64,000 bases of DNA from Flavobacteriales bacterium. GTDB taxonomy: Bacteria > Bacteroidota > Bacteroidia > Flavobacteriales_F > PHOS-HE28. Under the pieces are notes generated by a model, which was not told the DNA's origin, searched no databases, and saw nothing but the letters and a program-made list of their open reading frames with translations. The position numbers and the translations under genes are program-made. Below are positions 1-64,000 of the stretch, piece after piece. Position 1 is the first letter of the stretch. Each line of letters starts with the position of its first letter. Where the stretch lies: assembly GCA_016788295.1 (NCBI GenBank), contig JAEUSY010000004.1, positions 1 to 64,000 on the forward strand, written 5' to 3'.

Positions 1-303
1 GACATGGTGATCGACACCTACCTGGCCGAGAGCACGCTGCTGCGCACGCTGAAGCTCGCCGACATGAAGGGCGCGGCCAACGTGCCCGAGCAGATCGCCA
101 TGTGCCAGCTGTACATCCACGACGCGGCCGACCGCATCCACAAGTACGCGAAGGAGGCGTTGTGCAACTTCGCCGACGGCGATGAGCGCCAGGCGATGCT
201 GATGGGCGCGAAGCGCTGGAGCAAGAACACGCCGCTGAACACGGCCGAGCTGCGAAAGGCGATCGCGAAGAAGATGATCGCGGAGGGGAGGTACTGCTAC
301 TGA
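1..303 (+). CDS. acyl-CoA dehydrogenase family protein, C-terminal end (partial)
   Basis: The reading frame is already open at base 1 and ends with TGA at 301-303, so only about the last 100 residues are present and the true start lies outside the window. The segment is a soluble, helical, Ala/Lys/Glu-rich stretch (AESTLLRTLKLADMKG, AADRIHKYAKEAL) that resembles the helical C-terminal extension of the roughly 600-residue acyl-CoA dehydrogenases common in Bacteroidota. No catalytic base or FAD-contacting segment is contained in the fragment, so the assignment rests on remembered family similarity and is only probable. It converges on the membrane-protein gene at 357, with a shared hairpin between them. 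Confidence 0.55.
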   Translation, partial: DMVIDTYLAESTLLRTLKLADMKGAANVPEQIAMCQLYIHDAADRIHKYAKEALCNFADGDERQAMLMGAKRWSKNTPLNTAELRKAIAKKMIAEGRYCY

Positions 304-320
304 GCGGAGCGGCAACGATG

Positions 321-356
321 CAAAGGGCGCCTGGGAACGATACCAAGCGCCCTTTG
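321..356. terminator. bidirectional hairpin terminator
   Basis: A perfect 10-bp inverted repeat (CAAAGGGCGC at 321-330, GCGCCCTTTG at 347-356) has a 16-base loop that can pair further through TGG/CCA. It fills the gap between two convergent genes and abuts the stop codon of the minus-strand gene at 357. The T tracts are short on both strands, so termination is inferred from symmetry and position. Confidence 0.6.
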
Positions 357-1466
357 TCATTCCGCTGGAGCGGACCGGCCGAAGATCAACGCCTGCCAGC
401 CATCGCGGTCCCGCTCCTTACGCATACGCCAGATGAAGGCATCGATGATGTAGTGCGTGACCTGCGGCAGCGCGAGCAGGGGCACCAGCAGTGACAGCAA
501 CGCGCGGTCGTCCACTGCGGGGAACAGGGATCCGAACGGCTTGAAGAACCGGGCATGTTCGCGCCATACGAAGGCGTCCCAGAACCCCTCCTCCACATAG
601 GCCAGCAGGAACAGGAGACCCAGGTAGAGCGGGAGGGCCCGCAGGGAGAAGAACCAACGCGCAACGGCCGGTGCGCCATGTTCCGCCGCTCCTCGCTTGC
701 GTCCGTAGGCCCACACCAGCGCCATGTAGGGCACGCCGTGCCCCACCACGTTGAAGAGGGTGAACGTGACGTCACCGTTGAAATGGACGATGCCGAGGTA
801 CCAGCTGAGCGCGGTGCCGGCCAGCAGCAGGTTCTTCGGCAGATTGAAGCGGACGCCACCGCGCAACGCCATCGCCTCGGAGACCACATAGGCCAGGAGC
901 AGCGCACCATACGACCACAGGATCACGGCGGCCAGCCAAGGCATGTGTACACCGAGCATGTCGTTCGGCACGAACCAGTTGAACGCACGGGGATAGCTGA
1001 AATGCCAAACCAGCAAAGGCGCCAGGGTGGCGGCATAGATCACGGTGGCGTCAAGGCGGTGCTTCCAGCGCAGGTGCTGCTCCCCTCGTTGATACAGGCG
1101 CATGAAGCCGTACTGCTGTCTCACGAAATGGAACACGGCGAGGTAGGCCATGCACCGCCAGAACCACAAGGCGCTCAACGAGTGGATGACCACCATGAGC
1201 ACGAAGGCAAGCAGCGGAAGCCAGGTGAGCTCGAAGCGATAATGCCGCCGTGCGATGGGGTCCAGGTAGGTCCGGTAGATGGTGCTGTACACGTGCGCTA
1301 CATCGATGAGCAGCACCAGGCCGAGCCAGTGCCATTCGCTGAAGGTGGCCGCGGGGCCGAACACGCCAGGGAACAAGGCGACAAGGCCCAGGAGCACGAA
1401 CGGCGGCGCCAGCACGAAGGGCACGTCCAACGCTGCGGAATGGATCCAGGGGGTACGAACCATCAT
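357..1466 (-). CDS. polytopic membrane protein with intramembrane histidines, last gene of polyamine-type operon
   Basis: This 369-residue protein has about eight to nine predicted hydrophobic helices. The start is the ATG at 1466, whose ATGA overlaps the stop of the upstream flavoprotein; the much longer open frame upstream is antisense-like Gly/Arg/His noise inside that gene. Histidines sit in or at the edge of helices at about residues 58 (DVAHVYS), 113 (VFHFVRQQYG), 228, 243 (NVVGHGVPY) and 338 (QVTHYIIDAF). Such spacing occurs in membrane metal enzymes such as Brp/Blh-type carotenoid dioxygenases and desaturases, but no family is firmly recognised and the role is unknown. Its operon position argues for a job connected with the SpeD/SpeE/amine-oxidase genes. 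Confidence 0.8.
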   Translation of the reverse strand: MMVRTPWIHSAALDVPFVLAPPFVLLGLVALFPGVFGPAATFSEWHWLGLVLLIDVAHVYSTIYRTYLDPIARRHYRFELTWLPLLAFVLMVVIHSLSALWFWRCMAYLAVFHFVRQQYGFMRLYQRGEQHLRWKHRLDATVIYAATLAPLLVWHFSYPRAFNWFVPNDMLGVHMPWLAAVILWSYGALLLAYVVSEAMALRGGVRFNLPKNLLLAGTALSWYLGIVHFNGDVTFTLFNVVGHGVPYMALVWAYGRKRGAAEHGAPAVARWFFSLRALPLYLGLLFLLAYVEEGFWDAFVWREHARFFKPFGSLFPAVDDRALLSLLVPLLALPQVTHYIIDAFIWRMRKERDRDGWQALIFGRSAPAE

Positions 1467-3070
1467 GACCGTATCTGCTGAAGCACCTCGCGCGCAGCGC
1501 GAAGGCCGTGGTGGAACGCTTCCTCGAAAATGCTGATGCCGCTGAGGTCCGAGTGTGCGAAATGGATGCGGTCCGCCACGGGTTCGGCCAGCCGCGCACG
1601 CAACGGCCCTTGAATGTAACCGGGCGTGGGCACGATCATGCCGTGGCCCCAGATCGCCACCTCCGCCTCGATGATCCGTTCGCGCAGGTCGGGATGCACA
1701 CGCTCCAGTTCCGCGATGGCCTCCTCCACCCACGTGGCGGCCTCCACCGTGGCCGCGCGTTCCCGCGCTTCCTTCGGGGTGCTGCCCACGAGCGCACGAT
1801 AGTGCGTGAGGATGAGGCCGGGCGGCCGATCGAGGCGTTGATGGCAAGCGTTCACATAACCGAGCGAACCTTCGCCGAAGAGCACGTTGTCCCAAGCCAT
1901 GGCCTCGCCACTGCGTTCCTCCGGTCCCCGGTCCAACGTGATGTTCACCACCACCCAAGGCGCATACTGAAGCCCAACAGAACGATGGACGTGTTCATCC
2001 CCCAGAAGCCTCCCGGCAACGAACTGGGGAACCGCGAGCACCACGTTGCGGCAACGAACATCAACCGCTTCGCTGGTGCTCAGGTCCTGAACGACCACCT
2101 GTACCTCCTCCCCCACCTGCCGCACGGAACGTACAAGTTGCCCGGTCCGCACCTTGTCGCCCAAAGGACGCAACAACGCCTGCACCAGAAAATCGTTGCC
2201 CTCGGGCCACGTGAGCACACTGCCTACCTCTGCATTGGCCCCATGACCGCGACGGGCGGCGAAGTAGTGCAGCCCCGCCCATGCGCTGACCTGTGCGGCG
2301 GGTGCACCGAGGTCGTCAAGACAGCAGTAGTCGAGATACCAGCGCAACGCATCGCCGGTAAGGCGCTGTTCATCCAACCAGATCGCGAACGACAGTGTAT
2401 CGAGCGCTCGTACATCGGCAGTATCAGGCGCCGCGGAACCGTTGTCCAATGGAATGGTGAAGGCCCAGCGACCATCGGCACCCTTGCGCTCCGCAAGAAG
2501 TGCGACCGTCTCTTCGAAACGCATGAACTGCTTCTCCTCTTCGAGCGACAGACCAGAGCGTGGACGAAGCCCCGAGCGCCACTGGCCACGGTGGAAAAGC
2601 CGCTCGTGCGGATCCCCACACAAGTGCTCCTCATTGTAGATGGGAAGTCCCGAATCATCGAAGCCCGTAATGACACCGCACTCCTGTAGAAGCTCGATAA
2701 GCCCAACATCGCTGACATCGGGCACCGGCAGGTAGTGAGCCCCCAAGGGGAATGCTCCTAATGCGTTGCGGCCACTGCGCGCGTTGCCCCCAGGCCGATC
2801 CTCCAGGTCGAGCACACGTACATCCGTGAACCCTTGTCTGAGAAGCGCACGTGCAGTACTGAGTCCGGCGACCCCTGCTCCTACCACCAGCACTTCCGTC
2901 CATTCCGTACGGGTCGTAACAGGCAGCGCGGCATCACGCATTCGGTGGCCATGATCGGCCGAGGCCCCGCTTACTTTCACGGGAAAGGTGCGGCCACGAC
3001 CACCGCAACGCATCAGGAGCAGACCACCCGCCGCACCCGCGATCAGTTGGAGCGAACGCCGTCGGTTCAT
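1463..3070 (-). CDS. FAD-dependent amine-oxidase-like oxidoreductase
   Basis: This is a 535-residue flavoprotein. The N-terminus has a twin-arginine-like RRRSLQL followed by a hydrophobic segment and Cys22 (LLLMRC), so it is probably exported and perhaps membrane-anchored, although Arg before the Cys is atypical for a lipobox. The dinucleotide-binding motif VVGAGVAG lies at about residues 62-69, followed by RPGGNARSG near 92-100, which is typical of the NAD(P)/FAD amine oxidase/protoporphyrinogen oxidase superfamily. A C-terminal block (HFAHSDLSG, then EEAFHHGLRAA) matches the second FAD-contacting region. The start at 3070 was chosen because its ATGA overlaps the speE stop. The context next to a spermidine-synthase-like gene makes an amine or polyamine derivative a plausible substrate, which is inference. 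Confidence 0.8.
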   Translation of the reverse strand: MNRRRSLQLIAGAAGGLLLMRCGGRGRTFPVKVSGASADHGHRMRDAALPVTTRTEWTEVLVVGAGVAGLSTARALLRQGFTDVRVLDLEDRPGGNARSGRNALGAFPLGAHYLPVPDVSDVGLIELLQECGVITGFDDSGLPIYNEEHLCGDPHERLFHRGQWRSGLRPRSGLSLEEEKQFMRFEETVALLAERKGADGRWAFTIPLDNGSAAPDTADVRALDTLSFAIWLDEQRLTGDALRWYLDYCCLDDLGAPAAQVSAWAGLHYFAARRGHGANAEVGSVLTWPEGNDFLVQALLRPLGDKVRTGQLVRSVRQVGEEVQVVVQDLSTSEAVDVRCRNVVLAVPQFVAGRLLGDEHVHRSVGLQYAPWVVVNITLDRGPEERSGEAMAWDNVLFGEGSLGYVNACHQRLDRPPGLILTHYRALVGSTPKEARERAATVEAATWVEEAIAELERVHPDLRERIIEAEVAIWGHGMIVPTPGYIQGPLRARLAEPVADRIHFAHSDLSGISIFEEAFHHGLRAAREVLQQIRS

Positions 3071-4566
3071 TGTCCCACTCGGTCCCATTCCTCCTCGAAA
3101 AGGCGCACCAAGGCCTGGTTGTTCAAGCGGTTCAGCTCAGTGTTCCGCCACGCGATATCGGGCGGAAAATGGCGGGCCTCCGCGAAGGTGCGATCATCCA
3201 GGAAGCGGCGCTGAACGGTGGTATCGAGCGGCATGGTGCGCAAGGCCGACCGTGACGCGAGGAAGAATCCCCAATCACCAAAGGACGGTACGTAGACATG
3301 ATAAGGCAACACCTCGTATCCTGATGCGCGCAGCGTATTATGGATGCACCAATAAGAGCCCGTGGCCACGTAGGGCGAAGTGCTCTGCACCACTACCACG
3401 CTGCGGTCGTGCAGCCGTTGTGCAAGAGCGTTGTAAAAGGTGGTGGTGTACAACTTGCCAAGCGCGAAACTGTTCGGGTCCGGAAAGTCGATGATCACCA
3501 CATCGTAGGCCGGGCCACCTGCACGCAGCCAATTGAACGCATCGGCACTGTGTACATCCACGCGTGGGTCCTGGAACGCACGCCCGTTGATCTCCTTGAA
3601 GGTCTCATTGGAACTGAAAAGGCGGGTCATTGCCGGATCGAGGTCCACCAGGTCCACGTGCCGCACATAAGTGTACTTGAGCACTTCGCGCAGCGCCAAC
3701 CCATCGCCACCGCCAAGCACCAGCACGTTGGCAGGCCGCTCGAAGTGCATGAAGGCCGGATGAACAAGTGCCTCATGGTAGCGATACTCATCGTATGTAC
3801 TGAACTGCAGGTTGCCGTTCAGGTAAAGGTGAAGTCCATCCCGCTCGCGCGTCACAACGATCCGCTGGTAAGGCGTGCTCTCCGCATGAATGATGGGACC
3901 ATTGTAGGCCAGGCCCTCAGTAAAGGCCTGCACACGATCGGCCAATGCAAAGGCGATCGCGAACCCGATGATGAGAAGCGTGGCGATGGCGCGGAGAAGG
4001 CCCCTGCCCTTCACTTCATCCTTGAAACGTTCAATGAGCACCAGACCGATCACGACATTCAGGAGCCCAACGCTATAGGAAGTACGGAGTATACCGAGGT
4101 GTGGCATAAGCACCAACGGGAAGATCACTGATGCCAGCAGCGCACCCACGTAATCGAAGGTGAAGATGTTGGCCACCAGCGAACGGAACTCCACCTGGTC
4201 CTTGAGCATGCGCATGAGCAAGGGGATCTCCAAGCCCACCAAAGCACCGGTGAGGAACACAAGGAGATAGAGCACCACGTGGAATGATGCGGCCGTTCCG
4301 AAGAGCAAGTACAGCAATGTGCTGCTGATGCCGCCCACAAGACCTACCAGAAGTTCCACGCGGATGAACCAGGTCACCAGATGGCGTTCGATGTACTTGC
4401 TTGCCAACGAACCCATACCCATGGCAAAGAGATAGACACCGATGACCAGGGAGAACTGCGTGACGCTATCGCCGAGCAGGTAACTGGCCACGGTGCCCGC
4501 GATCAGCTCATAAACGAGACCGCAGGTGGCAATGACGAAGACCGTGGCGAAGAGCAGCGCTCGCAT
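3067..4566 (-). CDS. speE: membrane-embedded polyamine aminopropyltransferase (spermidine synthase-like)
   Basis: This 499-residue protein has seven or so transmembrane helices (about residues 1-210) followed by a soluble spermidine-synthase fold. Visible motifs are the SAM-type loop VLVLGGGDG (281-289), an acidic strand VDLVDLDP (304-311) and the catalytic-type loop DFPDP (360-364) followed by the small-residue and Tyr-rich segment typical of SpeE. Family members transfer the aminopropyl group of decarboxylated SAM to an amine acceptor. The acceptor here is not evident, and the fusion to a membrane domain suggests a membrane-located one. The ATG at 4566 is preferred over an upstream TTG at 4599, which would overlap the DUF350 gene. 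Confidence 0.88.
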   Translation of the reverse strand: MRALLFATVFVIATCGLVYELIAGTVASYLLGDSVTQFSLVIGVYLFAMGMGSLASKYIERHLVTWFIRVELLVGLVGGISSTLLYLLFGTAASFHVVLYLLVFLTGALVGLEIPLLMRMLKDQVEFRSLVANIFTFDYVGALLASVIFPLVLMPHLGILRTSYSVGLLNVVIGLVLIERFKDEVKGRGLLRAIATLLIIGFAIAFALADRVQAFTEGLAYNGPIIHAESTPYQRIVVTRERDGLHLYLNGNLQFSTYDEYRYHEALVHPAFMHFERPANVLVLGGGDGLALREVLKYTYVRHVDLVDLDPAMTRLFSSNETFKEINGRAFQDPRVDVHSADAFNWLRAGGPAYDVVIIDFPDPNSFALGKLYTTTFYNALAQRLHDRSVVVVQSTSPYVATGSYWCIHNTLRASGYEVLPYHVYVPSFGDWGFFLASRSALRTMPLDTTVQRRFLDDRTFAEARHFPPDIAWRNTELNRLNNQALVRLFEEEWDRVGQ

Positions 4567-4576
4567 GCGTTGGTCG

Positions 4577-4807
4577 TCAGCCGTGGATGGCGCTTGCAAT
4601 AATGTTGGCGATGGCGATCATGAAACCGGCGGCCAGCACAGCCAGTGCCACGTTCTTCTCCACCAGGATCATCTTCCATAGGTTCTCCGGCGTGAGCTTC
4701 TCGAAGATCCAGAAGCAGATGAACAGGATCACTACACCGAGCAGCGAGAACACCACGGCGTTGAGGATGAAATCCGGATTGATCGTAAGGAGCATGTTGT
4801 TGGTCAT
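4577..4807 (-). CDS. DUF350 family small membrane protein
   Basis: This 76-residue protein has two transmembrane segments (FILNAVVFSLLGVVILFICF and the C-terminal NVALAVLAAGFMIAIANIIA region) separated by a short loop with FEKLTPENLW. DUF350 (YjfL-type) proteins are often about twice this size with four helices, so this is a single-unit form that may work as a dimer. Its ATG overlaps the stop of the preceding small ORF (ATGA at 4804-4807) and speE starts 10 bases after it, so it is translated within the operon. DUF350 proteins are known from comparative genomics to occur with DUF4178 and polyamine-synthesis genes; the molecular function is unknown. Confidence 0.85.
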   Translation of the reverse strand: MTNNMLLTINPDFILNAVVFSLLGVVILFICFWIFEKLTPENLWKMILVEKNVALAVLAAGFMIAIANIIASAIHG

Positions 4808-4977
4808 TTATGTGTGTAGGGCTGTCCGTAAGTGGCGCGGTCCTCAGCCTTCTCCAAGTTGGGTCGAATGAACCGGAAGCCGAGCAGGTGACCAGCGATG
4901 AGCAACACCCACAACAAGGTGAGGTAGCCGATGAATAACTTGACGGGGCGCGTGGCCCAGGGAGGTGTCACTTTCAT
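4804..4977 (-). CDS. 57-residue single-pass membrane protein of the DUF4178/DUF350 operon
   Basis: An ATG at 4977 opens a 58-codon frame that ends TGA at 4804. The product begins MKVTPPWATRPVKL, has one hydrophobic helix (FIGYLTLLWVLLIAGHLLGF) and ends in a short charged tail with EKAEDRATYGQPYTHK. The start is two bases after the stop of the DUF4178 gene and the stop overlaps the DUF350 ATG, exactly the spacing of its neighbours; without it there would be a 170-bp hole in an otherwise gap-free operon. It is below the size cut-off of most gene finders. The tail suggests a small subunit of a membrane complex, but no family is recognised. Confidence 0.75.
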   Translation of the reverse strand: MKVTPPWATRPVKLFIGYLTLLWVLLIAGHLLGFRFIRPNLEKAEDRATYGQPYTHK

Positions 4978-4979
4978 GT

Positions 4980-6242
4980 TCAGTCGCCCCAGCGGTTCGC
5001 TTCAAAATTGGAGACCCGGTACCACGTAAGCAGGGGAAAAGCCAGTGCCAATGCGAGCATGAGCCACATGTTGCTCCAGAGCATCGGGTCCACATCAACG
5101 CTTGCTACGAAGCCGCCAACCGGCCGCGACCGGTCAAATGCCGGTTGGAACTCCAGGTGATAGGTGCCAGCTGGCAACGCACTGAACACGATGCCATCCT
5201 TGGTCCCCCCTTCGGACCAGCGCTCACCGCCTTCGTAACCGTGATAGTACTCGATGTTGAAATTGAAGGAGCGAACCTCCCCCGTGCCCTCATTGACCAA
5301 TGCACCCCCGACCTCGAACCAGTTGTTGTCCAGATCACGCGGAGCCACCCTCAACTCCACAGCGCTGAGATGATCGCTCAAGGTGAAAGGAGGGCCTTCG
5401 ACCTCCAGGTATGAACCCGCAGTATCCAAGCCGGTGGCGTAAGACCGTTCCTGCACCGTATAAGGACCAGAGGAAATGCCCAAAAGGATCTGCGTAAGAA
5501 CGAGGACCGCCACGGCCGCGATGGATATCGTGCGGAGAACATCCTTCTCGATGGCGAGCTTCATGGGTTGGGCCGCACCAATGCCGGAACGCAGGGGTGG
5601 CTCCTTGGTCTTGGCGAACCCCTTCTTAACGACCGCTGGTTCCACATACTGCCCGAGATACCAAGCGAGCTCGTCCGGATCGCTCTCCCTAGTGAGCATA
5701 TATGGCGGCGAGATCAGCTCCCTCAGTTTGGCGCGCTGGTCGTCGTTCACATCGCGGGTGAACTCTCCTGCGGCCTCAAGTACAATGCATGAATAGGAGT
5801 TGTACGGCTCGTAAGCCCGGCGATCAAAGACCAGTATGCCATTGATATTGACGTCCAGTGGATAAACGCTCAACTGCTCATGAAAGGTCCAGTGGCCATC
5901 GAATACACTGAGCTGAGCAAAGCCATGTACCGGGTTGAACAGATGGTACTCCACCCACTTGAACGAGGTGCCCTTCTCCTTCTTCTGCACCCAGCCTGTC
6001 ACCAGATAGCGGCGGCCGAACAGTTCACCAGAGTCACCGGGAACGAGATAGGGAATGAAATTACGAATGTGGTAACGACGCAGTTCGGATAGTTTCCCCG
6101 TTGACGTTTCACGTGAAAAGACCCTACCACAACCCGGACAAACGATACAACGGGAAAGCCCATGCAGACGTATGACCAATTCCGCGGAACACGTGGGGCA
6201 CAATGGGCGTGCGGCGGCGGGCAATGTGATCCTCAGGTCCAT
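4980..6242 (-). CDS. DUF4178 domain membrane protein with N-terminal zinc ribbon
   Basis: This 420-residue protein opens with a zinc ribbon (C15-x2-C18 and C35-x2-C38), continues with a beta-rich DUF4178-type domain (about 60-180; FGRRYLVTGWVQKKEKG, WVEYHLFNP, FAQLSVFDGHW), and ends with two hydrophobic helices (about 240-260 and 390-410) bracketing an extracytoplasmic beta domain. DUF4178 (YjfK-type) proteins are uncharacterised partners of DUF350 and SpeE/SpeD homologues. It overlaps the upstream DUF4178 gene by 10 bases. The cytoplasmic ribbon plus an external domain suggest a scaffold linking cytosolic and periplasmic parts of the system, which is inference. Confidence 0.82.
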   Translation of the reverse strand: MDLRITLPAAARPLCPTCSAELVIRLHGLSRCIVCPGCGRVFSRETSTGKLSELRRYHIRNFIPYLVPGDSGELFGRRYLVTGWVQKKEKGTSFKWVEYHLFNPVHGFAQLSVFDGHWTFHEQLSVYPLDVNINGILVFDRRAYEPYNSYSCIVLEAAGEFTRDVNDDQRAKLRELISPPYMLTRESDPDELAWYLGQYVEPAVVKKGFAKTKEPPLRSGIGAAQPMKLAIEKDVLRTISIAAVAVLVLTQILLGISSGPYTVQERSYATGLDTAGSYLEVEGPPFTLSDHLSAVELRVAPRDLDNNWFEVGGALVNEGTGEVRSFNFNIEYYHGYEGGERWSEGGTKDGIVFSALPAGTYHLEFQPAFDRSRPVGGFVASVDVDPMLWSNMWLMLALALAFPLLTWYRVSNFEANRWGD

Positions 6243-6859
6243 TGTGCAACTGAAGGGATGTTCTCCAAACGAAGATCGGCATGGTCAACCGTGATACCCG
6301 AAAGCACGGACACACGCTTCGCTCCCTCAATTAACAGCAATGCCTTTCCATCGGGCGGTCGTCCGACCTCCACCTCCACATCATATGGCACCCTGAGCTC
6401 GTGCATCAATACACCTTCGAACGCATAACGGAAACGCGAGCTCAGCATCTCCACATGGTAGGCATCACCCTCCTTTAAGCGCAACTTGCCGCTCGGCCGA
6501 AGTCCACGTAGGTCGCTCATGGGCAGATCACCCTTCCATTCAGAGAGCAATGCGTAGTTGCCGAAACACTGGGCTATCCACTGGTAGGCCAGGTCGCCTT
6601 TGATGCTCCAGAAATTGCGATAGCCCCTGTCGCTCTCTACGCGGACCCTGCCTGTGATCCGAAAATGCTCGCCACGGAACCTCCCCACGGAGCCCACCTT
6701 CATTGGCGACAGATCCTCGACCATGGGCATCTCCACCATTGCACCAAGGTGAACAGCACCGTCTGCGAATACCAATGCAGAGCACCCTGGACAAACCGCG
6801 GCCCATGTGCCAGGCTCCCGGCGGCCCATGTCCTTTTGGCAACGTGGACAAGTGTTCAT
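6233..6859 (-). CDS. second, soluble DUF4178 domain protein with zinc ribbon
   Basis: This 208-residue protein starts MNTCPRCQKD at 6859, five bases after the speD stop; an in-frame upstream ATG lies inside speD and is rejected. It has a zinc ribbon (C4-x2-C7, C23-x2-C26) and a DUF4178-like domain (VGSVGRFRGEHFRITGRV, FWSIKGDLAYQW) with no transmembrane helix. The same ribbon-plus-domain layout as the adjacent larger protein points to duplication, with one membrane-bound and one soluble copy. The function is unknown. Confidence 0.8.
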   Translation of the reverse strand: MNTCPRCQKDMGRREPGTWAAVCPGCSALVFADGAVHLGAMVEMPMVEDLSPMKVGSVGRFRGEHFRITGRVRVESDRGYRNFWSIKGDLAYQWIAQCFGNYALLSEWKGDLPMSDLRGLRPSGKLRLKEGDAYHVEMLSSRFRYAFEGVLMHELRVPYDVEVEVGRPPDGKALLLIEGAKRVSVLSGITVDHADLRLENIPSVAQWT

Positions 6860-6864
6860 TGCCG

Positions 6865-7260
6865 TCAGCGTAGCAGGCGTTGTACGGTCCAATTACCCTG
6901 CCCCATCAGTTGCATGATGGAATTACAAAGCGCCTCAACGGCCTGTGCATTATCGCGTTCGAAGTTGCTAATGAACACATCGAAGGTGACCCGGCCATGT
7001 TCCGGCCAGGTGTGGATGCTGATGTGGGATTCGGTAAGACACACCACCGATGTGAACCCCGCGTTCGGAAAGGCATGATGCACGGCACCTACGCTCACAA
7101 GTCCCAGCATGGCGACCTGTTCCTCCACCATGGACTTGAAGCCCACCATATCATGCAACGGAGCAGCGACAAGACCTTCTCCATCAACAACCACGTGCAA
7201 CCCTCGCCTATACGGACGCGCTCCCAGTTCACCCACTTCACGTGAAAGTTCAGCTTTCAT
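6865..7260 (-). CDS. speD: SpeD-like pyruvoyl-dependent decarboxylase proenzyme
   Basis: This 131-residue protein carries the self-cleavage motif LTESHISIHTWPEHG, where Ser78 would become the pyruvoyl group and His83 matches the processing/catalytic His of bacterial class 1b S-adenosylmethionine decarboxylases. In the Thermotoga maritima enzyme a catalytic Cys lies 20 residues after the serine; here that position is Ser98 (DVFISNF). The canonical reaction makes the aminopropyl donor for SpeE, and the operon supports that, but some SpeD homologues have been reported to be pyruvoyl-dependent ornithine or arginine decarboxylases. The ATG at 7260 fits the family length. The 182-bp divergent spacer to 7443 must hold the operon promoter, though no clear TTG/TAnnTTTG pair stands out. 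Confidence 0.85.
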   Translation of the reverse strand: MKAELSREVGELGARPYRRGLHVVVDGEGLVAAPLHDMVGFKSMVEEQVAMLGLVSVGAVHHAFPNAGFTSVVCLTESHISIHTWPEHGRVTFDVFISNFERDNAQAVEALCNSIMQLMGQGNWTVQRLLR

Positions 7261-7442
7261 GGATGCCGAATGTACACAAGCAAGGGTTCTTGGGAACACC
7301 CACCGTACTGCCAAGCAGCCTTTACGTTCCCTTAACGTCTTTCGAACGAAGCGGACCACCAACGCTGGCACGATTTTCTCGCCGGCCGCACATACTTCAC
7401 CAGGCCCTTCCGAGTTGTTCAACTACCAAACGATCGATCCTG

Positions 7443-9461
7443 ATGCGCAAACTACTCGCACTCGCCTTCATCGGAATGGCGGCCGCAACGATCGCCCAGA
7501 GCACTGAAGTGATCATCCACTTTGCCAATGGGAGCACCAGTCCGGATGCGGACGGAACAAGGCAACTGGAAGCAGTTTGTGGCACATCGGCAGAAGAGCG
7601 GACGTGCGAGATCATCGGTCATTCGGACGATCGTGGAGCAACGGCACTGAACGACCAACTGGCCTTGGAGCGGGCCAGGAAAGTGGCCGCATTGTTGGGC
7701 GAAATGTGCCAGGACCTTACCATTGGCAGTGTTACGGGGGCAGGAGGACGGGAACCGATCGCCACGAACGATACAGAGGCAGGGCGCGCACTGAACCGAC
7801 GTGTGGTGGTGCGCATGCGGCCGGCCCAAGCACCCGCTGCGACGGCCACGTTACCACCGCTCGCAGCGCATGCACACGCCCAGGTAACACCCTTGATGCC
7901 CGGTGCGGACAAACCACGCGAATGGCATTGTGTGGACGCCACGCAACCCATTGAAGTGGGCATGTCCGATGGCACACTGGTGCGCATACCGGCCAACAGT
8001 ATGGTGCATGCCGATGGACGGCCGGTAGAAGGAACGGTGGACCTCAGCTATCGCGGTTTCCTTGACCCCTGGGAAGTGGTCGCCTCGGGAATACCGATGC
8101 ACTATGGCAGTGGTAACGGGCTTGCGCATTTTGAAACGGCCGGCATGTATGAATTGTATGCCAGCCAGAACGGGGAGCCTGTACAGATGCGGCCCGGCAC
8201 ACCCATCACGCTTGAGACCGATGGTCCCGAAGTGACCGATGAATACGGTGCCTATGCGCTGAACGCGAACACCGGTGAGTGGGAACTGGCCGGACAATTG
8301 CTGGGCGGAGAGACCCGGTCCGTGCCACGAAATAGCAGAGCGGTGAGCGAATACAACCGTACGCTGCGCAGACTGCAAGCCGAACCCGACAGCCTCACCT
8401 TCGATGAGCGCCAGGCCTCACCGGACTATTGTTACATGAGCCGCTGCACACCAACGCGGAAGCCTTACGCTTACGACGACGGGGAGTTCATTTCGCCCTA
8501 TGCCGAGAAGCAGATACCGGCCGTACACCTCACGCTGGACAAGCAATACTCGCGCAAGCACAAGGTGATCGCGTTCGACGTGCACAGCGGCGCGCAACGG
8601 CATCCTGAAATGCGGGCCTTCGACAACCGCGTTCGATGGATCTATCAAGGCCCCATGGACCGCAAGACATTCAGGCGAAGAGTGGTGCGCAAGCACTACT
8701 ATCAGGATGTTGCGTTCCACGCCACAGGAGATGCTTCGGGTGAGGTCAGACTGAAGGACCGAGGTCGGTGGTCGGCACTACCGGTTGAGCTGCGCGACCT
8801 AAATGCGAAGAAAGATGCGACAACGGAAAAGGTGACTGCTGCCATTGCCCAGTATGAGAAGCGGCTGGAACGAAAGCGCAGGAGCTTCGACCGCGATGTG
8901 GCGCGTAACGTGGAACGGACCAACAGAAGGCGCGACCGCTTGCTCTTGGAGGCATACACCAAGGCTCAACGCTTCATGGACTCCACCGAAAAGGCGATGG
9001 GCCAACAGGACTTCGACCAGTATGCGCTGCTGGCACAAGGCACTACCACCATGATGAACCAACGGGATAACGCTTACATCTACTCGCGTCGTCCCACATT
9101 CGCCATGCCCGGTTTCGGTATTTGGAACTGCGATCGCATGGTACCCATCCCACTTATCGAAGTGCCCGTGCAAGTATTGGCGGACGACGGCAAGACCATA
9201 CCGTGGGTGAAAGCGTACGGCGTTCCAGCGCGCGGCCGTGCAGTGATCACCTATTGGAACAATGAAGGCAAGCCTGTTCAGCCCATGCGCCTCAGCCCCA
9301 ATGTGGAGCGGATCATTTTCGTTGATGCCCAACGCCGAATGGTGGTGGCCGATGTTCCGGGCGGTGTGCGCAATACGAAACAAAGGCTGGTGCTGAAGGC
9401 GGAACAACTGGCCCAACCCAGTGACGTTTCCATGCTAACACAGATGGCGCAGGGCTTCTGA
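7443..9461 (+). CDS. secreted envelope protein with N-terminal OmpA-like domain
   Basis: This 672-residue protein has a signal peptide (MRKLLALAFIGMAAATIAQ). The first about 110 mature residues form an OmpA-type peptidoglycan-binding domain (IIGHSDDRGATALNDQLALERARKV, then ALNRRVVVRM), placed at the N-terminus rather than the usual C-terminus. The rest (NSMVHADGRPVEGTVDLSYRGFLDPWEV, and a Lys/Arg/Glu-rich coiled segment around residues 450-530) is not assigned; the first part resembles carboxypeptidase-regulatory-like beta domains. It is divergent from the SpeD operon across 182 bp. The ATG at 7443 is chosen for its signal peptide. Confidence 0.75.
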   Translation: MRKLLALAFIGMAAATIAQSTEVIIHFANGSTSPDADGTRQLEAVCGTSAEERTCEIIGHSDDRGATALNDQLALERARKVAALLGEMCQDLTIGSVTGAGGREPIATNDTEAGRALNRRVVVRMRPAQAPAATATLPPLAAHAHAQVTPLMPGADKPREWHCVDATQPIEVGMSDGTLVRIPANSMVHADGRPVEGTVDLSYRGFLDPWEVVASGIPMHYGSGNGLAHFETAGMYELYASQNGEPVQMRPGTPITLETDGPEVTDEYGAYALNANTGEWELAGQLLGGETRSVPRNSRAVSEYNRTLRRLQAEPDSLTFDERQASPDYCYMSRCTPTRKPYAYDDGEFISPYAEKQIPAVHLTLDKQYSRKHKVIAFDVHSGAQRHPEMRAFDNRVRWIYQGPMDRKTFRRRVVRKHYYQDVAFHATGDASGEVRLKDRGRWSALPVELRDLNAKKDATTEKVTAAIAQYEKRLERKRRSFDRDVARNVERTNRRRDRLLLEAYTKAQRFMDSTEKAMGQQDFDQYALLAQGTTTMMNQRDNAYIYSRRPTFAMPGFGIWNCDRMVPIPLIEVPVQVLADDGKTIPWVKAYGVPARGRAVITYWNNEGKPVQPMRLSPNVERIIFVDAQRRMVVADVPGGVRNTKQRLVLKAEQLAQPSDVSMLTQMAQGF

Positions 9462-9513
9462 ACGGCGATGTCCGAAGGCAGGTCCGCACATACACCGGCC
9501 TTACCTTCACCAC

Positions 9514-10686
9514 ATGCGATCGCTATTGACCATTACGCTGCTTTGCTGGCTCCGCCTGCATGGCCAGCAATGGACACAGCTTCCGGACTTCCCCGGTACA
9601 CCACGTGATGATGCAGCGGCTTTCACGGCAGTGAATGGTGTGTATGTGGGCACCGGCTTGGATAACGGCTTCCAGTACACCAACGACTGGTACTTCTTCA
9701 GCATGTCCGAATGGGCATGGAGCACGGTAGCGTCACTCCCCGCGAGCGGAAGACAATATGCCTGTGCCTTTGCCATGGAAGAGAACGGCTACCTCTTTGG
9801 AGGCGTGGATGCCAGCGGCCCCTTGAACGAGCTCTGGTGCTACAACACCACGACCGACACCTGGACCGAACGCACACCACTGCCGGGCCAAGGGAGGTAT
9901 GCTTCGGCAGTGTTCACTATTGGTGATAAGGCCTATGTCTGTACCGGCATGTTCAGCGGCGGCATCCCTACGAACGAAGTATGGGAATATGACCACGTGA
10001 CCGACACGTGGACCCAACGCGCACCCGTGCCAGGTGCGGCCCGCCACCGAGCAAGTGCCATCATGAACATGATCGCGGGCGGAGCGGATGCCGATGGCAA
10101 TGCGCTAGCGGACGTTCACGCCTATTCGCCCGCAACGAACACGTGGATCACCCAAAGCGCGATGCCTGGAGCGCGATACGCAGCAGAGGCCGCCGAGAAC
10201 TTGATCATCGGCGGGGCTTCATCGCCGACCACGCTGCACGCCGAGGCTTGGAGCTATGATACGGTCGGCGATACATGGAACAGCAATGCGCTGCCACCCT
10301 TCCCAGGAGGGCCGCGTCGTGGGGCCGTATCAGCTCCGAACCTCTACCTGATGGATGTCGGCATGGTCTTCTACGGCACCGGCAGCGACAACCAACAGCG
10401 CTTCAACGATTGGTGGACCTTGACATTTCCAGTTGGAATGGGCGAACGGACCTCTCCCTCCATGGTCATGTACCCCAACCCAACAACCGACCGAGTTACC
10501 ATCACCGGACTTCCGGCCTTCGGAAAGGTCCGACTGCGATTGCTGGACAACCAGGGCCGCGAGGTGCGCCAATGGGAACAAGGTGCCGACGCAATTGAAG
10601 TAGGCGATCTTGCCGCCGGGCACTACCAGCTCATCGTGGAAACATTGGAACAGCCTGTCTTTCTTCGCTTGATCAAGACACCCTGA
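9514..10686 (+). CDS. Kelch-repeat secreted protein with T9SS sorting domain
   Basis: This 390-residue protein has an N-terminal signal peptide (MRSLLTITLLCWLRLHGQ). Five or so Kelch-type blades follow, each with a glycine pair and spaced Tyr/Trp residues (NGYLFGGVDASGPLNELWCY, DTWTERTPLP, NEVWEYDHVTDTWTQRAPVP). The C-terminal about 80 residues read like a type A T9SS sorting domain (MVMYPNPTTDRVTITG, LLDNQGREV, LAAGHYQLIVET). It is predicted to be exported across the outer membrane by the T9SS and bound to or released from the cell surface. Its TGATG overlaps the following methyltransferase start, so the two are translationally coupled. Confidence 0.85.
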   Translation: MRSLLTITLLCWLRLHGQQWTQLPDFPGTPRDDAAAFTAVNGVYVGTGLDNGFQYTNDWYFFSMSEWAWSTVASLPASGRQYACAFAMEENGYLFGGVDASGPLNELWCYNTTTDTWTERTPLPGQGRYASAVFTIGDKAYVCTGMFSGGIPTNEVWEYDHVTDTWTQRAPVPGAARHRASAIMNMIAGGADADGNALADVHAYSPATNTWITQSAMPGARYAAEAAENLIIGGASSPTTLHAEAWSYDTVGDTWNSNALPPFPGGPRRGAVSAPNLYLMDVGMVFYGTGSDNQQRFNDWWTLTFPVGMGERTSPSMVMYPNPTTDRVTITGLPAFGKVRLRLLDNQGREVRQWEQGADAIEVGDLAAGHYQLIVETLEQPVFLRLIKTP

Positions 10687-11327
10687 TGCACTTCCTCTCG
10701 CCCGAACTGGAGCACTACGCCGAGCTGAACACAGCACCCGAACCTGAGTATTTGCGGGAATTGGCGCACGAAACACGCACCACGGTGGACATGCCGGTGA
10801 TGCTGAGCGGACACCTGCAAGGCCGCTTCCTCAGCATGATCAGCAAGCTGCTGGCACCACGACTGATCCTGGACATTGGCACCTTCACCGGCTACAGCGC
10901 ATTGTGCATGGCGGAAGGTCTGACGCCCGAGGGGGTGTTACATACCATCGACATCAAGACACCGCTGGCATCGCTGGTGGACCGCTACGTGCGCAAGTCT
11001 GGCTTCCAGCGGAACATCCATCAACATGTAGCGCCGGCCATGGACGTGATCCCACGGATAGAAGGCACCTTCGACCTGGTCTTCATCGATGCCGACAAGC
11101 AGAACTACTGCAACTACTTCGACCTGGTGGTGGACCGCATGCGACCGGGCGGGCTGATCATTGCCGACAACGTGCTATGGAGCGGCAAGGTGTTGGCACC
11201 CGACGAAGAACAGGACGGTGAAACCCGCGGCCTTGCGAAATATGCCCAAAAAGTGAAGGACGACCCACGTGTGGAGAACCTACTTCTCCCCCTCCGCGAT
11301 GGTCTGCTGGTGAGCCGCCGGAAGTGA
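10686..11327 (+). CDS. class I SAM-dependent O-methyltransferase (family 3)
   Basis: This 213-residue protein has SAM motif I (LILDIGTFTGYSAL, about 58-71), the metal-binding acidic patch FIDADKQNYCNYF (about 134-146) and IIADNVLWSG (about 157-166), all diagnostic of cation-dependent catechol/caffeoyl-CoA-type O-methyltransferases such as TrmR/YrrM and COMT relatives. It is of usual family length and complete. The physiological acceptor cannot be read from sequence; a tRNA wobble-uridine carboxymethyl group (TrmR) or a small catechol are both possible. It overlaps the Kelch gene stop by one base. Confidence 0.88.
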   Translation: MHFLSPELEHYAELNTAPEPEYLRELAHETRTTVDMPVMLSGHLQGRFLSMISKLLAPRLILDIGTFTGYSALCMAEGLTPEGVLHTIDIKTPLASLVDRYVRKSGFQRNIHQHVAPAMDVIPRIEGTFDLVFIDADKQNYCNYFDLVVDRMRPGGLIIADNVLWSGKVLAPDEEQDGETRGLAKYAQKVKDDPRVENLLLPLRDGLLVSRRK

Positions 11328-11335
11328 CGATCGTC

Positions 11336-11770
11336 ATGCACACGGGCCTGTCGCATGGCGAACTTCAACCCGTCATGGAAGCACAACTGTTCTACAAGGA
11401 ATTGGGGCGCCTGCTATACGCCATTGCGGCCGCCGATGGCACTGTTCAAGAAAAGGAACTGGCCATGTTGAAGCGTATCGTGAAGGAAGAACTGGCGCCC
11501 AACGAGGCAAGCACCGACCACTTCGGCACCGATCAGGCCTACATCACGGAATTCGAGTTCGAAGTGCTGGCCGAGCGCGATGCTCCTGTGGACGAAGCGT
11601 TCGACTCGTTCGTGGCCTACATGGCGCGCCACCGGAACGACCTGGGCGAAGCGCGAAAGGCGCTGATCTACATGGCCGCGGACAAGGTTGCCACCTCGTT
11701 CCATGGGGTGGGCAAGAAGGAGATGCCCCTGATCATCGAATTGCACCGGCACTTGGAGCAGCACGCCTGA
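11336..11770 (+). CDS. TerB-like helical protein
   Basis: This short soluble alpha-helical protein has a core LFYKELGRLLYAIAAADGTVQEKELAMLKRIVKEEL that resembles the TerB/tellurite-resistance helical fold, whose acidic AADG-type loop can bind metal. Start choice is uncertain: GTG at 11324 overlaps the methyltransferase stop, ATG is at 11336, and ATG at 11375 would begin directly at the conserved core (MEAQLFYKELG). No other ter genes are present, so a link to tellurite is not implied; the role is unknown. Confidence 0.65.
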   Translation: MHTGLSHGELQPVMEAQLFYKELGRLLYAIAAADGTVQEKELAMLKRIVKEELAPNEASTDHFGTDQAYITEFEFEVLAERDAPVDEAFDSFVAYMARHRNDLGEARKALIYMAADKVATSFHGVGKKEMPLIIELHRHLEQHA

Positions 11771-11815
11771 GGGCATCGTGCGCCGCGTTATCTTGGGCCG
11801 TTGCCTTTCGGCCCC

Positions 11816-12838
11816 ATGATCGACCTGCGTTCAGACACTGTTGCCCACCCCACCCCGGCCATGCGCGAGGCGATGTTCCGTGCACCCGTTGGTGATGATG
11901 TATTCGGCGAAGACCCCACGGTGAACGCCTTGGAGGAACGTCTTGCCGCATTGTTCGGGCACGAGGCCGGCCTCTATTGCCCCAGTGGCACCATGACCAA
12001 CCAGATCGCCGTGCGTGTGCACACACGTCCGGGCGACGAGGTGATCGGCGAGGACGGCATGCACATCTACCGGTACGAGGGCGGCGGCATCATGGCCAAC
12101 AGCGGATGCAGTGTGAAGTTCGTGCCCAACGACCGTGGGCGCTACACCGCCGGAGCCGTGGAGGCCGCCATCAACAACGCTGCGGACAGCTACGTGGCGC
12201 GTTCGCGGATGGTGAACATCGAGAACACGCACAACCGTGGTGGTGGCGCCATCTGGGACATCAACGAAGTGCTGCAGATCAAGCAGGTGTGCCAGAAGCA
12301 TGGGTTAGCGTTGCACCTGGATGGAGCGCGCATCTTCAATGCCATGGCCGTTGATGGGTACACACCAGCGCAGTGGGGAGCACCCTTCGATTCCATCAGC
12401 GTATGCTTGAGCAAAGGGCTTGGTGCGCCAGTGGGCAGCGTGTTGTTGGGCAATTCCCCGTTCATACGAGAAGCACGCCGCGTGCGGAAACGTTTTGGAG
12501 GAGGGATGCGCCAGGCCGGTTACCTGGCCGCCGCCGGCCTCCATGCACTTGATCACCACGTGGGCCGCCTACGCGACGACCATGACCGGGCGAAACGATT
12601 GGGCCAGGCATTGGCCGAACTCCCCTACGTGGCATCCGTGGCACCAGTTGAAACCAACATCGTAGTGTTCACCTTGAAAAATGGTGTTCGCGAGAGCCAT
12701 CTGCTCGAGCTGCTGCGCGAACGCCAAGTACGTGCACTGCCGTTCGGTGCGGGCACCGTTCGCTTTGTCACCCACCTAGAAGTGAACGACGAACAGATCG
12801 AGAACGCCATCACCATCCTACAGGACCTCCGACCATGA
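11816..12838 (+). CDS. ltaE: low-specificity L-threonine aldolase
   Basis: This 340-residue fold-type I PLP enzyme begins [20 protein letters not shown], the signature N-terminus of threonine aldolases. Other family blocks are [19 protein letters not shown], the His-rich segment ENTHNRGGG, and the Schiff-base lysine in [13 protein letters not shown]. It cleaves L-threonine or L-allo-threonine to glycine and acetaldehyde in the cytosol. The ATG at 11816 matches the conserved start; a TTG at 11801 would add only five residues. The following lipoprotein gene starts within its stop codon (ATGA). Confidence 0.93.
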
Positions 12839-13218
12839 GAACCCTGCTCCTTTCCTTCATCGCCGCAATACTCGCTGGCTGTGCGGCACCACAATACCTC
12901 GCCAAAGGCACCCACGACGGAGTTGAAGTGGCCTACCGCTGGAACCACCCGGCCAACAAGCCCAGCGAACTGCTTTTGCGTTTGAAGAACACCACGGATA
13001 CGGACAAACGGATCGAGCTGGTGATCGATCTGGCCTACCAGGGTCGCACGGTGGAAAGCCTTAGTGCCGATACCTGCATCAAGGCCGGGCAGGTGCTCAA
13101 TGGGAAACTGAACGGCATCTACTTCATTCCCGCACGAGTGACCACCCAACAGATCAAAGATGGTGGAGTGGATGTGGACCTGACGCGCACGAGCGTAGCG
13201 CCGTGTGAGCAACAATGA
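12835..13218 (+). CDS. small lipoprotein of unknown function
   Basis: This 127-residue protein has a lipoprotein signal ([16 protein letters not shown], lipobox LAGC with Cys16). The mature part looks like one immunoglobulin-like beta domain ([32 protein letters not shown]). The general form resembles periplasmic DUF1425/YcfL-type lipoproteins, but similarity is not strong enough to name it. It overlaps the threonine aldolase stop upstream and the histidine kinase start downstream (ATGA both times), so the three genes form one translational unit. Confidence 0.75.
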
Positions 13219-14981
13219 GGAAACACCCTGTATCGGACCGATGGTTGATGATCCTCTTCGGGGTGATCATGTTGATTGGCATTGCCTATCTGATCTATGC
13301 GTTGGTCAGCATCAATGAACGCGAGATCGAGCTCGCCGAACTGGCGTTGGAGCGCAATCAGCAGGTCACCAGCACGCGGTACGATGCGCTGTTCCATATG
13401 GTGGAAGAGGACCTGCGACAGGAAGCCTTCGCCATTGCCCATTTGGACACAACTGAAACGGCATCGGTGCTGAAGCGCTGGGAGCCACTGATCGCCTCGC
13501 ACTGGGACGTTACGGCGATCAGGCTCGCTGATGAACACGGCAATGAGCTCGCCATGTTCCGCAACGGGGAACGTTTGCTGTGGATGGAAACGCGCGATGG
13601 CTCACGCACCGTGCCTCCATTGGTGACCAGCCTGTCATCCACAGGTGCCTTGAGCCTTGCGCTGGAAGAAGAACCGCTTGACCAGGACACGTTGCATGAC
13701 CCCCGCCAGCGCATCTGGTTCAGTAGAACGCTCTCCATCGGCAGCCAGGACCCCATCTGGTCGATACGGCGTGATGCGCGTGGCGGCCAACCTATCCTTC
13801 AGGTCTCCTACCTCATCCGGCGGCCGGCCCATCCGTTCGGCCATCAGGTGATCATGTTCGACCTCGACCCTTCCCGTTCCGAGCGTTTGCAAGTAAAGGG
13901 ATCGGCACCAGGACTATTCCGCTCCATCCTGCTCGATGACGAAGGGCACCCCTTGATCACCTCATCAACAGAGCAACGGGACAGCGTCCTCATCATTGCC
14001 GAGCAGGAAGCGCAGGCCACGTGGTCGCAAATGCGCACACGCCGCACCTTCCGTTTCGCACATGGCGACAAGGAGATGATGGGCTTGCTTCTGCCCTACT
14101 CGTTGAACGGACAGGAACTATTGATCGGCGCCTTGATCGACCTGCGCACACTTCGATTATGGACGGGGCCGGAACGCAGTGCATTGCTCGTCATCACTGC
14201 GCTGTTCGCCACACTGGGCATCCTACTGTTGTTGGCGTGGGCCATCAGGCTCCGTGTGCGTAAACGCATGCGCAAGCAACAACGTGCGAACCGCAATCTG
14301 ACGCGCAAACTGGACAAAGCGATCGGTGAACGCGATGTGTTGAACAGAGAGGTACACCATCGTGTAAAGAACAACCTGCAAGTGGTGAGCAGCCTGCTGA
14401 ACCTACAGGCTTCGCGCCTGGACGATGGACCCGTGCGCCAGGAGTTCCTGCGTGGCAAACGGCGTATCGACACGATCGCACTTGTACACCACAAGCTCTA
14501 CGGCTCCGACGACCTGCGGAACGTGGACCTCACCAAGTTCTTCAACGGACTGGTGGATGCCTTGAAGGAAATGCACAAACCGGGCAGCAAGGCCGTAAGC
14601 CATGTCATTCAAGTGGATGGCCTGAAAGCGGATCAGGACACGGCCATTGAACTGGGCATCATCCTATGCGAATTGGTGAGCAATGCCTATCAGCACGCGT
14701 TCCCACATGCCACCGGCGGCCACATCGACATCGGGTTGCACCAAGTGGAAGGAGGCCTTTACCGTTTGGTGGTGAAGAACAACGGCAAGAACCTGCCCGC
14801 CGACTACAAGGACGGCGCTGGCAAGCTCGGTCTGGAGATCGTGGATGCGCTTGCCTCGCAGCTGGATGGCAGCTTCCACATCCGCACGAACGGCAGCCTC
14901 ACCTTCGAGGTGCTGTTCCGCATGCTGAAGGATTCCGCATCACCGGACCCCGTCAGCGGGGACACCGAGGGCCTGGAGTAG
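13215..14981 (+). CDS. membrane sensor histidine kinase (HisKA_2 type)
   Basis: This 588-residue protein has one helix near the N-terminus (about 12-34), a roughly 280-residue extracytoplasmic sensor region, and a second helix (about 320-345) followed by a charged linker. The kinase core has the phospho-acceptor block NREVHHRVKNNLQVVSSLLNL, typical of HisKA_2/HWE-like kinases, then an ATPase domain with the N-box ELGIILCELVSNAYQHAF and a G-box GAGKLGLEIVDALA. No response regulator is adjacent, so it is probably an orphan kinase. Its last 42 bases overlap the convergent TolC gene. Confidence 0.88.
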   Translation: MRKHPVSDRWLMILFGVIMLIGIAYLIYALVSINEREIELAELALERNQQVTSTRYDALFHMVEEDLRQEAFAIAHLDTTETASVLKRWEPLIASHWDVTAIRLADEHGNELAMFRNGERLLWMETRDGSRTVPPLVTSLSSTGALSLALEEEPLDQDTLHDPRQRIWFSRTLSIGSQDPIWSIRRDARGGQPILQVSYLIRRPAHPFGHQVIMFDLDPSRSERLQVKGSAPGLFRSILLDDEGHPLITSSTEQRDSVLIIAEQEAQATWSQMRTRRTFRFAHGDKEMMGLLLPYSLNGQELLIGALIDLRTLRLWTGPERSALLVITALFATLGILLLLAWAIRLRVRKRMRKQQRANRNLTRKLDKAIGERDVLNREVHHRVKNNLQVVSSLLNLQASRLDDGPVRQEFLRGKRRIDTIALVHHKLYGSDDLRNVDLTKFFNGLVDALKEMHKPGSKAVSHVIQVDGLKADQDTAIELGIILCELVSNAYQHAFPHATGGHIDIGLHQVEGGLYRLVVKNNGKNLPADYKDGAGKLGLEIVDALASQLDGSFHIRTNGSLTFEVLFRMLKDSASPDPVSGDTEGLE

Positions 14982-16283
14982 ACCACCGCTGGCGCGAAGC
15001 AGTTGCAGCTCAGCAACCTTGGTATCGAATCCTGAGACAACGGCCCGTCGCTCTGCATCCGCAAGGTCCAACTGCGCCTGCCGGAACTGAAGCCCGGTGA
15101 GCTGTCCGCTCTGGAACAGTTCACGCGTGCGTTCGAAATTCAACAATGCCGTGGCGACCGCTTCACGCTGGATGCGCAGCACTTCACGCTGACTGCGCCA
15201 TGTGGTGAAGGAATTCCGCACATCGCGCTCCACTTGCAGCCGGGCCTGTTGCTCGGCAATGGCCGCATTCTCGGCACGCAGTCGAGCGGTCTCTGTTTGC
15301 GTGTTAATACGACCACCATCGAAGATCGGCACACTGAGCGTGAGCCCGCCATTGAACCCTTGGGTATACGTACCGAGTACAATGCCCACTTCGTTCTTCT
15401 GGTCCGATAGTCCATAGGCCGCATTGAGGTCCAGCCGCGGCCAGCGCAATGAACTGGCAACGCGGCGGTCGACCTCGGCAGCGCGCACCTGCGCCGTGGC
15501 CGCTGAAAGTTGCACGTTCCCTTGCATGGCCTCTTGCACCAACTGTTCCTGCGAAAGCCCCTGCATGTAATTGATGTTGCGTGAAACCAGCACATCGGCA
15601 TCGGGCGTGCGTCCAAGAAGCACGTTTAGATCACGCGCGGTACGTTCGCGACGTTGCACCGCGAGAATGTGTGTCGTGCTGTCGGCCTGCAGGTCCACTT
15701 GTGCGTTCAGCACGTCCAGGCGACCGACGCCACCAAGCAACGCCTTGCCCTGCTGGCGAGCATACCGATCATTGGAGATCTCGAGAATGCGCTGGGTGAT
15801 CCGAACGTCCTCGTCCAATGCGGCAATGGCATAGTAGAGCGCGATCACCTGCGAAAGGGTGCCCTCCACCTGTGCACGCGTACCGATATCCGCCAACTGC
15901 GCGTTGATCTGCGAACGCTCCAACGCAGCCACATTGCCCATGCCATTGAACAAGGTGTAGGTAAGGCCAAGCTGCCCGTTCAGGGCGGTGTTCTCCACAC
16001 CATCACGCTCCACATCGGGGATCCCTTCCGCGAAATCGAGCTTGGAATATTGGTTGCTGTAGGTGCCTCGTCCGCTGGCATCCACGCGTGGGAGCAGTCC
16101 GGCATTCCCTGCGGTGGCCTGACGTTCAGCAATGGCCGCCGTGTTCCGCGCGATGAGAATTCCATGCTCATGTGCCAATGCCAGTTCAATGGCCTGCGCC
16201 AGGGTGAGCGTATCCTGTGCCTTGGCACCGAGGGATACCAGCAACAGTGCGAGGCTAACTGCGATGTTCCTCCAGGTCCTCAT
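14940..16283 (-). CDS. TolC-family outer-membrane efflux protein
   Basis: This 447-residue protein has a signal peptide (MRTWRNIAVSLALLLVSLGAKAQ) and two long coiled-coil halves characteristic of TolC/OprM (DTLTLAQAIELALAHEHGI at the start; repeated RARxEGTLSQVIALYYAIAAL-like and LQVERDVRNSFTTW helices). It forms the trimeric outer-membrane duct for the adjacent RND pump. It is the last gene of the TetR-MFP-RND-TolC operon, overlaps the RND gene by 29 bases, and runs 42 bases into the convergent histidine-kinase gene. Confidence 0.9.
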   Translation of the reverse strand: MRTWRNIAVSLALLLVSLGAKAQDTLTLAQAIELALAHEHGILIARNTAAIAERQATAGNAGLLPRVDASGRGTYSNQYSKLDFAEGIPDVERDGVENTALNGQLGLTYTLFNGMGNVAALERSQINAQLADIGTRAQVEGTLSQVIALYYAIAALDEDVRITQRILEISNDRYARQQGKALLGGVGRLDVLNAQVDLQADSTTHILAVQRRERTARDLNVLLGRTPDADVLVSRNINYMQGLSQEQLVQEAMQGNVQLSAATAQVRAAEVDRRVASSLRWPRLDLNAAYGLSDQKNEVGIVLGTYTQGFNGGLTLSVPIFDGGRINTQTETARLRAENAAIAEQQARLQVERDVRNSFTTWRSQREVLRIQREAVATALLNFERTRELFQSGQLTGLQFRQAQLDLADAERRAVVSGFDTKVAELQLLRASGGLLQALGVPADGVR

Positions 16284-19200
16284 AGGGCAGTTCTTTCACG
16301 GCGGGTTCAACGGATCCGGCACTTGGCATTTCTGCGTTCCAAGCCCAGGCAACAAGGCGACGGCCCTCATTGAGCGCAGCCAGCAGAATGGGCAGGATGA
16401 TGAGCGTAACGAAAGTGGCAATAGCCAGTCCGTACGCCACGGTGATGGCCATGGGGATGAGGAACTGCGCCTGAAAGCTCTTGTTGAGCGTGATGGGCAG
16501 CAGACCCACGACCGTGGTGAGCGAGGTGAGCAGGATGGGTCGCAGGCGCGAAAGTGCAGCGGTCCGAAGTGCTGAATAGAACTCCATGCCGGTCTTCAAA
16601 TTGGCATTGAAGGTGCTGATGAGCACCAAGGAGTCGTTCACCATCACACCGATCAGCGCGATCATGCCGAAGAAGCTGAAGAGGCTGATCTGCACGCCGT
16701 GGATCCAGTGGCCCCAGCCGATACCGATGAACCCCAGCGGCAGACACAGCAGCACGGCCACCATCTGCCAGAAGCTACGCAGCGTGAGGACGATCATCGC
16801 GAACATGATGATAAGGGTGATGGGCAGCACGCGCATGGCACTGCCACTGACCTTGCGGCTCTGCTCGCCCTGGCCCTCGAAGCTGTAGCTGAGACCCGGA
16901 TACTTGGCGAGCAACGGAACCATGATCTCGGAAGCCACCACGCCTTGCGCATCAGTAGCGCTTTGGGCACTGCTGGCCAGATCGGCCTCCACACGCACTT
17001 CGCGCTTACCATCGAGGTGATTGATGGCGCGGATACCGCGCTCGATGTGATAGCTGACCAGCTCGTTGAGCGGGAACTGGCGACCATCGGCAGTGCGGAT
17101 GCGCATGTCCTCCAGATCACGCAGCGACGCACGTCCATCCTCCGCATAACGCACCCAGATCTTCACCTCGTCCTCGCCCCGCTGCACACGCTGCGTCTCC
17201 AGTCCGAAGAAGCCCTGCCTCACCTGGGCCGCCACATCCTGGAGCGTGAGGCCCAGGAGCTGGGCTTTGTCCTTGAGCTTCAGCACCACCTCGCGGTTGC
17301 CGGGGCGATCGCTGTCCACCACATCGCGCAGCATGGGCAGCTTCTGCAGTTCCCCGCGCAGTTCACGCTTTGCGGCATTGAGCTCGGCCAGATCATTGCT
17401 CCGCAATGAGACGGATACGGGCTTGCCGAAGGGCGTGGCGAGACCATACGTTAGGTTCTGCACACCGGGCACAAGACCGGCTCGTTCGCGCAGTCGGTTG
17501 GTGATCTCTTCGGCCCGGAAGCCGCGCTGCTCACCATCGAGCAGGATGATGTTCAGCTTGCCTTGTTCCGCACGTGGACCGAGGATGGTCTGCACCTTGA
17601 GGATCACATCGAGGCTGTCCTCCCGCGCAGCGCTCAGTTCGTCGTTGATGGCCCAGGCCAGGCGCTCGATGCGTTGCAGTTCGCTGAAGACCACGTTCTC
17701 GCGCGTACCGGTCACCATCTCCAGATCCACCGCCACGTCATCGCGTTCGATCACCGGAAAGAAGGTGGTCTTGATGATGCCCGCCCCGACCGAGCCGATG
17801 GTGATCGCGAGGAGGAAGAAGGCGATACCGATGGTGAACATGCGGTGGCGCATGATGCGATCGTAGAAGCCGGCATAACGCACATCGCGCAAGCGGCCCA
17901 TCACCCCATCCATGTAGGCCTCCAGTTTGTTCTTCGGTTCCCGGCTCAGGCCTTTGGAGTGGGCCACGTGCGCAGGGAGGATGAAGGCGGCCTCGATCAG
18001 CGAGAAGAGCAACGTGGCGATCACCACGAAGGCCAGCGCTGGCGCGAAATCTCCGAGGCGGCCTTCAATGAAGAAGAAGGTACTGAAGGCCGCAACGGTG
18101 GTAAGAACGGAGCTGATCACTGCAGGAAGCACCTTGTTGATGCCCTCGAACGCAGCTTTGATCGGTGGAAGACCGCGCTCGTATTCCTGATAGATGCTTT
18201 CGGTGATCACAATGCCATCATCCACCAGAATGCCCACCACGAGGATCATCCCGAACAGGCTCATCACATTGATGGTAATGAAGGCCGGAGCAAGGATGAA
18301 CATGCCTGCGAACGCCACTGGGATGCTGAAGGCCACCCAAAGCGCCAACCGCCAGTTGAGGAACAACGCGAGCACGATCACCACCAGGAAGAAGCCTTGG
18401 ATGCCGTTCTCCAGCAGCATGGCGATGCGCTGCCGCAATACGGTGGTGGCATCGTTGATCAACGTAGCCTGCACCGGTCCACCCCGCGCATTGAAGGTCT
18501 CCATGTACGCGATGGTGCTCTCTGCGATGAAGAGGATGTCCTCGCTCACCGTGCTGCTGACGTTGACCACCACCGCCGGCTTGCCGTTCACGTAATTGCG
18601 TGCCGGGTCCTCCGCCCACGTGTCGCGCACATCAGCCACATCCTTCAGGCGCAGTACACGGCCATCCGTTCCGGCACGCAGCACCACGTTCCGCAGTCCT
18701 TCGGCATCCTGGCGCTTGTCGCGAACACGGATCAACAGCTCTTCATCGGCGGTCTTCACCTTGCCGCCGGTGAGGTCGAGGTTGGCACCGCGCACCGCTG
18801 CAGCCGCCTGTGCGAAGCTGAGGTTGTTCGCCCGCAGATCCGCCTCACGGAACGCCACCTCCACCTCCTCATCGGGGTAGCCGGTCACCTCCACTTTGCT
18901 GATGCCACCGATGGAGCGGAGGTCCTGCTCAACGCGGCGAGCGATCAATTTCAACGCCTTCAGATCAACGCCATCGCCGCTAAGAGCGAAGGTGACGGCC
19001 GGGCGGATGTTCTCCAGCTTGAAGGTGCGGATGGGCTCCATGCCATCGGGCAGCGTGGGGATGCGCTCCACCGCGTTCTTCACGTCCTGCAGCACCACGT
19101 CCACATCATAGCCCTTGATCACCTCCACGATGATCACGCCACCGTTCTCCTGGCTCACACTGCTGATGCGTTCAACGCCCGTGACGCCCTTGATGTCATC

Positions 19201-19407
19201 CTCGATACGCAATACAACGCCCTCCTCCACTTCCTCTGGAGCCGCGCCCGGATAAATGATCTGCACCTGGATGGTGCGGCTCTCCACTTCGGGGAAGAGG
19301 GAACTACGCGTGGCCTTCAGCCCGAAATAGCCGAAGATCATGATCAACAGCATGACGGTATCCACCGCCACACTGTACTTGATGAAGTAAGCGGTCAGTC
19401 CCTTCAT
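16255..19407 (-). CDS. RND efflux transporter, inner-membrane pump
   Basis: This 1050-residue protein has the twelve-helix layout of RND pumps: one N-terminal helix, a large periplasmic porter loop (about 35-335), six helices (about 337-560), a second loop and five more helices. The proton-relay aspartates are present in helix 4 (GILVDDGIVITES, D396 and D397), which places it with hydrophobe/amphiphile (AcrB-like) rather than heavy-metal pumps, although in Bacteroidota substrate calls from sequence are weak. It overlaps the adaptor gene by 4 bases and is predicted to be repressed by the TetR gene at the head of the operon. Confidence 0.93.
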   Translation of the reverse strand: MKGLTAYFIKYSVAVDTVMLLIMIFGYFGLKATRSSLFPEVESRTIQVQIIYPGAAPEEVEEGVVLRIEDDIKGVTGVERISSVSQENGGVIIVEVIKGYDVDVVLQDVKNAVERIPTLPDGMEPIRTFKLENIRPAVTFALSGDGVDLKALKLIARRVEQDLRSIGGISKVEVTGYPDEEVEVAFREADLRANNLSFAQAAAAVRGANLDLTGGKVKTADEELLIRVRDKRQDAEGLRNVVLRAGTDGRVLRLKDVADVRDTWAEDPARNYVNGKPAVVVNVSSTVSEDILFIAESTIAYMETFNARGGPVQATLINDATTVLRQRIAMLLENGIQGFFLVVIVLALFLNWRLALWVAFSIPVAFAGMFILAPAFITINVMSLFGMILVVGILVDDGIVITESIYQEYERGLPPIKAAFEGINKVLPAVISSVLTTVAAFSTFFFIEGRLGDFAPALAFVVIATLLFSLIEAAFILPAHVAHSKGLSREPKNKLEAYMDGVMGRLRDVRYAGFYDRIMRHRMFTIGIAFFLLAITIGSVGAGIIKTTFFPVIERDDVAVDLEMVTGTRENVVFSELQRIERLAWAINDELSAAREDSLDVILKVQTILGPRAEQGKLNIILLDGEQRGFRAEEITNRLRERAGLVPGVQNLTYGLATPFGKPVSVSLRSNDLAELNAAKRELRGELQKLPMLRDVVDSDRPGNREVVLKLKDKAQLLGLTLQDVAAQVRQGFFGLETQRVQRGEDEVKIWVRYAEDGRASLRDLEDMRIRTADGRQFPLNELVSYHIERGIRAINHLDGKREVRVEADLASSAQSATDAQGVVASEIMVPLLAKYPGLSYSFEGQGEQSRKVSGSAMRVLPITLIIMFAMIVLTLRSFWQMVAVLLCLPLGFIGIGWGHWIHGVQISLFSFFGMIALIGVMVNDSLVLISTFNANLKTGMEFYSALRTAALSRLRPILLTSLTTVVGLLPITLNKSFQAQFLIPMAITVAYGLAIATFVTLIILPILLAALNEGRRLVAWAWNAEMPSAGSVEPAVKELPYEDLEEHRS

Positions 19408-20528
19408 GGCTTCACCGGGGCTACGCGCATGCCTTCAAAAGCCCCGCTCAGGCGATCGGTGACGACCACCTGTCCATTGGATAAGCCCGTCACCACGGCC
19501 TGCTCCACGCCTTGATGAAGGATGGTGACCGGCTGCTTCACGAGCGCGCTGTCAGCGACCGTGTAGAGCGCACCGTCCTCGAGCAAGGCGCTCCGGGGAA
19601 CGCTCACGGCATCGTTCAGCGAACCGGCCTCAATGCTGCCGCTGAGGTACTGTCCATCGCGCAGGCCCTTGCCGGTCACCTGTACAAAGAGCTTCACCGT
19701 TTGGGTGGACGCATCGATGCTCTCCCCTGTGCGGATGATGCGACCGTTCCAGCTGCCGGGGCCTTCCGAGCTGGTGAGGCGAAGGGTATCACCCACCTTC
19801 ACAAGAGCCAGTTCACCCGCACCGATGGCGGTCTCCAGCTCAAGCGAACCAGGTGCGATGAACTCTCCGAGCCGTGTGCCTGGGGTGACGATGGTACCAG
19901 GCTCCACACCAGCGGCCGCCACCACACCATCGAACGCAGCGGTGATCACGTACTTGTCGCGTCGCTCGTAGAGGGCCCGAATGCCGTAGTACTGGTCCAG
20001 CACACCGCGGCCTGCGAGGTAGTTGCGTTCCTGTTCACTGGCCAGCTTCGGCAGCTCAGGCAGTTGTCCTTCCACCGGAACGCTCTTCAGGTAGGCATCC
20101 CATTTCGCTGCCTGCTCAGGAAGATCGATGCGCAGGTCGGGCACCAGCTGCACCAGGGTGCGCAGGAAGGCGCTCTGCTGGGCGTTGATCTGGGCGCGTA
20201 CCTCGCCGTCGTCGATGCGGAAGAGCACCTCGCCGCGGTTGAAGGCGACCCCTTCGCGGAAGGCCTTCCCGGTGCGCTGCAGGGTACCGCTGACCTCGGC
20301 AGTGAGCACCATGCGGTCCATGGCGCGCAGCCGACCAGTGATGGGAATGCTCAGGCGCACCGGGCCGTTCTGGGCGGCAATGGTGCGCACGGCACGGGCC
20401 TGCGCCGGTGCTTCGTTGCGCGGTGGCGATGCTTTGCTGCCCGCCAATTTCTTGCAGGTGCCGACACCTCCCACGATCAGGAGAAGGCCGAGGATAAGGG
20501 AGAGCCTACGCTTCAGGAGGTCGTTCAT
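19404..20528 (-). CDS. RND periplasmic adaptor (membrane fusion protein)
   Basis: This 374-residue protein has an N-terminal anchor helix (LSLILGLLLIVGGVGTC), with Cys26 possibly lipidated, then the HlyD-type order of half-lipoyl, hairpin, half-lipoyl (AFDGVVAAAGVEPGTIVTPG) and barrel domains (GDTLRLTSSEGPGSWNGRIIRTG), and a C-terminal membrane-proximal domain (VPRSALLEDGALYTVADS). It bridges the RND pump and TolC. Its ATG lies in the stop of the tetR gene (ATGA), indicating a single polycistronic transcript. Confidence 0.9.
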   Translation of the reverse strand: MNDLLKRRLSLILGLLLIVGGVGTCKKLAGSKASPPRNEAPAQARAVRTIAAQNGPVRLSIPITGRLRAMDRMVLTAEVSGTLQRTGKAFREGVAFNRGEVLFRIDDGEVRAQINAQQSAFLRTLVQLVPDLRIDLPEQAAKWDAYLKSVPVEGQLPELPKLASEQERNYLAGRGVLDQYYGIRALYERRDKYVITAAFDGVVAAAGVEPGTIVTPGTRLGEFIAPGSLELETAIGAGELALVKVGDTLRLTSSEGPGSWNGRIIRTGESIDASTQTVKLFVQVTGKGLRDGQYLSGSIEAGSLNDAVSVPRSALLEDGALYTVADSALVKQPVTILHQGVEQAVVTGLSNGQVVVTDRLSGAFEGMRVAPVKP

Positions 20529-21136
20529 GCGCGGATGGATCGGATGATGAATTCGGGAACGGTCTTGCGGCGCTTGAGGATCATGCGGCGAAAGGCTTCA
20601 TCGTTCATGCCATGGATGTGGGTGAGCATCGGTCGCGCCACGAAGGGGTGCGCACAGAGCGCCATCATGTTCACCAACAATTCGCGGGGTTCGATGTCGA
20701 TGATGCTACCCTTGGTGCGGGCCTCCTCCACCAGACGGAGAAAGCGCTGACGGCTGGACTCGCCGCGGTCGATGAAGGCCCGCAAGCCTTCCGGATCACG
20801 GTTCATCTCCTGCGCGATGAACAGCGGCAACAGCGGATCCTCGAGCATGCGCTCCATGTAAGCGGCCACAAAGCGCTCAATGGCATCGAAGAGGTCCGGA
20901 CTATCGGTAAAGGAGTTCCAGATGCAACTGAACTGCTGGTCCGCGCTGCCTTTGAAGACACCTTCGAACAAGCGTTGCTTGTCCCGGAAGTAGTAATGGA
21001 GCAGGGCCTTGTTGATGCCTGCCTCATCGGCCACTTCCTGCATGCGCGCTCCGGCCATGCCCTTGCGGATGAAGACCCGCCGGGCCGCAGCGAGGATGCG
21101 TTCCTCGGTGCCATGCTCCTGGTGAACGGTGGACAT
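20525..21136 (-). CDS. TetR-family repressor of the efflux operon
   Basis: This 203-residue protein has the canonical TetR N-terminal DNA-binding domain (ERILAAARRVFIRKGMAGARMQEVADEAGINKALLHYYFRDKQRLFEGVF, quoted in parts as RILAAARRVF, AGINKALLHYYFRDK). The C-terminal 150 residues are the variable ligand pocket and dimer interface. As first gene of the efflux operon with a palindrome 13 bases upstream of its start, it is predicted to be autoregulated and to de-repress the pump when it binds an inducer. Confidence 0.92.
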   Translation of the reverse strand: MSTVHQEHGTEERILAAARRVFIRKGMAGARMQEVADEAGINKALLHYYFRDKQRLFEGVFKGSADQQFSCIWNSFTDSPDLFDAIERFVAAYMERMLEDPLLPLFIAQEMNRDPEGLRAFIDRGESSRQRFLRLVEEARTKGSIIDIEPRELLVNMMALCAHPFVARPMLTHIHGMNDEAFRRMILKRRKTVPEFIIRSIRA

Positions 21137-21149
21137 GCGGCCGCAATAT

Positions 21150-21178
21150 TAACCATTTGGTTAAAGCAACCGGTTAAC
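21150..21178. promoter_or_regulatory. candidate TetR operator
   Basis: A perfect inverted repeat TTAACC-ATTT-GGTTAA (21150-21165) is followed by the palindrome AACCGGTT (21169-21176), so GGTTAA recurs with a 13-base period. The sites lie 14-42 bases upstream of the tetR start, in the AT-richest part of the spacer. The arrangement fits two overlapping dimer sites covering the promoter. Confidence 0.65.
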
Positions 21179-21301
21179 ACTGAGTGAAGCGTCCTTCCTG
21201 CCGAGCAAGGACAACGGGTCCAAGGCACTGGATGTGATCAACAAGGATGGCCGTTCTACCGGCACGTCGAGTATACGGAAGGTCCCGAATGGATCCCGAC
21301 G

Positions 21302-22663
21302 CTACCGCAACCACTCCACCTCCACGCGGCGCTCGCTGGGGTCGCGGCCGGTGCTGCGGCTATCGCCATAGTAGTTCACCAGCAGCCGCTCAGGGGCTAT
21401 GCCCCGCTGAAGGAGGTAGTTGCGCACGGCCTTGGCACGCTCCTCGCTCAAACGCAGGTTCACGGCCGCATCGCCACTACGATCGGTGTAGCCGGTGATC
21501 AGCACACGGTCCTGAGGCGAACGGGCCAGTTGCTCGAACACTTCGTTGAGCACCACGCGGTACTCGGGATCAAGTGTGGTGCTGTTCCGCTCGAAGCGGA
21601 TGATGAGGTTACGACCGGTGAGTGCACTGAGGTCGGCCAATGGATTGTTGTCGCCGCTGGAAGCCACTTGTCGAACATCGCGGACCTCCAGTTCCAATCC
21701 GCTCATGCGGTCCTCCAGGTCCTCCATGCGATCGCGCAGTTCCCAAAGCTCCTTGCGTTGGTCCATGCGGTCGATGCGTTGGTTGATGGCATCCAGTTCG
21801 TTCTTCAACCACAGATCGCGCTTCCGGACCTTGGCTTGTGGTGCGTTCGCATTCACGTTCGCCTCTGCCGACCGCTGGGCCATTTGCTCCATGAGCTGTT
21901 GGCCCAGCACGGGATCCACGCCACCATTGCCGGTATCGGCCAACTGAAGGTCGAGGGCGCAGAGGAAATTCTGCTCATCGAAGACGGTACCGCAGGTCGA
22001 ATTGATGCGCACCGTGGTGCCCGGGTCGGCACTCTCGCCACGCAGGACCTCCACACTGGCCAGCGGCAGCAGATCGGCACGCAGCTGACGTTCCAGTTCC
22101 TCGCGCTGCGACCTGACGTAATAGTAGATGGCGAGGTACTTATCCTGCTCGGCACCACCGTCCACGCCGAAGCGGGCCTGGCTCCAATCGATCCGTGTAA
22201 GTCGGTCCAGTTGGCGTCGTGTTGGTTCTGAAAGTGCCACTGCAAGCGCTTCAACCCCGAACTCTTTCGCGGCCGCCTTCACCATGGCATCAATGTCGCC
22301 CACCATACGCTCGGCAGGGAGATCGGCCTGCACACCATTGCGGGTGAAGTGTACACGAGTATCGAGGTAGGCCCCGATGGCGGCCTCCATCAACCGATCC
22401 AACATGAGGTGAGTACCGGACGGTACTCGGGCACTGGGCTGCCACTGGAAAGTGGCTGTGGCACCGGGCACTGTGCGCCAAACGGCCTGGAACAGGGGAT
22501 CCGCATCATCGCCCTCCTCACGGCCTTGCACGATGATGGTACCCGCACGGTCTTCACCCACCAACGAAAGTCCCGCACTTTCCTGAGCCGAGGCACGATG
22601 CACTTGACCGAACAACTGCAGGACCAGCATCAAAGCGAACGTCACTCTGCCCGAAGTCAACAC
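21302..22663 (-). CDS. OmpA-family outer-membrane protein
   Basis: This is an approximately 453-residue secreted protein. The C-terminal about 110 residues are an OmpA domain (IIRFERNSTTLDPEYRVVL, VLITGYTDRSGDAAVNLRLS, ERAKAVRNYLLQRGI). It is preceded by a coiled-coil (about 310-375; NELDAINQRIDRMDQRKELWELRDRM), and the N-terminal 250 residues are unassigned. The start is uncertain: GTG at 22663 gives a good signal peptide ending HRASA, while ATG at 22630 gives a short one lacking a basic n-region, and a GTG at 22714 is also possible. It probably ties the outer membrane to peptidoglycan. Confidence 0.8.
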   Translation of the reverse strand: MLTSGRVTFALMLVLQLFGQVHRASAQESAGLSLVGEDRAGTIIVQGREEGDDADPLFQAVWRTVPGATATFQWQPSARVPSGTHLMLDRLMEAAIGAYLDTRVHFTRNGVQADLPAERMVGDIDAMVKAAAKEFGVEALAVALSEPTRRQLDRLTRIDWSQARFGVDGGAEQDKYLAIYYYVRSQREELERQLRADLLPLASVEVLRGESADPGTTVRINSTCGTVFDEQNFLCALDLQLADTGNGGVDPVLGQQLMEQMAQRSAEANVNANAPQAKVRKRDLWLKNELDAINQRIDRMDQRKELWELRDRMEDLEDRMSGLELEVRDVRQVASSGDNNPLADLSALTGRNLIIRFERNSTTLDPEYRVVLNEVFEQLARSPQDRVLITGYTDRSGDAAVNLRLSEERAKAVRNYLLQRGIAPERLLVNYYGDSRSTGRDPSERRVEVEWLR

Positions 22664-22727
22664 ACATGCTGTGCGCTTCCCAATTGGACTGAGTGTTGAC
22701 CAGATCGCTTTCACAACGTGGTGATGA

Positions 22728-23135
22728 TCAGCGGAGCTGCAGATCGGCGAGTTGACGACGTTCGCGTGCCCAGCGATAGGCCTCTTCGCGCCAGCCGAAC
22801 ACCCTGAAAGGGAACGCGGGCTTGTGTACACGCCGGAACAGTTCGCCCTGCAGCCTGCCTTGCAGGTCGGTGGTGAACAGTGCCACTGGATGACCTTGTG
22901 CGCTGCACACGCGTCGCAGCAATTCACGCGCAGGCTCCTCCACCACCACGCGTTCGGGATACACCAGCAACACGGGTGCGGAACGTGTGGTATCCAATGC
23001 CGCGATCAACCGGATCAGCTCCTTCATGTCGCGCACCCGCATATTGGCACCAACGGCCAGTACCAGGTGCAGGATGCCATCTTCCTTCCACAGCTCAAAG
23101 GGGCTTTGGAACGCGGGCTTTTCCCATGTAAGCAT
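22728..23135 (-). CDS. small STAS/SEC14-like (DUF7793-type) protein
   Basis: This 135-residue soluble alpha/beta protein has the pattern of a short helix after the first strands (MRVRDMKELIRLIAALD), a buried strand with a conserved proline (APVLLVYPERVVVEEPARELLRR), a strand VALFTTDLQGRLQGELF and an end motif FRVFGWREEAYRWARE. It matches small Bacteroidota STAS/SEC14-like proteins, often annotated DUF7793, whose function is unknown. It lies upstream of and co-directional with the OmpA gene. Confidence 0.65.
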   Translation of the reverse strand: MLTWEKPAFQSPFELWKEDGILHLVLAVGANMRVRDMKELIRLIAALDTTRSAPVLLVYPERVVVEEPARELLRRVCSAQGHPVALFTTDLQGRLQGELFRRVHKPAFPFRVFGWREEAYRWARERRQLADLQLR

Positions 23136-23211
23136 GCCGAAAGCTAGGCCCGACCAGGAGGGCTTTGACCACCCTGTACGGTCATGATCTCCACGATCAT
23201 TGTGGAAAACC

Positions 23212-24879
23212 TCAGCGCGTCAGCACCTCCTCCAATACACGGCCCGTTGCCGCATCTGGCATGGTCATTCCCAGAAGCATGGAGATCGTTGGCGCAATGT
23301 CCGTGATGGACGTGCGGTGGAGCACCTCACCGGGCCGCACCCCCTGCCCATAGAACAGGATGGGTACATGGGTATCGTAGTTCCACGGTGCTCCATGGTC
23401 AGTGCCCTTCTTCAACATGCCGGTCCACCCCGGCGAATAGCTGGGTCGCAACACGAAGCAGACATCACCGCTGCGCGAAGGCATGAAGCCACGCTGGATC
23501 ATGTTGCGAATACCAGTGGGATAGGTCAAGCGCACCAGGTCGCTGGCCGTGAGCGCTTCGGCGATGGCGGGCTCTTGAAGCAACGCATCGGCCGCAGCAC
23601 GTTGCACAACAGCAGGATCCAGCTTGCGCGTGGTGATCAATGAATCATTCAGAAAGAGCTGCTCCTTTACGCGCTTGCGTACCCAGTTGCCCTCACCGTA
23701 CCGCGCTGACAATGCACGGTTGACCGCCCCAACCAGTTCAGGCATATCGACGTAACCGGCGCTGGCACGTTGGTCCTTCAGGTATTCGGGCACATCCACG
23801 GCAGCATGATCGGCGGTAAGAAAGACCGTGTAGCGTCCCTTGCCAACGTGTGCATCAAGCTCGGTGAGCAAGCGCGCCAGCTCACGATCAAGGCGGAGGT
23901 ACATATCCTCGATCTCCAACGCACGTGGGCCAACACTGTGACCGAGCTCATCCGGGGCGCTGTAGCTGATGGCGAGCAGGTCAGGCACATCGTCCTTCCC
24001 CAGCGATTCACCGATCATGGCGGCAATGGCCATGTCGGTGGTGATGGTGTTGCTTCCGGGCACGTACCGCAACAGTGCCGTATTGCGCCCGTTGGCTTCG
24101 AAGAGGGCTTTCAGGTCTACTGGCAGCGTGGCCTTCGCGGCACCCATCAAGGGTTCCTCATAGGGATTGTCGTCGGGCAATACCTGGTGGTACCGCTCAA
24201 TGGGCAGCAACAGGTCCCAAGTTCCACTGAGGTATTTGGTGGCGAGGCCCTGTGCATTGAAGTCGTTCACCCATTGGGGCAGTTCCTTCATGTACCACGT
24301 ACTGGTGGCAAAATGGCCCTCGGTGCCTTCAAAGAACCAGTAGGCCGCATCGCCGGTGCGCCCGATGGGCAGGATGGAACTGCGGTCCTTCATGGCGATA
24401 CCGATGGTGCGTGAACGACCATCGAAGCGACGCTCCAATTCATCAACGATGGAGCCGGAAAGCAGGTTGAAGGGCGAGCGCTGGCCCTTGTAGCCACCGC
24501 CTCCCACTCCGACCTCCTTATCATCCTGAACACAGTACAGGATGTTGCCGGTGGAACGAACGAACATGTCGTTGGCCACGATGCCGTGGTGCGCGGGCGT
24601 GGTGCCTGTATACACGCTGGCATGCCCCGGTCCGGTCTGGGTGGGTGCGTAGTCGAAGTGTGCGTCACGCAAGAAGGCGCCCTGACCCGCCAATCGCTTG
24701 AAACCGCCCTCGCCGAAATTGTTCCAATAGCGATAGAGGTAATCAGTGCGCATTTGGTCCACTACGATACCCACGACCAACTTGGGTGGATGCTGCCAGG
24801 TGGGCGCTTGCGCGGAAGCGACAAGCACCATTGCGCTTAGGGCGGACATGACCGATAGGCGAACGAACAAGGACTTCAT
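23212..24879 (-). CDS. PafA-like alkaline phosphatase superfamily protein
   Basis: This 555-residue secreted enzyme has a signal peptide (MKSLFVRLSVMSALSAMVLVASAQ). Motifs of the alkaline phosphatase superfamily are visible: the first metal aspartate in VVGIVVDQMRTDYLYRYW, the threonine nucleophile in TQTGPGHASVYTGT, further metal ligands in SAPDELGHSVGP and LTADHAAVDVPEYL. This is the layout of the Bacteroidota phosphate-irrepressible phosphatase PafA, a periplasmic Zn-dependent phosphomonoesterase. The start at 24879 lies 4 bases after the crcB stop; the upstream in-frame ATG lies within crcB. Confidence 0.88.
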   Translation of the reverse strand: MKSLFVRLSVMSALSAMVLVASAQAPTWQHPPKLVVGIVVDQMRTDYLYRYWNNFGEGGFKRLAGQGAFLRDAHFDYAPTQTGPGHASVYTGTTPAHHGIVANDMFVRSTGNILYCVQDDKEVGVGGGGYKGQRSPFNLLSGSIVDELERRFDGRSRTIGIAMKDRSSILPIGRTGDAAYWFFEGTEGHFATSTWYMKELPQWVNDFNAQGLATKYLSGTWDLLLPIERYHQVLPDDNPYEEPLMGAAKATLPVDLKALFEANGRNTALLRYVPGSNTITTDMAIAAMIGESLGKDDVPDLLAISYSAPDELGHSVGPRALEIEDMYLRLDRELARLLTELDAHVGKGRYTVFLTADHAAVDVPEYLKDQRASAGYVDMPELVGAVNRALSARYGEGNWVRKRVKEQLFLNDSLITTRKLDPAVVQRAAADALLQEPAIAEALTASDLVRLTYPTGIRNMIQRGFMPSRSGDVCFVLRPSYSPGWTGMLKKGTDHGAPWNYDTHVPILFYGQGVRPGEVLHRTSITDIAPTISMLLGMTMPDAATGRVLEEVLTR

Positions 24880-24883
24880 GTGA

Positions 24884-25252
24884 TCACGCGTTACGGGCGA
24901 GGATGTAGAAGACAATGAGGCACGCCCCCACGCTCAGCACGGTGTTGAGCAGGAAGAAGCCGATCTGGCCTTCGCGGAGCAGCAGGAAATTCTCGTAGCT
25001 GAAGGTGCTGAAGGTGCTGAACCCGCCACACACACCGATGGCCAGAAAAGCCTTCAGGGCATCGCGACCAGCCAATTCGCTCTGCATCCGCAAGGTGAGC
25101 CAGGCCAGAATGATGGCCGCGAGCACGTTGCTGGCCAGCGTGGCATAGGGGAACGCACCACGCAGATCAAGGGCGAGCAACAACCGGGTGATGCCATAGC
25201 GCATCAGGCTGCCCACTCCCCCTCCCAGAAAAACGGCGAACCAGATGTTCAT
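24884..25252 (-). CDS. crcB: fluoride channel CrcB/Fluc
   Basis: This 122-residue protein has four transmembrane helices. Family hallmarks are GGGVGSLMRYGITR in helix 1, the asparagine in ATLASNVLAA and the phenylalanine-box region GVCGGFSTFSTFSYE. Fluc proteins form dual-topology dimers that export fluoride. The gene sits between PAP2 and pafA with spacers of 3 and 4 bases, so it is translated from the same message, and no room exists for a fluoride riboswitch directly upstream. Confidence 0.93.
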   Translation of the reverse strand: MNIWFAVFLGGGVGSLMRYGITRLLLALDLRGAFPYATLASNVLAAIILAWLTLRMQSELAGRDALKAFLAIGVCGGFSTFSTFSYENFLLLREGQIGFFLLNTVLSVGACLIVFYILARNA

Positions 25253-25255
25253 GGG

Positions 25256-25852
25256 TCACATGGTCGTTGCGTGTCGCAGAAGACGACGGAAGGTGAAGAG
25301 AAAGACACCCCCTATGAGGGCCCCGTACAAGCCTCCCACCAACACATCACCCGGGTAGTGAACGCCCAGGTAAATGCGGCTGTAGGCAATGAGCGCGGCC
25401 CACACGAAAAGCGCAGGTGCCACCCACCGCGGCATACCGGCGAAAATGCCGGCCATGAAGACCGCGATGCCGAAGTGGTTGCTGGCATGTGATGAAACGA
25501 ACCCGAACCGGCCACCGCGATACAATTGACCATCACCACCAACGAGAAGGTGTATGCGGTCCTGCAATTCGGCTACATGGCTGGGACGCAACCGCTGCAC
25601 GGTGTTCTTGAACAGGAGCACGGAACCCGTGTCGGTACAGAGGATCATGAGCGCGATCACGGGCACCGCCAAGGCAAGTCCACGCCAACCATAGCGGCGC
25701 TGCAGCACCACAAGGAACAGCATATATAAAGGCACCCAGAGCTTCAGGTCGCTCACGTGCCACATGAAGGCATCGAGGCCTGGCCAATGCACACCGTTCA
25801 AGGCCAGGAAGACCTCGCGGTCCAGGGCATCGAGGCGGTGCAGCAGGCTCAT
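25256..25852 (-). CDS. PAP2-family membrane phosphatase
   Basis: This 198-residue protein has about five helices. The three PAP2 phosphatase motifs are visible: KNTVQRLRP, a variant second motif SSHASNHFG, and [13 protein letters not shown] with the catalytic His. Family members dephosphorylate lipid phosphates such as undecaprenyl pyrophosphate or phosphatidic acid, with the active site facing the periplasm. Its ATG overlaps the obgE stop (ATGA), so it is coupled to obgE. Confidence 0.9.
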
Positions 25853-26856
25853 TCCACGTGGTCGGCCGGGAAGGTCCCGTGCAGTTTCTTCCAGAGCTTA
25901 TCCTTCAGCTCATCGAGCCCGATGCGCGCCACACTGGAGATCATGACATGGTCCACACCGCGAGGCAGTTCCTTCCTCATCTGCTCCATCATCTCCGCAT
26001 CGAGCATGTCGCACTTGGTGATGGCCAGCAGGCGCTGCTTGTCCAGCAGATCGGGGGAATACTGCTCCAGTTCGTTCAGCAACACCTGGTAGTCGTGGCG
26101 GATATCGTTTGAATCGGCAGGTACCAGGAAGAGCAGCACACTGTTACGTTCGATGTGGCGGAGGAAGCGCAATCCCAGCCCCCGGCCCTCGTGGGCACCT
26201 TCAATAATGCCCGGAATATCGGCCATCACAAAGCTCTTGTGATCGCGATAGGGTACAATGCCCAGATTGGGCGTAAGCGTGGTGAAGGCGTAGTCGGCGA
26301 TCTTCGGCTTTGCGGCCGTGACCACACTGAGCAGGGTGCTCTTTCCCGCGTTCGGGAAGCCCACAAGGCCCACATCAGCGAGCACCTTCAGTTCCATCAC
26401 CACCCACTTCTCGGTACCCGGTTCGCCGGGTTGGGCATAACGTGGCGTCTGGTTGGTGCTGGTCTTGAAGTGCTGGTTACCAAGACCGCCCCTTCCACCG
26501 GAAAAGAGCACGTGCTCCTCCCCGTTCTGTGTCACTTCGCACAATACTTCGCCCGTTTCATCGTCCTTCACCACGGTTCCCAGTGGAAGTTCGATCACTT
26601 GGTCATGACCTGCGGAACCTGAACATTGGTTGCTGCCACCCACCTCACCATCGCCCGCGATGACGTGCTTGGTGTAGCGCAGGTGCAGCAAGGTCCAAAG
26701 CTGGGCATTGCCGCGCACGATCACGTGACCACCGCGGCCACCATCGCCACCATCGGGACCGCCCTTGGGCATGTACTTCTCGCGACGGAGGTGCGAACTG
26801 CCCTTGCCTCCCTTGCCGGAGCGGCATTCAATGCGGATATGGTCGATGAAGTTCAT
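25849..26856 (-). CDS. obgE: ribosome-associated GTPase ObgE/CgtA
   Basis: This 335-residue protein has the glycine-rich Obg fold at residues 1-158 ([32 protein letters not shown]) and a G domain with G1 [12 protein letters not shown]3 [12 protein letters not shown] and NKCD-equivalent ITKCD. The GTPase helps 50S ribosome assembly and growth control. A C-terminal Obg tail is absent, as in many Bacteroidota. It lies downstream of adk, and a degenerate octamer array occupies the 62-bp spacer in front of it. Confidence 0.96.
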
Positions 26857-26862
26857 GGGGTC

Positions 26863-26902
26863 ATGTGCTCATGTAGCTACGTGCGCACCTTCGAATGGGC
26901 AC
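26863..26902. repeat. degenerate octamer array, locus 1
   Basis: Consecutive 8-bp units ATGTGCTC, ATGTAGCT, ACGTGCGC, ACCTTCGA and ATGGGCAC match the unit ATGTGNNC with increasing decay. It starts 7 bp from the obgE start codon inside the adk-obgE spacer and is the weakest of five related arrays. Confidence 0.5.
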
Positions 26903-26918
26903 ATGGGTCACGTATCAC

Positions 26919-27491
26919 TCAGCCGATCGCGGCCACCAAACGGGCCGTGATCTCTTCCACGCCGCCCACACCGTTGATCCCTTTAAACTTGCCTTGGGCA
27001 CCGTAATAGTCCTTCAACGGCGCGGTCTCGGTCTCGTACTTGTGGATGCGGTTCCGGATCACCGACTCGTTCTGATCATCGGCGCGGCCACTTACGGCAC
27101 CACGGCCGAGCAGGCGCTTCACCAGCTCCTCTTCCGGCACTTCCAGCGCAAGCATGACCACTATCGGCTCGTTCTTGGCAGACAACATGCCATCCAGTGC
27201 TTCGGCCTGGGCCTTTGTGCGGGGGAACCCATCGAAGATGAAGCCCTTGGCATCGAGGTGGGCTTCGATCTTGTTCCGGATCATGCTGATCACGATATCG
27301 TCGCTTACCAGATCCCCGCGACCCATGATCTCCTGTGCCATGAGGCCCAGTTCCGTTCCGGCATCCTTCTCAGCACGGAGGATATCGCCAGTACTGAGAT
27401 GTACAAGTCCGTATTTCTGGATCAGGAAGGCGCTCTGTGTGCCTTTGCCAGCCCCGGGAGGGCCGAAGAGTACAAGGTTCAGTTTGCTCAT
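26919..27491 (-). CDS. adk: adenylate kinase
   Basis: This 190-residue short-form adenylate kinase has the P-loop FGPPGAGKGTQS, the AMP-binding segments STGDILRAE and GFPRTKAQAEAL, and a short LID region (GRGAVSGRADDQNESVIRNRI) lacking zinc cysteines. It interconverts ATP+AMP and 2 ADP. It lies between hpt (3-base spacer) and obgE, a typical Bacteroidota nucleotide/GTPase neighbourhood. Confidence 0.97.
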   Translation of the reverse strand: MSKLNLVLFGPPGAGKGTQSAFLIQKYGLVHLSTGDILRAEKDAGTELGLMAQEIMGRGDLVSDDIVISMIRNKIEAHLDAKGFIFDGFPRTKAQAEALDGMLSAKNEPIVVMLALEVPEEELVKRLLGRGAVSGRADDQNESVIRNRIHKYETETAPLKDYYGAQGKFKGINGVGGVEEITARLVAAIG

Positions 27492-27493
27492 TG

Positions 27494-28033
27494 TCAGTTC
27501 GGAATGATCCGGTAGATGCCGGGCAGGTTGCGGCCAAGGCCGTTGTGGTCGAGGCCGGAGCCCACCACGAAATCGTTCGGTATGCGAATGGCCACGTGAT
27601 CAATGGTCACCTGCTGTTTGTAGGCATCGGGCTTGAACAGCAAGGTGGCGATGCTCATGCTGGCCGGGTGTCGATCTCGCAGCAGGTCGAGGATGTGGAC
27701 GATGGTATTGCCGGTGTCCACGATGTCCTCCAGGATCACCACATCGCGCCCTTCGATGCGCTCGTTGAAGCCGATCAGGTCGGTGACCTTGCCCGTGCTG
27801 CTGGTGCCGTGGTAGCTGGCCACCTTCACGAAGGTGATCTCGCACTCGATGGTGAGCCGCTTCAACAGTTCGGCAGCAAAGAAGAACGAACCGTTGAGCA
27901 CACCCACGAACAGCGGCCGTTTGCCGACGTACTTCACGTTCAGTTCGGCAGCAACGCGGGCTACGGCCTCGTTCACTTCGGCCTCCGGAATGAACAGCTC
28001 GAAATCGAGGTCGTGCAGGTGTACGCGTGACAT
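27494..28033 (-). CDS. hpt: hypoxanthine phosphoribosyltransferase
   Basis: This 179-residue protein has the type I phosphoribosyltransferase fold: PRPP loop VVILEDIVDTGNTI, the flexible-loop region SYHGTSSTGKV and the purine-contact segment NDFVVGSGLDHNGLGRNLPGIY. It salvages hypoxanthine and guanine to IMP and GMP. It is the first gene of the hpt-adk-obgE-PAP2-crcB-pafA run and is divergent from the barrel gene at 28141 over 107 bp, which should hold both promoters. Confidence 0.96.
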   Translation of the reverse strand: MSRVHLHDLDFELFIPEAEVNEAVARVAAELNVKYVGKRPLFVGVLNGSFFFAAELLKRLTIECEITFVKVASYHGTSSTGKVTDLIGFNERIEGRDVVILEDIVDTGNTIVHILDLLRDRHPASMSIATLLFKPDAYKQQVTIDHVAIRIPNDFVVGSGLDHNGLGRNLPGIYRIIPN

Positions 28034-28140
28034 GACAGCTAAGTGGCCAACGGCTTTGCGCCAGTGGGTCGGCGAAGGTAAGGATCGGCGCGGGGCTGCC
28101 GGATGAACGGGGCATTGGCCGGAGCGTTACTTTCGGAGCG

Positions 28141-28971
28141 ATGAGGAACACGCTCCTTGCACTGTGCTTTTTGCAGGCGCTTCGGCTTACGGCCGGTGGC
28201 GACCCGCTGCCCATGGGCGCACGCGCGGCCGGCATGGGCTATACCGGAATTGCCACCGCCGACCTATGGAGCCTGCGCCTGAACCCCGCCGGCATTGCGG
28301 GTCTGGAGCAGGCCACCGCCGGCCTCTTCTACCAGCAACATTTCCTCAGTGGCGATCTGGCACAACAGGGCCTTGCCGTTGCGTTGCCCGTTGGTAAAGG
28401 CGCGTTCGGCATTGCGGCTGACCGCTTCGGCTACGACCTCTACAACGAAACGCGCTTCGGACTGGCCTATGCCATGCAGCTCAACGAAGGGTTCCGTGCG
28501 GGCATTCAACTGAACCACGTGGGCGTAAGGCTGGGGGACAACTATGGCAGCACGGGCGCCATCACCGCCGAACTGGGAATGCAGGCGCGGCTCACAAACG
28601 AGCTCTGGATAGGTGCGCACTTGTACAACCCCACGCAAGCCCTGCTGGGCACCAGTGGCGACGGCGCCGTGGTGATCGAGGAGCGCATACCCACCCTGCT
28701 GCGTGCCGGACTGGTGTACAACTTCAGCAAGAAGCTATCGATGACCGCCGAAGCGGAGAAGGACATTGACCGTCCCGAGCGCTTCCGGTTCGGCGTGGAA
28801 TACAACCCCAACAACGTCCTCTTCCTGCGCACGGGTGTCAGCACTGGTGACCTACAGGGACATTTCGGCGCTGGGTTCCGGTTGAAACAGCTCGATATCG
28901 ACCTGGCCGTGGTGGCGCGGTCGCAATTGGGCGCCACACCCGTGATAGGCATCAACTACCGGTTCAAATGA
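28141..28971 (+). CDS. PorV/PorQ-like outer-membrane beta-barrel protein
   Basis: This 276-residue protein has a signal peptide and the N-terminal signature GARAAGMGYTGIATADLWSLRLNPAGIAGL, as in PorV/PorQ/UPF0164 barrel proteins of Bacteroidota. The rest is a series of amphipathic strands ending INYRFK with a terminal aromatic pattern of outer-membrane barrels. PorV shuttles T9SS cargo and PorQ is a related accessory, so a link to secretion is possible but not shown. Its stop overlaps the start of the next gene. Confidence 0.75.
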   Translation: MRNTLLALCFLQALRLTAGGDPLPMGARAAGMGYTGIATADLWSLRLNPAGIAGLEQATAGLFYQQHFLSGDLAQQGLAVALPVGKGAFGIAADRFGYDLYNETRFGLAYAMQLNEGFRAGIQLNHVGVRLGDNYGSTGAITAELGMQARLTNELWIGAHLYNPTQALLGTSGDGAVVIEERIPTLLRAGLVYNFSKKLSMTAEAEKDIDRPERFRFGVEYNPNNVLFLRTGVSTGDLQGHFGAGFRLKQLDIDLAVVARSQLGATPVIGINYRFK

Positions 28972-31139
28972 TGCGGGGCCTGCTCGTTGTCGCTTTGGTT
29001 CTGTTCGCGTGTGGCCTGCGGGCCCAGGTGGACGGCGTGCCGAAGGACCTGATCGAGCAGCGCATTGAGGAAGCGGCCGAGCGGCTGGGCGATGAGAGCG
29101 ATGTGGACCTGACCAACCTCTTCGAGGTGCTTACCGACCGCTACCTCGACCCCATCGACCTGAACCACACCAATGCGCAGGAGCTCAGCGCGCTCTTCCT
29201 GCTGAACGACGTGCAGATCGGAGCCCTGCTGCAACATGTGCGGCGCAATGGAAAGCTGTTGAGCATCTACGAACTGCAGGCCATTCCCGGCTTCGATGTG
29301 CGTACCATCCAACAGATACGTCCCTTTGTCACGGTGCGCGAGAATCCCATGGGCACCACGGCCACACTGGGCCAACTGCTTACCAAAGGCACGCATGAGG
29401 TGACCGTGCGGAGCATTGTGAACGTGGAGGAACGACGCGGCTTCATGGACCGCAACAACCCCTTCGGCAAGGAGTACTACTATCCGAACGGCAACCCACT
29501 GCCTGACCTTGATGACCCGGCCGTGGTGGATTCGCTGCGCGCCAACAGCAAGGTTTACCTGGGCAGCCCATACAAGCTCTACACACGCTACCGATACCGC
29601 TACCGGCACAACCTCAGTTTCGGTTTCACCGCGGAAAAGGACGAGGGCGAGGAGTTCTTCAGAGGCACGCAGAAGAACTTTGATTTCATCAGCGCACACC
29701 TGTTCCTGCGGGACATGGGCCGCCTGAAAGCACTGGCCATTGGCGATTACCAGGCACAGTTCGGGCAGGGCCTCACCTTCTGGAACGGTCTGGCATTCGC
29801 GGCCAAGAGCAGTTTCACCATGAACGTGAAACGCAATGCGATCGGCCTCGCCCCTTACACTAGCGTGAACGAGAACCTTTTCATGCGCGGCGCAGCGGCA
29901 ACCTATGCCTTGACGAAGAGGATCGACGTAACGGGCTTCTGGTCCAGGAAATACATCGACGCCAACCTGAACGTATTGCAACCGGGTGAGGACAGCCTGG
30001 GCACCAACATTCCCGAATCCACCTTTACCAGTTTCCAGGAGGATGGTTTCCATCGCACCTACAACGAATTGCGCAAGAAGGACGCCGTACTTGAGCAAGT
30101 GGTCGGGGGGCACTTGCGCTACCGCGGAAAAGGCTTCAGCATTGGCGCCACTGCGGCCCATGCGGAATTCGATGCCACGCTTGATCGGAACCTGCAGTCA
30201 TACAACCAGTTCGATTTCAACGGGCGCGAGAACACCACGGCCGGCGTGGACTGGAACGCGTTGTACCGCAATGTGAACTGGTTCGGCGAGATGTCCATGA
30301 GCGCCAATGGTGGCACCGCCATGAACACCGGCATCCTGGTGGCCTTGGACAAGCGTGTAAGCATGAGCATGCTTTACCGCAACTATGGCCGCGACTACCA
30401 TGGGCTATACAGCGTGGCCTTTGCCGAAGGCACCAACCCTTGGAACGAGCGCGGGCTCTACACGGGCATCGAGATCCGCCCGGACCGTAAGGTGAGCATC
30501 AACGCCTATGTGGACCAATTCCGCTTCCCGTGGCTGCGCTACCAGACCGACGCGCCATCTGATGGGAACGACTGGTTAGTGCAAGTGAACTGGCGGCCCA
30601 GCAAGAAAGTGGAGGTGTACGGCCGTGTTCGACAACAGGACCGTGCGCGCAACACCAGCGATGATGTGGCCGGTATAAAGCCCGTGGTACGGGTGGCGCA
30701 GACCAATTACCGGTTCAATGCGAGCTACAAGGTGAGCGATGCCGTTGCGCTACGCACCCGACTGGAGACCGTGGACTTCCAACGCGGCAGTGCCCCACTA
30801 CAGCATGGCTTCCTGCTCTATCAGGACATTGTGCACCGCCCCCTCTCGAGCCCATTGGAGCTCACCCTGCGCTTCGCACTGTTCGAGAGCGGCAGCTACG
30901 ATGCAAGGCTCTACGCGTACGAGCACGACCTCATCGGGGTGTTCTCCATTCCCCCGTACTACGGACGCGGCATACGCTGGTACGGCATGGCGCGCATCAC
31001 CGCCGTACGCAAAATGGACGTCTGGCTGCGCTACGGCGCCTGGATCTATCAGGACCAAACGGTCATCAGCAGCGGCCTGCAGGAGATACCCGGCAACGTG
31101 CGTAGCGACATTAAAATGCAGGTTCGGTGGCGTTTCTGA
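28968..31139 (+). CDS. helix-hairpin-helix domain protein with large C-terminal barrel
   Basis: This 723-residue secreted protein has a signal peptide ending in ACGLRAQ. Residues about 45-125 contain tandem helix-hairpin-helix motifs of ComEA type (DPIDLNHTNAQELSALFLL, IYELQAIPGFDVRTIQQI). The remaining about 580 residues alternate aromatic and polar residues as in a transmembrane beta-barrel and end in MQVRWRF. The family is widespread in Bacteroidota and unnamed. A DNA-binding motif on an outer-membrane protein suggests DNA binding or uptake, but HhH units also mediate protein contacts. The ATG overlaps the stop of the barrel gene. Confidence 0.75.
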   Translation: MMRGLLVVALVLFACGLRAQVDGVPKDLIEQRIEEAAERLGDESDVDLTNLFEVLTDRYLDPIDLNHTNAQELSALFLLNDVQIGALLQHVRRNGKLLSIYELQAIPGFDVRTIQQIRPFVTVRENPMGTTATLGQLLTKGTHEVTVRSIVNVEERRGFMDRNNPFGKEYYYPNGNPLPDLDDPAVVDSLRANSKVYLGSPYKLYTRYRYRYRHNLSFGFTAEKDEGEEFFRGTQKNFDFISAHLFLRDMGRLKALAIGDYQAQFGQGLTFWNGLAFAAKSSFTMNVKRNAIGLAPYTSVNENLFMRGAAATYALTKRIDVTGFWSRKYIDANLNVLQPGEDSLGTNIPESTFTSFQEDGFHRTYNELRKKDAVLEQVVGGHLRYRGKGFSIGATAAHAEFDATLDRNLQSYNQFDFNGRENTTAGVDWNALYRNVNWFGEMSMSANGGTAMNTGILVALDKRVSMSMLYRNYGRDYHGLYSVAFAEGTNPWNERGLYTGIEIRPDRKVSINAYVDQFRFPWLRYQTDAPSDGNDWLVQVNWRPSKKVEVYGRVRQQDRARNTSDDVAGIKPVVRVAQTNYRFNASYKVSDAVALRTRLETVDFQRGSAPLQHGFLLYQDIVHRPLSSPLELTLRFALFESGSYDARLYAYEHDLIGVFSIPPYYGRGIRWYGMARITAVRKMDVWLRYGAWIYQDQTVISSGLQEIPGNVRSDIKMQVRWRF

Positions 31140-31207
31140 TGACCAGCGTGCAATTCACGGACATGGCTGACCAGCCGTTCGTTCGCGAGACTTTCGACAT
31201 CCACTGA
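31139..31207 (+). CDS. possible 22-residue micro-ORF
   Basis: TGATG at the end of the helix-hairpin-helix gene opens a frame encoding MTSVQFTDMADQPFVRETF plus three residues, with its stop one base before the ATG of the 31209 gene. The spacing mimics operonic coupling and the ORF fills the only gap between the two genes. It may act as a coupling leader or be chance. Confidence 0.3.
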   Translation: MTSVQFTDMADQPFVRETFDIH

Positions 31208-31208
31208 C

Positions 31209-31598
31209 ATGGCGTTGCAACACATTCGTCTGGACCAGAACGCTCCGGTCGCTTTGCTCAGCGGTTCGTCCATGCCACGTCTGGAATTCCGGCAGGCGCT
31301 CTTCCGCAGCCCCTTACCTGGCTGGCACCGTAGGCTCTATCCGGCCGCGTTGATCGTTACCACAACGGCATTCGATGTACGCGACCGCAAATTGGTGGTG
31401 GACCACCAGGCCATGCGTTTCAGCCTCTTGTATGATGAGACCTGGCCTGACCCCGTGTTCCTGAAGGTGAACTGCTGGCCTTACAAACCCGTGGAGCTCC
31501 GCAAGGACGCACCTGTGGCCTATTGGACCATTGAACTAAGGCTGCGCGATCTGCGCTTGGGGCCCGAGGAGTGGGTGGAAGTCGTATTCCTGGGCTGA
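31209..31598 (+). CDS. hypothetical protein
   Basis: This 129-residue soluble protein has no signal peptide. It contains several beta strands with aromatic and proline residues (PLPGWHRRLYPAALIVTTTAFDV, MRFSLLYDETWPDPVFLKVNCWPY) and no recognisable catalytic motif. It follows the HhH-barrel gene on the same strand and converges on the DUF6132 gene. No family is recognised. Confidence 0.6.
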   Translation: MALQHIRLDQNAPVALLSGSSMPRLEFRQALFRSPLPGWHRRLYPAALIVTTTAFDVRDRKLVVDHQAMRFSLLYDETWPDPVFLKVNCWPYKPVELRKDAPVAYWTIELRLRDLRLGPEEWVEVVFLG

Positions 31599-31643
31599 CA
31601 ACCAACCACCCGCGCAGAACGCAAGCGAATAATTTGGATATAC

Positions 31644-31665
31644 ACTTCGGGTAAGCGACCGAAGT
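31644..31665. terminator. hairpin between convergent genes
   Basis: A perfect 7-bp stem (ACTTCGG/CCGAAGT) with an 8-base loop lies in the 100-bp gap between two convergent genes. No T tract follows on either strand, so its role as terminator is tentative. Confidence 0.35.
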
Positions 31666-31698
31666 AGGCCGAAAGAATGAACGGTCCGGAACAGAAGG

Positions 31699-31896
31699 TC
31701 AGGACGCGGCCTTATTCCGGTCGGCGGGCAGCACGAGGCCCCACGAGAGGTAACCCATTACCGCGCCATAAGCCGTGCTGGTCCACCAACGTCCGGTGAT
31801 GGCGCAGCCGTTCACACAACCGAACCAGTTCCAATAGGCCCAACCGGCCAAGGCGCCCAGCGCGATGAAGGTCGCATACAACATCCACCTTTTCAT
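31699..31896 (-). CDS. DUF6132 family small membrane protein
   Basis: This 65-residue protein has an N-terminal helix (MLYATFIALGALAGWAYW) and the family core FGCVNGCAITGRWWTSTAYGA with a Cys-x3-Cys pair, then a second helix. This matches DUF6132 proteins of Bacteroidota, which often lie near thioredoxin or redox genes; a redox-dependent role of the cysteines is only a guess. The ATG at 31896 is chosen because the longer upstream frame runs into the TonB-like gene. Confidence 0.75.
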   Translation of the reverse strand: MKRWMLYATFIALGALAGWAYWNWFGCVNGCAITGRWWTSTAYGAVMGYLSWGLVLPADRNKAAS

Positions 31897-31940
31897 GCCG
31901 CAAAGATGGACCGCCAGAAGCCTCCATGGCGTGACACAGG

Positions 31941-32402
31941 TCACCAGCCCAACTGGGCCCTGCGCTCCCTTACCCGTTTCGGAGGAGTGCCTTTCATGGT
32001 GAAAATGATCGGCATGGAGAACTGCACGCGTACCGGCTTGCCCAACTGGGTACCCGGTGTCCATCGCTCCAATGTGCTCACCACGCGAATGGCCTCATTA
32101 TCCAACAACGGATGCACACCCCGAACGAGTTTCACCGACGATACGGAGCCATCCTTTTCAATAACGAACGAGACATACACTTTGCCTTCGATCCATTGCT
32201 TGCGCGCCTCTTTGGGGTAGCGGGCGTTGGCCGAAAGGAAAGCGTACAACTGTTCAATACCACCGGGATACTCGGGCATCACCTCGCACGTGGTCACGCA
32301 GGTATCACCGTAGGCGACCACGCCAGTGGCCGTTGTATCCCCTGCCTGGGCCCCTGCCGTGGACCACGCAACAAGCGCCAGCAGTACCAACAGTGTTCGC
32401 AT
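31941..32402 (-). CDS. TonB C-terminal domain energy-transducer protein
   Basis: This 153-residue protein has a cleavable signal (MRTLLVLLALVAWSTAGAQA) instead of the usual TonB membrane anchor. The C-terminal 100 residues are a TonB domain (MPEYPGGIEQLYAFLSANARYP, GKVYVSFVIEKDGSVSSVKLV). Without a membrane anchor and proline linker it may not transduce energy and could be a periplasmic TonB-like binding protein. It is divergent from the deiodinase-like gene with a 39-bp spacer. Confidence 0.8.
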   Translation of the reverse strand: MRTLLVLLALVAWSTAGAQAGDTTATGVVAYGDTCVTTCEVMPEYPGGIEQLYAFLSANARYPKEARKQWIEGKVYVSFVIEKDGSVSSVKLVRGVHPLLDNEAIRVVSTLERWTPGTQLGKPVRVQFSMPIIFTMKGTPPKRVRERRAQLGW

Positions 32403-32441
32403 GCTCCAAATTTCGGCAACTACCTTTACCATCGTTCACGC

Positions 32442-33203
32442 ATGCGCCACTACCTCGTTATCCTGCTCCTGGTGATCGCCTCACACGGGCGTGCCCAACT
32501 GAACAATTGGGATCCTTCGTGGTACCCCACGGACACGGCCCTGGTCTTCCACGACGACCTGGATTACTACTTGAACGCTTACAGCAAGGCCGAGATCAAG
32601 GAAATGCGCAAGCAGGTGAACATCTGGCGCATGAACTTCGACAAGCTGATGCGCCAGACCATCCGCGACCTGCGCACCTACAGCGAAGGCGGTGGCATGG
32701 TACCGCGCACCCATGACTTCACGCTGCCGATCGCCCAAGAGCCGGGCACCTATCACCTGCGCGGCAACGACGGAAAGATCCGGGCGTTCATGTTCGGCAG
32801 CATCAGCAACCCACCATCGCGCATGCAGATGGAACGCTGGAGCAGGCTGTTGCAGAAATACGCCAAGGAAGAGGTCCAGATCTTTGTGATCTACGGGCGC
32901 GAACTGCACCCCGGCGACAAGAAGACCTACAAGTTGTACCCCGAACCGAAGAGCGAATACGAGAAGGCCGCTTATGCCAAGGAATTCGCGCAGTTGGGCA
33001 AATTGCCCGTGCTGATCGATGGACTGGACGACGCCGTGTACACGGCCTACGGCAAAGCACCGAACGGCGCGTACCTGGTGGACCAGGACGGCAACCTGGT
33101 GTTCCGGGGCACATGGGCCGATGCACGTAAGATGGAGCACATGATCGACACGCTGCTGAAGTGGTACAAGGCCGGCAAGCCGAAGAACTTCGTGGCGAAG
33201 TAG
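32442..33203 (+). CDS. secreted deiodinase/thioredoxin-fold protein
   Basis: This 253-residue protein has a signal peptide (MRHYLVILLLVIASHGRAQ). The C-terminal half resembles the iodothyronine-deiodinase-like thioredoxin fold of bacteria (QIFVIYGRELHPGDKK, KLPVLIDGLDDAVYTAYGKAPNGAYLVDQDGNLVFRG). The active-site Cys or Sec of peroxiredoxin-like members is not visible in the expected early position (FMFGSISNPPS), so it may lack redox activity. Its true substrate is unknown. Confidence 0.7.
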   Translation: MRHYLVILLLVIASHGRAQLNNWDPSWYPTDTALVFHDDLDYYLNAYSKAEIKEMRKQVNIWRMNFDKLMRQTIRDLRTYSEGGGMVPRTHDFTLPIAQEPGTYHLRGNDGKIRAFMFGSISNPPSRMQMERWSRLLQKYAKEEVQIFVIYGRELHPGDKKTYKLYPEPKSEYEKAAYAKEFAQLGKLPVLIDGLDDAVYTAYGKAPNGAYLVDQDGNLVFRGTWADARKMEHMIDTLLKWYKAGKPKNFVAK

Positions 33204-33222
33204 AGCTGGGAGTGAAGCGAGG

Positions 33223-34617
33223 TCACACCTGCACTGACTTCCATCGCCCCCTTCGGAACATCGCCGCACTAAGCAAGGCCAGGAGGCTCTCGCTAATGGC
33301 GATGGATGCGAAGACTCCGTTGGCGCCCCAACCCAGGGTCCGTGCAAGGAACCACGCCAGGGGTATCTCGATGAGCCAGAAGCAGACGATGTTCATCCAC
33401 GTGGGTGTGAGCGTATCGCCGGCACCATTGAAGGCCTGCGCGAGCACCATGCCGTACGCGTAGAAGAAGTAGCCCAGGGTGATGATGCGAAGCGCTTCCG
33501 TGCCATAGCGTGTAACGACCGGATCGGTGGTGAAGAAGTGCATTATCCACGGCGCGGTGATCCAGAAGAAGATGGCCACGCCCACCATGAAGAACATGTT
33601 GTAATGCCCGATGAGCCACGCGCTGCGCTCCGCGCGGTCCGGTTGCTTGGCACCCAGGTTCTGGCCCACGAGCGTGCTGGCCGCATTGGCCATGCCCCAG
33701 GCTGGCATGATGCTGAACATGATGACGCGCACCGCGATGGTGTAGCCCGCCACCGCGGCACTTCCGAAGATCGCCACGATGCGCACCAGGAACACCCAGC
33801 TCAACGAGGGGATGATGAACTGCGCCACGCCGCCGGCGCTCACCCTCACGATCGTCCATAGCACGGTGGGATCCAAACGCACTTCCGAGCGCAGGAGCAC
33901 GATGCGGCCCTTCGGGCGCGACAAGGCCCAGAGCTGGTAGAGCACCGCCGTGCCCCGGCCGATGGTGGTGGCCACCGCCGCACCCATTACGCCCAATTCC
34001 GGAAAGGGCCCGATGCCGAAGATGAGCAGCGGATCGAGCACTAGGTTGATGCCGTTGGCCACCGCAAGCACGCGCATGGCCATGGCCGCATCGCCAGCCC
34101 CGCGGTAGATGGCGTTGTTCACGAAGAGCAGCAGGATCACCACGTTGCTGGCGATCATTATCTGGGCATAGCCAGTGCCCACGGCCAGCACACCCGCCTC
34201 GGCACCCATCAGGTGCAGTACCCGTTCCGCATTGAAGTAGCCAGGCACGGCGATCAGCAGACCGAGCACCGTGGCCAGCAGGATGCCTTGCATGGCGGAG
34301 CGCGAGGCACCTCGATCATCCTTCTCGCCAGAGCGGCGCGACACCACTGCGGTAACGCCCATGCCCAAGCCCCAGGCGAGCGAGTAGATGATCATCATCA
34401 CGCTCTCGGTGAGGCCCACCGTGGCGATGGCATCCACGCCCAGTCGGCTCACATAGAAAGCGTCCACCAAGGCGAACACGCTTTCCATGCCCATCTCCAG
34501 CACCATGGGTATGCTGAGCAGCACGATCGCGCGCCGTAGTCCCATGCCGGTGAGGTCCTTGTCCTCACCGCCTCGGATGGCTTCGCTTATAAGCTTAAAG
34601 GTGCTGCGGCACGACAC
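33223..34617 (-). CDS. MATE-family multidrug/cation exporter
   Basis: This approximately 464-residue protein has twelve helices in two homologous halves (IVLLSIPMVLEMGMESVFALVDAFYVSRL; later VSAGGVAQFIIPSLSWVFL). It belongs to the MatE superfamily (NorM/DinF relatives), which exchange drugs or metabolites for Na+ or H+. The start is uncertain: homologues usually carry a short segment like ISEAIRGGEDKDLTG before the first helix, which requires the GTG at 34617; the first ATG at 34545 removes it. It converges closely on the deiodinase-like gene (19 bp). Confidence 0.9.
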   Translation of the reverse strand: MSCRSTFKLISEAIRGGEDKDLTGMGLRRAIVLLSIPMVLEMGMESVFALVDAFYVSRLGVDAIATVGLTESVMMIIYSLAWGLGMGVTAVVSRRSGEKDDRGASRSAMQGILLATVLGLLIAVPGYFNAERVLHLMGAEAGVLAVGTGYAQIMIASNVVILLLFVNNAIYRGAGDAAMAMRVLAVANGINLVLDPLLIFGIGPFPELGVMGAAVATTIGRGTAVLYQLWALSRPKGRIVLLRSEVRLDPTVLWTIVRVSAGGVAQFIIPSLSWVFLVRIVAIFGSAAVAGYTIAVRVIMFSIMPAWGMANAASTLVGQNLGAKQPDRAERSAWLIGHYNMFFMVGVAIFFWITAPWIMHFFTTDPVVTRYGTEALRIITLGYFFYAYGMVLAQAFNGAGDTLTPTWMNIVCFWLIEIPLAWFLARTLGWGANGVFASIAISESLLALLSAAMFRRGRWKSVQV

Positions 34618-34750
34618 GAATGAACGGGGCTGGCATGTAAAGACGCCCGAGCGGGCGGCGAAGTTACCTACCACCGCTGCTCGTACGGATCCCACCGCAT
34701 ATAGCATCATGGCATCAAATTGGTTCGCAACGGATAATTTTTCCAGCACC

Positions 34751-35830
34751 ATGATGACGAACAAACAGTACCACACCACCCTGGCCTGTGCGCTTCTCTT
34801 CAGCATTGCCCATGCGCAATCCGATCGGGTAATTGGCGGGAACACCGCTGCCAACGGGCAATTCCCGTGGATGGTGGAAATGCGTTTCCTGGATGACGAG
34901 CACCTCTGCGGAGGCACCTTGATCCATCCCCAGTGGGTGTTAACGGCGGGGCATTGCGCTCTTGTGGGCGAGGATGCGGATATGCGGCTGATCGCCAACT
35001 CCGTGATAAATGCACAAGGCCTTGCTGGACCCGATGCGGAAGAACTGCAGGCCGACATGATCGTTTACCATCCCGACTACGACGGAGAGAACGGTCCGGA
35101 CCTCGCACTCATCCACCTCACCCAGTCAGCGAGCGCCGCTCCCGTTCTGCTGCTGCCACCCGCACAAGCGGCCCTCCTCGCCACCGGCGATAGCGCACTG
35201 GTGCTTGGCTGGGGAACGGCCGACACCAGCACCCTGCTCATGGCCGACAGCCTGCAATACGCCGCAGTGGCCTTGGTGGATTACAATACCTGCGAAGCCC
35301 TGTATGCGGATGCGAGCTACGACTTCTTCGGACTGAACGGCACCCCGGGACTGATATGTGCGGGAGGCTTCGCCGGCAGTTCCCTCAGCGGCACGGGCAA
35401 CGGCGACAGCGGAGGTCCCTTGTTGGTGATGCGCCAAGGCCAATGGCAGCAAGTGGGCGTTGTGTATGGTGGAGAGGGATCGCATGTGACTGAGATCAAT
35501 CCCGGCGTCTTCACCACCACTGCCTACAATTGGGAATGGATACAGAGCGTGATCGGCACTGCAAACGTGCAGGACAGCGAGTTGCAGAGCAACACACCGA
35601 CCATACGTGCACTGCCCGAGCACATCACCATCGCGTTCGCCACACTTCCCACGGAGCACTGGATGGTGGACCTGATCGGCTCCGATGGCCGACTCCTTTG
35701 GGGCGGCGATCCCGTACGGCATACTGAGCAGACATTGTCATGGCCATCAGGCCATCCTGCACTCCTTATCCGGGTACGCGATGCGCAGGGCAGGTTGATC
35801 CATGCCCAGGTGCTGGTGCGCCCGACCTGA
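34751..35830 (+). CDS. secreted trypsin-like serine protease (S1 family)
   Basis: This 359-residue protein has a signal peptide (MMTNKQYHTTLACALLFSIAHAQ) and then the mature-type N-terminus RVIGGNTAANGQFPWMV. The catalytic triad is present: His in LTAGHC, Asp in GPDLALI and Ser in GNGDSGGPL. The C-terminal about 100 residues form an extra beta domain resembling a degenerate T9SS sorting domain (WMVDLIGSDGRLLWGG, ending HAQVLVRPT). S1 proteases are uncommon in bacteria outside such secreted forms. A likely role is extracellular protein digestion. Confidence 0.9.
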   Translation: MMTNKQYHTTLACALLFSIAHAQSDRVIGGNTAANGQFPWMVEMRFLDDEHLCGGTLIHPQWVLTAGHCALVGEDADMRLIANSVINAQGLAGPDAEELQADMIVYHPDYDGENGPDLALIHLTQSASAAPVLLLPPAQAALLATGDSALVLGWGTADTSTLLMADSLQYAAVALVDYNTCEALYADASYDFFGLNGTPGLICAGGFAGSSLSGTGNGDSGGPLLVMRQGQWQQVGVVYGGEGSHVTEINPGVFTTTAYNWEWIQSVIGTANVQDSELQSNTPTIRALPEHITIAFATLPTEHWMVDLIGSDGRLLWGGDPVRHTEQTLSWPSGHPALLIRVRDAQGRLIHAQVLVRPT

Positions 35831-35900
35831 ACCACGTGCTGTTGAAACCCGGTACAGAACTTGCCCACCGGCCACCTCACCGCCCGGTAATTTCGCATAC

Positions 35901-37091
35901 ATGGAACTTCGCTCACTCTTGATTGCCGCGCTGTTCGCGATCGTCACGGCCCCACTTTCCGCCCAGAACGTGCTGCAACGCACCTTGCAGAACGACACCA
36001 TGCCCAACCTGGTGCCCAACCCCGGGTTCGAGGATGTGGAGCGGACCTATTGCGCATGGACCACCGATGTGGCGAAGTTCAACGCGGCGGTGCGTGGCTG
36101 GAACTCGCCCACGCAGACCACGCCCGACCATTTCAGCACCACGCTGGACCCCGAGTGCTGGGCCCACCCACGTAAACACAGCAGCGGCAAACAGACGACC
36201 CATGGCGGCAATGCCATGGTGGGGATCAAGATCTACGGCAAGGGCAACACACCCACCTACTGGCACGAGTATGTGCAGACCGAACTGCCCGAACCCCTGC
36301 AGGCGGGCGTGCGCTACATCGCCGAGTGCTGGGTATTACGAGCACACCGCAGCAACGAGGCCAGCAACAACATCGGCATGTACTTCACCGATGCACCCGT
36401 GAGCACGCGGGACTGCCTGCCCTTGTACCTGACGCCTCAAGTGAACGAAGAGAAGGTGGTGAAGGGCGGCTGGCACAAAGTGACAGGCGTGTTCGAGGCC
36501 ACGGGAACCGAGAAATTCCTGCTGATCGGCAACTTCTACGGTGACGAAGTGACCAACCACGAGCGCCAACCGGATGGAGAGCGTGGTGCGTATTACTTCA
36601 TCGACGATGTGAACGTGCGCATTGCTCCGGCAGGCATGGCCCTGACCCCGAAGCCGAAGACCAGCACCCCGCCGCCGCCCCGCCCTGTGGTACCGGACCA
36701 TACCAGCAGCACCACGGTGGATATTCACCAAGTGGAGCCCGCCGTTGGCACACGCGTGCGCTTGGACAATGTGCAGTTCGCCTTCGACAAGGCCGAACTG
36801 CTGCCAGGCTATGAGAAGGAACTGGATAAACTGGTGGACCTGATGACCGACTTTCCCTTCCTGCGCGTGGAGATCGAAGGGCACACGGACGACCAGGGCA
36901 GCGATGACTACAATGCCAAGCTGAGCGACGCGCGCGCCAAGGCCGTGGTGGACTACCTGCTGAAGAAAAAGGTGGAGAAGGAGCGCCTAACGTGGAAAGG
37001 CTACGGAGAAAGCAAGCCCTTGAAGCCGAACACCAGCGAAGAGAACCGCGCCATCAACCGCCGAGTGGAGTTCCGGGTCATCGATCGCTGA
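35901..37091 (+). CDS. OmpA-C domain outer-membrane protein with N-terminal carbohydrate-binding-like domain
   Basis: This 396-residue protein has a signal peptide (MELRSLLIAALFAIVTAPLSAQ). An N-terminal jelly-roll-like region (NLVPNPGFEDVERTYCAW, YIDEXXNVR-type end FIDDVNVRIAPAG) spans about residues 35-240 and is followed by a proline-rich linker (PPPPRPVVP). The OmpA domain (VQFAFDKAELLPGYEKELDKL, EIEGHTDDQGSDDYNAKLS, NRRVEFRV) covers the last 120 residues and should bind peptidoglycan. It is followed by a hairpin acting on the opposite strand. Confidence 0.87.
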   Translation: MELRSLLIAALFAIVTAPLSAQNVLQRTLQNDTMPNLVPNPGFEDVERTYCAWTTDVAKFNAAVRGWNSPTQTTPDHFSTTLDPECWAHPRKHSSGKQTTHGGNAMVGIKIYGKGNTPTYWHEYVQTELPEPLQAGVRYIAECWVLRAHRSNEASNNIGMYFTDAPVSTRDCLPLYLTPQVNEEKVVKGGWHKVTGVFEATGTEKFLLIGNFYGDEVTNHERQPDGERGAYYFIDDVNVRIAPAGMALTPKPKTSTPPPPRPVVPDHTSSTTVDIHQVEPAVGTRVRLDNVQFAFDKAELLPGYEKELDKLVDLMTDFPFLRVEIEGHTDDQGSDDYNAKLSDARAKAVVDYLLKKKVEKERLTWKGYGESKPLKPNTSEENRAINRRVEFRVIDR

Positions 37092-37092
37092 C

Positions 37093-37124
37093 AAAAAGAA
37101 AGCGGCCCGCCGGAACGGACCGCT
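37093..37124 (-). terminator. intrinsic terminator of the 37175 gene
   Basis: Read on the minus strand, AGCGGTCCG-TTCCGG-CGGGCCGCT forms a 9-bp stem with one U-G pair, followed directly by TTCTTTTTG. Orientation and T tract fit termination of the small HTH gene; the plus strand lacks a T tract. Confidence 0.75.
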
Positions 37125-37174
37125 CACTTCCCTGCCACCTGCAGGGCCATCCACCTCCGCCTCCATACTGGACT

Positions 37175-37414
37175 TTACTCGGCCAAGATCTGCTTGGCGC
37201 GCTCCAGGATGCGGGTATCATCCAGCGCTACGATGCCACCGTCGGGCCCACTCTCCAAATGCACGCCCATGGGCCTACCCGTCGGGTGTCCATAGCCTCC
37301 GAAGTAGTTCCACACGGTCTCCACATTGAGGTCGAGCTCCCTTGCGATCCGATGGATGCTGCCATCGGGCAGGGTGTCCTTGATGCGCCGCAACTCGTTG
37401 AAAGTGATGTTCAT
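37175..37414 (-). CDS. small helix-turn-helix DNA-binding protein
   Basis: This 79-residue protein reads MNITFNELRRIKDTLPDGSI followed by HRIARELDLNVETVWNYFGG, a helix-turn-helix of the kind found in small conserved Bacteroidota DNA-binding proteins. A Gly/Pro-rich wing (YGHPTGRPMG) and a C-terminal helix (DDTRILERAKQIL) follow. It is a lone gene between its own terminator and a divergent promoter spacer of 108 bp shared with the adenylate-cyclase gene, which it might regulate. That link is inference. Confidence 0.75.
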   Translation of the reverse strand: MNITFNELRRIKDTLPDGSIHRIARELDLNVETVWNYFGGYGHPTGRPMGVHLESGPDGGIVALDDTRILERAKQILAE

Positions 37415-37522
37415 GATGAGGTCGGTTTGGGTTGGTGAGGTGCCTTAAAGCTAACATCACGACAGGGGGGATCCCAAACGCGATCGGCACGGTGTTCGCG
37501 AAGCGGCGCTATCTTTCCAACC

Positions 37523-40500
37523 ATGTGGCGCCGAGTCGTTCCGCTATTGCTGGCCATGCTTCACTGGCTTGCACCTACGGGCGCCCAACAATACGATCTG
37601 CGCACCTTCTCGTTGGAGCAAGGCCTGCCCAGTGCCAGCGTGAACGACCTGTGCGAGGATGCCGAGGGATTCCTTTGGGTGGCCACCGATCAAGGCGCTG
37701 CACGGGGACAAGGTCTCCGGTTCGAGGCCATCGGCAATGTGCCGGGGCAGCCAACAATCGAGGTCACCGCACTGCTCGCCATGCCCGATGGCCGCATGTG
37801 GCTCGGTGCGCGCAATGGAGCGCTCTCATGGTGGCAGAACGGCAGCAACGGGAGTTGGTCCGGCCAAGCGCTTCCCAAACACCCGGTGCGGGACCTGGTG
37901 GCCGCTACCGATGGATCCATCTGGCTCGCAAGCCGTGGGGGCGGCATTTGGCGCATAGACCCCGGCACCCAACAGGCCGGCGAAGTGAACCAAGGCCTGC
38001 TCTCCCTGCGCATCAACGCATTGGTGCAACTGAACGATGGACGGTTGCTGGCCGCAACGGACAGCGGACTGGCCACCTTGAACAAGGACCGCTGGATACG
38101 CTTGCGGATAGCAGGCCTACCCTCACAACGCACCCTTGCGCTGTATGCTGATCCATCGGGCGTGCTCGTGGGCACCGACAAGGGCTATGCTGAACTGGAC
38201 GCGCAACTGAACATGCTCCCAATCGGCGAGCGCTTCGCAGGCTACCAACCCCTGGTGCTTCCACACCCCGTGGTGCTGAGCGTTCTACGGGCCACCAATG
38301 GGGAGATCTGGTTGGGAACACCGGCCGGTCTCGTTCACCTATCGCGCCGCCAAGGTGTGCCCACGTTGACCACCATCGCCGAGGCGAACGGTCTGGGCCA
38401 CGACCTGGTGCGCTGCCTTCACCAGGACCGAAGCGGTGGCATCTGGATCGGGACCGCGTTCGGCGGTGTGAGCAAATTCACCAGCGATGCCTTCCAGTAC
38501 TTCACCGAGCGCGACGGACTGGGTTCGCGGATCGTGAGCGCCATTCACCGCACGGCAGACGGTGTGCTTTGGATGGGCACACAAGGCGGTGGCGTGGCGC
38601 GCTGGGATGGCGGCAAGGTCGCCACGTACGGACGAGAGCACGGACTGCCTTCGCTCTTCATTACCTGCCTCGGCGAGGATGCGAAAGGATACCTGCTCGT
38701 GGGAACCGCCATGCACGGCCTGCACCGCTTGAAAGGTGATCGCTTTCAGCCCGCGCTTGAAGTGGGCCGGTTGGAGAACGCCCGGGTGAACGCCATTGAA
38801 CGCGGACCGGACGATCACCTTTGGATCGGCACCGCCAGTGGGCTCTATCTCGATGCTGGTGAAGGACGTTTTCGCTCAGTGGGCCCGAAGGCGCGCATGA
38901 TCACCGATCTGCTCTTCGCCGGCGACACGCTCTGGGCCGCCACGGACAGCGGGCTTTTTCGCGCATCCATTACACGACCAGAACCTGAGTGGCTGAGACA
39001 TGGAAGCATACCAAAGGCCACTATTACCAGCCTTGCCCGCGACACCCCGGGCAGCATTTGGGTGGGCACGGCGGCCAGCGGGCTTTACCGCCTGAGCGGT
39101 GGAAAAGCGGACCACTTCGACGAGAGCGACGGGCTACAGAGCCTTGCCGTTGAAGGCATTGTGCTCGATGCTTGGGAGAACGTTTGGCTGGGCACCCGGA
39201 AAGGTGTTCATCAAGTGGAACTGGATGTGCTGCAGGAGCAGGTGCTCAACATCAAACAGTATGGTCCGGATGATGGGTTCATCGGCATCGAGAGCCTGCG
39301 CAACGCCGGTATGCTGGATGCTGACAGTACGCTGTGGTTCGGCACTGTGCGTGGTGCAATACGCTATGATCCCCGCGAAGTGGTGGAAGAGACCCGCGAA
39401 CCCTTGATCCACCTCACCGAACTTCAACTGTTCTACGAACGGCCCGATTGGACACCCTGGTGCCATGGAATGGGGCGGAACGGGTTCCCGCAGGAACTTG
39501 AACTGCCGCACGACAAGAACCACCTCACCTTCGCCTTCACCGGCATTTCCCTCGCCTATCCTGAAAAGGTACGCTACCGCTGGATACTGGAAGGCTACGA
39601 TCCGGACTGGTCGCCGATAACCGCCACGCAGCGCGTTACCTATAGCAACATTCCACCGGGCACCTACACATTCAAGGTGATGGCCCGCAATGCCAGTGGC
39701 ATCTGGAACGAAGAACCCATCTCCTACGCCTTCTCCATTGCGCCACCCTTCTGGCAGACCAACACCTTCCGCATTGCCGGCGGTGGCGCGCTTCTGCTGC
39801 TCCTGTTCGGCTTTGTGCGCGTGCGCGAACGCAACCTGCGCAAGGACCGTGAACGCCTGGAACGCACGGTGGCCAACCGCACGCGCGAGCTGGCCACCGA
39901 AAAGGACCGCAGCGAACGCCTGCTGCTGAACATCCTGCCCGCATCAACCGCCGAGGAGCTGAAACTGAAAGGCACTGCCGATGCCCGGCGCTACGAGCAT
40001 TGCACCGTGCTCTTCAGCGATTTCAAGGGATTCACCACCTTCAGCACGCACATGGACAGCGACACGCTGGTGGCTGAGCTGGACCACTACTTCAGGCTGT
40101 TCGATGGGCTGTGCGAGCAGTACGGCATAGAAAAGATCAAGACCATCGGCGATGCGTACATGTGTGCTGCAGGGCTCCCGGAGCCAACACCCACGCATGC
40201 GCTTGATGCCGTGCTGATGGCGCTGGGCATGGTGGAGGCTGTGGACCGTAGCAACGCCGAGCGCCGCGCTAAAGGCCTACAGGAATGGCCGGTACGCATC
40301 GGTCTGCACACCGGGCCGGTGGTGGCCGGCGTGGTGGGTGAGAAGAAGTTCGCCTACGACATCTGGGGCGATACCGTGAACCTGGCCAGCCGCATGGAAA
40401 GCAATGGCGAGGCCGGTCGTGTGAACGTGAGCGGACCCGTGTACGCCCAGGTGATGGACTATGTGGAAGCACAGCCTCGTGGCCCTATACAAGTGAAGGG

Positions 40501-40618
40501 AAAGGGGCAGGTGCAGATGTACTTTGTCTTGCGATTGAAACCAAAGTACAGTGCGGATGAGCGGGGGCTTTTACCGAATGAAGCCTTATTGAGGTCGTAT
40601 CGGGCCACACTTCCCTGA
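37523..40618 (+). CDS. beta-propeller sensor with class III adenylate cyclase domain
   Basis: This 1031-residue membrane protein has a signal peptide, then about 12 two-component-regulator propeller repeats (FSLEQGLPSASVNDLCEDAEGFLWVAT; repeated IWIGT and MWLG blocks) to about residue 620, a Y_Y_Y domain (about 660-745), one transmembrane helix (about 750-768), a coiled-coil, and a class III cyclase domain (about 825-1010). Metal-binding aspartates are D833 (LFSDFKGFT) and D877 (KTIGDAYM). Adenine-selecting K873 and D946 (YDIWGD), and transition-state N953 and R957 (NLASRM), are all present, so it should be an active homodimeric adenylate cyclase. The same sensor half usually drives histidine kinases. 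Confidence 0.9.
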   Translation: MWRRVVPLLLAMLHWLAPTGAQQYDLRTFSLEQGLPSASVNDLCEDAEGFLWVATDQGAARGQGLRFEAIGNVPGQPTIEVTALLAMPDGRMWLGARNGALSWWQNGSNGSWSGQALPKHPVRDLVAATDGSIWLASRGGGIWRIDPGTQQAGEVNQGLLSLRINALVQLNDGRLLAATDSGLATLNKDRWIRLRIAGLPSQRTLALYADPSGVLVGTDKGYAELDAQLNMLPIGERFAGYQPLVLPHPVVLSVLRATNGEIWLGTPAGLVHLSRRQGVPTLTTIAEANGLGHDLVRCLHQDRSGGIWIGTAFGGVSKFTSDAFQYFTERDGLGSRIVSAIHRTADGVLWMGTQGGGVARWDGGKVATYGREHGLPSLFITCLGEDAKGYLLVGTAMHGLHRLKGDRFQPALEVGRLENARVNAIERGPDDHLWIGTASGLYLDAGEGRFRSVGPKARMITDLLFAGDTLWAATDSGLFRASITRPEPEWLRHGSIPKATITSLARDTPGSIWVGTAASGLYRLSGGKADHFDESDGLQSLAVEGIVLDAWENVWLGTRKGVHQVELDVLQEQVLNIKQYGPDDGFIGIESLRNAGMLDADSTLWFGTVRGAIRYDPREVVEETREPLIHLTELQLFYERPDWTPWCHGMGRNGFPQELELPHDKNHLTFAFTGISLAYPEKVRYRWILEGYDPDWSPITATQRVTYSNIPPGTYTFKVMARNASGIWNEEPISYAFSIAPPFWQTNTFRIAGGGALLLLLFGFVRVRERNLRKDRERLERTVANRTRELATEKDRSERLLLNILPASTAEELKLKGTADARRYEHCTVLFSDFKGFTTFSTHMDSDTLVAELDHYFRLFDGLCEQYGIEKIKTIGDAYMCAAGLPEPTPTHALDAVLMALGMVEAVDRSNAERRAKGLQEWPVRIGLHTGPVVAGVVGEKKFAYDIWGDTVNLASRMESNGEAGRVNVSGPVYAQVMDYVEAQPRGPIQVKGKGQVQMYFVLRLKPKYSADERGLLPNEALLRSYRATLP

Positions 40619-40632
40619 AGGTCCCCAGCACG

Positions 40633-40665
40633 AAAAAGGGCGGACACCTTTCGGTATCCGCCCTT
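40633..40665 (-). terminator. intrinsic terminator between convergent genes
   Basis: A 9-bp perfect stem (AAGGGCGGA/TCCGCCCTT, extended by ACC/GGT around a TTTC loop) is followed on the minus strand by CCCTTTTTCG. It sits between the cyclase gene and the convergent T9SS gene at 40685 and probably serves mainly the latter, perhaps both. Confidence 0.78.
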
Positions 40666-40684
40666 GCGATGGGATGGTGTCGAC

Positions 40685-41986
40685 CTACTCGATCACCAGA
40701 CGTTGTGCGGTGCGCACACCATTCATGGTGAACTGGGCCATGTAGTTGCCAGCCGCCATGCCCGTGAGGTCGATGGTACGCACGCTGCTGGCGCTTAAAT
40801 GACCACTCCAATTGAACACGATGCGGCCGGTAATGTCCATCACCTGAATGGCTGCAGCACCGTTTTCGCCGCTGTACTCGATGTTAAACAGGCCTGTGCC
40901 CGGATTGGGGTACACTTGGAAGGAGGAAGTCGCTTCTTGCTCGTTGATTCCAATGGTGCTACCCGAACCCTCCGTTACGCAGATCTCGAAGCTATGCTCG
41001 TCAGAACCATGCCCATAGTCGTAAACACGGACGAAATATGTAGCGCCCACCGTAAGACCTGTCCCAATAAGCTGCTCCGAAGTGGTCTCGGTGGCGGCCA
41101 TCGGGAAAGTAGCATCGGCGCAAGCCAAAGGGGTCAACGACTCACAACCTTGTCCGGAGAACATCTGAACCACAGCATCGGCGGCATTAAAGCCAACTAC
41201 GCCAATGGTCTGGGTCTCATTGGTGCACTCGAAAGAGAACCAAACATCGAATGCGTTCGGAGATGTGAAGCCCGCACAGGAAATGGGCGCCAATGACTGG
41301 GTGGCACCAAGCGTGGTGAAGGGAGTAGGCACGCAGGTGGCACCAGATACAAGTTCGATGGCGGTGGAACACTCATCGTACGCAGGTGGCAACGGGCAGG
41401 CCGTGGCGTTGATGGTCAATGTGTAGGGCCCGGCCGTGGCAGGCTCGCCGCGCACTGGGATATAATAGGTGCCCGCAGGCACAGCGGTCCAAAAGATGGT
41501 GGCATTGCCGTCCGGGCAATCACTGAAATTGCCCCCGCTGAAAAAGACCAGGTCATCGCTCATGGGGCAGGTGGATGCCAACACCGCTTGGTATATGGCC
41601 GGTTGGACGGCAGTGCCACAGTACGCCACCGAAAGGTCAACACAGCCCGTGATGGTGATGCGGTGGAACACGAACACGGTATCGCCACCGAGGTCCAAGG
41701 CGGATCCCGGTTCAGCGTCGCCGGTGTTGGTGGCACCCGTAGTGGTACCCGTGAATACCAAGGGGGTGCCAGGCACCACGACCTCGGCGGTCACTGCCGT
41801 GCATAGGTCGTTCGGCGGTACGTCACCGCGCGCGGCATCAGCCGTGTTAGGGCGTGCGTTCGGGTTCACCAGAACGGTGCCTGCGACACCGCGGTTCGCC
41901 TTGTTGGTGAATACGCCTTGAGCATTCAATCCTGTTGCCAGGAGCATGAACGGGGCGGCAAAAAGGAAAGCGTTGAATTTTTTCAT
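40685..41986 (-). CDS. secreted T9SS-sorted protein with pre-peptidase-type beta domains
   Basis: This 433-residue protein has a signal peptide (MKKFNAFLFAAPFMLLATGLNAQ). Two beta-sandwich domains with paired cysteines (PPNDLCTAVTAEV; YDECSTAIELVSGATCVP) look like PPC-type domains. The C-terminus is a clear type A T9SS sorting domain (FQVYPNPGTGLFNIEYSG, VMDITGRIVFNW, MAAGNYMAQFT). No enzymatic domain is evident, so it may be a surface adhesin or structural protein. Confidence 0.88.
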   Translation of the reverse strand: MKKFNAFLFAAPFMLLATGLNAQGVFTNKANRGVAGTVLVNPNARPNTADAARGDVPPNDLCTAVTAEVVVPGTPLVFTGTTTGATNTGDAEPGSALDLGGDTVFVFHRITITGCVDLSVAYCGTAVQPAIYQAVLASTCPMSDDLVFFSGGNFSDCPDGNATIFWTAVPAGTYYIPVRGEPATAGPYTLTINATACPLPPAYDECSTAIELVSGATCVPTPFTTLGATQSLAPISCAGFTSPNAFDVWFSFECTNETQTIGVVGFNAADAVVQMFSGQGCESLTPLACADATFPMAATETTSEQLIGTGLTVGATYFVRVYDYGHGSDEHSFEICVTEGSGSTIGINEQEATSSFQVYPNPGTGLFNIEYSGENGAAAIQVMDITGRIVFNWSGHLSASSVRTIDLTGMAAGNYMAQFTMNGVRTAQRLVIE

Positions 41987-42006
41987 GGGATCGATCTTGT
42001 TCTTGA

Positions 42007-42035
42007 CAAAATCAAAGATGAAGTTTTGCTCGCAA
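42007..42035 (-). promoter_or_regulatory. candidate Bacteroidota promoter of the 40685 gene
   Basis: On the minus strand a TTG (42033-42035) is followed after 18 bases by TGATTTTG (42007-42014), one mismatch from the TAnnTTTG -7 element. It lies about 20 bases before the start codon in a locally AT-rich stretch. Only sequence pattern supports it. Confidence 0.3.
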
Positions 42036-42154
42036 CTTTCAGTTCATGTTGGAGCTCTGGAACATGACCTTCACCGATGAAGCCTGAACACGACCCTCCC
42101 GTTGACTTACCCAATGCAGCCAAGTGAAGCCCTAGACACCCGTGATGTAGACCC

Positions 42155-43831
42155 TCAGCTCAACCCACTGATCACGCCGTTCGCATCAATGTCCATGCCC
42201 TCCGCCGCGGGCACTTCGGGCAGCCCCGGCATGCGCATGATCTCGCCGCAGATGGGCACCACGAAGCCGGCGCCGGCACTGATCTCGATGTCGCGGACGG
42301 TGATGCGGAAGCCGGTGGGCGCGGCGCGCAACTCCTTGTTGTCGCTGAAGCTGTACTGCGTCTTGGCCATGCAGATGGGCACGGCGTTGAGGCCGAGCTT
42401 GTCGATGCGGCGCAGCGCGGTCTCAGCATCGCCGCTGTAGTCCACGCCCTCGGCGCGGTAGATCTCGCGGGCGATGGTCTCGATCTTCTGCTTGATGGAG
42501 CCGTTGAGGTCGTAGAGCGGCTTGAAGTCGCTCTTCCCCTCCTCGATCACGCGCAGCACGGCGCTGGCGAGGTCCGTCATGCCATCACCGCCTTTGGCGA
42601 AGCCCTGCGCGAGCACCGCCTCAGCACCGCGCTCGGTGCAGTAGGCCTTGATCAGGTCGATCTCCCCGGGCGTATCCGTGGGGAAGTGGTTGATGGCCAC
42701 CACGGCCTTCACACCGAACTTGGCCACGTTCTCGATGTGGCGGCCTAGGTTTGCGAGGCCGGCCTTGAGCTTGTCGGGCGCGGCGGTGTTCACCTCCTTC
42801 ACATCAACGCCACCATGGTAACGCAATGCGCGCACAGTAGCCACGATCACAGCTGCACTGGGCTTCAGTCCCGCCGCGCGGCACTTGATGTCGAAGAACT
42901 TCTCCGCGCCGAGGTCCGCGCCGAAGCCCGCCTCGGTAACCACGTAATCGCCGAGGCTAAGGCCCATCTTGGTGGCGAGCACGCTGTTCACACCTTGTGC
43001 AATGTTGGCGAAGGGACCACCGTGCAGGATCGCAGGGTTGTTCTCCAAGGTCTGCACGAGGTTCGGCTTGATGGCGTCCTTCAGCAGGATGGCCATGGCG
43101 GCCTCGGCCTTGAGGTCGCGGGCGTAGACGGGCGTACGGTCCCAGCGCTGGCCCACGTAGATGTCGCTGAGGCGCTTCTTCAGGTCCTCGAAACTGGTGG
43201 CCAGGCAGAGGATGGCCATGACCTCGCTCGCGGGCGTGATGTTGAATCCGTCCTGCCGGGGCACGCCGTTGCCGGTGCCCCCAAGGCCGATGGTGATGTC
43301 GCGCAGGGCACGGTCGTTCATGTCCATCACACGCTTCCAGGCGATGGTGCGCGGATCGATGCCGAGCGAGCGCTTGCGATTCTGCAGGTTGTTGTCGATG
43401 AGCGCAGCGAGCAGGTTGTTGGCCTTCTCGATGGCAGCGAAGTCACCGGTGAAGTGGAGGTTGATGTCCTCCATGGGCACCACCTGCGCGTAGCCGCCAC
43501 CGGCAGCGCCGCCCTTCATGCCGAACACGGGACCGAGCGAGGGTTCGCGCAACACCACGATGCTCTTCTTGCCGAGCTTGTTCAGGCCTTCGTTGAGGCC
43601 GATGCTGGTGGTGGTCTTGCCTTCACCGGCCGGCGTGGGCGACAGGGCGGTCACCAGGATCAGCTTGCTGTTGGCCACCTTGCTGTCATCGATCAGTTCG
43701 AGCGGCAACTTGGCCTTGGTGCGTCCATACGGCTCGATGACCTCGGGGTCGATGCCGAGGCGTTCGGCCACCTGCGCAATGGGCTTCATCTGCGCTTTCT
43801 GCGCGATCTCGAGGTCGGATGGGAAGGACAT
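42155..43831 (-). CDS. fhs: formate-tetrahydrofolate ligase
   Basis: This 558-residue protein of normal family length begins [19 protein letters not shown]. It has the ATP-binding loop [14 protein letters not shown], the conserved [26 protein letters not shown] block and [15 protein letters not shown]. It ligates formate to THF with ATP to give 10-formyl-THF for purine, fMet-tRNA and one-carbon metabolism. The ATG at 43831 matches the family; a TTG at 43840 is less likely. Upstream lies aroA, 58 bp away on the same strand. Confidence 0.97.
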
Positions 43832-43889
43832 GGTGGGCAATGGTTGGTGTTGCGAAGGAACCGATAAGGTGCGAAGGTGACAACTGCGA

Positions 43890-45101
43890 CTACTTCACCG
43901 TGAAACCGGCAATACGGAGATCATCCCAGAAACCGGGATAGCTCTTGTTCACCACATCGAGGTCGCTGATGGTGAGCGCACCCAGTACCAGCGCCAACGG
44001 CGCCAAGGCCAGGGCCATGCGGTGATCACCGTGCGGATCGAAGAACGGCGTGCCCAGTGCGATGATCCTCCCGGAAAGGTGGAATGTGCCATCCTCGGCA
44101 ACGGCACGACAGCCCAGCGCACCAAGCGCATTCGCCACGGCTGCAAGTCGGTCGGTCTCCTTCACGCGCAGGTTGTCCAGTCCAGTGAAATGCGCCTCTT
44201 GTCCACGACCGGCACACGCACAGACCAAGGGTTGGAAGAGATCGGGATAATGACGCAGTTCAATGGCTTCGGCAGGCCATGGCCCGGGTACCGCACGATG
44301 GGTAAGGTGCGCGCCTTCGCCATCGAAACGGGTATCCACCCACGGCGCAAAAAGCTGCCGCGCATGGCGATCGCCTTGCAGTGTCTCATCATCCAAGCCC
44401 TGCAGGAACACCTCGGCGCCGGGCGATAGGGCCACGGCCTCGTACCAGAACGCGGCACCGCTCCAGTCGGCGGGCACAGCATAGGGCGCAGGCCGGTACT
44501 GCGCTGGCGGAACGCGCACACCATCGAGCTCCATGAAGGGATAAACACCGAAGTGCGACATGATCTTCAAGGTCATGTGCACGTAGGGTTCGCTGAGGCG
44601 CGTGCCGGTCCAGCGCATGGAAAGGCCCTGCTCCATGGCGGGCGCGATGAGCAGCAAGGCACTGAGGTACTGGCTGCTGATCGGCGAATCGAAATGCACC
44701 TCGCCACCGCGCAGCTTGCATCCCTTCACCCGGTAACCCTCCGGCACAGCGGTGATGTCAGCGCCCAGGGTGCGCAGTGCATTCACCAGATCATCGTGCG
44801 GCCGTTCGAGCAGGCGCTCAGTGCCGGTGATCAGGCGCTCCTCCCCTTCCTGGCAGCAGGCCCAAGCGAGCAGGAAACGAAAGGTGGTGGCACCAGCACC
44901 ACAGTGCATGGTGGCGCCGCGCTGGCGTAGGTGTTGGAGCAGGATGCGTGTATCATCGCCTTCGCCGGGATCGTGCACGAGGTCCAGATCACCAAGCAGT
45001 GCGGCAATAATGAGGGCACGGTTGGCGGCGCTCTTGCTGCGCGGCAAATGCACGGTGGCCTTCAGCGGGGCCTGCGGCTTTGAAATGAGTACAGAGGACA
45101 T
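43890..45101 (-). CDS. aroA: 3-phosphoshikimate 1-carboxyvinyltransferase (EPSP synthase)
   Basis: This 403-residue protein shows the EPSP-synthase blocks [18 protein letters not shown] (substrate Lys and Ser), [13 protein letters not shown] (normally GNAGTAMR; a variant here), [14 protein letters not shown] and [14 protein letters not shown]. The glycine-rich loop reads [10 protein letters not shown], so it is a divergent Bacteroidota-type enzyme. It converts shikimate-3-phosphate and PEP to EPSP in aromatic amino acid synthesis. The ATG at 45101 is used. aroB lies upstream on the same strand. Confidence 0.94.
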
Positions 45102-45207
45102 GGGGCGCAAAGGTGTGAAATAGGCCTATGCACAGCGGGCGGTCCACCTGCGAGTTATGCATGACCAAGAGGGGAACAGCAGTGCCTTTCGGCCTGTTCG
45201 GGCAAAG

Positions 45208-45225
45208 GGTCCAGCGCAATGGACC
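45208..45225 (-). terminator. weak hairpin downstream of aroB
   Basis: Minus strand GGTCCA-TTGCGC-TGGACC is followed by CCTTTGCCC in the 142-bp gap between aroB and aroA. The stem is only 6 bp and the T tract short, so partial termination at best is suggested. Confidence 0.3.
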
Positions 45226-45243
45226 AAGGGGCCTGGAACACCT

Positions 45244-46341
45244 TCAACTGCCCACCAAGGTGCGGTAGTAGGCGAGCGCCTCCTTCACTTCAGCTGCGGT
45301 CACGGGCACATCCACGCGGGCCTCACCAATGGCGGAAAGCAGTGTGAAGCGGAACTCGCCATTGGCGTTCTTCTTGTCGTTGCGCATCAGTTCGATGATG
45401 CGGTGGTCGGCCACGGGATCCAGGGCGTAAGGCCGGTAGAGCTCCATCAGTTTGGTGCCGATCGCCTCGAACGCTTCACGCGGCAGCAGCCCCAAGTGCC
45501 AACTGAGCCACGCCTCGCACACCATGCCCAAGGCAACGGCCTCTCCATGCAGCAGCACGCGTTGCGAGCCTTCCCAAGAATGCGACTCCAACCCATGCCC
45601 GATGGTGTGCCCGAAGTTGAGCGCCTTGCGGAAACCGCGCTCCAACGGATCGACGGCCACAATGGAGGCCTTTATGGCGGCAGAGCGTTGCACCAGTGGG
45701 GCCAAGGCATCGAGGTCGTGCAAGGTGGCGTTCCCGATGGCCTCCCAGTGCGCGGCATCCTGCACCAGCCCGTGCTTGAACATTTCGGCCAATCCGTTCA
45801 GTAGTTCGCGTTTGCCGATGCTCTTGAGGAAGGGCACATGCACATACACACCGAGCGGATCGTGGAACACACCCACCATGTTCTTCAGTCCACCGAGGTC
45901 GATGCCGGTCTTGCCCCCGATGGCCGCATCCACCATGCCCATGAGCGATGTGGGCACATGCGCACAGCGGATACCACGCTTGTAGGTGCCGGCCACGAAG
46001 CCGCCCACATCGGTGACCACGCCGCCGCCGAGGCAAACCAGCAGCGCATTGCGATCGGCCTCGCGATCGGTAAGGTGGTTCCACAGTTCGCGGCACACCT
46101 CGATGCTCTTGGACGATTCGCCATGCGGAATGCCGATGGTCTCCGCCTTGCGCAGCACCGGCACGCGGCCCAGCAGTTCGGGCAGGCAGTGCCGCAGTGT
46201 ATTGTCATCGCCCAGGATGAAGAGGGACGAAGGAGCGGCCTCGCGGATGGCACCTTCCAGCGCCACCAACGAGCCGGGCCCCAGCACCACGGGGTGCCGC
46301 CCTGCACTGATCTCCGTCACCTCCTTCGACGATGGGTCCAT
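45244..46341 (-). CDS. aroB: 3-dehydroquinate synthase
   Basis: This 365-residue protein has the NAD-binding GGGVVTDVGGFVAGTYKRG, the conserved PTSLMGMVDAAIGGKTGID, and zinc ligands in GLAEMFKHGL (Glu), FGHTIGHGLE and LLHGEAVALGM. It converts DAHP to 3-dehydroquinate, the second step of the shikimate pathway, and so works upstream of AroA in the same path. It is divergent from the proline dehydrogenase gene over 70 bp. Confidence 0.96.
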   Translation of the reverse strand: MDPSSKEVTEISAGRHPVVLGPGSLVALEGAIREAAPSSLFILGDDNTLRHCLPELLGRVPVLRKAETIGIPHGESSKSIEVCRELWNHLTDREADRNALLVCLGGGVVTDVGGFVAGTYKRGIRCAHVPTSLMGMVDAAIGGKTGIDLGGLKNMVGVFHDPLGVYVHVPFLKSIGKRELLNGLAEMFKHGLVQDAAHWEAIGNATLHDLDALAPLVQRSAAIKASIVAVDPLERGFRKALNFGHTIGHGLESHSWEGSQRVLLHGEAVALGMVCEAWLSWHLGLLPREAFEAIGTKLMELYRPYALDPVADHRIIELMRNDKKNANGEFRFTLLSAIGEARVDVPVTAAEVKEALAYYRTLVGS

Positions 46342-46411
46342 CGCTAATTTTGGCGGCCCGTAGCCGGTTCCCCAAAGGAACGAAGGAACCGGTCACCAGC
46401 GCCACCCCTCC

Positions 46412-47620
46412 ATGCCAGCCCCTGTCGGCACCGCCGTGCCACCAGCCACCCGCCACCCCGATCTGCAGGACACCCGCATCGCATTCGCCGACAAGAGCGA
46501 CCGCGACCTGTGGCAGGCGCAATGGTTGTTCCGCATCATTGGCAACCCCACGCTTTCCAGCTTGGGCCAATCCCTCACCAAGGCCGCACTGGGCATTCAC
46601 CTGCCCATCGGGGGGCTCATCAAGGCCACCATCTTCAAGCAGTTCTGTGGCGGCGAGAACATTGCCGAAAGTCTGAACACCGCCACCAGGCTCTCCAAGA
46701 GCGGCATCGGCACCATCCTCGATTACAGTGTGGAGGGCCAGGAGGACGACGACTCGCTGGATAAAGCGGCAGCGGAGATCCTGCGCACCATCGCCATGGC
46801 CCGCACGCGCAAGGACATTCCGTTCAGCGTGTTCAAGACCAGTGGCATTTCGCCCACGCACCTGCTTGAACTGGCCAGCGAGGACCGCATTACCGACCCC
46901 GAGGATGTGCGCGAATGGGAACTGGTGCAGGCCAGGGTGCTGCGCATCTGCCAGGCCGCTGCCGATGCGGGCGTGCCGGTGATGATCGATGCCGAGGAGA
47001 CCTGGTTGCAACCCGCGATCGATGCCCTGGCCACCCGCATGATGGAGCGATTCAACCGCGAACGGGCCATCGTGATCAACACCTATCAACTGTACCGGCA
47101 CGATCGGCTGGCCTTCCTGAAGGAGTCGTTCGCCGCGGCCGAACGCGGTGGCTACCACTTGGGTGCGAAACTGGTGCGCGGCGCCTACATGGAGAAAGAG
47201 CGCGAAACAGCGGCGAAGGATGGACTGCCCTCGCCCATCCATGCGGACAAACAGGGCGTGGACCGCGACTACGACGATGCGATCCGGTTCTGCATCGACA
47301 ACTTGGACCGCATGACCGTGATGGTGGGCACCCACAACGAACAGAGCACCCTGTTGCTGGCCCGGCTGTTGGACGAGCGTGGCATTGCCCGCAACGATCG
47401 CCGGGTATGGTCCGCACAGCTGCTGGGCATGAGCGACAACATCAGCTACAACATGGCCCACGCAGGCTACAATGTGGCCAAGTACGTGCCTTACGGTCCT
47501 GTGCGCGAAGTGCTGCCCTACCTGATCCGTCGTGCGGCCGAGAACACCTCCGTGAAAGGACAGACCGGCCGGGAGCTGGGCCTGATCATGGCCGAACGGA
47601 AGCGCCGGGCCCAGGGTTGA
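46412..47620 (+). CDS. proline dehydrogenase
   Basis: This 402-residue protein is a monofunctional PRODH barrel of the Bacteroidota/mitochondrial-like type. FAD and substrate motifs include VMIDAEETWLQPAID, INTYQLYRHDRLAFL, GAKLVRGAYMEKERE, VGTHNEQSTLLLA and the C-terminal AENTSVKGQTGREL with the paired substrate arginines (YLIRRAAENT). It oxidises proline to pyrroline-5-carboxylate and passes electrons to the membrane quinone pool. The companion P5C dehydrogenase is not in the window. Confidence 0.95.
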   Translation: MPAPVGTAVPPATRHPDLQDTRIAFADKSDRDLWQAQWLFRIIGNPTLSSLGQSLTKAALGIHLPIGGLIKATIFKQFCGGENIAESLNTATRLSKSGIGTILDYSVEGQEDDDSLDKAAAEILRTIAMARTRKDIPFSVFKTSGISPTHLLELASEDRITDPEDVREWELVQARVLRICQAAADAGVPVMIDAEETWLQPAIDALATRMMERFNRERAIVINTYQLYRHDRLAFLKESFAAAERGGYHLGAKLVRGAYMEKERETAAKDGLPSPIHADKQGVDRDYDDAIRFCIDNLDRMTVMVGTHNEQSTLLLARLLDERGIARNDRRVWSAQLLGMSDNISYNMAHAGYNVAKYVPYGPVREVLPYLIRRAAENTSVKGQTGRELGLIMAERKRRAQG

Positions 47621-47713
47621 GGACCGCGCATCCCGCCACGCGACCATTCGACCGGAAGCACTGCCTGGGCCTATTGGCGTGACCTAGTTTCGAACTGAGA
47701 AACAAGGTCCACC

Positions 47714-48103
47714 ATGACACGCCACCTTTCCACGCTCTCCGTACTGCACTTTGTGTACGGTGCCTTCCTCTGTGTTAGCGGACTCGCCGCAGTGCTCATT
47801 ATTGGGCTGGGCACCTTGCTGGGCAGCGACCTGATCACCGACACCGGTGGAGAGCCCATGCCTGATGTGATCGTTGCGTTCATTCAAGGGTTCGGGCTCA
47901 TGATCCTGATTATTGTGGAGCTGTGGGGTGTGCTGAACCTGCTGAGCGGCTATTGGATCGGGCGCCGCACCAACCGCACCGCTTCCATGATCATCGGTGC
48001 GTTGAACTGCCTCAGCGTGCCCATCGGACTGGCGCTTGGCATCTTCACGCTGATCACGCTCAGCAGCAAGGAAGTAGAGGACGCGTACGCCTACCGCATC
48101 TGA
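47714..48103 (+). CDS. small four-helix membrane protein
   Basis: This 129-residue protein has hydrophobic helices at about 8-35, 52-78 and 88-115 (FVYGAFLCVSGLAAVLIIGL, LMILIIVELWGVLNLLSGYWI, MIIGALNCLSVPIGLALGIF). The IGALNCLSVPIGLALGIFTL segment resembles DUF4064-like small membrane proteins. It ends 2 bases from the convergent gene at 48106. No function can be assigned. Confidence 0.7.
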   Translation: MTRHLSTLSVLHFVYGAFLCVSGLAAVLIIGLGTLLGSDLITDTGGEPMPDVIVAFIQGFGLMILIIVELWGVLNLLSGYWIGRRTNRTASMIIGALNCLSVPIGLALGIFTLITLSSKEVEDAYAYRI

Positions 48104-48105
48104 CC

Positions 48106-48489
48106 CTATCGGGCCTTCAGCGACCACAGCGTGGCCGTGCTGTCGCGGTCGAAATCACGCAGGCCAACGATCACGAACCGGGCAGGCTTACCATCCACCA
48201 CGCCGTCCAGGGTATAGTAGATGCTGTCGTCGGTGCGCACGCTTTCCTTGAACGATACCGTTGCTGACGGAATGCTCTTGCGCACCGCCTCCAGATCGGC
48301 CGGCCAGGTGGACAGCGCGGTCTCGGCCTGGGGCGCGGTCTTCAACAAGGTGCTCTCCAAGCGCTGCTTCACCTTATGCTCGGGCAGCCAAGCCCCACTG
48401 GTAAGCCGTTCGCCATAGATGAAATAGGCCATGCCACCACCAATGATGAGGCCGAAGAGGTAAAGGGTCAGGCGGCGTTGGAGATCCAT
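48106..48489 (-). CDS. single-pass membrane protein, DUF4258-like
   Basis: This 127-residue protein starts MDLQRRLTLYLFGLIIGGGM, a conserved-looking N-terminal helix, and has a soluble domain with VKQRLESTLLKTAPQAE and FVIVGLRDFDRDSTATLWSL. It resembles small Bacteroidota proteins annotated with DUF4258, but this is recalled rather than tested. An octamer array begins 11 bases upstream of the start codon. Confidence 0.65.
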   Translation of the reverse strand: MDLQRRLTLYLFGLIIGGGMAYFIYGERLTSGAWLPEHKVKQRLESTLLKTAPQAETALSTWPADLEAVRKSIPSATVSFKESVRTDDSIYYTLDGVVDGKPARFVIVGLRDFDRDSTATLWSLKAR

Positions 48490-48499
48490 GGAATGCTAC

Positions 48500-48531
48500 A
48501 TGTGCGCATGTGGGCATTTGTTCATGTGCCC
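48500..48531. repeat. octamer array, locus 2
   Basis: Four consecutive 8-bp units ATGTGCGC, ATGTGGGC, ATTTGTTC, ATGTGCCC, then a partial unit ATTGG. It lies just upstream of the minus-strand gene at 48489 and is clearly related to the arrays near 52.9, 53.0 and 60.4 kb. Confidence 0.75.
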
Positions 48532-48643
48532 ATTGGCGGTCGAACAAAGGTCTTGATCATCCCTCACATCGAAAGCAGTCGCAGCCAGTTGTTCATATCC
48601 GCTTCCAAGTATAATGGCCGGGTAAGCACTATTGACAAGCGGT

Positions 48644-49066
48644 TCAATCTTCCCAGTTGGGCTCGTATTGACTTAGTTCTATCGCAAAGTTCAAGCTGCC
48701 GGCTAGTCTCAAGAGTTCTGGTTGGAACATGTCAACTTGAACCCCAGACAAGATCATTCTTGTGTGGACCCCAAAGTCCAAAACAGGAATCTCGGTTTTC
48801 AGAAGCCCAAATTCGCTGAGTCGTTGTAGTTGGACATGCTTATCTGTCAAGAACCTTATCGCATCCGACTTCTGAAGGTCAAACTCGTCAAAGTCGGCTG
48901 TACTGATGTCAATGTTGCAGCCATTCGCAGCACAGTACATCTCCTTCTTTGTGAATGAATGGATCGGCTCACCTGTGCGCCACACCTTAAAAGCATGAAG
49001 TCCTGTTTCATTCAGAAACTCATCAACTCTGAAATTCACACCCTCTATTCGAAGCACACAACTCAT
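48644..49066 (-). CDS. AT-richer orphan protein of unknown function
   Basis: This 140-residue soluble protein begins MSCVLRIEGVNFRVDEFLNE and contains CAANGCNIDISTADFDEFDLQ and SLNFAIELSQYEPNWED. Base composition and codon choice are visibly more A/T-rich than in neighbouring genes, and the flanking spacers (154 and 107 bp) are AT-rich too, which suggests horizontal acquisition. The general form, with an N-terminal strand and an acidic C-terminus, resembles small cargo or immunity-type proteins, but no family is recognised. Confidence 0.6.
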   Translation of the reverse strand: MSCVLRIEGVNFRVDEFLNETGLHAFKVWRTGEPIHSFTKKEMYCAANGCNIDISTADFDEFDLQKSDAIRFLTDKHVQLQRLSEFGLLKTEIPVLDFGVHTRMILSGVQVDMFQPELLRLAGSLNFAIELSQYEPNWED

Positions 49067-49173
49067 CTGTCAATTACTCTCGAACATCAGGACACAACAA
49101 GTCAACCATACTGCGGCCGATCTTTGAATTGTCGGATGATCGTACCATCGAGCCATCTCATTCACCCGACCAC

Positions 49174-50394
49174 TCAAAACGCTGCCAGCAAAATATCCAG
49201 GTCCTTGTAGGGCAGCTTGAAGGCCTCGCCAAGGATGGGGCTGGTAACGGTGCCGTTGTAGAGGTACACGCCGTGACGCACGCCCAGGTCCTGTTTGATC
49301 AGGTCCTCGAACCCGCCCGTTTCACCCATGTGCAGCAGCATGGGGCCGAAGATGTTGCTGAGCGCGGTGCTGGCCGTGCGCGGTACGCGGCTGGCGATGT
49401 TGGGCACGCCGTAGTGCAGCACGCCATATTTCTTGAATACCGGGTCGGTGTGGGTGGTTACCTCGCTGGTCTCGAAACAGCCACCTCGGTCGATGCTCAC
49501 GTCCACGATCACGCTGCCGCTCTTCATGTCCTTCACCATTTCCTCGGTGACCACCATGGGGGTGCGGCCTTGTTCGGGACGCAAGGCTCCAATGGCCACA
49601 TCGGCATTCCGCAGGGCCTTCTTCAGTTCCTCGGGCTGCACCACGCTGGTCCACACGCGTTGGCCCAGATCGGTCTGTAGGCGGCGCAGGCGGTAGATGC
49701 TCTTGTCGAAGACCTTCACGCTGGCACCCAGGCCCAGTGCGGCGCGGGTGGCGAACTCGCCCACGGTACCAGCGCCGATGATGACCACTTCGGCCGGCTC
49801 AACGCCGCTGATGCCGCCCAGCATAAGGCCCGGGCCGCCCTTGTCGGCGCTGAGGTATTCGCTGGCGATCTGGATGCTGGTATTGCCCGCGATCTCCCCC
49901 ATGGCGCGGATGATCGGGTAGATGCCTTCGCGGTCCTTGATGAAGTCCCAGGCCACGGCCGTCATGCGCTTTTCCATCATGCGCTTCAGGGTGTCCTTGG
50001 GCTGCACGGTGAGCTGCAGCGCGGAGATAAGGATCTGCTTGTGGCGCAGCATCTCGATCTCCTCGTGCGTGGGCGGGGCCACCTTCAGGATGAGGTCGGC
50101 CTTGAACACCTCGGTGGGGCTGTCCACCACCATGGCACCGGCCTCGCTGTAGTCGCTGTCCTGCCACTGGGCGGGCTGTCCGGCGCCGCGCTCGATCACC
50201 ACATCGTGCCCACGGCCCACCAGCACGGCCACCACAGCAGGCGTAAGCGGCACGCGGTGCTCCTGGAAGGTGATCTCCTTGGGGATGCCGATGAAGAGGC
50301 TCTTCTTCCGGCGGCCCACTTCCATGACCTGTTCCTGGGGCAACATGGCCGACTGCCTGGCCAATTGTTTAAGCAGATCGGAGGAAGTGCTCAT
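49174..50394 (-). CDS. ald: alanine dehydrogenase
   Basis: This 406-residue protein has the N-terminal AlaDH/PNT domain (GIPKEITFQEHRVPLTPAVV), a substrate-binding Lys in DLILKVAPP and a Rossmann domain (VVIIGAGTVGEFATRAALGLGASVKVFDKS), then VIVDVSIDRGGCFETS and HYGVPNIASRVPRTAS. It interconverts alanine and pyruvate+ammonia with NAD. It is about 30 residues longer at the N-terminus than classical Ald, as in other Bacteroidota. Its neighbours tsaE and porX form a recurring Bacteroidota gene group. Confidence 0.93.
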   Translation of the reverse strand: MSTSSDLLKQLARQSAMLPQEQVMEVGRRKKSLFIGIPKEITFQEHRVPLTPAVVAVLVGRGHDVVIERGAGQPAQWQDSDYSEAGAMVVDSPTEVFKADLILKVAPPTHEEIEMLRHKQILISALQLTVQPKDTLKRMMEKRMTAVAWDFIKDREGIYPIIRAMGEIAGNTSIQIASEYLSADKGGPGLMLGGISGVEPAEVVIIGAGTVGEFATRAALGLGASVKVFDKSIYRLRRLQTDLGQRVWTSVVQPEELKKALRNADVAIGALRPEQGRTPMVVTEEMVKDMKSGSVIVDVSIDRGGCFETSEVTTHTDPVFKKYGVLHYGVPNIASRVPRTASTALSNIFGPMLLHMGETGGFEDLIKQDLGVRHGVYLYNGTVTSPILGEAFKLPYKDLDILLAAF

Positions 50395-50538
50395 CTGGTG
50401 GTGGGTGAACTGCGAAGGTACTGAGCAGGATGCGAGCGGCGGTCCATGGCCACCTGACTGCCATGCCCCCTAACTAAAGTTCTATTGCGAGGCCAATGGG
50501 AAGCAGGCAGTTTTGCGGACGAACGAATACCTGACGCG

Positions 50539-52419
50539 ATGACAAAAGCAAGTACCCCGTTGATGGTCCTGTTATGCAGCCTGCTCACCGGCCTGCAAGC
50601 GAACGCCCAAGGTTTTGATTGGGCCAGCAGTGGCGGCGTAACGGGCATCGCCAATTCCTTCTCCGGCGCCCTGGACCTGGCCCGCGACCCACAGGGCAAC
50701 CTGTTCCTCTTCAACGATGGCAACACCCCGCAGCAATGCCAGGGCGATACGGTCTTCCCGAGCGGCGGGCCCGGCAGCGTGAACGCCTTCGTGCACAAGT
50801 TCAACAGTGCCGGTGAACTGCAGTGGATCCGTCCGGTGGGGCCGCAGTTCCAGCCCTTCAGCATCCGTGCCGATGAGGCTGGCAACGCCTACTTCCTGGG
50901 ACGGACCTTGGTGAACACCATCATCGTGGACGACAGCACGCTGAACGTCACCGCAGCGCGCAACTACCTGTTGAAGTTCTCGCCCGAAGGTGAATTCGTT
51001 TGGGCGCACAACACCGGCATGCCCAGCACCGGTGGCCTGGGCCGCACCACCATGCTGCACTACGCCGACGGACGGCTCTACTTCCAGAGCGGCAACCTGC
51101 AGATGTCCAGCATCGACACCGACGGCACCCCCCAGGCAACGCTTGCCGCCACCTCCTACGTACCCCAGACCGCCTTCCCCAACCTGTGGTTCAAGAACGC
51201 TGTGAGCCTGAGCAATGGCGACGTGGTCATCGCTGGCGAACATCGGGGCGAACTGGCCTTCGGTGATGAGCCAAGCCAGCCGGGCGACGCGACCGCAGCG
51301 GCCATCAACCGTTACTTCTACCTGCGTTGCAGTGCGGACCTTTCGACCATCCACTGGTACCGCTCGCACGGCAGCTTCAAGGACCGGTTCCAGTTCAACA
51401 TCCCCTTGGTGGCGGATGGTGCCGACAACATCTACACCATCGCTACACTGAACTTCAACACGCCGATCCAGTTCGGTCCCGACCTGATCACCAATACCAC
51501 CTTGGTCAACGGGATCGATGCAGTGCTGAAGATGGACGCCGACGGCACCCCGCTATGGATGCGTCAGCTCAACTCAACAGCCTCCACCTACGCCTACGGC
51601 CTCACCCTGAAGGACAATGGCAACAGCCTTTACCTCTGCGGCCAGCAATCCTCCTCCACCCTCACCTTCGGCAGCACGGTGATCACGGCATCGGAAACGG
51701 GCAAGGGCTTCATCGGGGAGATCAATGCGGAGGGCGACTACCTGACCGGCTTCCATACCGGCTTTCCGGCACAATTGCCGAACGCCCTGCAGAGCTTCGC
51801 CTACGCGCTTGTTGCCCAAGGCGATGGCCGCTACGTGGTTAGCGGTCAGCTGAACACGCTTTCGCCATGGGAACTGAGCTGCACCGAACGTATTGCGAAC
51901 CGCGGCTTCTTCGTCACGGAGTTCACCGGGGTTTCCGATGCCGTGCCTACGCCGCAGATCAACCAGGTGGGCGGCACGCTCATCGCATCACCTGCCTTCG
52001 ATGGCACCATCCAATGGCTGCTCAACACCGAGATCATCGAAGGCGCCAACGGCCAGACCTACGAACCCACTGTGAACGGCTCCTACAACGTGATCTACAC
52101 CAACGAGGACGGCTGCGTGGGCTCGGCCACTTCGGAAGTACTGGAGGTGATCAACACCGGGCTGGGCCTGAACAACGCACAGGAACACGGCCTGCAGGCC
52201 TGGCCCAACCCCACCGAAGGGCAGCTGTTCCTGCGCGGTCTTTCATCCAACGGCACCGCACAGATCACCGTCATCGACGCCACGGGCCGGTCCGTGGCCG
52301 CATTCACCAGCACGGGCAGCAGCGTCGCGATCCACATCGGGGCCTTGCAGAACGGTGTGTACTGGCTGCGCGCAACGCAAGGCAACACGCAGCAGGTGCT
52401 GCGCATCGTGAAGCAGTAA
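50539..52419 (+). CDS. large secreted T9SS-sorted protein with SBBP-like repeats
   Basis: This 626-residue protein has a signal peptide (MTKASTPLMVLLCSLLTGLQANAQ). Repeats such as VHKFNSAGELQWIRPVG, LLKFSPEGEFVWAHNTG and VLKMDADGTPLWMRQLNS match the SBBP-type beta-propeller. An Ig-like segment (TIQWLLNTEIIEGANGQTY) is followed by a type A T9SS sorting domain (LQAWPNPTEGQLFLRGLS, VIDATGRSVAAF, LQNGVYWLRAT). It is predicted to be exposed on the cell surface. The upstream in-frame ATG at 50485 would extend the product before the signal and is rejected. Confidence 0.88.
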   Translation: MTKASTPLMVLLCSLLTGLQANAQGFDWASSGGVTGIANSFSGALDLARDPQGNLFLFNDGNTPQQCQGDTVFPSGGPGSVNAFVHKFNSAGELQWIRPVGPQFQPFSIRADEAGNAYFLGRTLVNTIIVDDSTLNVTAARNYLLKFSPEGEFVWAHNTGMPSTGGLGRTTMLHYADGRLYFQSGNLQMSSIDTDGTPQATLAATSYVPQTAFPNLWFKNAVSLSNGDVVIAGEHRGELAFGDEPSQPGDATAAAINRYFYLRCSADLSTIHWYRSHGSFKDRFQFNIPLVADGADNIYTIATLNFNTPIQFGPDLITNTTLVNGIDAVLKMDADGTPLWMRQLNSTASTYAYGLTLKDNGNSLYLCGQQSSSTLTFGSTVITASETGKGFIGEINAEGDYLTGFHTGFPAQLPNALQSFAYALVAQGDGRYVVSGQLNTLSPWELSCTERIANRGFFVTEFTGVSDAVPTPQINQVGGTLIASPAFDGTIQWLLNTEIIEGANGQTYEPTVNGSYNVIYTNEDGCVGSATSEVLEVINTGLGLNNAQEHGLQAWPNPTEGQLFLRGLSSNGTAQITVIDATGRSVAAFTSTGSSVAIHIGALQNGVYWLRATQGNTQQVLRIVKQ

Positions 52420-52431
52420 GGTCCGTTCTTA

Positions 52432-52884
52432 CTACGCGCCCTCAGTGAGGGTAACGGTGCGGGCGCCGTTGGCGGACTCCATCAGCGTCACATGCAACGT
52501 GCCCGGCGGTAGCAGGTCCGCCGCTAGCTCAGGCCACTCGATGAAGCAGTAGTGCCCGCTATCCACGTACTCGGTGAAGCCGATGGCATCGAGCTCCTCC
52601 GCGGCCTTCAGGCGGTAGAGGTCGAAATGGTACACGGGCTCGCCGTTGGCCGCGCGGTACTCGTTCACCAGTGCGAAGCTGGGGCTGCTCATCGCATCCG
52701 CCACGCCCAGCACCTGTCCCATGGCCTTGATCAACGTCGTCTTGCCCGCGCCTAGATCACCGTGGAAGGCAAGCACGCGCGCCTCGGGATAGCTCAGCAG
52801 GATGAGCTGGGCGATCTCCGGTGCTTCAGCGGGTTTGCGGAGGGTGAGGGTGGCGATCACGGGGCGAAGATCCGAATTATGCAT
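52432..52884 (-). CDS. tsaE: tRNA threonylcarbamoyladenosine biosynthesis ATPase TsaE
   Basis: This 150-residue P-loop protein has the Walker A motif HGDLGAGKTTL (41-51), followed by SPSFALVNEYRA, YHFDLYRL and FIEWPE, all typical of TsaE/YjeE. It drives the TsaBD complex that forms t6A37 in ANN-decoding tRNAs. The start at 52884 (MHNSDLRPV) is preferred; the longer frame begins by translating an octamer repeat. It lies between porX and a T9SS gene, head to tail with porX. Confidence 0.94.
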   Translation of the reverse strand: MHNSDLRPVIATLTLRKPAEAPEIAQLILLSYPEARVLAFHGDLGAGKTTLIKAMGQVLGVADAMSSPSFALVNEYRAANGEPVYHFDLYRLKAAEELDAIGFTEYVDSGHYCFIEWPELAADLLPPGTLHVTLMESANGARTVTLTEGA

Positions 52885-52914
52885 GTGCTCATGTGCGCAT
52901 GTGGGCATGTGCTC
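52883..52914. repeat. octamer array, locus 3
   Basis: Four exact 8-bp units ATGTGCTC, ATGTGCGC, ATGTGGGC, ATGTGCTC followed by ATGGAATGCG. It overlaps the tsaE start codon and is the best-preserved array. With locus 4 in inverted orientation 113 bp away it brackets the tsaE-porX spacer. Confidence 0.8.
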
Positions 52915-53027
52915 ATGGAATGCGCGCTTCGAGCGAAGGCATCGGACTTATCTAGGCGGCACTCCGCATACCCATCGTAGAAGCAGCAAAGGGCTCGGCC
53001 CGATCCAATACTTCAAGTAACACCCAT

Positions 53028-53059
53028 GGGCACATGAACACATGTCCACATGAGCAAAT
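53028..53059. repeat. octamer array, locus 4 (inverted)
   Basis: In the opposite orientation to locus 3, units GGGCACAT, GAACACAT, GTCCACAT and GAGCAAAT (reverse complement ATGTGNNC) run up to 5 bp from the porX stop codon. The intervening spacer 52915-53027 shows no gene. Confidence 0.75.
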
Positions 53060-53064
53060 GCTCT

Positions 53065-54618
53065 TCACCTTGCTTTCAACACCGCCCACGGCACGATCAT
53101 CTCCTCCAGGCTGATGCCCCCGTGCTGGAAGGTGTGGCGGAAGTAGGTGACGAAGTGGTTGTAGTTGTTGGGGTACACGAAGAAGCGATCGCCCTTGGCG
53201 AAGATGTACACGGTGCTCACGTTGGTGCGCGGCAGGTGGGCCTTGGCGGGGTCCTTGATCACCAGCACATCGCGGCCCTCGTAGGTGAGGTTCTTGCCCA
53301 GCTTGTAGCGCAGGTTGCTGTTGGTGTTGCGGTCGCCCACCACCTTGCTGGGCTCGTCCACGCGAATGGTGCCGTGGTCGGTGGTGATCACCACGCGGCC
53401 GCCGCGCTCGGCAATGCCCTTCAGGATGTCGTACAGCGGGCTGTGCTCGAACCAGCTCTTCGTGAGGCTGCGGTAGGCGGCATCGTCCTCGGCCAGTTCG
53501 CGGATCACCTCCATCTCCGTCCGCGCATGGCTCAGCATGTCCACGAAGTTGTACACGATCACGTTCAGCGGGTTGCCCATCAGGTTGTCCAGGCTGTCGG
53601 CCAGTTTGCGGCCCGCGTTCAGGTTCAGGATCTTGTGGTAGCTGAACTTCACGTTCTTGCCCAGGCGCTTGATCTGGTCGCCCACGAACTCCTCCTCATG
53701 GGCGTTCTTGCTGCCCTCCTCCTCCTCGCCGATCCACTTGCCGGGAAAGCGCTTCTCGATCTCGCTCGGCATCATGCCGGCAAAGAGGGCGTTGCGGGCG
53801 TATTGGGTGGCCGTGGGCAGTATGCTGTAGAACATGCCCTGCTCCTCAATGCGGTAGAACTGGCCCAGGATGGGCTCCAGCACACGCCATTGGTCCAGCC
53901 GCAGGTTGTCGATCAGCACCATGAACAGCGGCGGCTGCTTCTCATCGATCAGCGGCGCCACCTTGGCCTTGAACAGCTGGTGGCTCTGCAGCGGCAGGTC
54001 GTCGCCCTGGCCGTTCACCCAGTCCACGTAGTTCTTCTCCACGAAGCGGCAGAACTGCGCATTGGCCTCGGCCCACTGGCTGCGCAGGATCTCCGTCATG
54101 CCCTGGTCCTGGCTGCCGCTCAGGTCCAGCTCCCATTTCACCAGCTCGTCGTACAGCTGTTTCCAATCCTCGGTGCTCAGCCGGTCGCCCAGGCGCATGG
54201 CCAGCTGGCGGAACTGCTGCTGGTAGCTGCTGTTGGTCTTCTCGCTCACCAGGCGGCGGCCCTCCAGGTGTTTCTTCAGCGAGAGCAGGATCTGGTTCGG
54301 GTTCACCGGCTTGATCAGGTAGTCGCTGATCTTGCCGCCGATGGCCTCTTCCATGATGTGCTCCTCCTCGCTCTTCGTGATCATGATCACCGGCACGTGG
54401 GGCAGCACGCTCTTGATGCGGTTCAGCGTCTCCAGCCCGCTGAGGCCGGGCATGTTCTCGTCCAGGAAGATGATGTCGTACTCCTTGCCCTGCGCCTTCT
54501 CCACGGCGTCCAGCCCGTTGTTCACGGTATCCACCACGTAGCCCTTCTGTTGCAGGAACAACACGTGCGGACGTAGCAGATCGATCTCGTCGTCGGCCCA
54601 GAGGATGTTGGCGGTCAT
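53065..54618 (-). CDS. porX: T9SS response regulator PorX with PglZ domain
   Basis: This 517-residue protein has a receiver domain (ILWADDEIDLLRPH, phospho-acceptor D53 in FLDENMPGLSG, then MITKSEEEHIM and YLIKPVNPNQIL), a helical linker, and a C-terminal PglZ/alkaline-phosphatase-like domain (FMVLIDNLRLDQW, VVITTDHGTIRVDEP). This is the architecture of PorX, which controls T9SS genes with PorY and whose PglZ domain has been shown to be a phosphodiesterase. The ATG at 54618 starts directly with the receiver; the longer frame is rejected. Several T9SS cargo genes lie in this window. Confidence 0.96.
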   Translation of the reverse strand: MTANILWADDEIDLLRPHVLFLQQKGYVVDTVNNGLDAVEKAQGKEYDIIFLDENMPGLSGLETLNRIKSVLPHVPVIMITKSEEEHIMEEAIGGKISDYLIKPVNPNQILLSLKKHLEGRRLVSEKTNSSYQQQFRQLAMRLGDRLSTEDWKQLYDELVKWELDLSGSQDQGMTEILRSQWAEANAQFCRFVEKNYVDWVNGQGDDLPLQSHQLFKAKVAPLIDEKQPPLFMVLIDNLRLDQWRVLEPILGQFYRIEEQGMFYSILPTATQYARNALFAGMMPSEIEKRFPGKWIGEEEEGSKNAHEEEFVGDQIKRLGKNVKFSYHKILNLNAGRKLADSLDNLMGNPLNVIVYNFVDMLSHARTEMEVIRELAEDDAAYRSLTKSWFEHSPLYDILKGIAERGGRVVITTDHGTIRVDEPSKVVGDRNTNSNLRYKLGKNLTYEGRDVLVIKDPAKAHLPRTNVSTVYIFAKGDRFFVYPNNYNHFVTYFRHTFQHGGISLEEMIVPWAVLKAR

Positions 54619-54756
54619 GGTGGTCAGGGAAGGGCCTGTGGGTGCCGCAGGCGCGGGGTTGAACGTTCGCATACCAGGCACAACGCGGAATGCCTTCCCG
54701 TGTTGCCCTGTACTTTCGGGGCGTGAAGGTAGCCTTCCACAAGCCCGGATGAAATG

Positions 54757-54907
54757 GCCGCAGAGGCGCAGAGTCGCAGAGAATTGCATGCATGGGGAAC
54801 CGGGGCATTGCACCATGATTTGGACGTGCGCATCGGTCCCATCTTCGCTAATTCGTCCTCACGCTGCACCTTGAACGGTATTCCCTGCGCCTCTGCGCCA
54901 CTGCGGC
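54757..54907. repeat. 28-bp inverted repeat (MITE-like) upstream of the HD gene
   Basis: Arms at 54757-54784 (GCCGCAGAGGCGCAGAG...) and 54880-54907 (reverse complement) match at 25 of 28 positions around a 95-bp centre. Arms of this (CGCAGAGG)-like type recur as intergenic repeats in many environmental genomes. It occupies most of the 296-bp divergent spacer between porX and the HD gene, which otherwise shows only promoters of unclear sequence. Confidence 0.7.
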
Positions 54908-54914
54908 TACACCC

Positions 54915-56132
54915 ATGAAGATCCTCAACGACCCCATCTACGGCTTCATCAGCGTGCCGCACCCGGTGCTGCTGCGCCTCATCGACCATCCCTGGTTCCA
55001 GCGGCTGCGCTACATCAAGCAACTGGGGCTGGGCCACCTGGTGTACCCCGGCGCCTTGCACACGCGCTTCCACCACGCCCTGGGCGCCATGCACCTCATG
55101 GGCGAGGCCATCGCCACCCTGCGCGGCAAAGGGCACGAGGTAACCGAGGAAGAGGCCCTCGGTGCGCGCATCGCCATCCTGCTGCACGACATTGGCCACG
55201 GCCCCTTCAGCCACGCGCTGGAGCATAGCCTCGTGGAAGGCATCGGCCACGAAGCGGTGAGCGCCCTGGTCATGGACGCCCTCAACACCGAGTTCAACGG
55301 CGCGCTGGACCTCGGCATCCGCATTTTCCGCGACCAATACCCCAAGCACTTCCTGCACCAGCTCGTAAGCAGCCAGTTGGATGTGGACCGGCTGGACTAC
55401 CTGAACCGCGACAGCTTCTACACTGGCGTCAGCGAAGGCGTCATCGGTGGCGAGCGCATCATCAAGATGCTGCAGGTGGTGGACGACCGGCTGGTGGTGG
55501 AAGAGAAGGCCATCTACAGCATCGAGAAGTTCCTGGTGGCACGCCGCCTCATGTACTGGCAGGTGTACCTGCACAAGACCGTGGTGGCCTGCGAGCTAAT
55601 GCTGGTGGAAACGCTGCGCCGCGCCAAGCACCTGGCCATGCAGGGCACCGGCGTCTTCGCCTCCCCCGCCCTGCTGCAGTTCCTCACCGCCACCCACGAC
55701 CGCACCTCCTTCCGCGACCCCGCCATCCTCGGCGATTTCCTCAAACTGGACGACCACGACGTAATGGGCGCCGTGAAGGTGTGGTGCGATCACCCGGACA
55801 CCGTGCTGGCCCAGCTCGCCACCGACCTGGTGCACCGCCGCAACCTGCGCATCCGCCTGCAGAACATCCCGTGGGACGATACCCGCATTGCGCACCTGCG
55901 CGAACAGGTGGCCGTACAGCTCGGCATCCCCCTTGCCGATGCCGCCCACTTCGTGCTCACCGGCAGCATCGTCAATAACGCCTACGACCCCGCCAAGGAC
56001 CGCATCGAGCTCCGCTACAAGGACGGCACCCTGCGCGACATCGCCGAGGCCAGCGACAACCTGGGCATCCAGGCCCTGGCCCGCCCGGTGGAGAAGTGGT
56101 ACCTGGCGTGGCCGCGGTGGGTGAATAGTTAG
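54915..56132 (+). CDS. HD-domain phosphohydrolase
   Basis: This 405-residue protein begins MKILNDPIYGFISVPHPVLL and has the HD-superfamily metal ligands H54 (RFHHALGAMHL), HD at 91-92 (LLHDIGHGPFSHALEH) and a downstream Asp in SSQLDVDRLDYLNRDSF, the layout of dGTPase/SAMHD1-like metal-dependent phosphohydrolases. Homologues sit beside porX in Bacteroidota. Its natural substrate is unknown, with a nucleotide or phosphorylated signal the usual guess. Its last codons were copied as a 51-bp fragment to 60164. Confidence 0.9.
   Translation: MKILNDPIYGFISVPHPVLLRLIDHPWFQRLRYIKQLGLGHLVYPGALHTRFHHALGAMHLMGEAIATLRGKGHEVTEEEALGARIAILLHDIGHGPFSHALEHSLVEGIGHEAVSALVMDALNTEFNGALDLGIRIFRDQYPKHFLHQLVSSQLDVDRLDYLNRDSFYTGVSEGVIGGERIIKMLQVVDDRLVVEEKAIYSIEKFLVARRLMYWQVYLHKTVVACELMLVETLRRAKHLAMQGTGVFASPALLQFLTATHDRTSFRDPAILGDFLKLDDHDVMGAVKVWCDHPDTVLAQLATDLVHRRNLRIRLQNIPWDDTRIAHLREQVAVQLGIPLADAAHFVLTGSIVNNAYDPAKDRIELRYKDGTLRDIAEASDNLGIQALARPVEKWYLAWPRWVNS
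56020..56070 (+). repeat. 51-bp direct repeat, copy A (inside the HD gene)
   Basis: This segment encodes DGTLRDIAEASDNLGI near the HD protein C-terminus and recurs without mismatch at 60164-60214. The flanks differ on both sides, so the shared part is exactly 51 bp. Confidence 0.9.
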
Positions 56133-56194
56133 GCCGACCGGTCCGTAGGGCCCCCAACAACGGGTACAGAATCCGGGCTAGGTCTTGTCAGCAT

Positions 56195-57580
56195 TCAGCG
56201 TTCCTCGTACAAGAACTTGACCGTGTAGTTATCGATCTGGACGAAGTAAATTCCAGAGGCAAGCGCCGGTATGACGATTCGGTCCGTTCCAGAACCCAGG
56301 CTGCGAACCATCTGCCGCAGCAGATCCTTCCCTGTTGCATCGAACAGGCGCACCTGTTGCACACCCTTCGGCAAGCCAACCAGCGAAAGCTCGCTTGAAG
56401 CGGACTGCCAGACCCGCAACTCCGAGGTCGGGCTTGTGTCTTCCAACATCCCAACGGCGGTGCCACAGCTATCTACGTAGCTATCTCCGATGAACTTCGC
56501 GCCAAAGTTCACGAACTGATCATCGGCTGTTACGCCGCATGCCACGAAGAGCGTGTCCCGGTAAAAGTCCATGGACAAAGCACCGCCAAGCATATTGTTC
56601 GTTAGAACACCAGGAACCCCGCACCATCGAGTCCCATCCCAAGTAGCCACTCCACGCGCTTCAACCCCGCCCGCGTAGTTGAAGCCACCGCATGCCCACA
56701 GCAGGCCATCATGCACCTTCAGATCGGTGCATGTGGAGAAGGTCGAAAGATCGCCCAGATTCCTTTGCAAGCCCGTAGCTACCGGGTGGAATGCGGTGCC
56801 ATCCCAACGCATGATCTCCTGCCCGGCGTTACCCTCTGGAATGGAGATCTGCCCACCCACATAAAGGTCTCCTTGATAGACCGCCAGACAAGCCGCACCG
56901 GATACCCCACCTACTATACCGGGTCCCAGCGCCGACCATTCATTGCCGACCAGTTGAAAGATACCCCGTAAACCGTTGATGTACCCATTGCCGATCGTGA
57001 CCAAGCGGCCCTGGTACTTGACAACATCCCACCAGCTCTGTTCACCGGTAGGTAGCTGGCCAACAGCAACCCACTGGCCACCTTCCCTTCGGGCTATGCC
57101 CTTCGCAGGTTGCCCGTCCGCCATCGTGAAGTAGCCGAGCGCGTATAAAGTATCGTCGATGACGCGGAGCTTGAGGACCGCGTGCTGCAGGTCGCCGTAG
57201 GTGTGCCAGGAACCATTTGCCCAATAGGCGATCCCCTCGGCGGGAGTACCAAGGTCCAAAAAGGTGAATCCGCCACCAGCAAAGAGGGTATCGTGGTGAA
57301 GAACCACACTAAAGATGATCGGGGTATAGATGTAGCCTAGCGTATCCCATTGGCCTGCCGTGTATCGAAGGACGGGGTTGAAACCCTGGTCAACCTGATC
57401 CAAGTCTGTTCGACCACAGTAGTAGATGGTGTCGTGCGCTGCATTAGCGTACACCTGCTTCATCGGTGCGGCTTGACCCGGTAAACCAGCCGGCGCCCAG
57501 TAGGGCTGGGCCATGCACGAAAGCACGCACGCAAAGCAGTACAGGAAGATCACATGACGGATGGAGCAGGACAAGAACAT
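56195..57580 (-). CDS. secreted beta-propeller protein with degenerate T9SS-like C-terminus
   Basis: This 461-residue protein has a signal peptide (HVIFLYCFACVLSCMAQ). Repeats of about 50 residues end in motifs such as DTLFAGGGFTFLDLG, LYALGYFTMADGQPAKGIARR, DLYVGGQISIPEGNAGQEIMRWDGT and LLWACGGFNYAGGVEARGVATW, forming a propeller-like array. The last 80 residues (LSLVGLPKGVQQVRLFDATGK, GIYFVQIDNYTVKFLY) resemble a T9SS sorting domain. It lies 5 bp downstream of the frameshifted propeller gene in one operon and shows lower G+C than the surrounding genes. Confidence 0.8.
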   Translation of the reverse strand: MFLSCSIRHVIFLYCFACVLSCMAQPYWAPAGLPGQAAPMKQVYANAAHDTIYYCGRTDLDQVDQGFNPVLRYTAGQWDTLGYIYTPIIFSVVLHHDTLFAGGGFTFLDLGTPAEGIAYWANGSWHTYGDLQHAVLKLRVIDDTLYALGYFTMADGQPAKGIARREGGQWVAVGQLPTGEQSWWDVVKYQGRLVTIGNGYINGLRGIFQLVGNEWSALGPGIVGGVSGAACLAVYQGDLYVGGQISIPEGNAGQEIMRWDGTAFHPVATGLQRNLGDLSTFSTCTDLKVHDGLLWACGGFNYAGGVEARGVATWDGTRWCGVPGVLTNNMLGGALSMDFYRDTLFVACGVTADDQFVNFGAKFIGDSYVDSCGTAVGMLEDTSPTSELRVWQSASSELSLVGLPKGVQQVRLFDATGKDLLRQMVRSLGSGTDRIVIPALASGIYFVQIDNYTVKFLYEER

Positions 57581-57585
57581 TTATT

Positions 57586-60115
57586 TCAGCGTCGCTGAAT
57601 GACAACTTTAGTCGAACGGGTGCCAACGCGCAGTAAATACAAGCCAGGAGACAGATCTCCGGGATCAAACCGCAGTGATCCATCGGGGACTACACGAACC
57701 GTGGATCTGAAAACAAGACGACCCGCAGCATCGTCGATCGTTAGAGTCTGCGAACCCGACGCAGCTCCCGAAACCGACCATTCGCCCGAAGAAGTGAGCC
57801 ATGCCGCAAGCGCCGAGTCGTCATCAGCAGCTAGGACTGGCACCCCCACCCCTGGTTCAGCGCCAATGCAGAACGCCGAGATAAATCCATCCTGCGAAGG
57901 ACCAAATACCTCATCATACCACGACCCAGGGATCTGCTCATCAAAGAGTGGGAAGTACTGGTTTGGGCCATAGGGAGAGTTGGTCAAACCGCATGTGTAG
58001 AGCCGCTGGCCTTCCTTCAATGCGAGCGAGTTGATCTCGTCCATCAAGTCGCCACCGAAATAAGTGCCCCAAAGGTAGTTGTGAACCTGATCGAAGCGCA
58101 TGAGGACACCATCCTTTGTCCCGAACATCGCATCGCGGTAATAGAGTTGCCATCCCCACCAATTGCAAGGGAAGTTGGCACCAATTGTGAAACCGCCAAC
58201 GAAGACTTCTCGGTTCAGCCCGACACGCACAGACCTCAAGAAAACATTCGCATCGCTATTCACATAGGTGATCCACCGACGGTTCCTTGAACTAGAAAAT
58301 TCTGAGATAAAGCCGCGATAGCTTGTCCCTGATGGAGTCGTTGCATCGTACCAGTCCGTGGGATGCAGCACTGGCAAATTGGAGCTTTTCGTGTCTCCTA
58401 CAATGTAAATGTCCCCGGTGATCGGATCAATGTCCAAACCATGCGGGCCAACGTTGTCGCTTCCATTACCACCGAAGAGTGTGCCCCATTGCTGGTCACC
58501 GTTGAGGTTGAATTCCAGGATCATAATGTCATTCGAACCTGCTCCAATACCCACATTCTGATCTCCTCCACCGTTCATCGCTTGCGGGAAGCTGCTACTG
58601 CTCGAAAAGCCCGCCACGACGATCTTGTTGCCTTTTGAACAGACCACTTCAGCTAACTCATCACCCGAGCCGCCAAATGGTGTACTCCAAAGCAATTTGT
58701 CGTTCAGATTGAACATGGCAATGAACCCATCCCAGCCGCCGCCATATACCCATTGTTCCGCGCCCGGTGGTAATGGGACCTGATGTACAGGGAGATTCAT
58801 TCCATCAACCCCTACTCCGACAGCTATAAGTCTGCCCAGCGGGTCGATTGTAATATCTCTGATCTCCATGAAATCATTCCCGAAATATGTGGAGTGCTCC
58901 AGCAGCCCCACGGTATGGTCGAAGCGCACAATAAAGCCGTTGTTGTACCCGCTGCCGCTGTTGTCAAAATAGTCGTTGCCGGGGCTGGCATCCTGGCAAT
59001 AAAAATTCGTGGTGGCGGTCCATCCTGCAACATACACCTTGGGGTCGGAGCCATTCCTTACGGCGATGCCATTCGTACGTTGGGAGTTTCCGGACCCACC
59101 GAAATAATTCTTCCACTCTACATGGTCTTGATCATTCATCCGGCAAGCGAATAATGTCGGTGACCCGCTGAAGTAATTGGTCCCCGGGGTGCCAGGGAAA
59201 CTCATGAAGGTGGAATAGGTGGTGCCAGTGACATAGTGGTTCCCATCGCCATCGATGGTATTTACGGCGATCTGGTCCCAAGCATCCCCTCCGAAGTAGG
59301 TCGAATAGCACATCCCCGGTGCGAATGCTGCTGGGCTCATCGGTAAGGCACCTATAAGCAGTACCAAGGGTTTGGTGTCGTCGTAGCTTTCTGTATGGAA
59401 ACCCACTACGCCAGCGCTATCATCGGGCAGGTAGCTGGCGGTCCAGTTCACCGGAAGCATGCTGTTGTCCAAATTTACTTGGTACGCCACAGCCTGCCTC
59501 AGGTAGATCCATTTGTCGCTCAGCAAAATCTTCAGATTGCCCCAAAAGTCCAGATCTAGTTCATCTTGCCCCTGAATCTTTAGGCGCAGGTTCTCAGGGT
59601 TGCCACCGGGCCGTACCACGAAAGCGATCTTCTGCGCAACACGACCGCTGTATACATGCATGTCGATAAAGGGATAGATATCCTGATAGATGACCCGACT
59701 GAAACCATGCACATTGGTCACACCTGAAGGGCCGCACCAAGGCATGTAGAAGTTCTGGATGTAGTCCTTCTGCAGGTAACTTATCGCGTCCGGGTTTTGG
59801 GCCTGTGCGCCAGTAAAGGAAAGGTCCAAACGATGCAGCGTGTCTGGCGTGCCAATAATGGTATCCTCCACTGCGAGCACTAGGGAAATTTTCGCCTTCT
59901 CACGGAAGTATGCCCGCGGATAAGCTCCTTCCGTGTAATACTGGATATCGCTTTGAGGTGCTTGATCAGGCCCTACAACCTGACCACGTTGTTCCCAAAT
60001 ACCGTAGCTGATTTTCTGATCATCCCCATAAAGATCTGGCGGGATATAGGGTGCTTGGGCGTTGGAGGTGTTATGACACCAGAGAGAATGCGAGTAATGT
60101 GAGTAGGTTTTTCAT
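57586..60115 (-). CDS. DUF7948/SBBP-repeat T9SS-sorted protein, frameshifted after the signal peptide
   Basis: The 764-codon open frame to 59880 begins mid-domain with a GTG. Reading the minus strand further, the same frame stays open to about 60117 and encodes NAQAPYIPPDLYGDDQKISY and onward without any start codon, while the ATG at 60115 in another frame encodes a signal peptide (MKNLLTLLAFSLVS) that hits TAA at 60071-60073. A single extra base near 60071-60076 joins the two, giving one roughly 840-residue protein: signal peptide, DUF7948-like domain (VIYQDIYPFIDMHVYSG, FVVRPGGNPENLRLKIQG), SBBP propeller (CYSTYFGGDAWDQIAVNTID and about eight repeats) and a T9SS sorting domain (LTIDDAAGRLVFRST). 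It may be a recent null allele or a sequencing error. Confidence 0.8.
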
Positions 60116-60163
60116 CACAAGCTGGTTTGGAAACTGAAACTAATGTAGGGATCTTCCTGTTCC

Positions 60164-60214
60164 AGGACGGCACCCTGCGCGACATCGCCGAGGCCAGCGA
60201 CAACCTGGGCATCC
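60164..60214 (+). pseudogene. 51-bp direct repeat, copy B (HD-gene fragment)
   Basis: This is an exact copy of 56020-56070 in the same orientation and coding phase, carrying the codons for DGTLRDIAEASDNLGI, now cut off from the rest of the HD gene. The distance between copies is 4144 bp and the two secreted propeller genes lie between them. Confidence 0.85.
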
Positions 60215-60222
60215 CAAGCCTC

Positions 60223-60321
60223 CGCAGGGTCTCACGCAGTGGACCCTGCGCCCCTTACTACAAAGAAAAAGGCCCGGAAGACCAGCCGTACGTCGAACCA
60301 CCGTCCAACCGGTTCTTCCGG
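60223..60321. other. two consecutive hairpins, possible structured RNA or terminator
   Basis: Hairpin one is a perfect 9-bp stem CGCAGGGTC/GACCCTGCG with a 10-base loop (60223-60250). Hairpin two pairs CCGGAAGA (60274-60281) with TCTTCCGG (60314-60321) around a 32-base loop and on the minus strand is followed by GCCTTTTTCTTTG. No gene uses this space. Confidence 0.5.
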
Positions 60322-60386
60322 TCCTGCTTGGCGCGAAGTGCTTCTTAAGCGTGCGGTACCAACTTCATCCGGAGCACGCATTCCAT

Positions 60387-60418
60387 GGGCACATGCGCAC
60401 ATGCCCACATGGGCACAT
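60387..60418. repeat. octamer array, locus 5 (inverted)
   Basis: Units GGGCACAT, GCGCACAT, GCCCACAT, GGGCACAT (reverse complement of ATGTGNNC) are preceded by CGCATTCCAT, the complement of the ATGGAATGCG that ends locus 3. It lies 44 bp upstream of the DUF2339 start codon. Confidence 0.8.
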
Positions 60419-60462
60419 GCTTGCACCGCCGCATCCCTTAGCTTGGCATCCACCTTTTGCCC

Positions 60463-62925
60463 ATGGAATTCATCCTCTTCGTCCTGCTCGTCACCTTGGT
60501 GGTGCTGGTGATCGGCATCAAGACCCGCGTGGTGCAGGTGGAGCGCGAACTGCGCACCAACCGCTTTCAGATGCAGGAGCTGATGCAGGTGCTGGCCAAG
60601 CGCGCAGCAGCGGGCGTAGAGCCGCAGGCAGCACCCACTGAGGAACGCCCCGGCACGGCCGCCGCCACACCAGAACCGCCACCACCGGCCGAAGCACCCG
60701 CCGCCTTTGGTGGCCTAACGCTGGAGCCACTGCCCCCGGTGGTGCTGCCCGAGGTGGAGCGGCCGGTGATCATCACCCCGCCACCTGTGGCCACACCGGA
60801 GCCCGAGGTGGTGGAAGAGGCCGCCCCCTGGCCGCAGGCCGTGCCGGAGCCCGCACCGCCGCCGCCCCCGCCGCCGCCGCGCCGCCCCGGCTTCCTGGAG
60901 CGCAACCCCGATCTGGAAAAGTTCATCGGCGAGAACCTGATGAACAAGATCGGCATTGCCGTGCTGGTGCTGGGCCTTGGGCTGCTGCTGAGGTACGCCA
61001 TTGGCCATGGCTACATCGGCGAGGCGGCGCAAACGCTGATCGGCATTGCCAGTGGCGGCGTGCTGCTGTTTTTGGCCCACCGCCTGCGCGACAGCTTCCG
61101 CGCCTTCAGTTCGGTGCTGGTGGGCGGTGGCCTGGCCGTGCTCTACTTCAGCATCGCCATCGCCTTCCAGCAATACCACATCATTGGGCAAACAGCGGCC
61201 TTCGCGGTCATGGTGGGCATCAGTGCGTTGGGCGTGCTGCTCACCCTCGCGTACGACCGGCGCGAGCTTGCGGTGATCGCGCTGCTGGGCGGCTTCGCCA
61301 CGCCCTTCATGGTAAGCACCGGCGAGGGCAACTTCAGGGTGCTCTTCACCTACCTGCTGATCCTGAACGCGGGCATGCTGGCGCTGGCCAACTTCAAGAA
61401 GTGGCCCATCATCAACATCCTCTCCTTCGCGCTCACGTGGCTGCTCTTCGGCGTGTGGGCCTTTACGGGCTTCCCCCACATGGAGCAGCCCCCGGTGTGG
61501 GCGGCGCTGGGCTTCGGCACGGCGTTCTACGGGGTGTTCTTCGCCATGGTGCTGTGGTACGACCTGCGCCACCGCACGCCCTTCACGCCGCTGGACTATT
61601 CGCTCTTCATCGGCAACACCGCGCTGTACTTCGGCACCGGCATCACCTTCCTGAGCCAACTGGACACCCGCCTGGAGGGCCTGCTTTGCGTGCTGCTGGC
61701 GGCGGTGAACGTGGTGTTCGCCCTGCGCTACTTCCGCGACCAGCAGGTGCCGCGCAACCTGGTGTACCTGCTGATCGGTGTGGTGCTCACCTTCATCAGC
61801 CTGGCCGCACCCGTGCAACTGAAGGGCGACCACATTACGCTGTTCTGGGCCGCCGAGGGCGCGCTGCTGGTGTGGTTCGCGCACCGCTCGGGCATACGCC
61901 TGGTGGAGCGCGCCAGCCTGGTGGTGGCTGTGCTGATGGTGATCAGCCTGATCATGGACCTGCAGGAATACAGCGCCTTCCACGAGCCGCTGCTGCTGCC
62001 GGTGGTGAACCGCCTGTTCCTGACCGGCGCGGCGGTGGTGATCTCGCTGGTGCTGCAGGTGCGCTTCTGGGGCCACTGGGCCGCCGACCACACGCCTATC
62101 CATGCGTTGCGGGTAGACATGCTGCGCCACCTCTACGCCGTGGCCGCAGCCGTGCTGGGCTACGTGGTGGGCATGCTGGAGCTTGACTACCAGTTGCACC
62201 GCGTGCTGCCCGCGGGCAGTGTGGCCATGTTCGAGATGGTGTACAACCTGCTGGTGGTGCTGCTGGTGGACCGCTACACACGCAGGGCGCCCGTGGTGGT
62301 GCGCTACGCGGTGGGCGGCCTGTTCGCGCTGGTGGCGCTGCTGTACACAACGTGGCACTACACCAAGGGCATGGACCAGCTGCGCGCCATGCTGGCCGGG
62401 GGCGAAGGCACGGCGCACATGGTAGCGCACTACCTGGCCTTTGCGCTGCTGGTGGCGGTGGTGCTGCGCATGATGCAATGGTCGCGCGCGGTGCTGCACC
62501 TGCGTTCGCCCCAATGGAACATGTACGCCTGGGCCATGTGTACGCTGTTGGTGGTGATCGCCAGCCAGGAGCTGGACCACATCCTGCTGGCCCTGCAACC
62601 CGCCACGGACAACGGCTTCGATAGCCACCACGCACTGTACCGCGCACGCACGGCGGGCTACCCCATCCTGTGGGGCGTGGGCAGTTTCCTCTTTATGACC
62701 TACGGCATGAAGGCGCGGCTGCGCATGGTGCGCGTGATCGCGCTCACGCTCTTCGGCATCACACTCGTGAAGCTCTTCCTCTTCGACATCCGGGGCGCCA
62801 GCGAGGGCGCGCGAGTAGCGGCCTTCATCAGCCTGGGCGTGCTGCTGCTGGTGGTGAGCTTCCTGTACCAGAAACTGAAAGTGCTGTTGAAGGATGATAC
62901 CGATGCGCAAGCCAGCCAGCCTTAG
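60463..62925 (+). CDS. DUF2339 polytopic membrane protein
   Basis: This 820-residue protein has an N-terminal helix (MEFILFVLLVTLVVLVIGI), a coiled segment, a Pro/Ala/Glu-rich linker (about 50-150, with a run of eight prolines), then about twenty transmembrane helices starting near ENLMNKIGIAVLVLGLGLLLRY, which is the DUF2339 signature. A TTG six bases upstream is not needed. DUF2339 proteins are uncharacterised, sometimes compared with polysaccharide or wall-related membrane enzymes. The next gene starts inside its 3' end, as often seen for DUF2339/DUF3999 pairs. Confidence 0.88.
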   Translation: MEFILFVLLVTLVVLVIGIKTRVVQVERELRTNRFQMQELMQVLAKRAAAGVEPQAAPTEERPGTAAATPEPPPPAEAPAAFGGLTLEPLPPVVLPEVERPVIITPPPVATPEPEVVEEAAPWPQAVPEPAPPPPPPPPRRPGFLERNPDLEKFIGENLMNKIGIAVLVLGLGLLLRYAIGHGYIGEAAQTLIGIASGGVLLFLAHRLRDSFRAFSSVLVGGGLAVLYFSIAIAFQQYHIIGQTAAFAVMVGISALGVLLTLAYDRRELAVIALLGGFATPFMVSTGEGNFRVLFTYLLILNAGMLALANFKKWPIINILSFALTWLLFGVWAFTGFPHMEQPPVWAALGFGTAFYGVFFAMVLWYDLRHRTPFTPLDYSLFIGNTALYFGTGITFLSQLDTRLEGLLCVLLAAVNVVFALRYFRDQQVPRNLVYLLIGVVLTFISLAAPVQLKGDHITLFWAAEGALLVWFAHRSGIRLVERASLVVAVLMVISLIMDLQEYSAFHEPLLLPVVNRLFLTGAAVVISLVLQVRFWGHWAADHTPIHALRVDMLRHLYAVAAAVLGYVVGMLELDYQLHRVLPAGSVAMFEMVYNLLVVLLVDRYTRRAPVVVRYAVGGLFALVALLYTTWHYTKGMDQLRAMLAGGEGTAHMVAHYLAFALLVAVVLRMMQWSRAVLHLRSPQWNMYAWAMCTLLVVIASQELDHILLALQPATDNGFDSHHALYRARTAGYPILWGVGSFLFMTYGMKARLRMVRVIALTLFGITLVKLFLFDIRGASEGARVAAFISLGVLLLVVSFLYQKLKVLLKDDTDAQASQP

Positions 62926-64000
62926 CCTTGCCCTGTGTTGCGCCATGGGCGCCATGGCCCAGCACCCGCAATGGAGCACCACCCTGCCCCCGGTGCGGCA
63001 GGGCGGCCTGCATGCCGTGCGGCTATCGCCCGAAGTGGTGGGCCGCTCGCTACCGGGCCTGCAGGACATTCGCCTGTGGGCGGCGGACAGCGCCCTGGTG
63101 CCCTACCTGGTGCGCACCGAGGCCGAGACCATGAGCGCACCCCGCGCCGTGCCCTTCGCGGTGCTGCGCAACGAACGCGTGGGCAAACGCACCGTGGTGG
63201 AGTTCGAGGTGCCGGCCGGAACGCTGATGGACGGCCTGGAACTGGGCATCCGCAACGCGCAGGTGGACAAGCAGGCACGCATAACCGGCAGCGACGACCG
63301 CCTGCAGTGGTACATGGTGAAGGACCAGGGATTGACCCTGACCGGCGATGGGGCCACGCGCAGCTTGCGGTGGGTGGACCTGCCCTTGAGCGACCACCGC
63401 TACTACCGCATTGAACTGAACGATTCGCTGACGCCGCCCGTGCAGGTGCTGAGCGTGGGCCACACCATGCAGGCGCGCAGCGAAGGGCATTACGTGAGCG
63501 CCGGCAAGGTGCGTTGGGACCGTCGCGAAGAGAAAGGCCGCACGCTGCTGCGTATTTACGGCGACCATCCGCTGGTGGTGGATCGCGTACACTACACCAC
63601 GGCCGACACCATGCCCTACCTGCGCCATGCCGAGCTGTACACCATGCGCAGCGAATGGCGCACCGAACGCCGCCAACGCAAGCTCCTGCATCGCTGGCGC
63701 GAGGACCTGGGCACCGGAACGCTGGCCTCGTACCAACGCACCATACTGCCCTGCCCCGGCACTGCGGTGGACACCCTGTACATGGAAGTGCGCAACGGCG
63801 ACGACCGGCCGCTTTCCATTACCGAGCTGACCGTGCTGCAACGCCAACGAACGCTACTGGCGCCCTTGAGCCCCGGCCAGACCTACACGCTCACCACCGG
63901 CGATGCCCAAGCACAAGCCCCCCGCTTCGACATGGCCTACTTCAGCGACAGCCTGCCCCCCATTGTGGCCACGCTGGAACTGCCCGCACTGATCCGCACC
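62903..64000 (+). CDS. DUF3999-like secreted protein (partial)
   Basis: An ATG at 62903, overlapping the DUF2339 gene by 23 bases, opens a frame that continues through base 64000 without a stop (366 codons), so the C-terminus lies outside the window. It has a signal peptide (MRKPASLSLALCCAMGAMAQ) and beta-rich domains (LQDIRLWAADSALVPYLV, FEVPAGTLMDGLELGI, VLSVGHTMQARSEG). The order next to DUF2339 and the RIYGDHPLVVDRV region fit DUF3999 proteins, which usually end in a C-terminal membrane helix not visible here. Confidence 0.75.
   Translation, partial: MRKPASLSLALCCAMGAMAQHPQWSTTLPPVRQGGLHAVRLSPEVVGRSLPGLQDIRLWAADSALVPYLVRTEAETMSAPRAVPFAVLRNERVGKRTVVEFEVPAGTLMDGLELGIRNAQVDKQARITGSDDRLQWYMVKDQGLTLTGDGATRSLRWVDLPLSDHRYYRIELNDSLTPPVQVLSVGHTMQARSEGHYVSAGKVRWDRREEKGRTLLRIYGDHPLVVDRVHYTTADTMPYLRHAELYTMRSEWRTERRQRKLLHRWREDLGTGTLASYQRTILPCPGTAVDTLYMEVRNGDDRPLSITELTVLQRQRTLLAPLSPGQTYTLTTGDAQAQAPRFDMAYFSDSLPPIVATLELPALIRT

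Follow-up and report, generated by a model that had tools for sequence, protein, structure and literature searches.

A conserved membrane SpeE operon of Bacteroidota encodes a small peptide with an invariant C-terminal lysine, a candidate aminopropyl acceptor

We propose that the membrane spermidine synthase homolog (SpeE) encoded in an eight-gene operon of a Flavobacteriales genome aminopropylates the terminal lysine of a small "tail" peptide from the same operon, and that the operon encodes an inner-membrane machine building a polyamine-like arm. From the sequence comparisons below we give this reading a probability of about 40%. The small transmembrane (TM) protein is the part of the operon that has been overlooked so far, and the published systems of this kind lack a named acceptor. 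Its invariant His-Lys C-terminus, on a peptide encoded next to the enzyme, points to the final lysine as a candidate target. The original prediction had named a lipid or an envelope peptide as examples of the acceptor; for the envelope peptide, the small TM protein is a concrete candidate.

The operon lies in a stretch of 64,000 nucleotides (the window) and consists of eight ORFs, tightly packed on the minus strand at 357–7260 (Table 1). Neighbouring genes overlap by up to 10 bases or are separated by up to 10, so the arrangement first described, eight minus-strand genes with overlaps or spacers of at most 10 bp, is borne out by the ORF coordinates. Two DUF4178 proteins had been predicted. The second one stands, its TM segments and periplasmic portion having been assigned by eye from the sequence. 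The first matched no DUF4178 model in Pfam, giving weak zinc ribbons only, though its counterpart in Novosphingobium is annotated as DUF4178. Neither the small TM protein nor the His-rich protein found a family in profile searches of Pfam and NCBIfam.

Table 1 Features of the operon in the window.
Feature	Position	Strand	Evidence
SpeD-like pyruvoyl AdoMet decarboxylase, 131 aa	6865..7260	-	AdoMet_dc 77.3 bits
Zinc-ribbon, DUF4178-like protein, 208 aa	6233..6859	-	Weak Pfam zinc ribbon; positional counterpart in Novosphingobium annotated DUF4178
Second DUF4178 protein: zinc ribbon, DUF4178, TM, predicted periplasmic beta domain, TM, 420 aa	4980..6242	-	DUF4178 47.8 bits
Single-TM tail peptide, 57 aa, predicted N-in/C-out; candidate aminopropyl acceptor	4804..4977	-	C-terminal His-Lys, 27/27 Bacteroidota operons
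Codons of the Tyr-Thr-His-Lys C-terminal motif	4807..4818	-	Lys 4809-4807, His 4812-4810; stop codon 4806-4804
Short DUF350 membrane protein, 76 aa	4577..4807	-	PF03994 52.9 bits
Membrane SpeE: 7 predicted TM helices and aminopropyltransferase domain, 499 aa	3067..4566	-	NF002956 652.8 bits
FAD amine-oxidase-superfamily protein, Tat leader and lipobox-like Cys, 535 aa	1463..3070	-	Amino_oxidase 82.9 bits, HpnE 62.9 bits
His-rich polytopic membrane protein, 369 aa, new family	357..1466	-	No Pfam, NCBIfam or PDB match

The search took in 297 genomes from the phylum and 395 from the class, and the flanks of the matches were then read. A metagenome-assembled Flavobacteriales genome carries the identical eight genes in the identical order (locus L025). 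The core, consisting of DUF4178, the small TM peptide, DUF350 and the 7-TM SpeE, recurs across Bacteroidota: with the window and L025 counted, 27 operons have it, and they come from at least 17 families. The shared order in L025 and the recurrent core indicate that the eight-gene set is not a product of chance, and the conservation across Bacteroidota that was to be sought by a neighbourhood search is supported. SpeD accompanies the core in 25 of the 27 operons, the flavoprotein likewise in 25 and the His-rich protein in 20; the operon at L072 looks frameshifted. Distribution is patchy: the operon's SpeE was found in none of 15 sampled congeners of the window's genus, and horizontal transfer of the operon is therefore likely. 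Related clusters lie on plasmids of Novosphingobium, Burkholderia and Gemmatirosa. At L039 the other core genes are present and no tail protein was found; loci L078–L081 have a membrane SpeE without DUF350 or a tail. These cases count against the proposal.

The tail peptide is encoded between DUF4178 and DUF350 and is short, with one TM helix and a usually positively charged N-terminus. It ends in His-Lys-COOH in all 27 Bacteroidota operons, and the sequence upstream is so variable that only the end can be aligned. Tyr or Phe occupies position -4 in 22 of the 24 tabulated tails and Tyr is common at -3; further in, little is conserved. Gly, Ser, Arg and aromatic residues are abundant. The His codons of the tails are a mixture of CAT and CAC, and selection therefore acts on the protein. 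Among background ORFs of at least 150 residues, a His-Lys end occurs once in 628. One trivial cause of the conserved end would be an overlap between the stop codon and the start of DUF350. This explanation was rejected: the overlap exists in the window and in L025, yet most other operons are spaced at this junction.

The same end is found in other contexts. Operon L034 has the tail as a C-terminal extension of DUF4178, fused behind an extra TM helix, and here too the last residues are Ser-His-Lys. In more distant systems, whose tail proteins were chosen by position, Novosphingobium tails end in GPSHK and GPTHK, and a small Burkholderia protein with a lipobox-like leader ends in SYGSHK. A terminal lysine without the adjacent histidine is seen in Gemmatirosa (RHGK), Tritonibacter (NRVK) and Ensifer (ESGK), and also in five PSP-type lipoproteins of about 240 residues (GGFGK in three, GGSGGK and GSFGK). 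Among SpeE/DUF4178 systems with an identified tail protein, 40 of 40 thus have a terminal lysine.

The systems that use an ATP-grasp enzyme provide the comparison. In 16 of 16 tails encoded next to a PF03738 ATP-grasp gene, the last residue is Gly, Ser, Ala or Leu and never lysine; the tails are those of YgiB and YjfM of E. coli together with 14 further PF03738 neighbours in the window's phylum. YjfM and YgiB have tails rich in Gly, Ser, Arg and aromatic residues like those of the SpeE systems, but with a Gly-Gly end. Terminal lysine therefore separates 39 of 39 SpeE-only systems from 0 of 16 ATP-grasp systems (Fisher p = 3e-14, computed with shared ancestry ignored and before the fortieth case). 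YjfC and YgiC of E. coli carry the RefSeq name peptide-spermidine ligase, after Pederick et al. 2023 (cited in PMC12270671). At two of the 16 loci (L040/L041, the same as L102/L103) ligase and SpeE occur together and the tail ends in Tyr-Gly-Gly. SpeE there must have another task or act on the conjugate, a point against the proposal.

The absence of an ATP-grasp partner from the operon, as originally predicted, holds even genome-wide, with no match to the PF03738 ligase in the window's genome (G000). The accompanying idea, that the flavoprotein and the His-rich protein had taken its place, is not supported. Two Flavobacteriia operons (L037 and L038) lack both proteins beside the core and keep the core and the His-Lys tail. 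The flavoprotein is absent from the entire genomes in question (G258 and G290), and on this ground it was rejected as an ATP-grasp substitute. Judged from the tail sequences, what ATP-grasp absence tracks is the switch of the tail end from small residues to lysine.

SpeE has the features of an aminopropyltransferase. Its score against NF002956/PRK03612 (polyamine aminopropyltransferase; Table 1) lies above the cut-off of 472, and the GGGDG, DxPDP, YHE and Q motifs are invariant in 15 of 15 aligned operons (G285-G289, D308, D310, D342, D360, D363, Y263, H264 and Q394). The nearest solved relative in a PDB search is thermospermine synthase 6bq2, an enzyme type that extends an amine already substituted; putrescine is the usual SpeE acceptor. 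The SpeD homolog keeps the processing Ser of the ESH motif, and the class 1b feature of a pyruvoyl-forming Ser and a His is present in ESHxxIHTWPE. A second class 1b feature, the catalytic Cys of the TCG motif in T. maritima SpeD, is replaced by Ser in the window protein, and the same Ser is found in 14 operons, the window's included. The score of 73.3 is just below the TIGR03330 equivalog cut-off of 75.65. With Ser at the catalytic Cys site, SpeD activity is not assured.

The polyamine genes of the window's genome are informative about the likely task of SpeE. The only strong spermidine-synthase match is the operon's own SpeE. No carboxynorspermidine decarboxylase was found above cut-off in this genome, and this route to spermidine was set aside, as its matches lie far below the cut-off. 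Another contig encodes, about 7 kb apart, a deoxyhypusine-synthase (DS) family protein (homospermidine-synthase type) and an ADC-like protein, a pair that in bacteria fits homospermidine synthesis. Taken together, these findings mean that ordinary spermidine synthesis is not the obvious job of SpeE. We believe that the operon is probably a conserved membrane-located aminopropyl-transfer system serving another end than ordinary spermidine, and this central claim of the original prediction is supported as probable by both the conservation and the polyamine gene content.

A possible mechanism can be outlined. SpeD would produce decarboxylated SAM (dcSAM), and the 7-TM SpeE, together with DUF350 and the DUF4178 protein, would transfer the aminopropyl group of dcSAM to the TM peptide of 57 residues, at the epsilon-amine of its terminal lysine. 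Lysine carries in its side chain the aminobutylamine half of putrescine, so the product would be a peptide-bound spermidine-like group. In the sister DUF350 systems, an ATP-grasp ligase of the YjfC/YgiC type joins spermidine to a peptide C-terminus through an amide, another route to an equivalent product. The flavoprotein, exported by the Tat route, and the His-rich membrane protein would together form a periplasmic accessory module that probably oxidises the modified tail. That the transfer takes place, that lysine is its site and that the oxidase has this role are all inferred. A broader formulation, which we hold slightly less probable than the mechanism itself, is that SpeE is a protein modifier that would use dcSAM to make N-epsilon-(3-aminopropyl)lysine on a dedicated membrane peptide, a bacterial counterpart of hypusine; ATP-grasp amidation and SAM-type alkylation would then have converged on membrane-tethered spermidine.

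The topology of SpeE bears on where such a reaction might occur. By the positive-inside rule and in a small dynamic-programming model written for this analysis, a 7-TM topology scores best: an N-in protein with a periplasmic catalytic domain reaches 183, and the best cytosolic-domain alternative 170.5. The catalytic domain is thus weakly predicted to be periplasmic, and the end of the tail peptide is also predicted to be periplasmic. A periplasmic SpeE domain would face the same side of the membrane as the tail and the flavoprotein. SpeD has no export signal, so dcSAM would need to cross the membrane; if the SpeE domain is cytosolic, modification of the tail must precede its export.

Free polyamines could be the substrates instead. 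SpeE might aminopropylate one of them, most likely homospermidine or agmatine, at the membrane, with the lysine-ended peptide serving in regulation or docking and the flavoprotein oxidising the exported polyamine. The DS-family and ADC-like genes argue for this, as does the closeness of the SpeE catalytic domain to thermospermine synthase in the PDB; thermospermine synthases can accept homospermidine (PMC11107197), which counts on the same side, and homospermidine is a possible free acceptor of SpeE. A freely varying peptide with a fixed terminal lysine would be left unexplained, however, and so would the loss of that lysine in the ATP-grasp systems. MFS-spermidine synthase fusions, which according to Li et al. 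2019 reportedly adjoin functional AdoMetDCs in species without spermidine, are said to have yielded no spermidine and to have failed to complement a speE mutant. As this also counts against free polyamines, we consider them unlikely acceptors.

The peptide may also be involved without becoming covalently modified. Its His-Lys tail could be a binding or regulatory element, serving as a metal ligand, as a docking strand for the SpeE/DUF350/DUF4178 complex or as a site of carboxypeptidase trimming. The richness of the tails in Gly, Ser, Arg and aromatic residues is what a flexible docking strand should display, and the His beside the Lys is conserved in the oxidase-type operons. But simple docking would not predict that lysine gives way to a small residue where a peptide-spermidine ligase replaces SpeE, and this explanation appears to us somewhat more doubtful than the one with free polyamines. 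It is improbable that SpeE aminopropylates a lipid head group, e.g., that of phosphatidylethanolamine, and that the other genes handle the aminopropyl-lipid. The seven TM helices of SpeE and the membrane anchoring of all partners except SpeD and the first DUF4178 protein would suit such a substrate; no lipid-handling domain is present in any operon seen, and the tail would have no explanation.

The flavoprotein and the His-rich protein are accessory, as L037 and L038 keep the core and the His-Lys tail without them beside the core. Most flavoproteins of the set begin with an RR motif of the Tat type and, after it, a lipobox-like Cys. In the PDB, the above-threshold matches of the flavoprotein lie mainly in its N-terminal FAD-binding segment, and the best family, HpnE, scores well under its cut-off. 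Since only the FAD-binding segment strongly resembles amine oxidases, "polyamine oxidase" is a guess at the function. The His-rich family, with no match in Pfam or PDB, has the invariant residues D55, H58, H113, R116, Q117, H243, H338 and D342, which might form a possible metal or haem site; distant relatives of the family, found as single genes in other classes, offer no hint of a partner. AlphaFold2 models made from the window and L025 sequences only reached a mean pLDDT of 41 (His-rich protein) and 36 (flavoprotein), so neither was used for a fold search.

Membrane-fused spermidine synthases are reportedly widespread, and a candidate acceptor can now be named for them together with a single-residue test. 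If the proposal is true, polyamine chemistry decorates envelope proteins, and DUF350, DUF4178 and the PSP-linked lipoproteins gain a common function. In their account of such operons, Ravi et al. 2024 (PMC11237479) report a novel lipoprotein, DUF350 and DUF4178 alongside a 7TM-spermidine synthase fusion, as well as variants with an ATP-grasp enzyme and, in one case, with AdoMetDC and polyamine oxidase. With reference to Li et al. 2019, the same account suggests that other substrates are aminopropylated. To the extent of that account, the main inference of the original prediction equals a published hypothesis without a named acceptor. The operon type and the idea of non-putrescine aminopropylation are already published; the part overlooked so far is the tail peptide with its terminal lysine.

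The window operon contains all the elements shared with the PspA-CesT/Tir operons as described in that account (PMC11237479), namely the 7TM-spermidine synthase fusion, DUF350, DUF4178 and a small membrane-anchored protein. It differs in that no PspA-CesT/Tir dyad is among its eight genes, DUF350 is short, a His-rich protein is added, and a 57-residue TM peptide stands in place of the lipoprotein of about 240 residues, whose terminal lysine that account does not mention. The E. coli yjfIJKLMC and ygiBC operons likewise place a polyamine-attaching enzyme beside a protein that is anchored in the membrane and has a Gly/Ser/Arg tail (YjfM or YgiB), and the yjf operon has DUF350 (YjfL), but they use an ATP-grasp ligase for SpeE and a Gly-Gly tail, and have neither SpeD nor the flavoprotein in the operon. 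P. aeruginosa PA4773-PA4774 (SpeD2/SpeE2), a pair linked to antibiotic resistance, shares SpeD adjoining an aminopropyltransferase, whereas PA4774 is a thermospermine synthase acting on free spermidine (PMC11107197). The Novosphingobium plasmid NZ_CP063446 (L084) has two DUF4178 genes, the peptide, DUF350, SpeE (51% identical), the flavoprotein and SpeD in one run; SpeD comes last, an SPFH (band-7) gene is added, the His-rich protein is missing, and the peptide, of 48 aa, ends in PSHK.

The SpeD sequences, which resemble AdoMet decarboxylases, form two groups at the catalytic-cysteine site, a large serine group (FLSNY/FISNF) versus a cysteine group (YLCNY). The cysteine is replaced by serine in the SpeD of the window and of loci L025-L027, L032, L066-L071, L073, L074 and L077 in other genomes. 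Two residues past ESH, most members of the serine group have Ser or Ala, and most of the cysteine group have Cys.

The His-rich polytopic membrane protein of the window and those of L056-L064 constitute a new membrane-protein family, in which histidines are conserved across several TM segments. Members from other classes are solitary proteins of 400-450 aa adjoining housekeeping genes, and no polyamine genes were found beside them.

Features of the window operon and of related loci
Feature	Location	Detail
SpeD-like gene	window 6865-7260	Ser variant
His-rich family	window 357-1466; L056-L064	DxxH, HxxRQxYG, HxxxY, HYxxDxFIW
DUF4178 + His-Lys tail peptide	L034:11195-12589	natural fusion
Ion_trans ion-channel gene	L043:7008-7802	inside SpeD/DUF4178/Lys-tail lipoprotein/SpeE cluster

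In the L034 fusion, an extra TM helix joins DUF4178 to the tail peptide. The channel gene at L043 raises the speculative idea of a tethered polyamine tail as a channel plug. L040 and L041 carry both a GSP_synth ATP-grasp and a membrane SpeE on opposite strands, with a tail ending in YGG; these systems may represent an intermediate between two chemistries, amidation of the tail by spermidine and its putative aminopropylation. One family's membrane SpeE (L078-L081) occurs without DUF350, DUF4178 or tail, in most cases with small conserved genes and the gene for a protein of ~700 aa as its neighbours, which is a different context for this enzyme.
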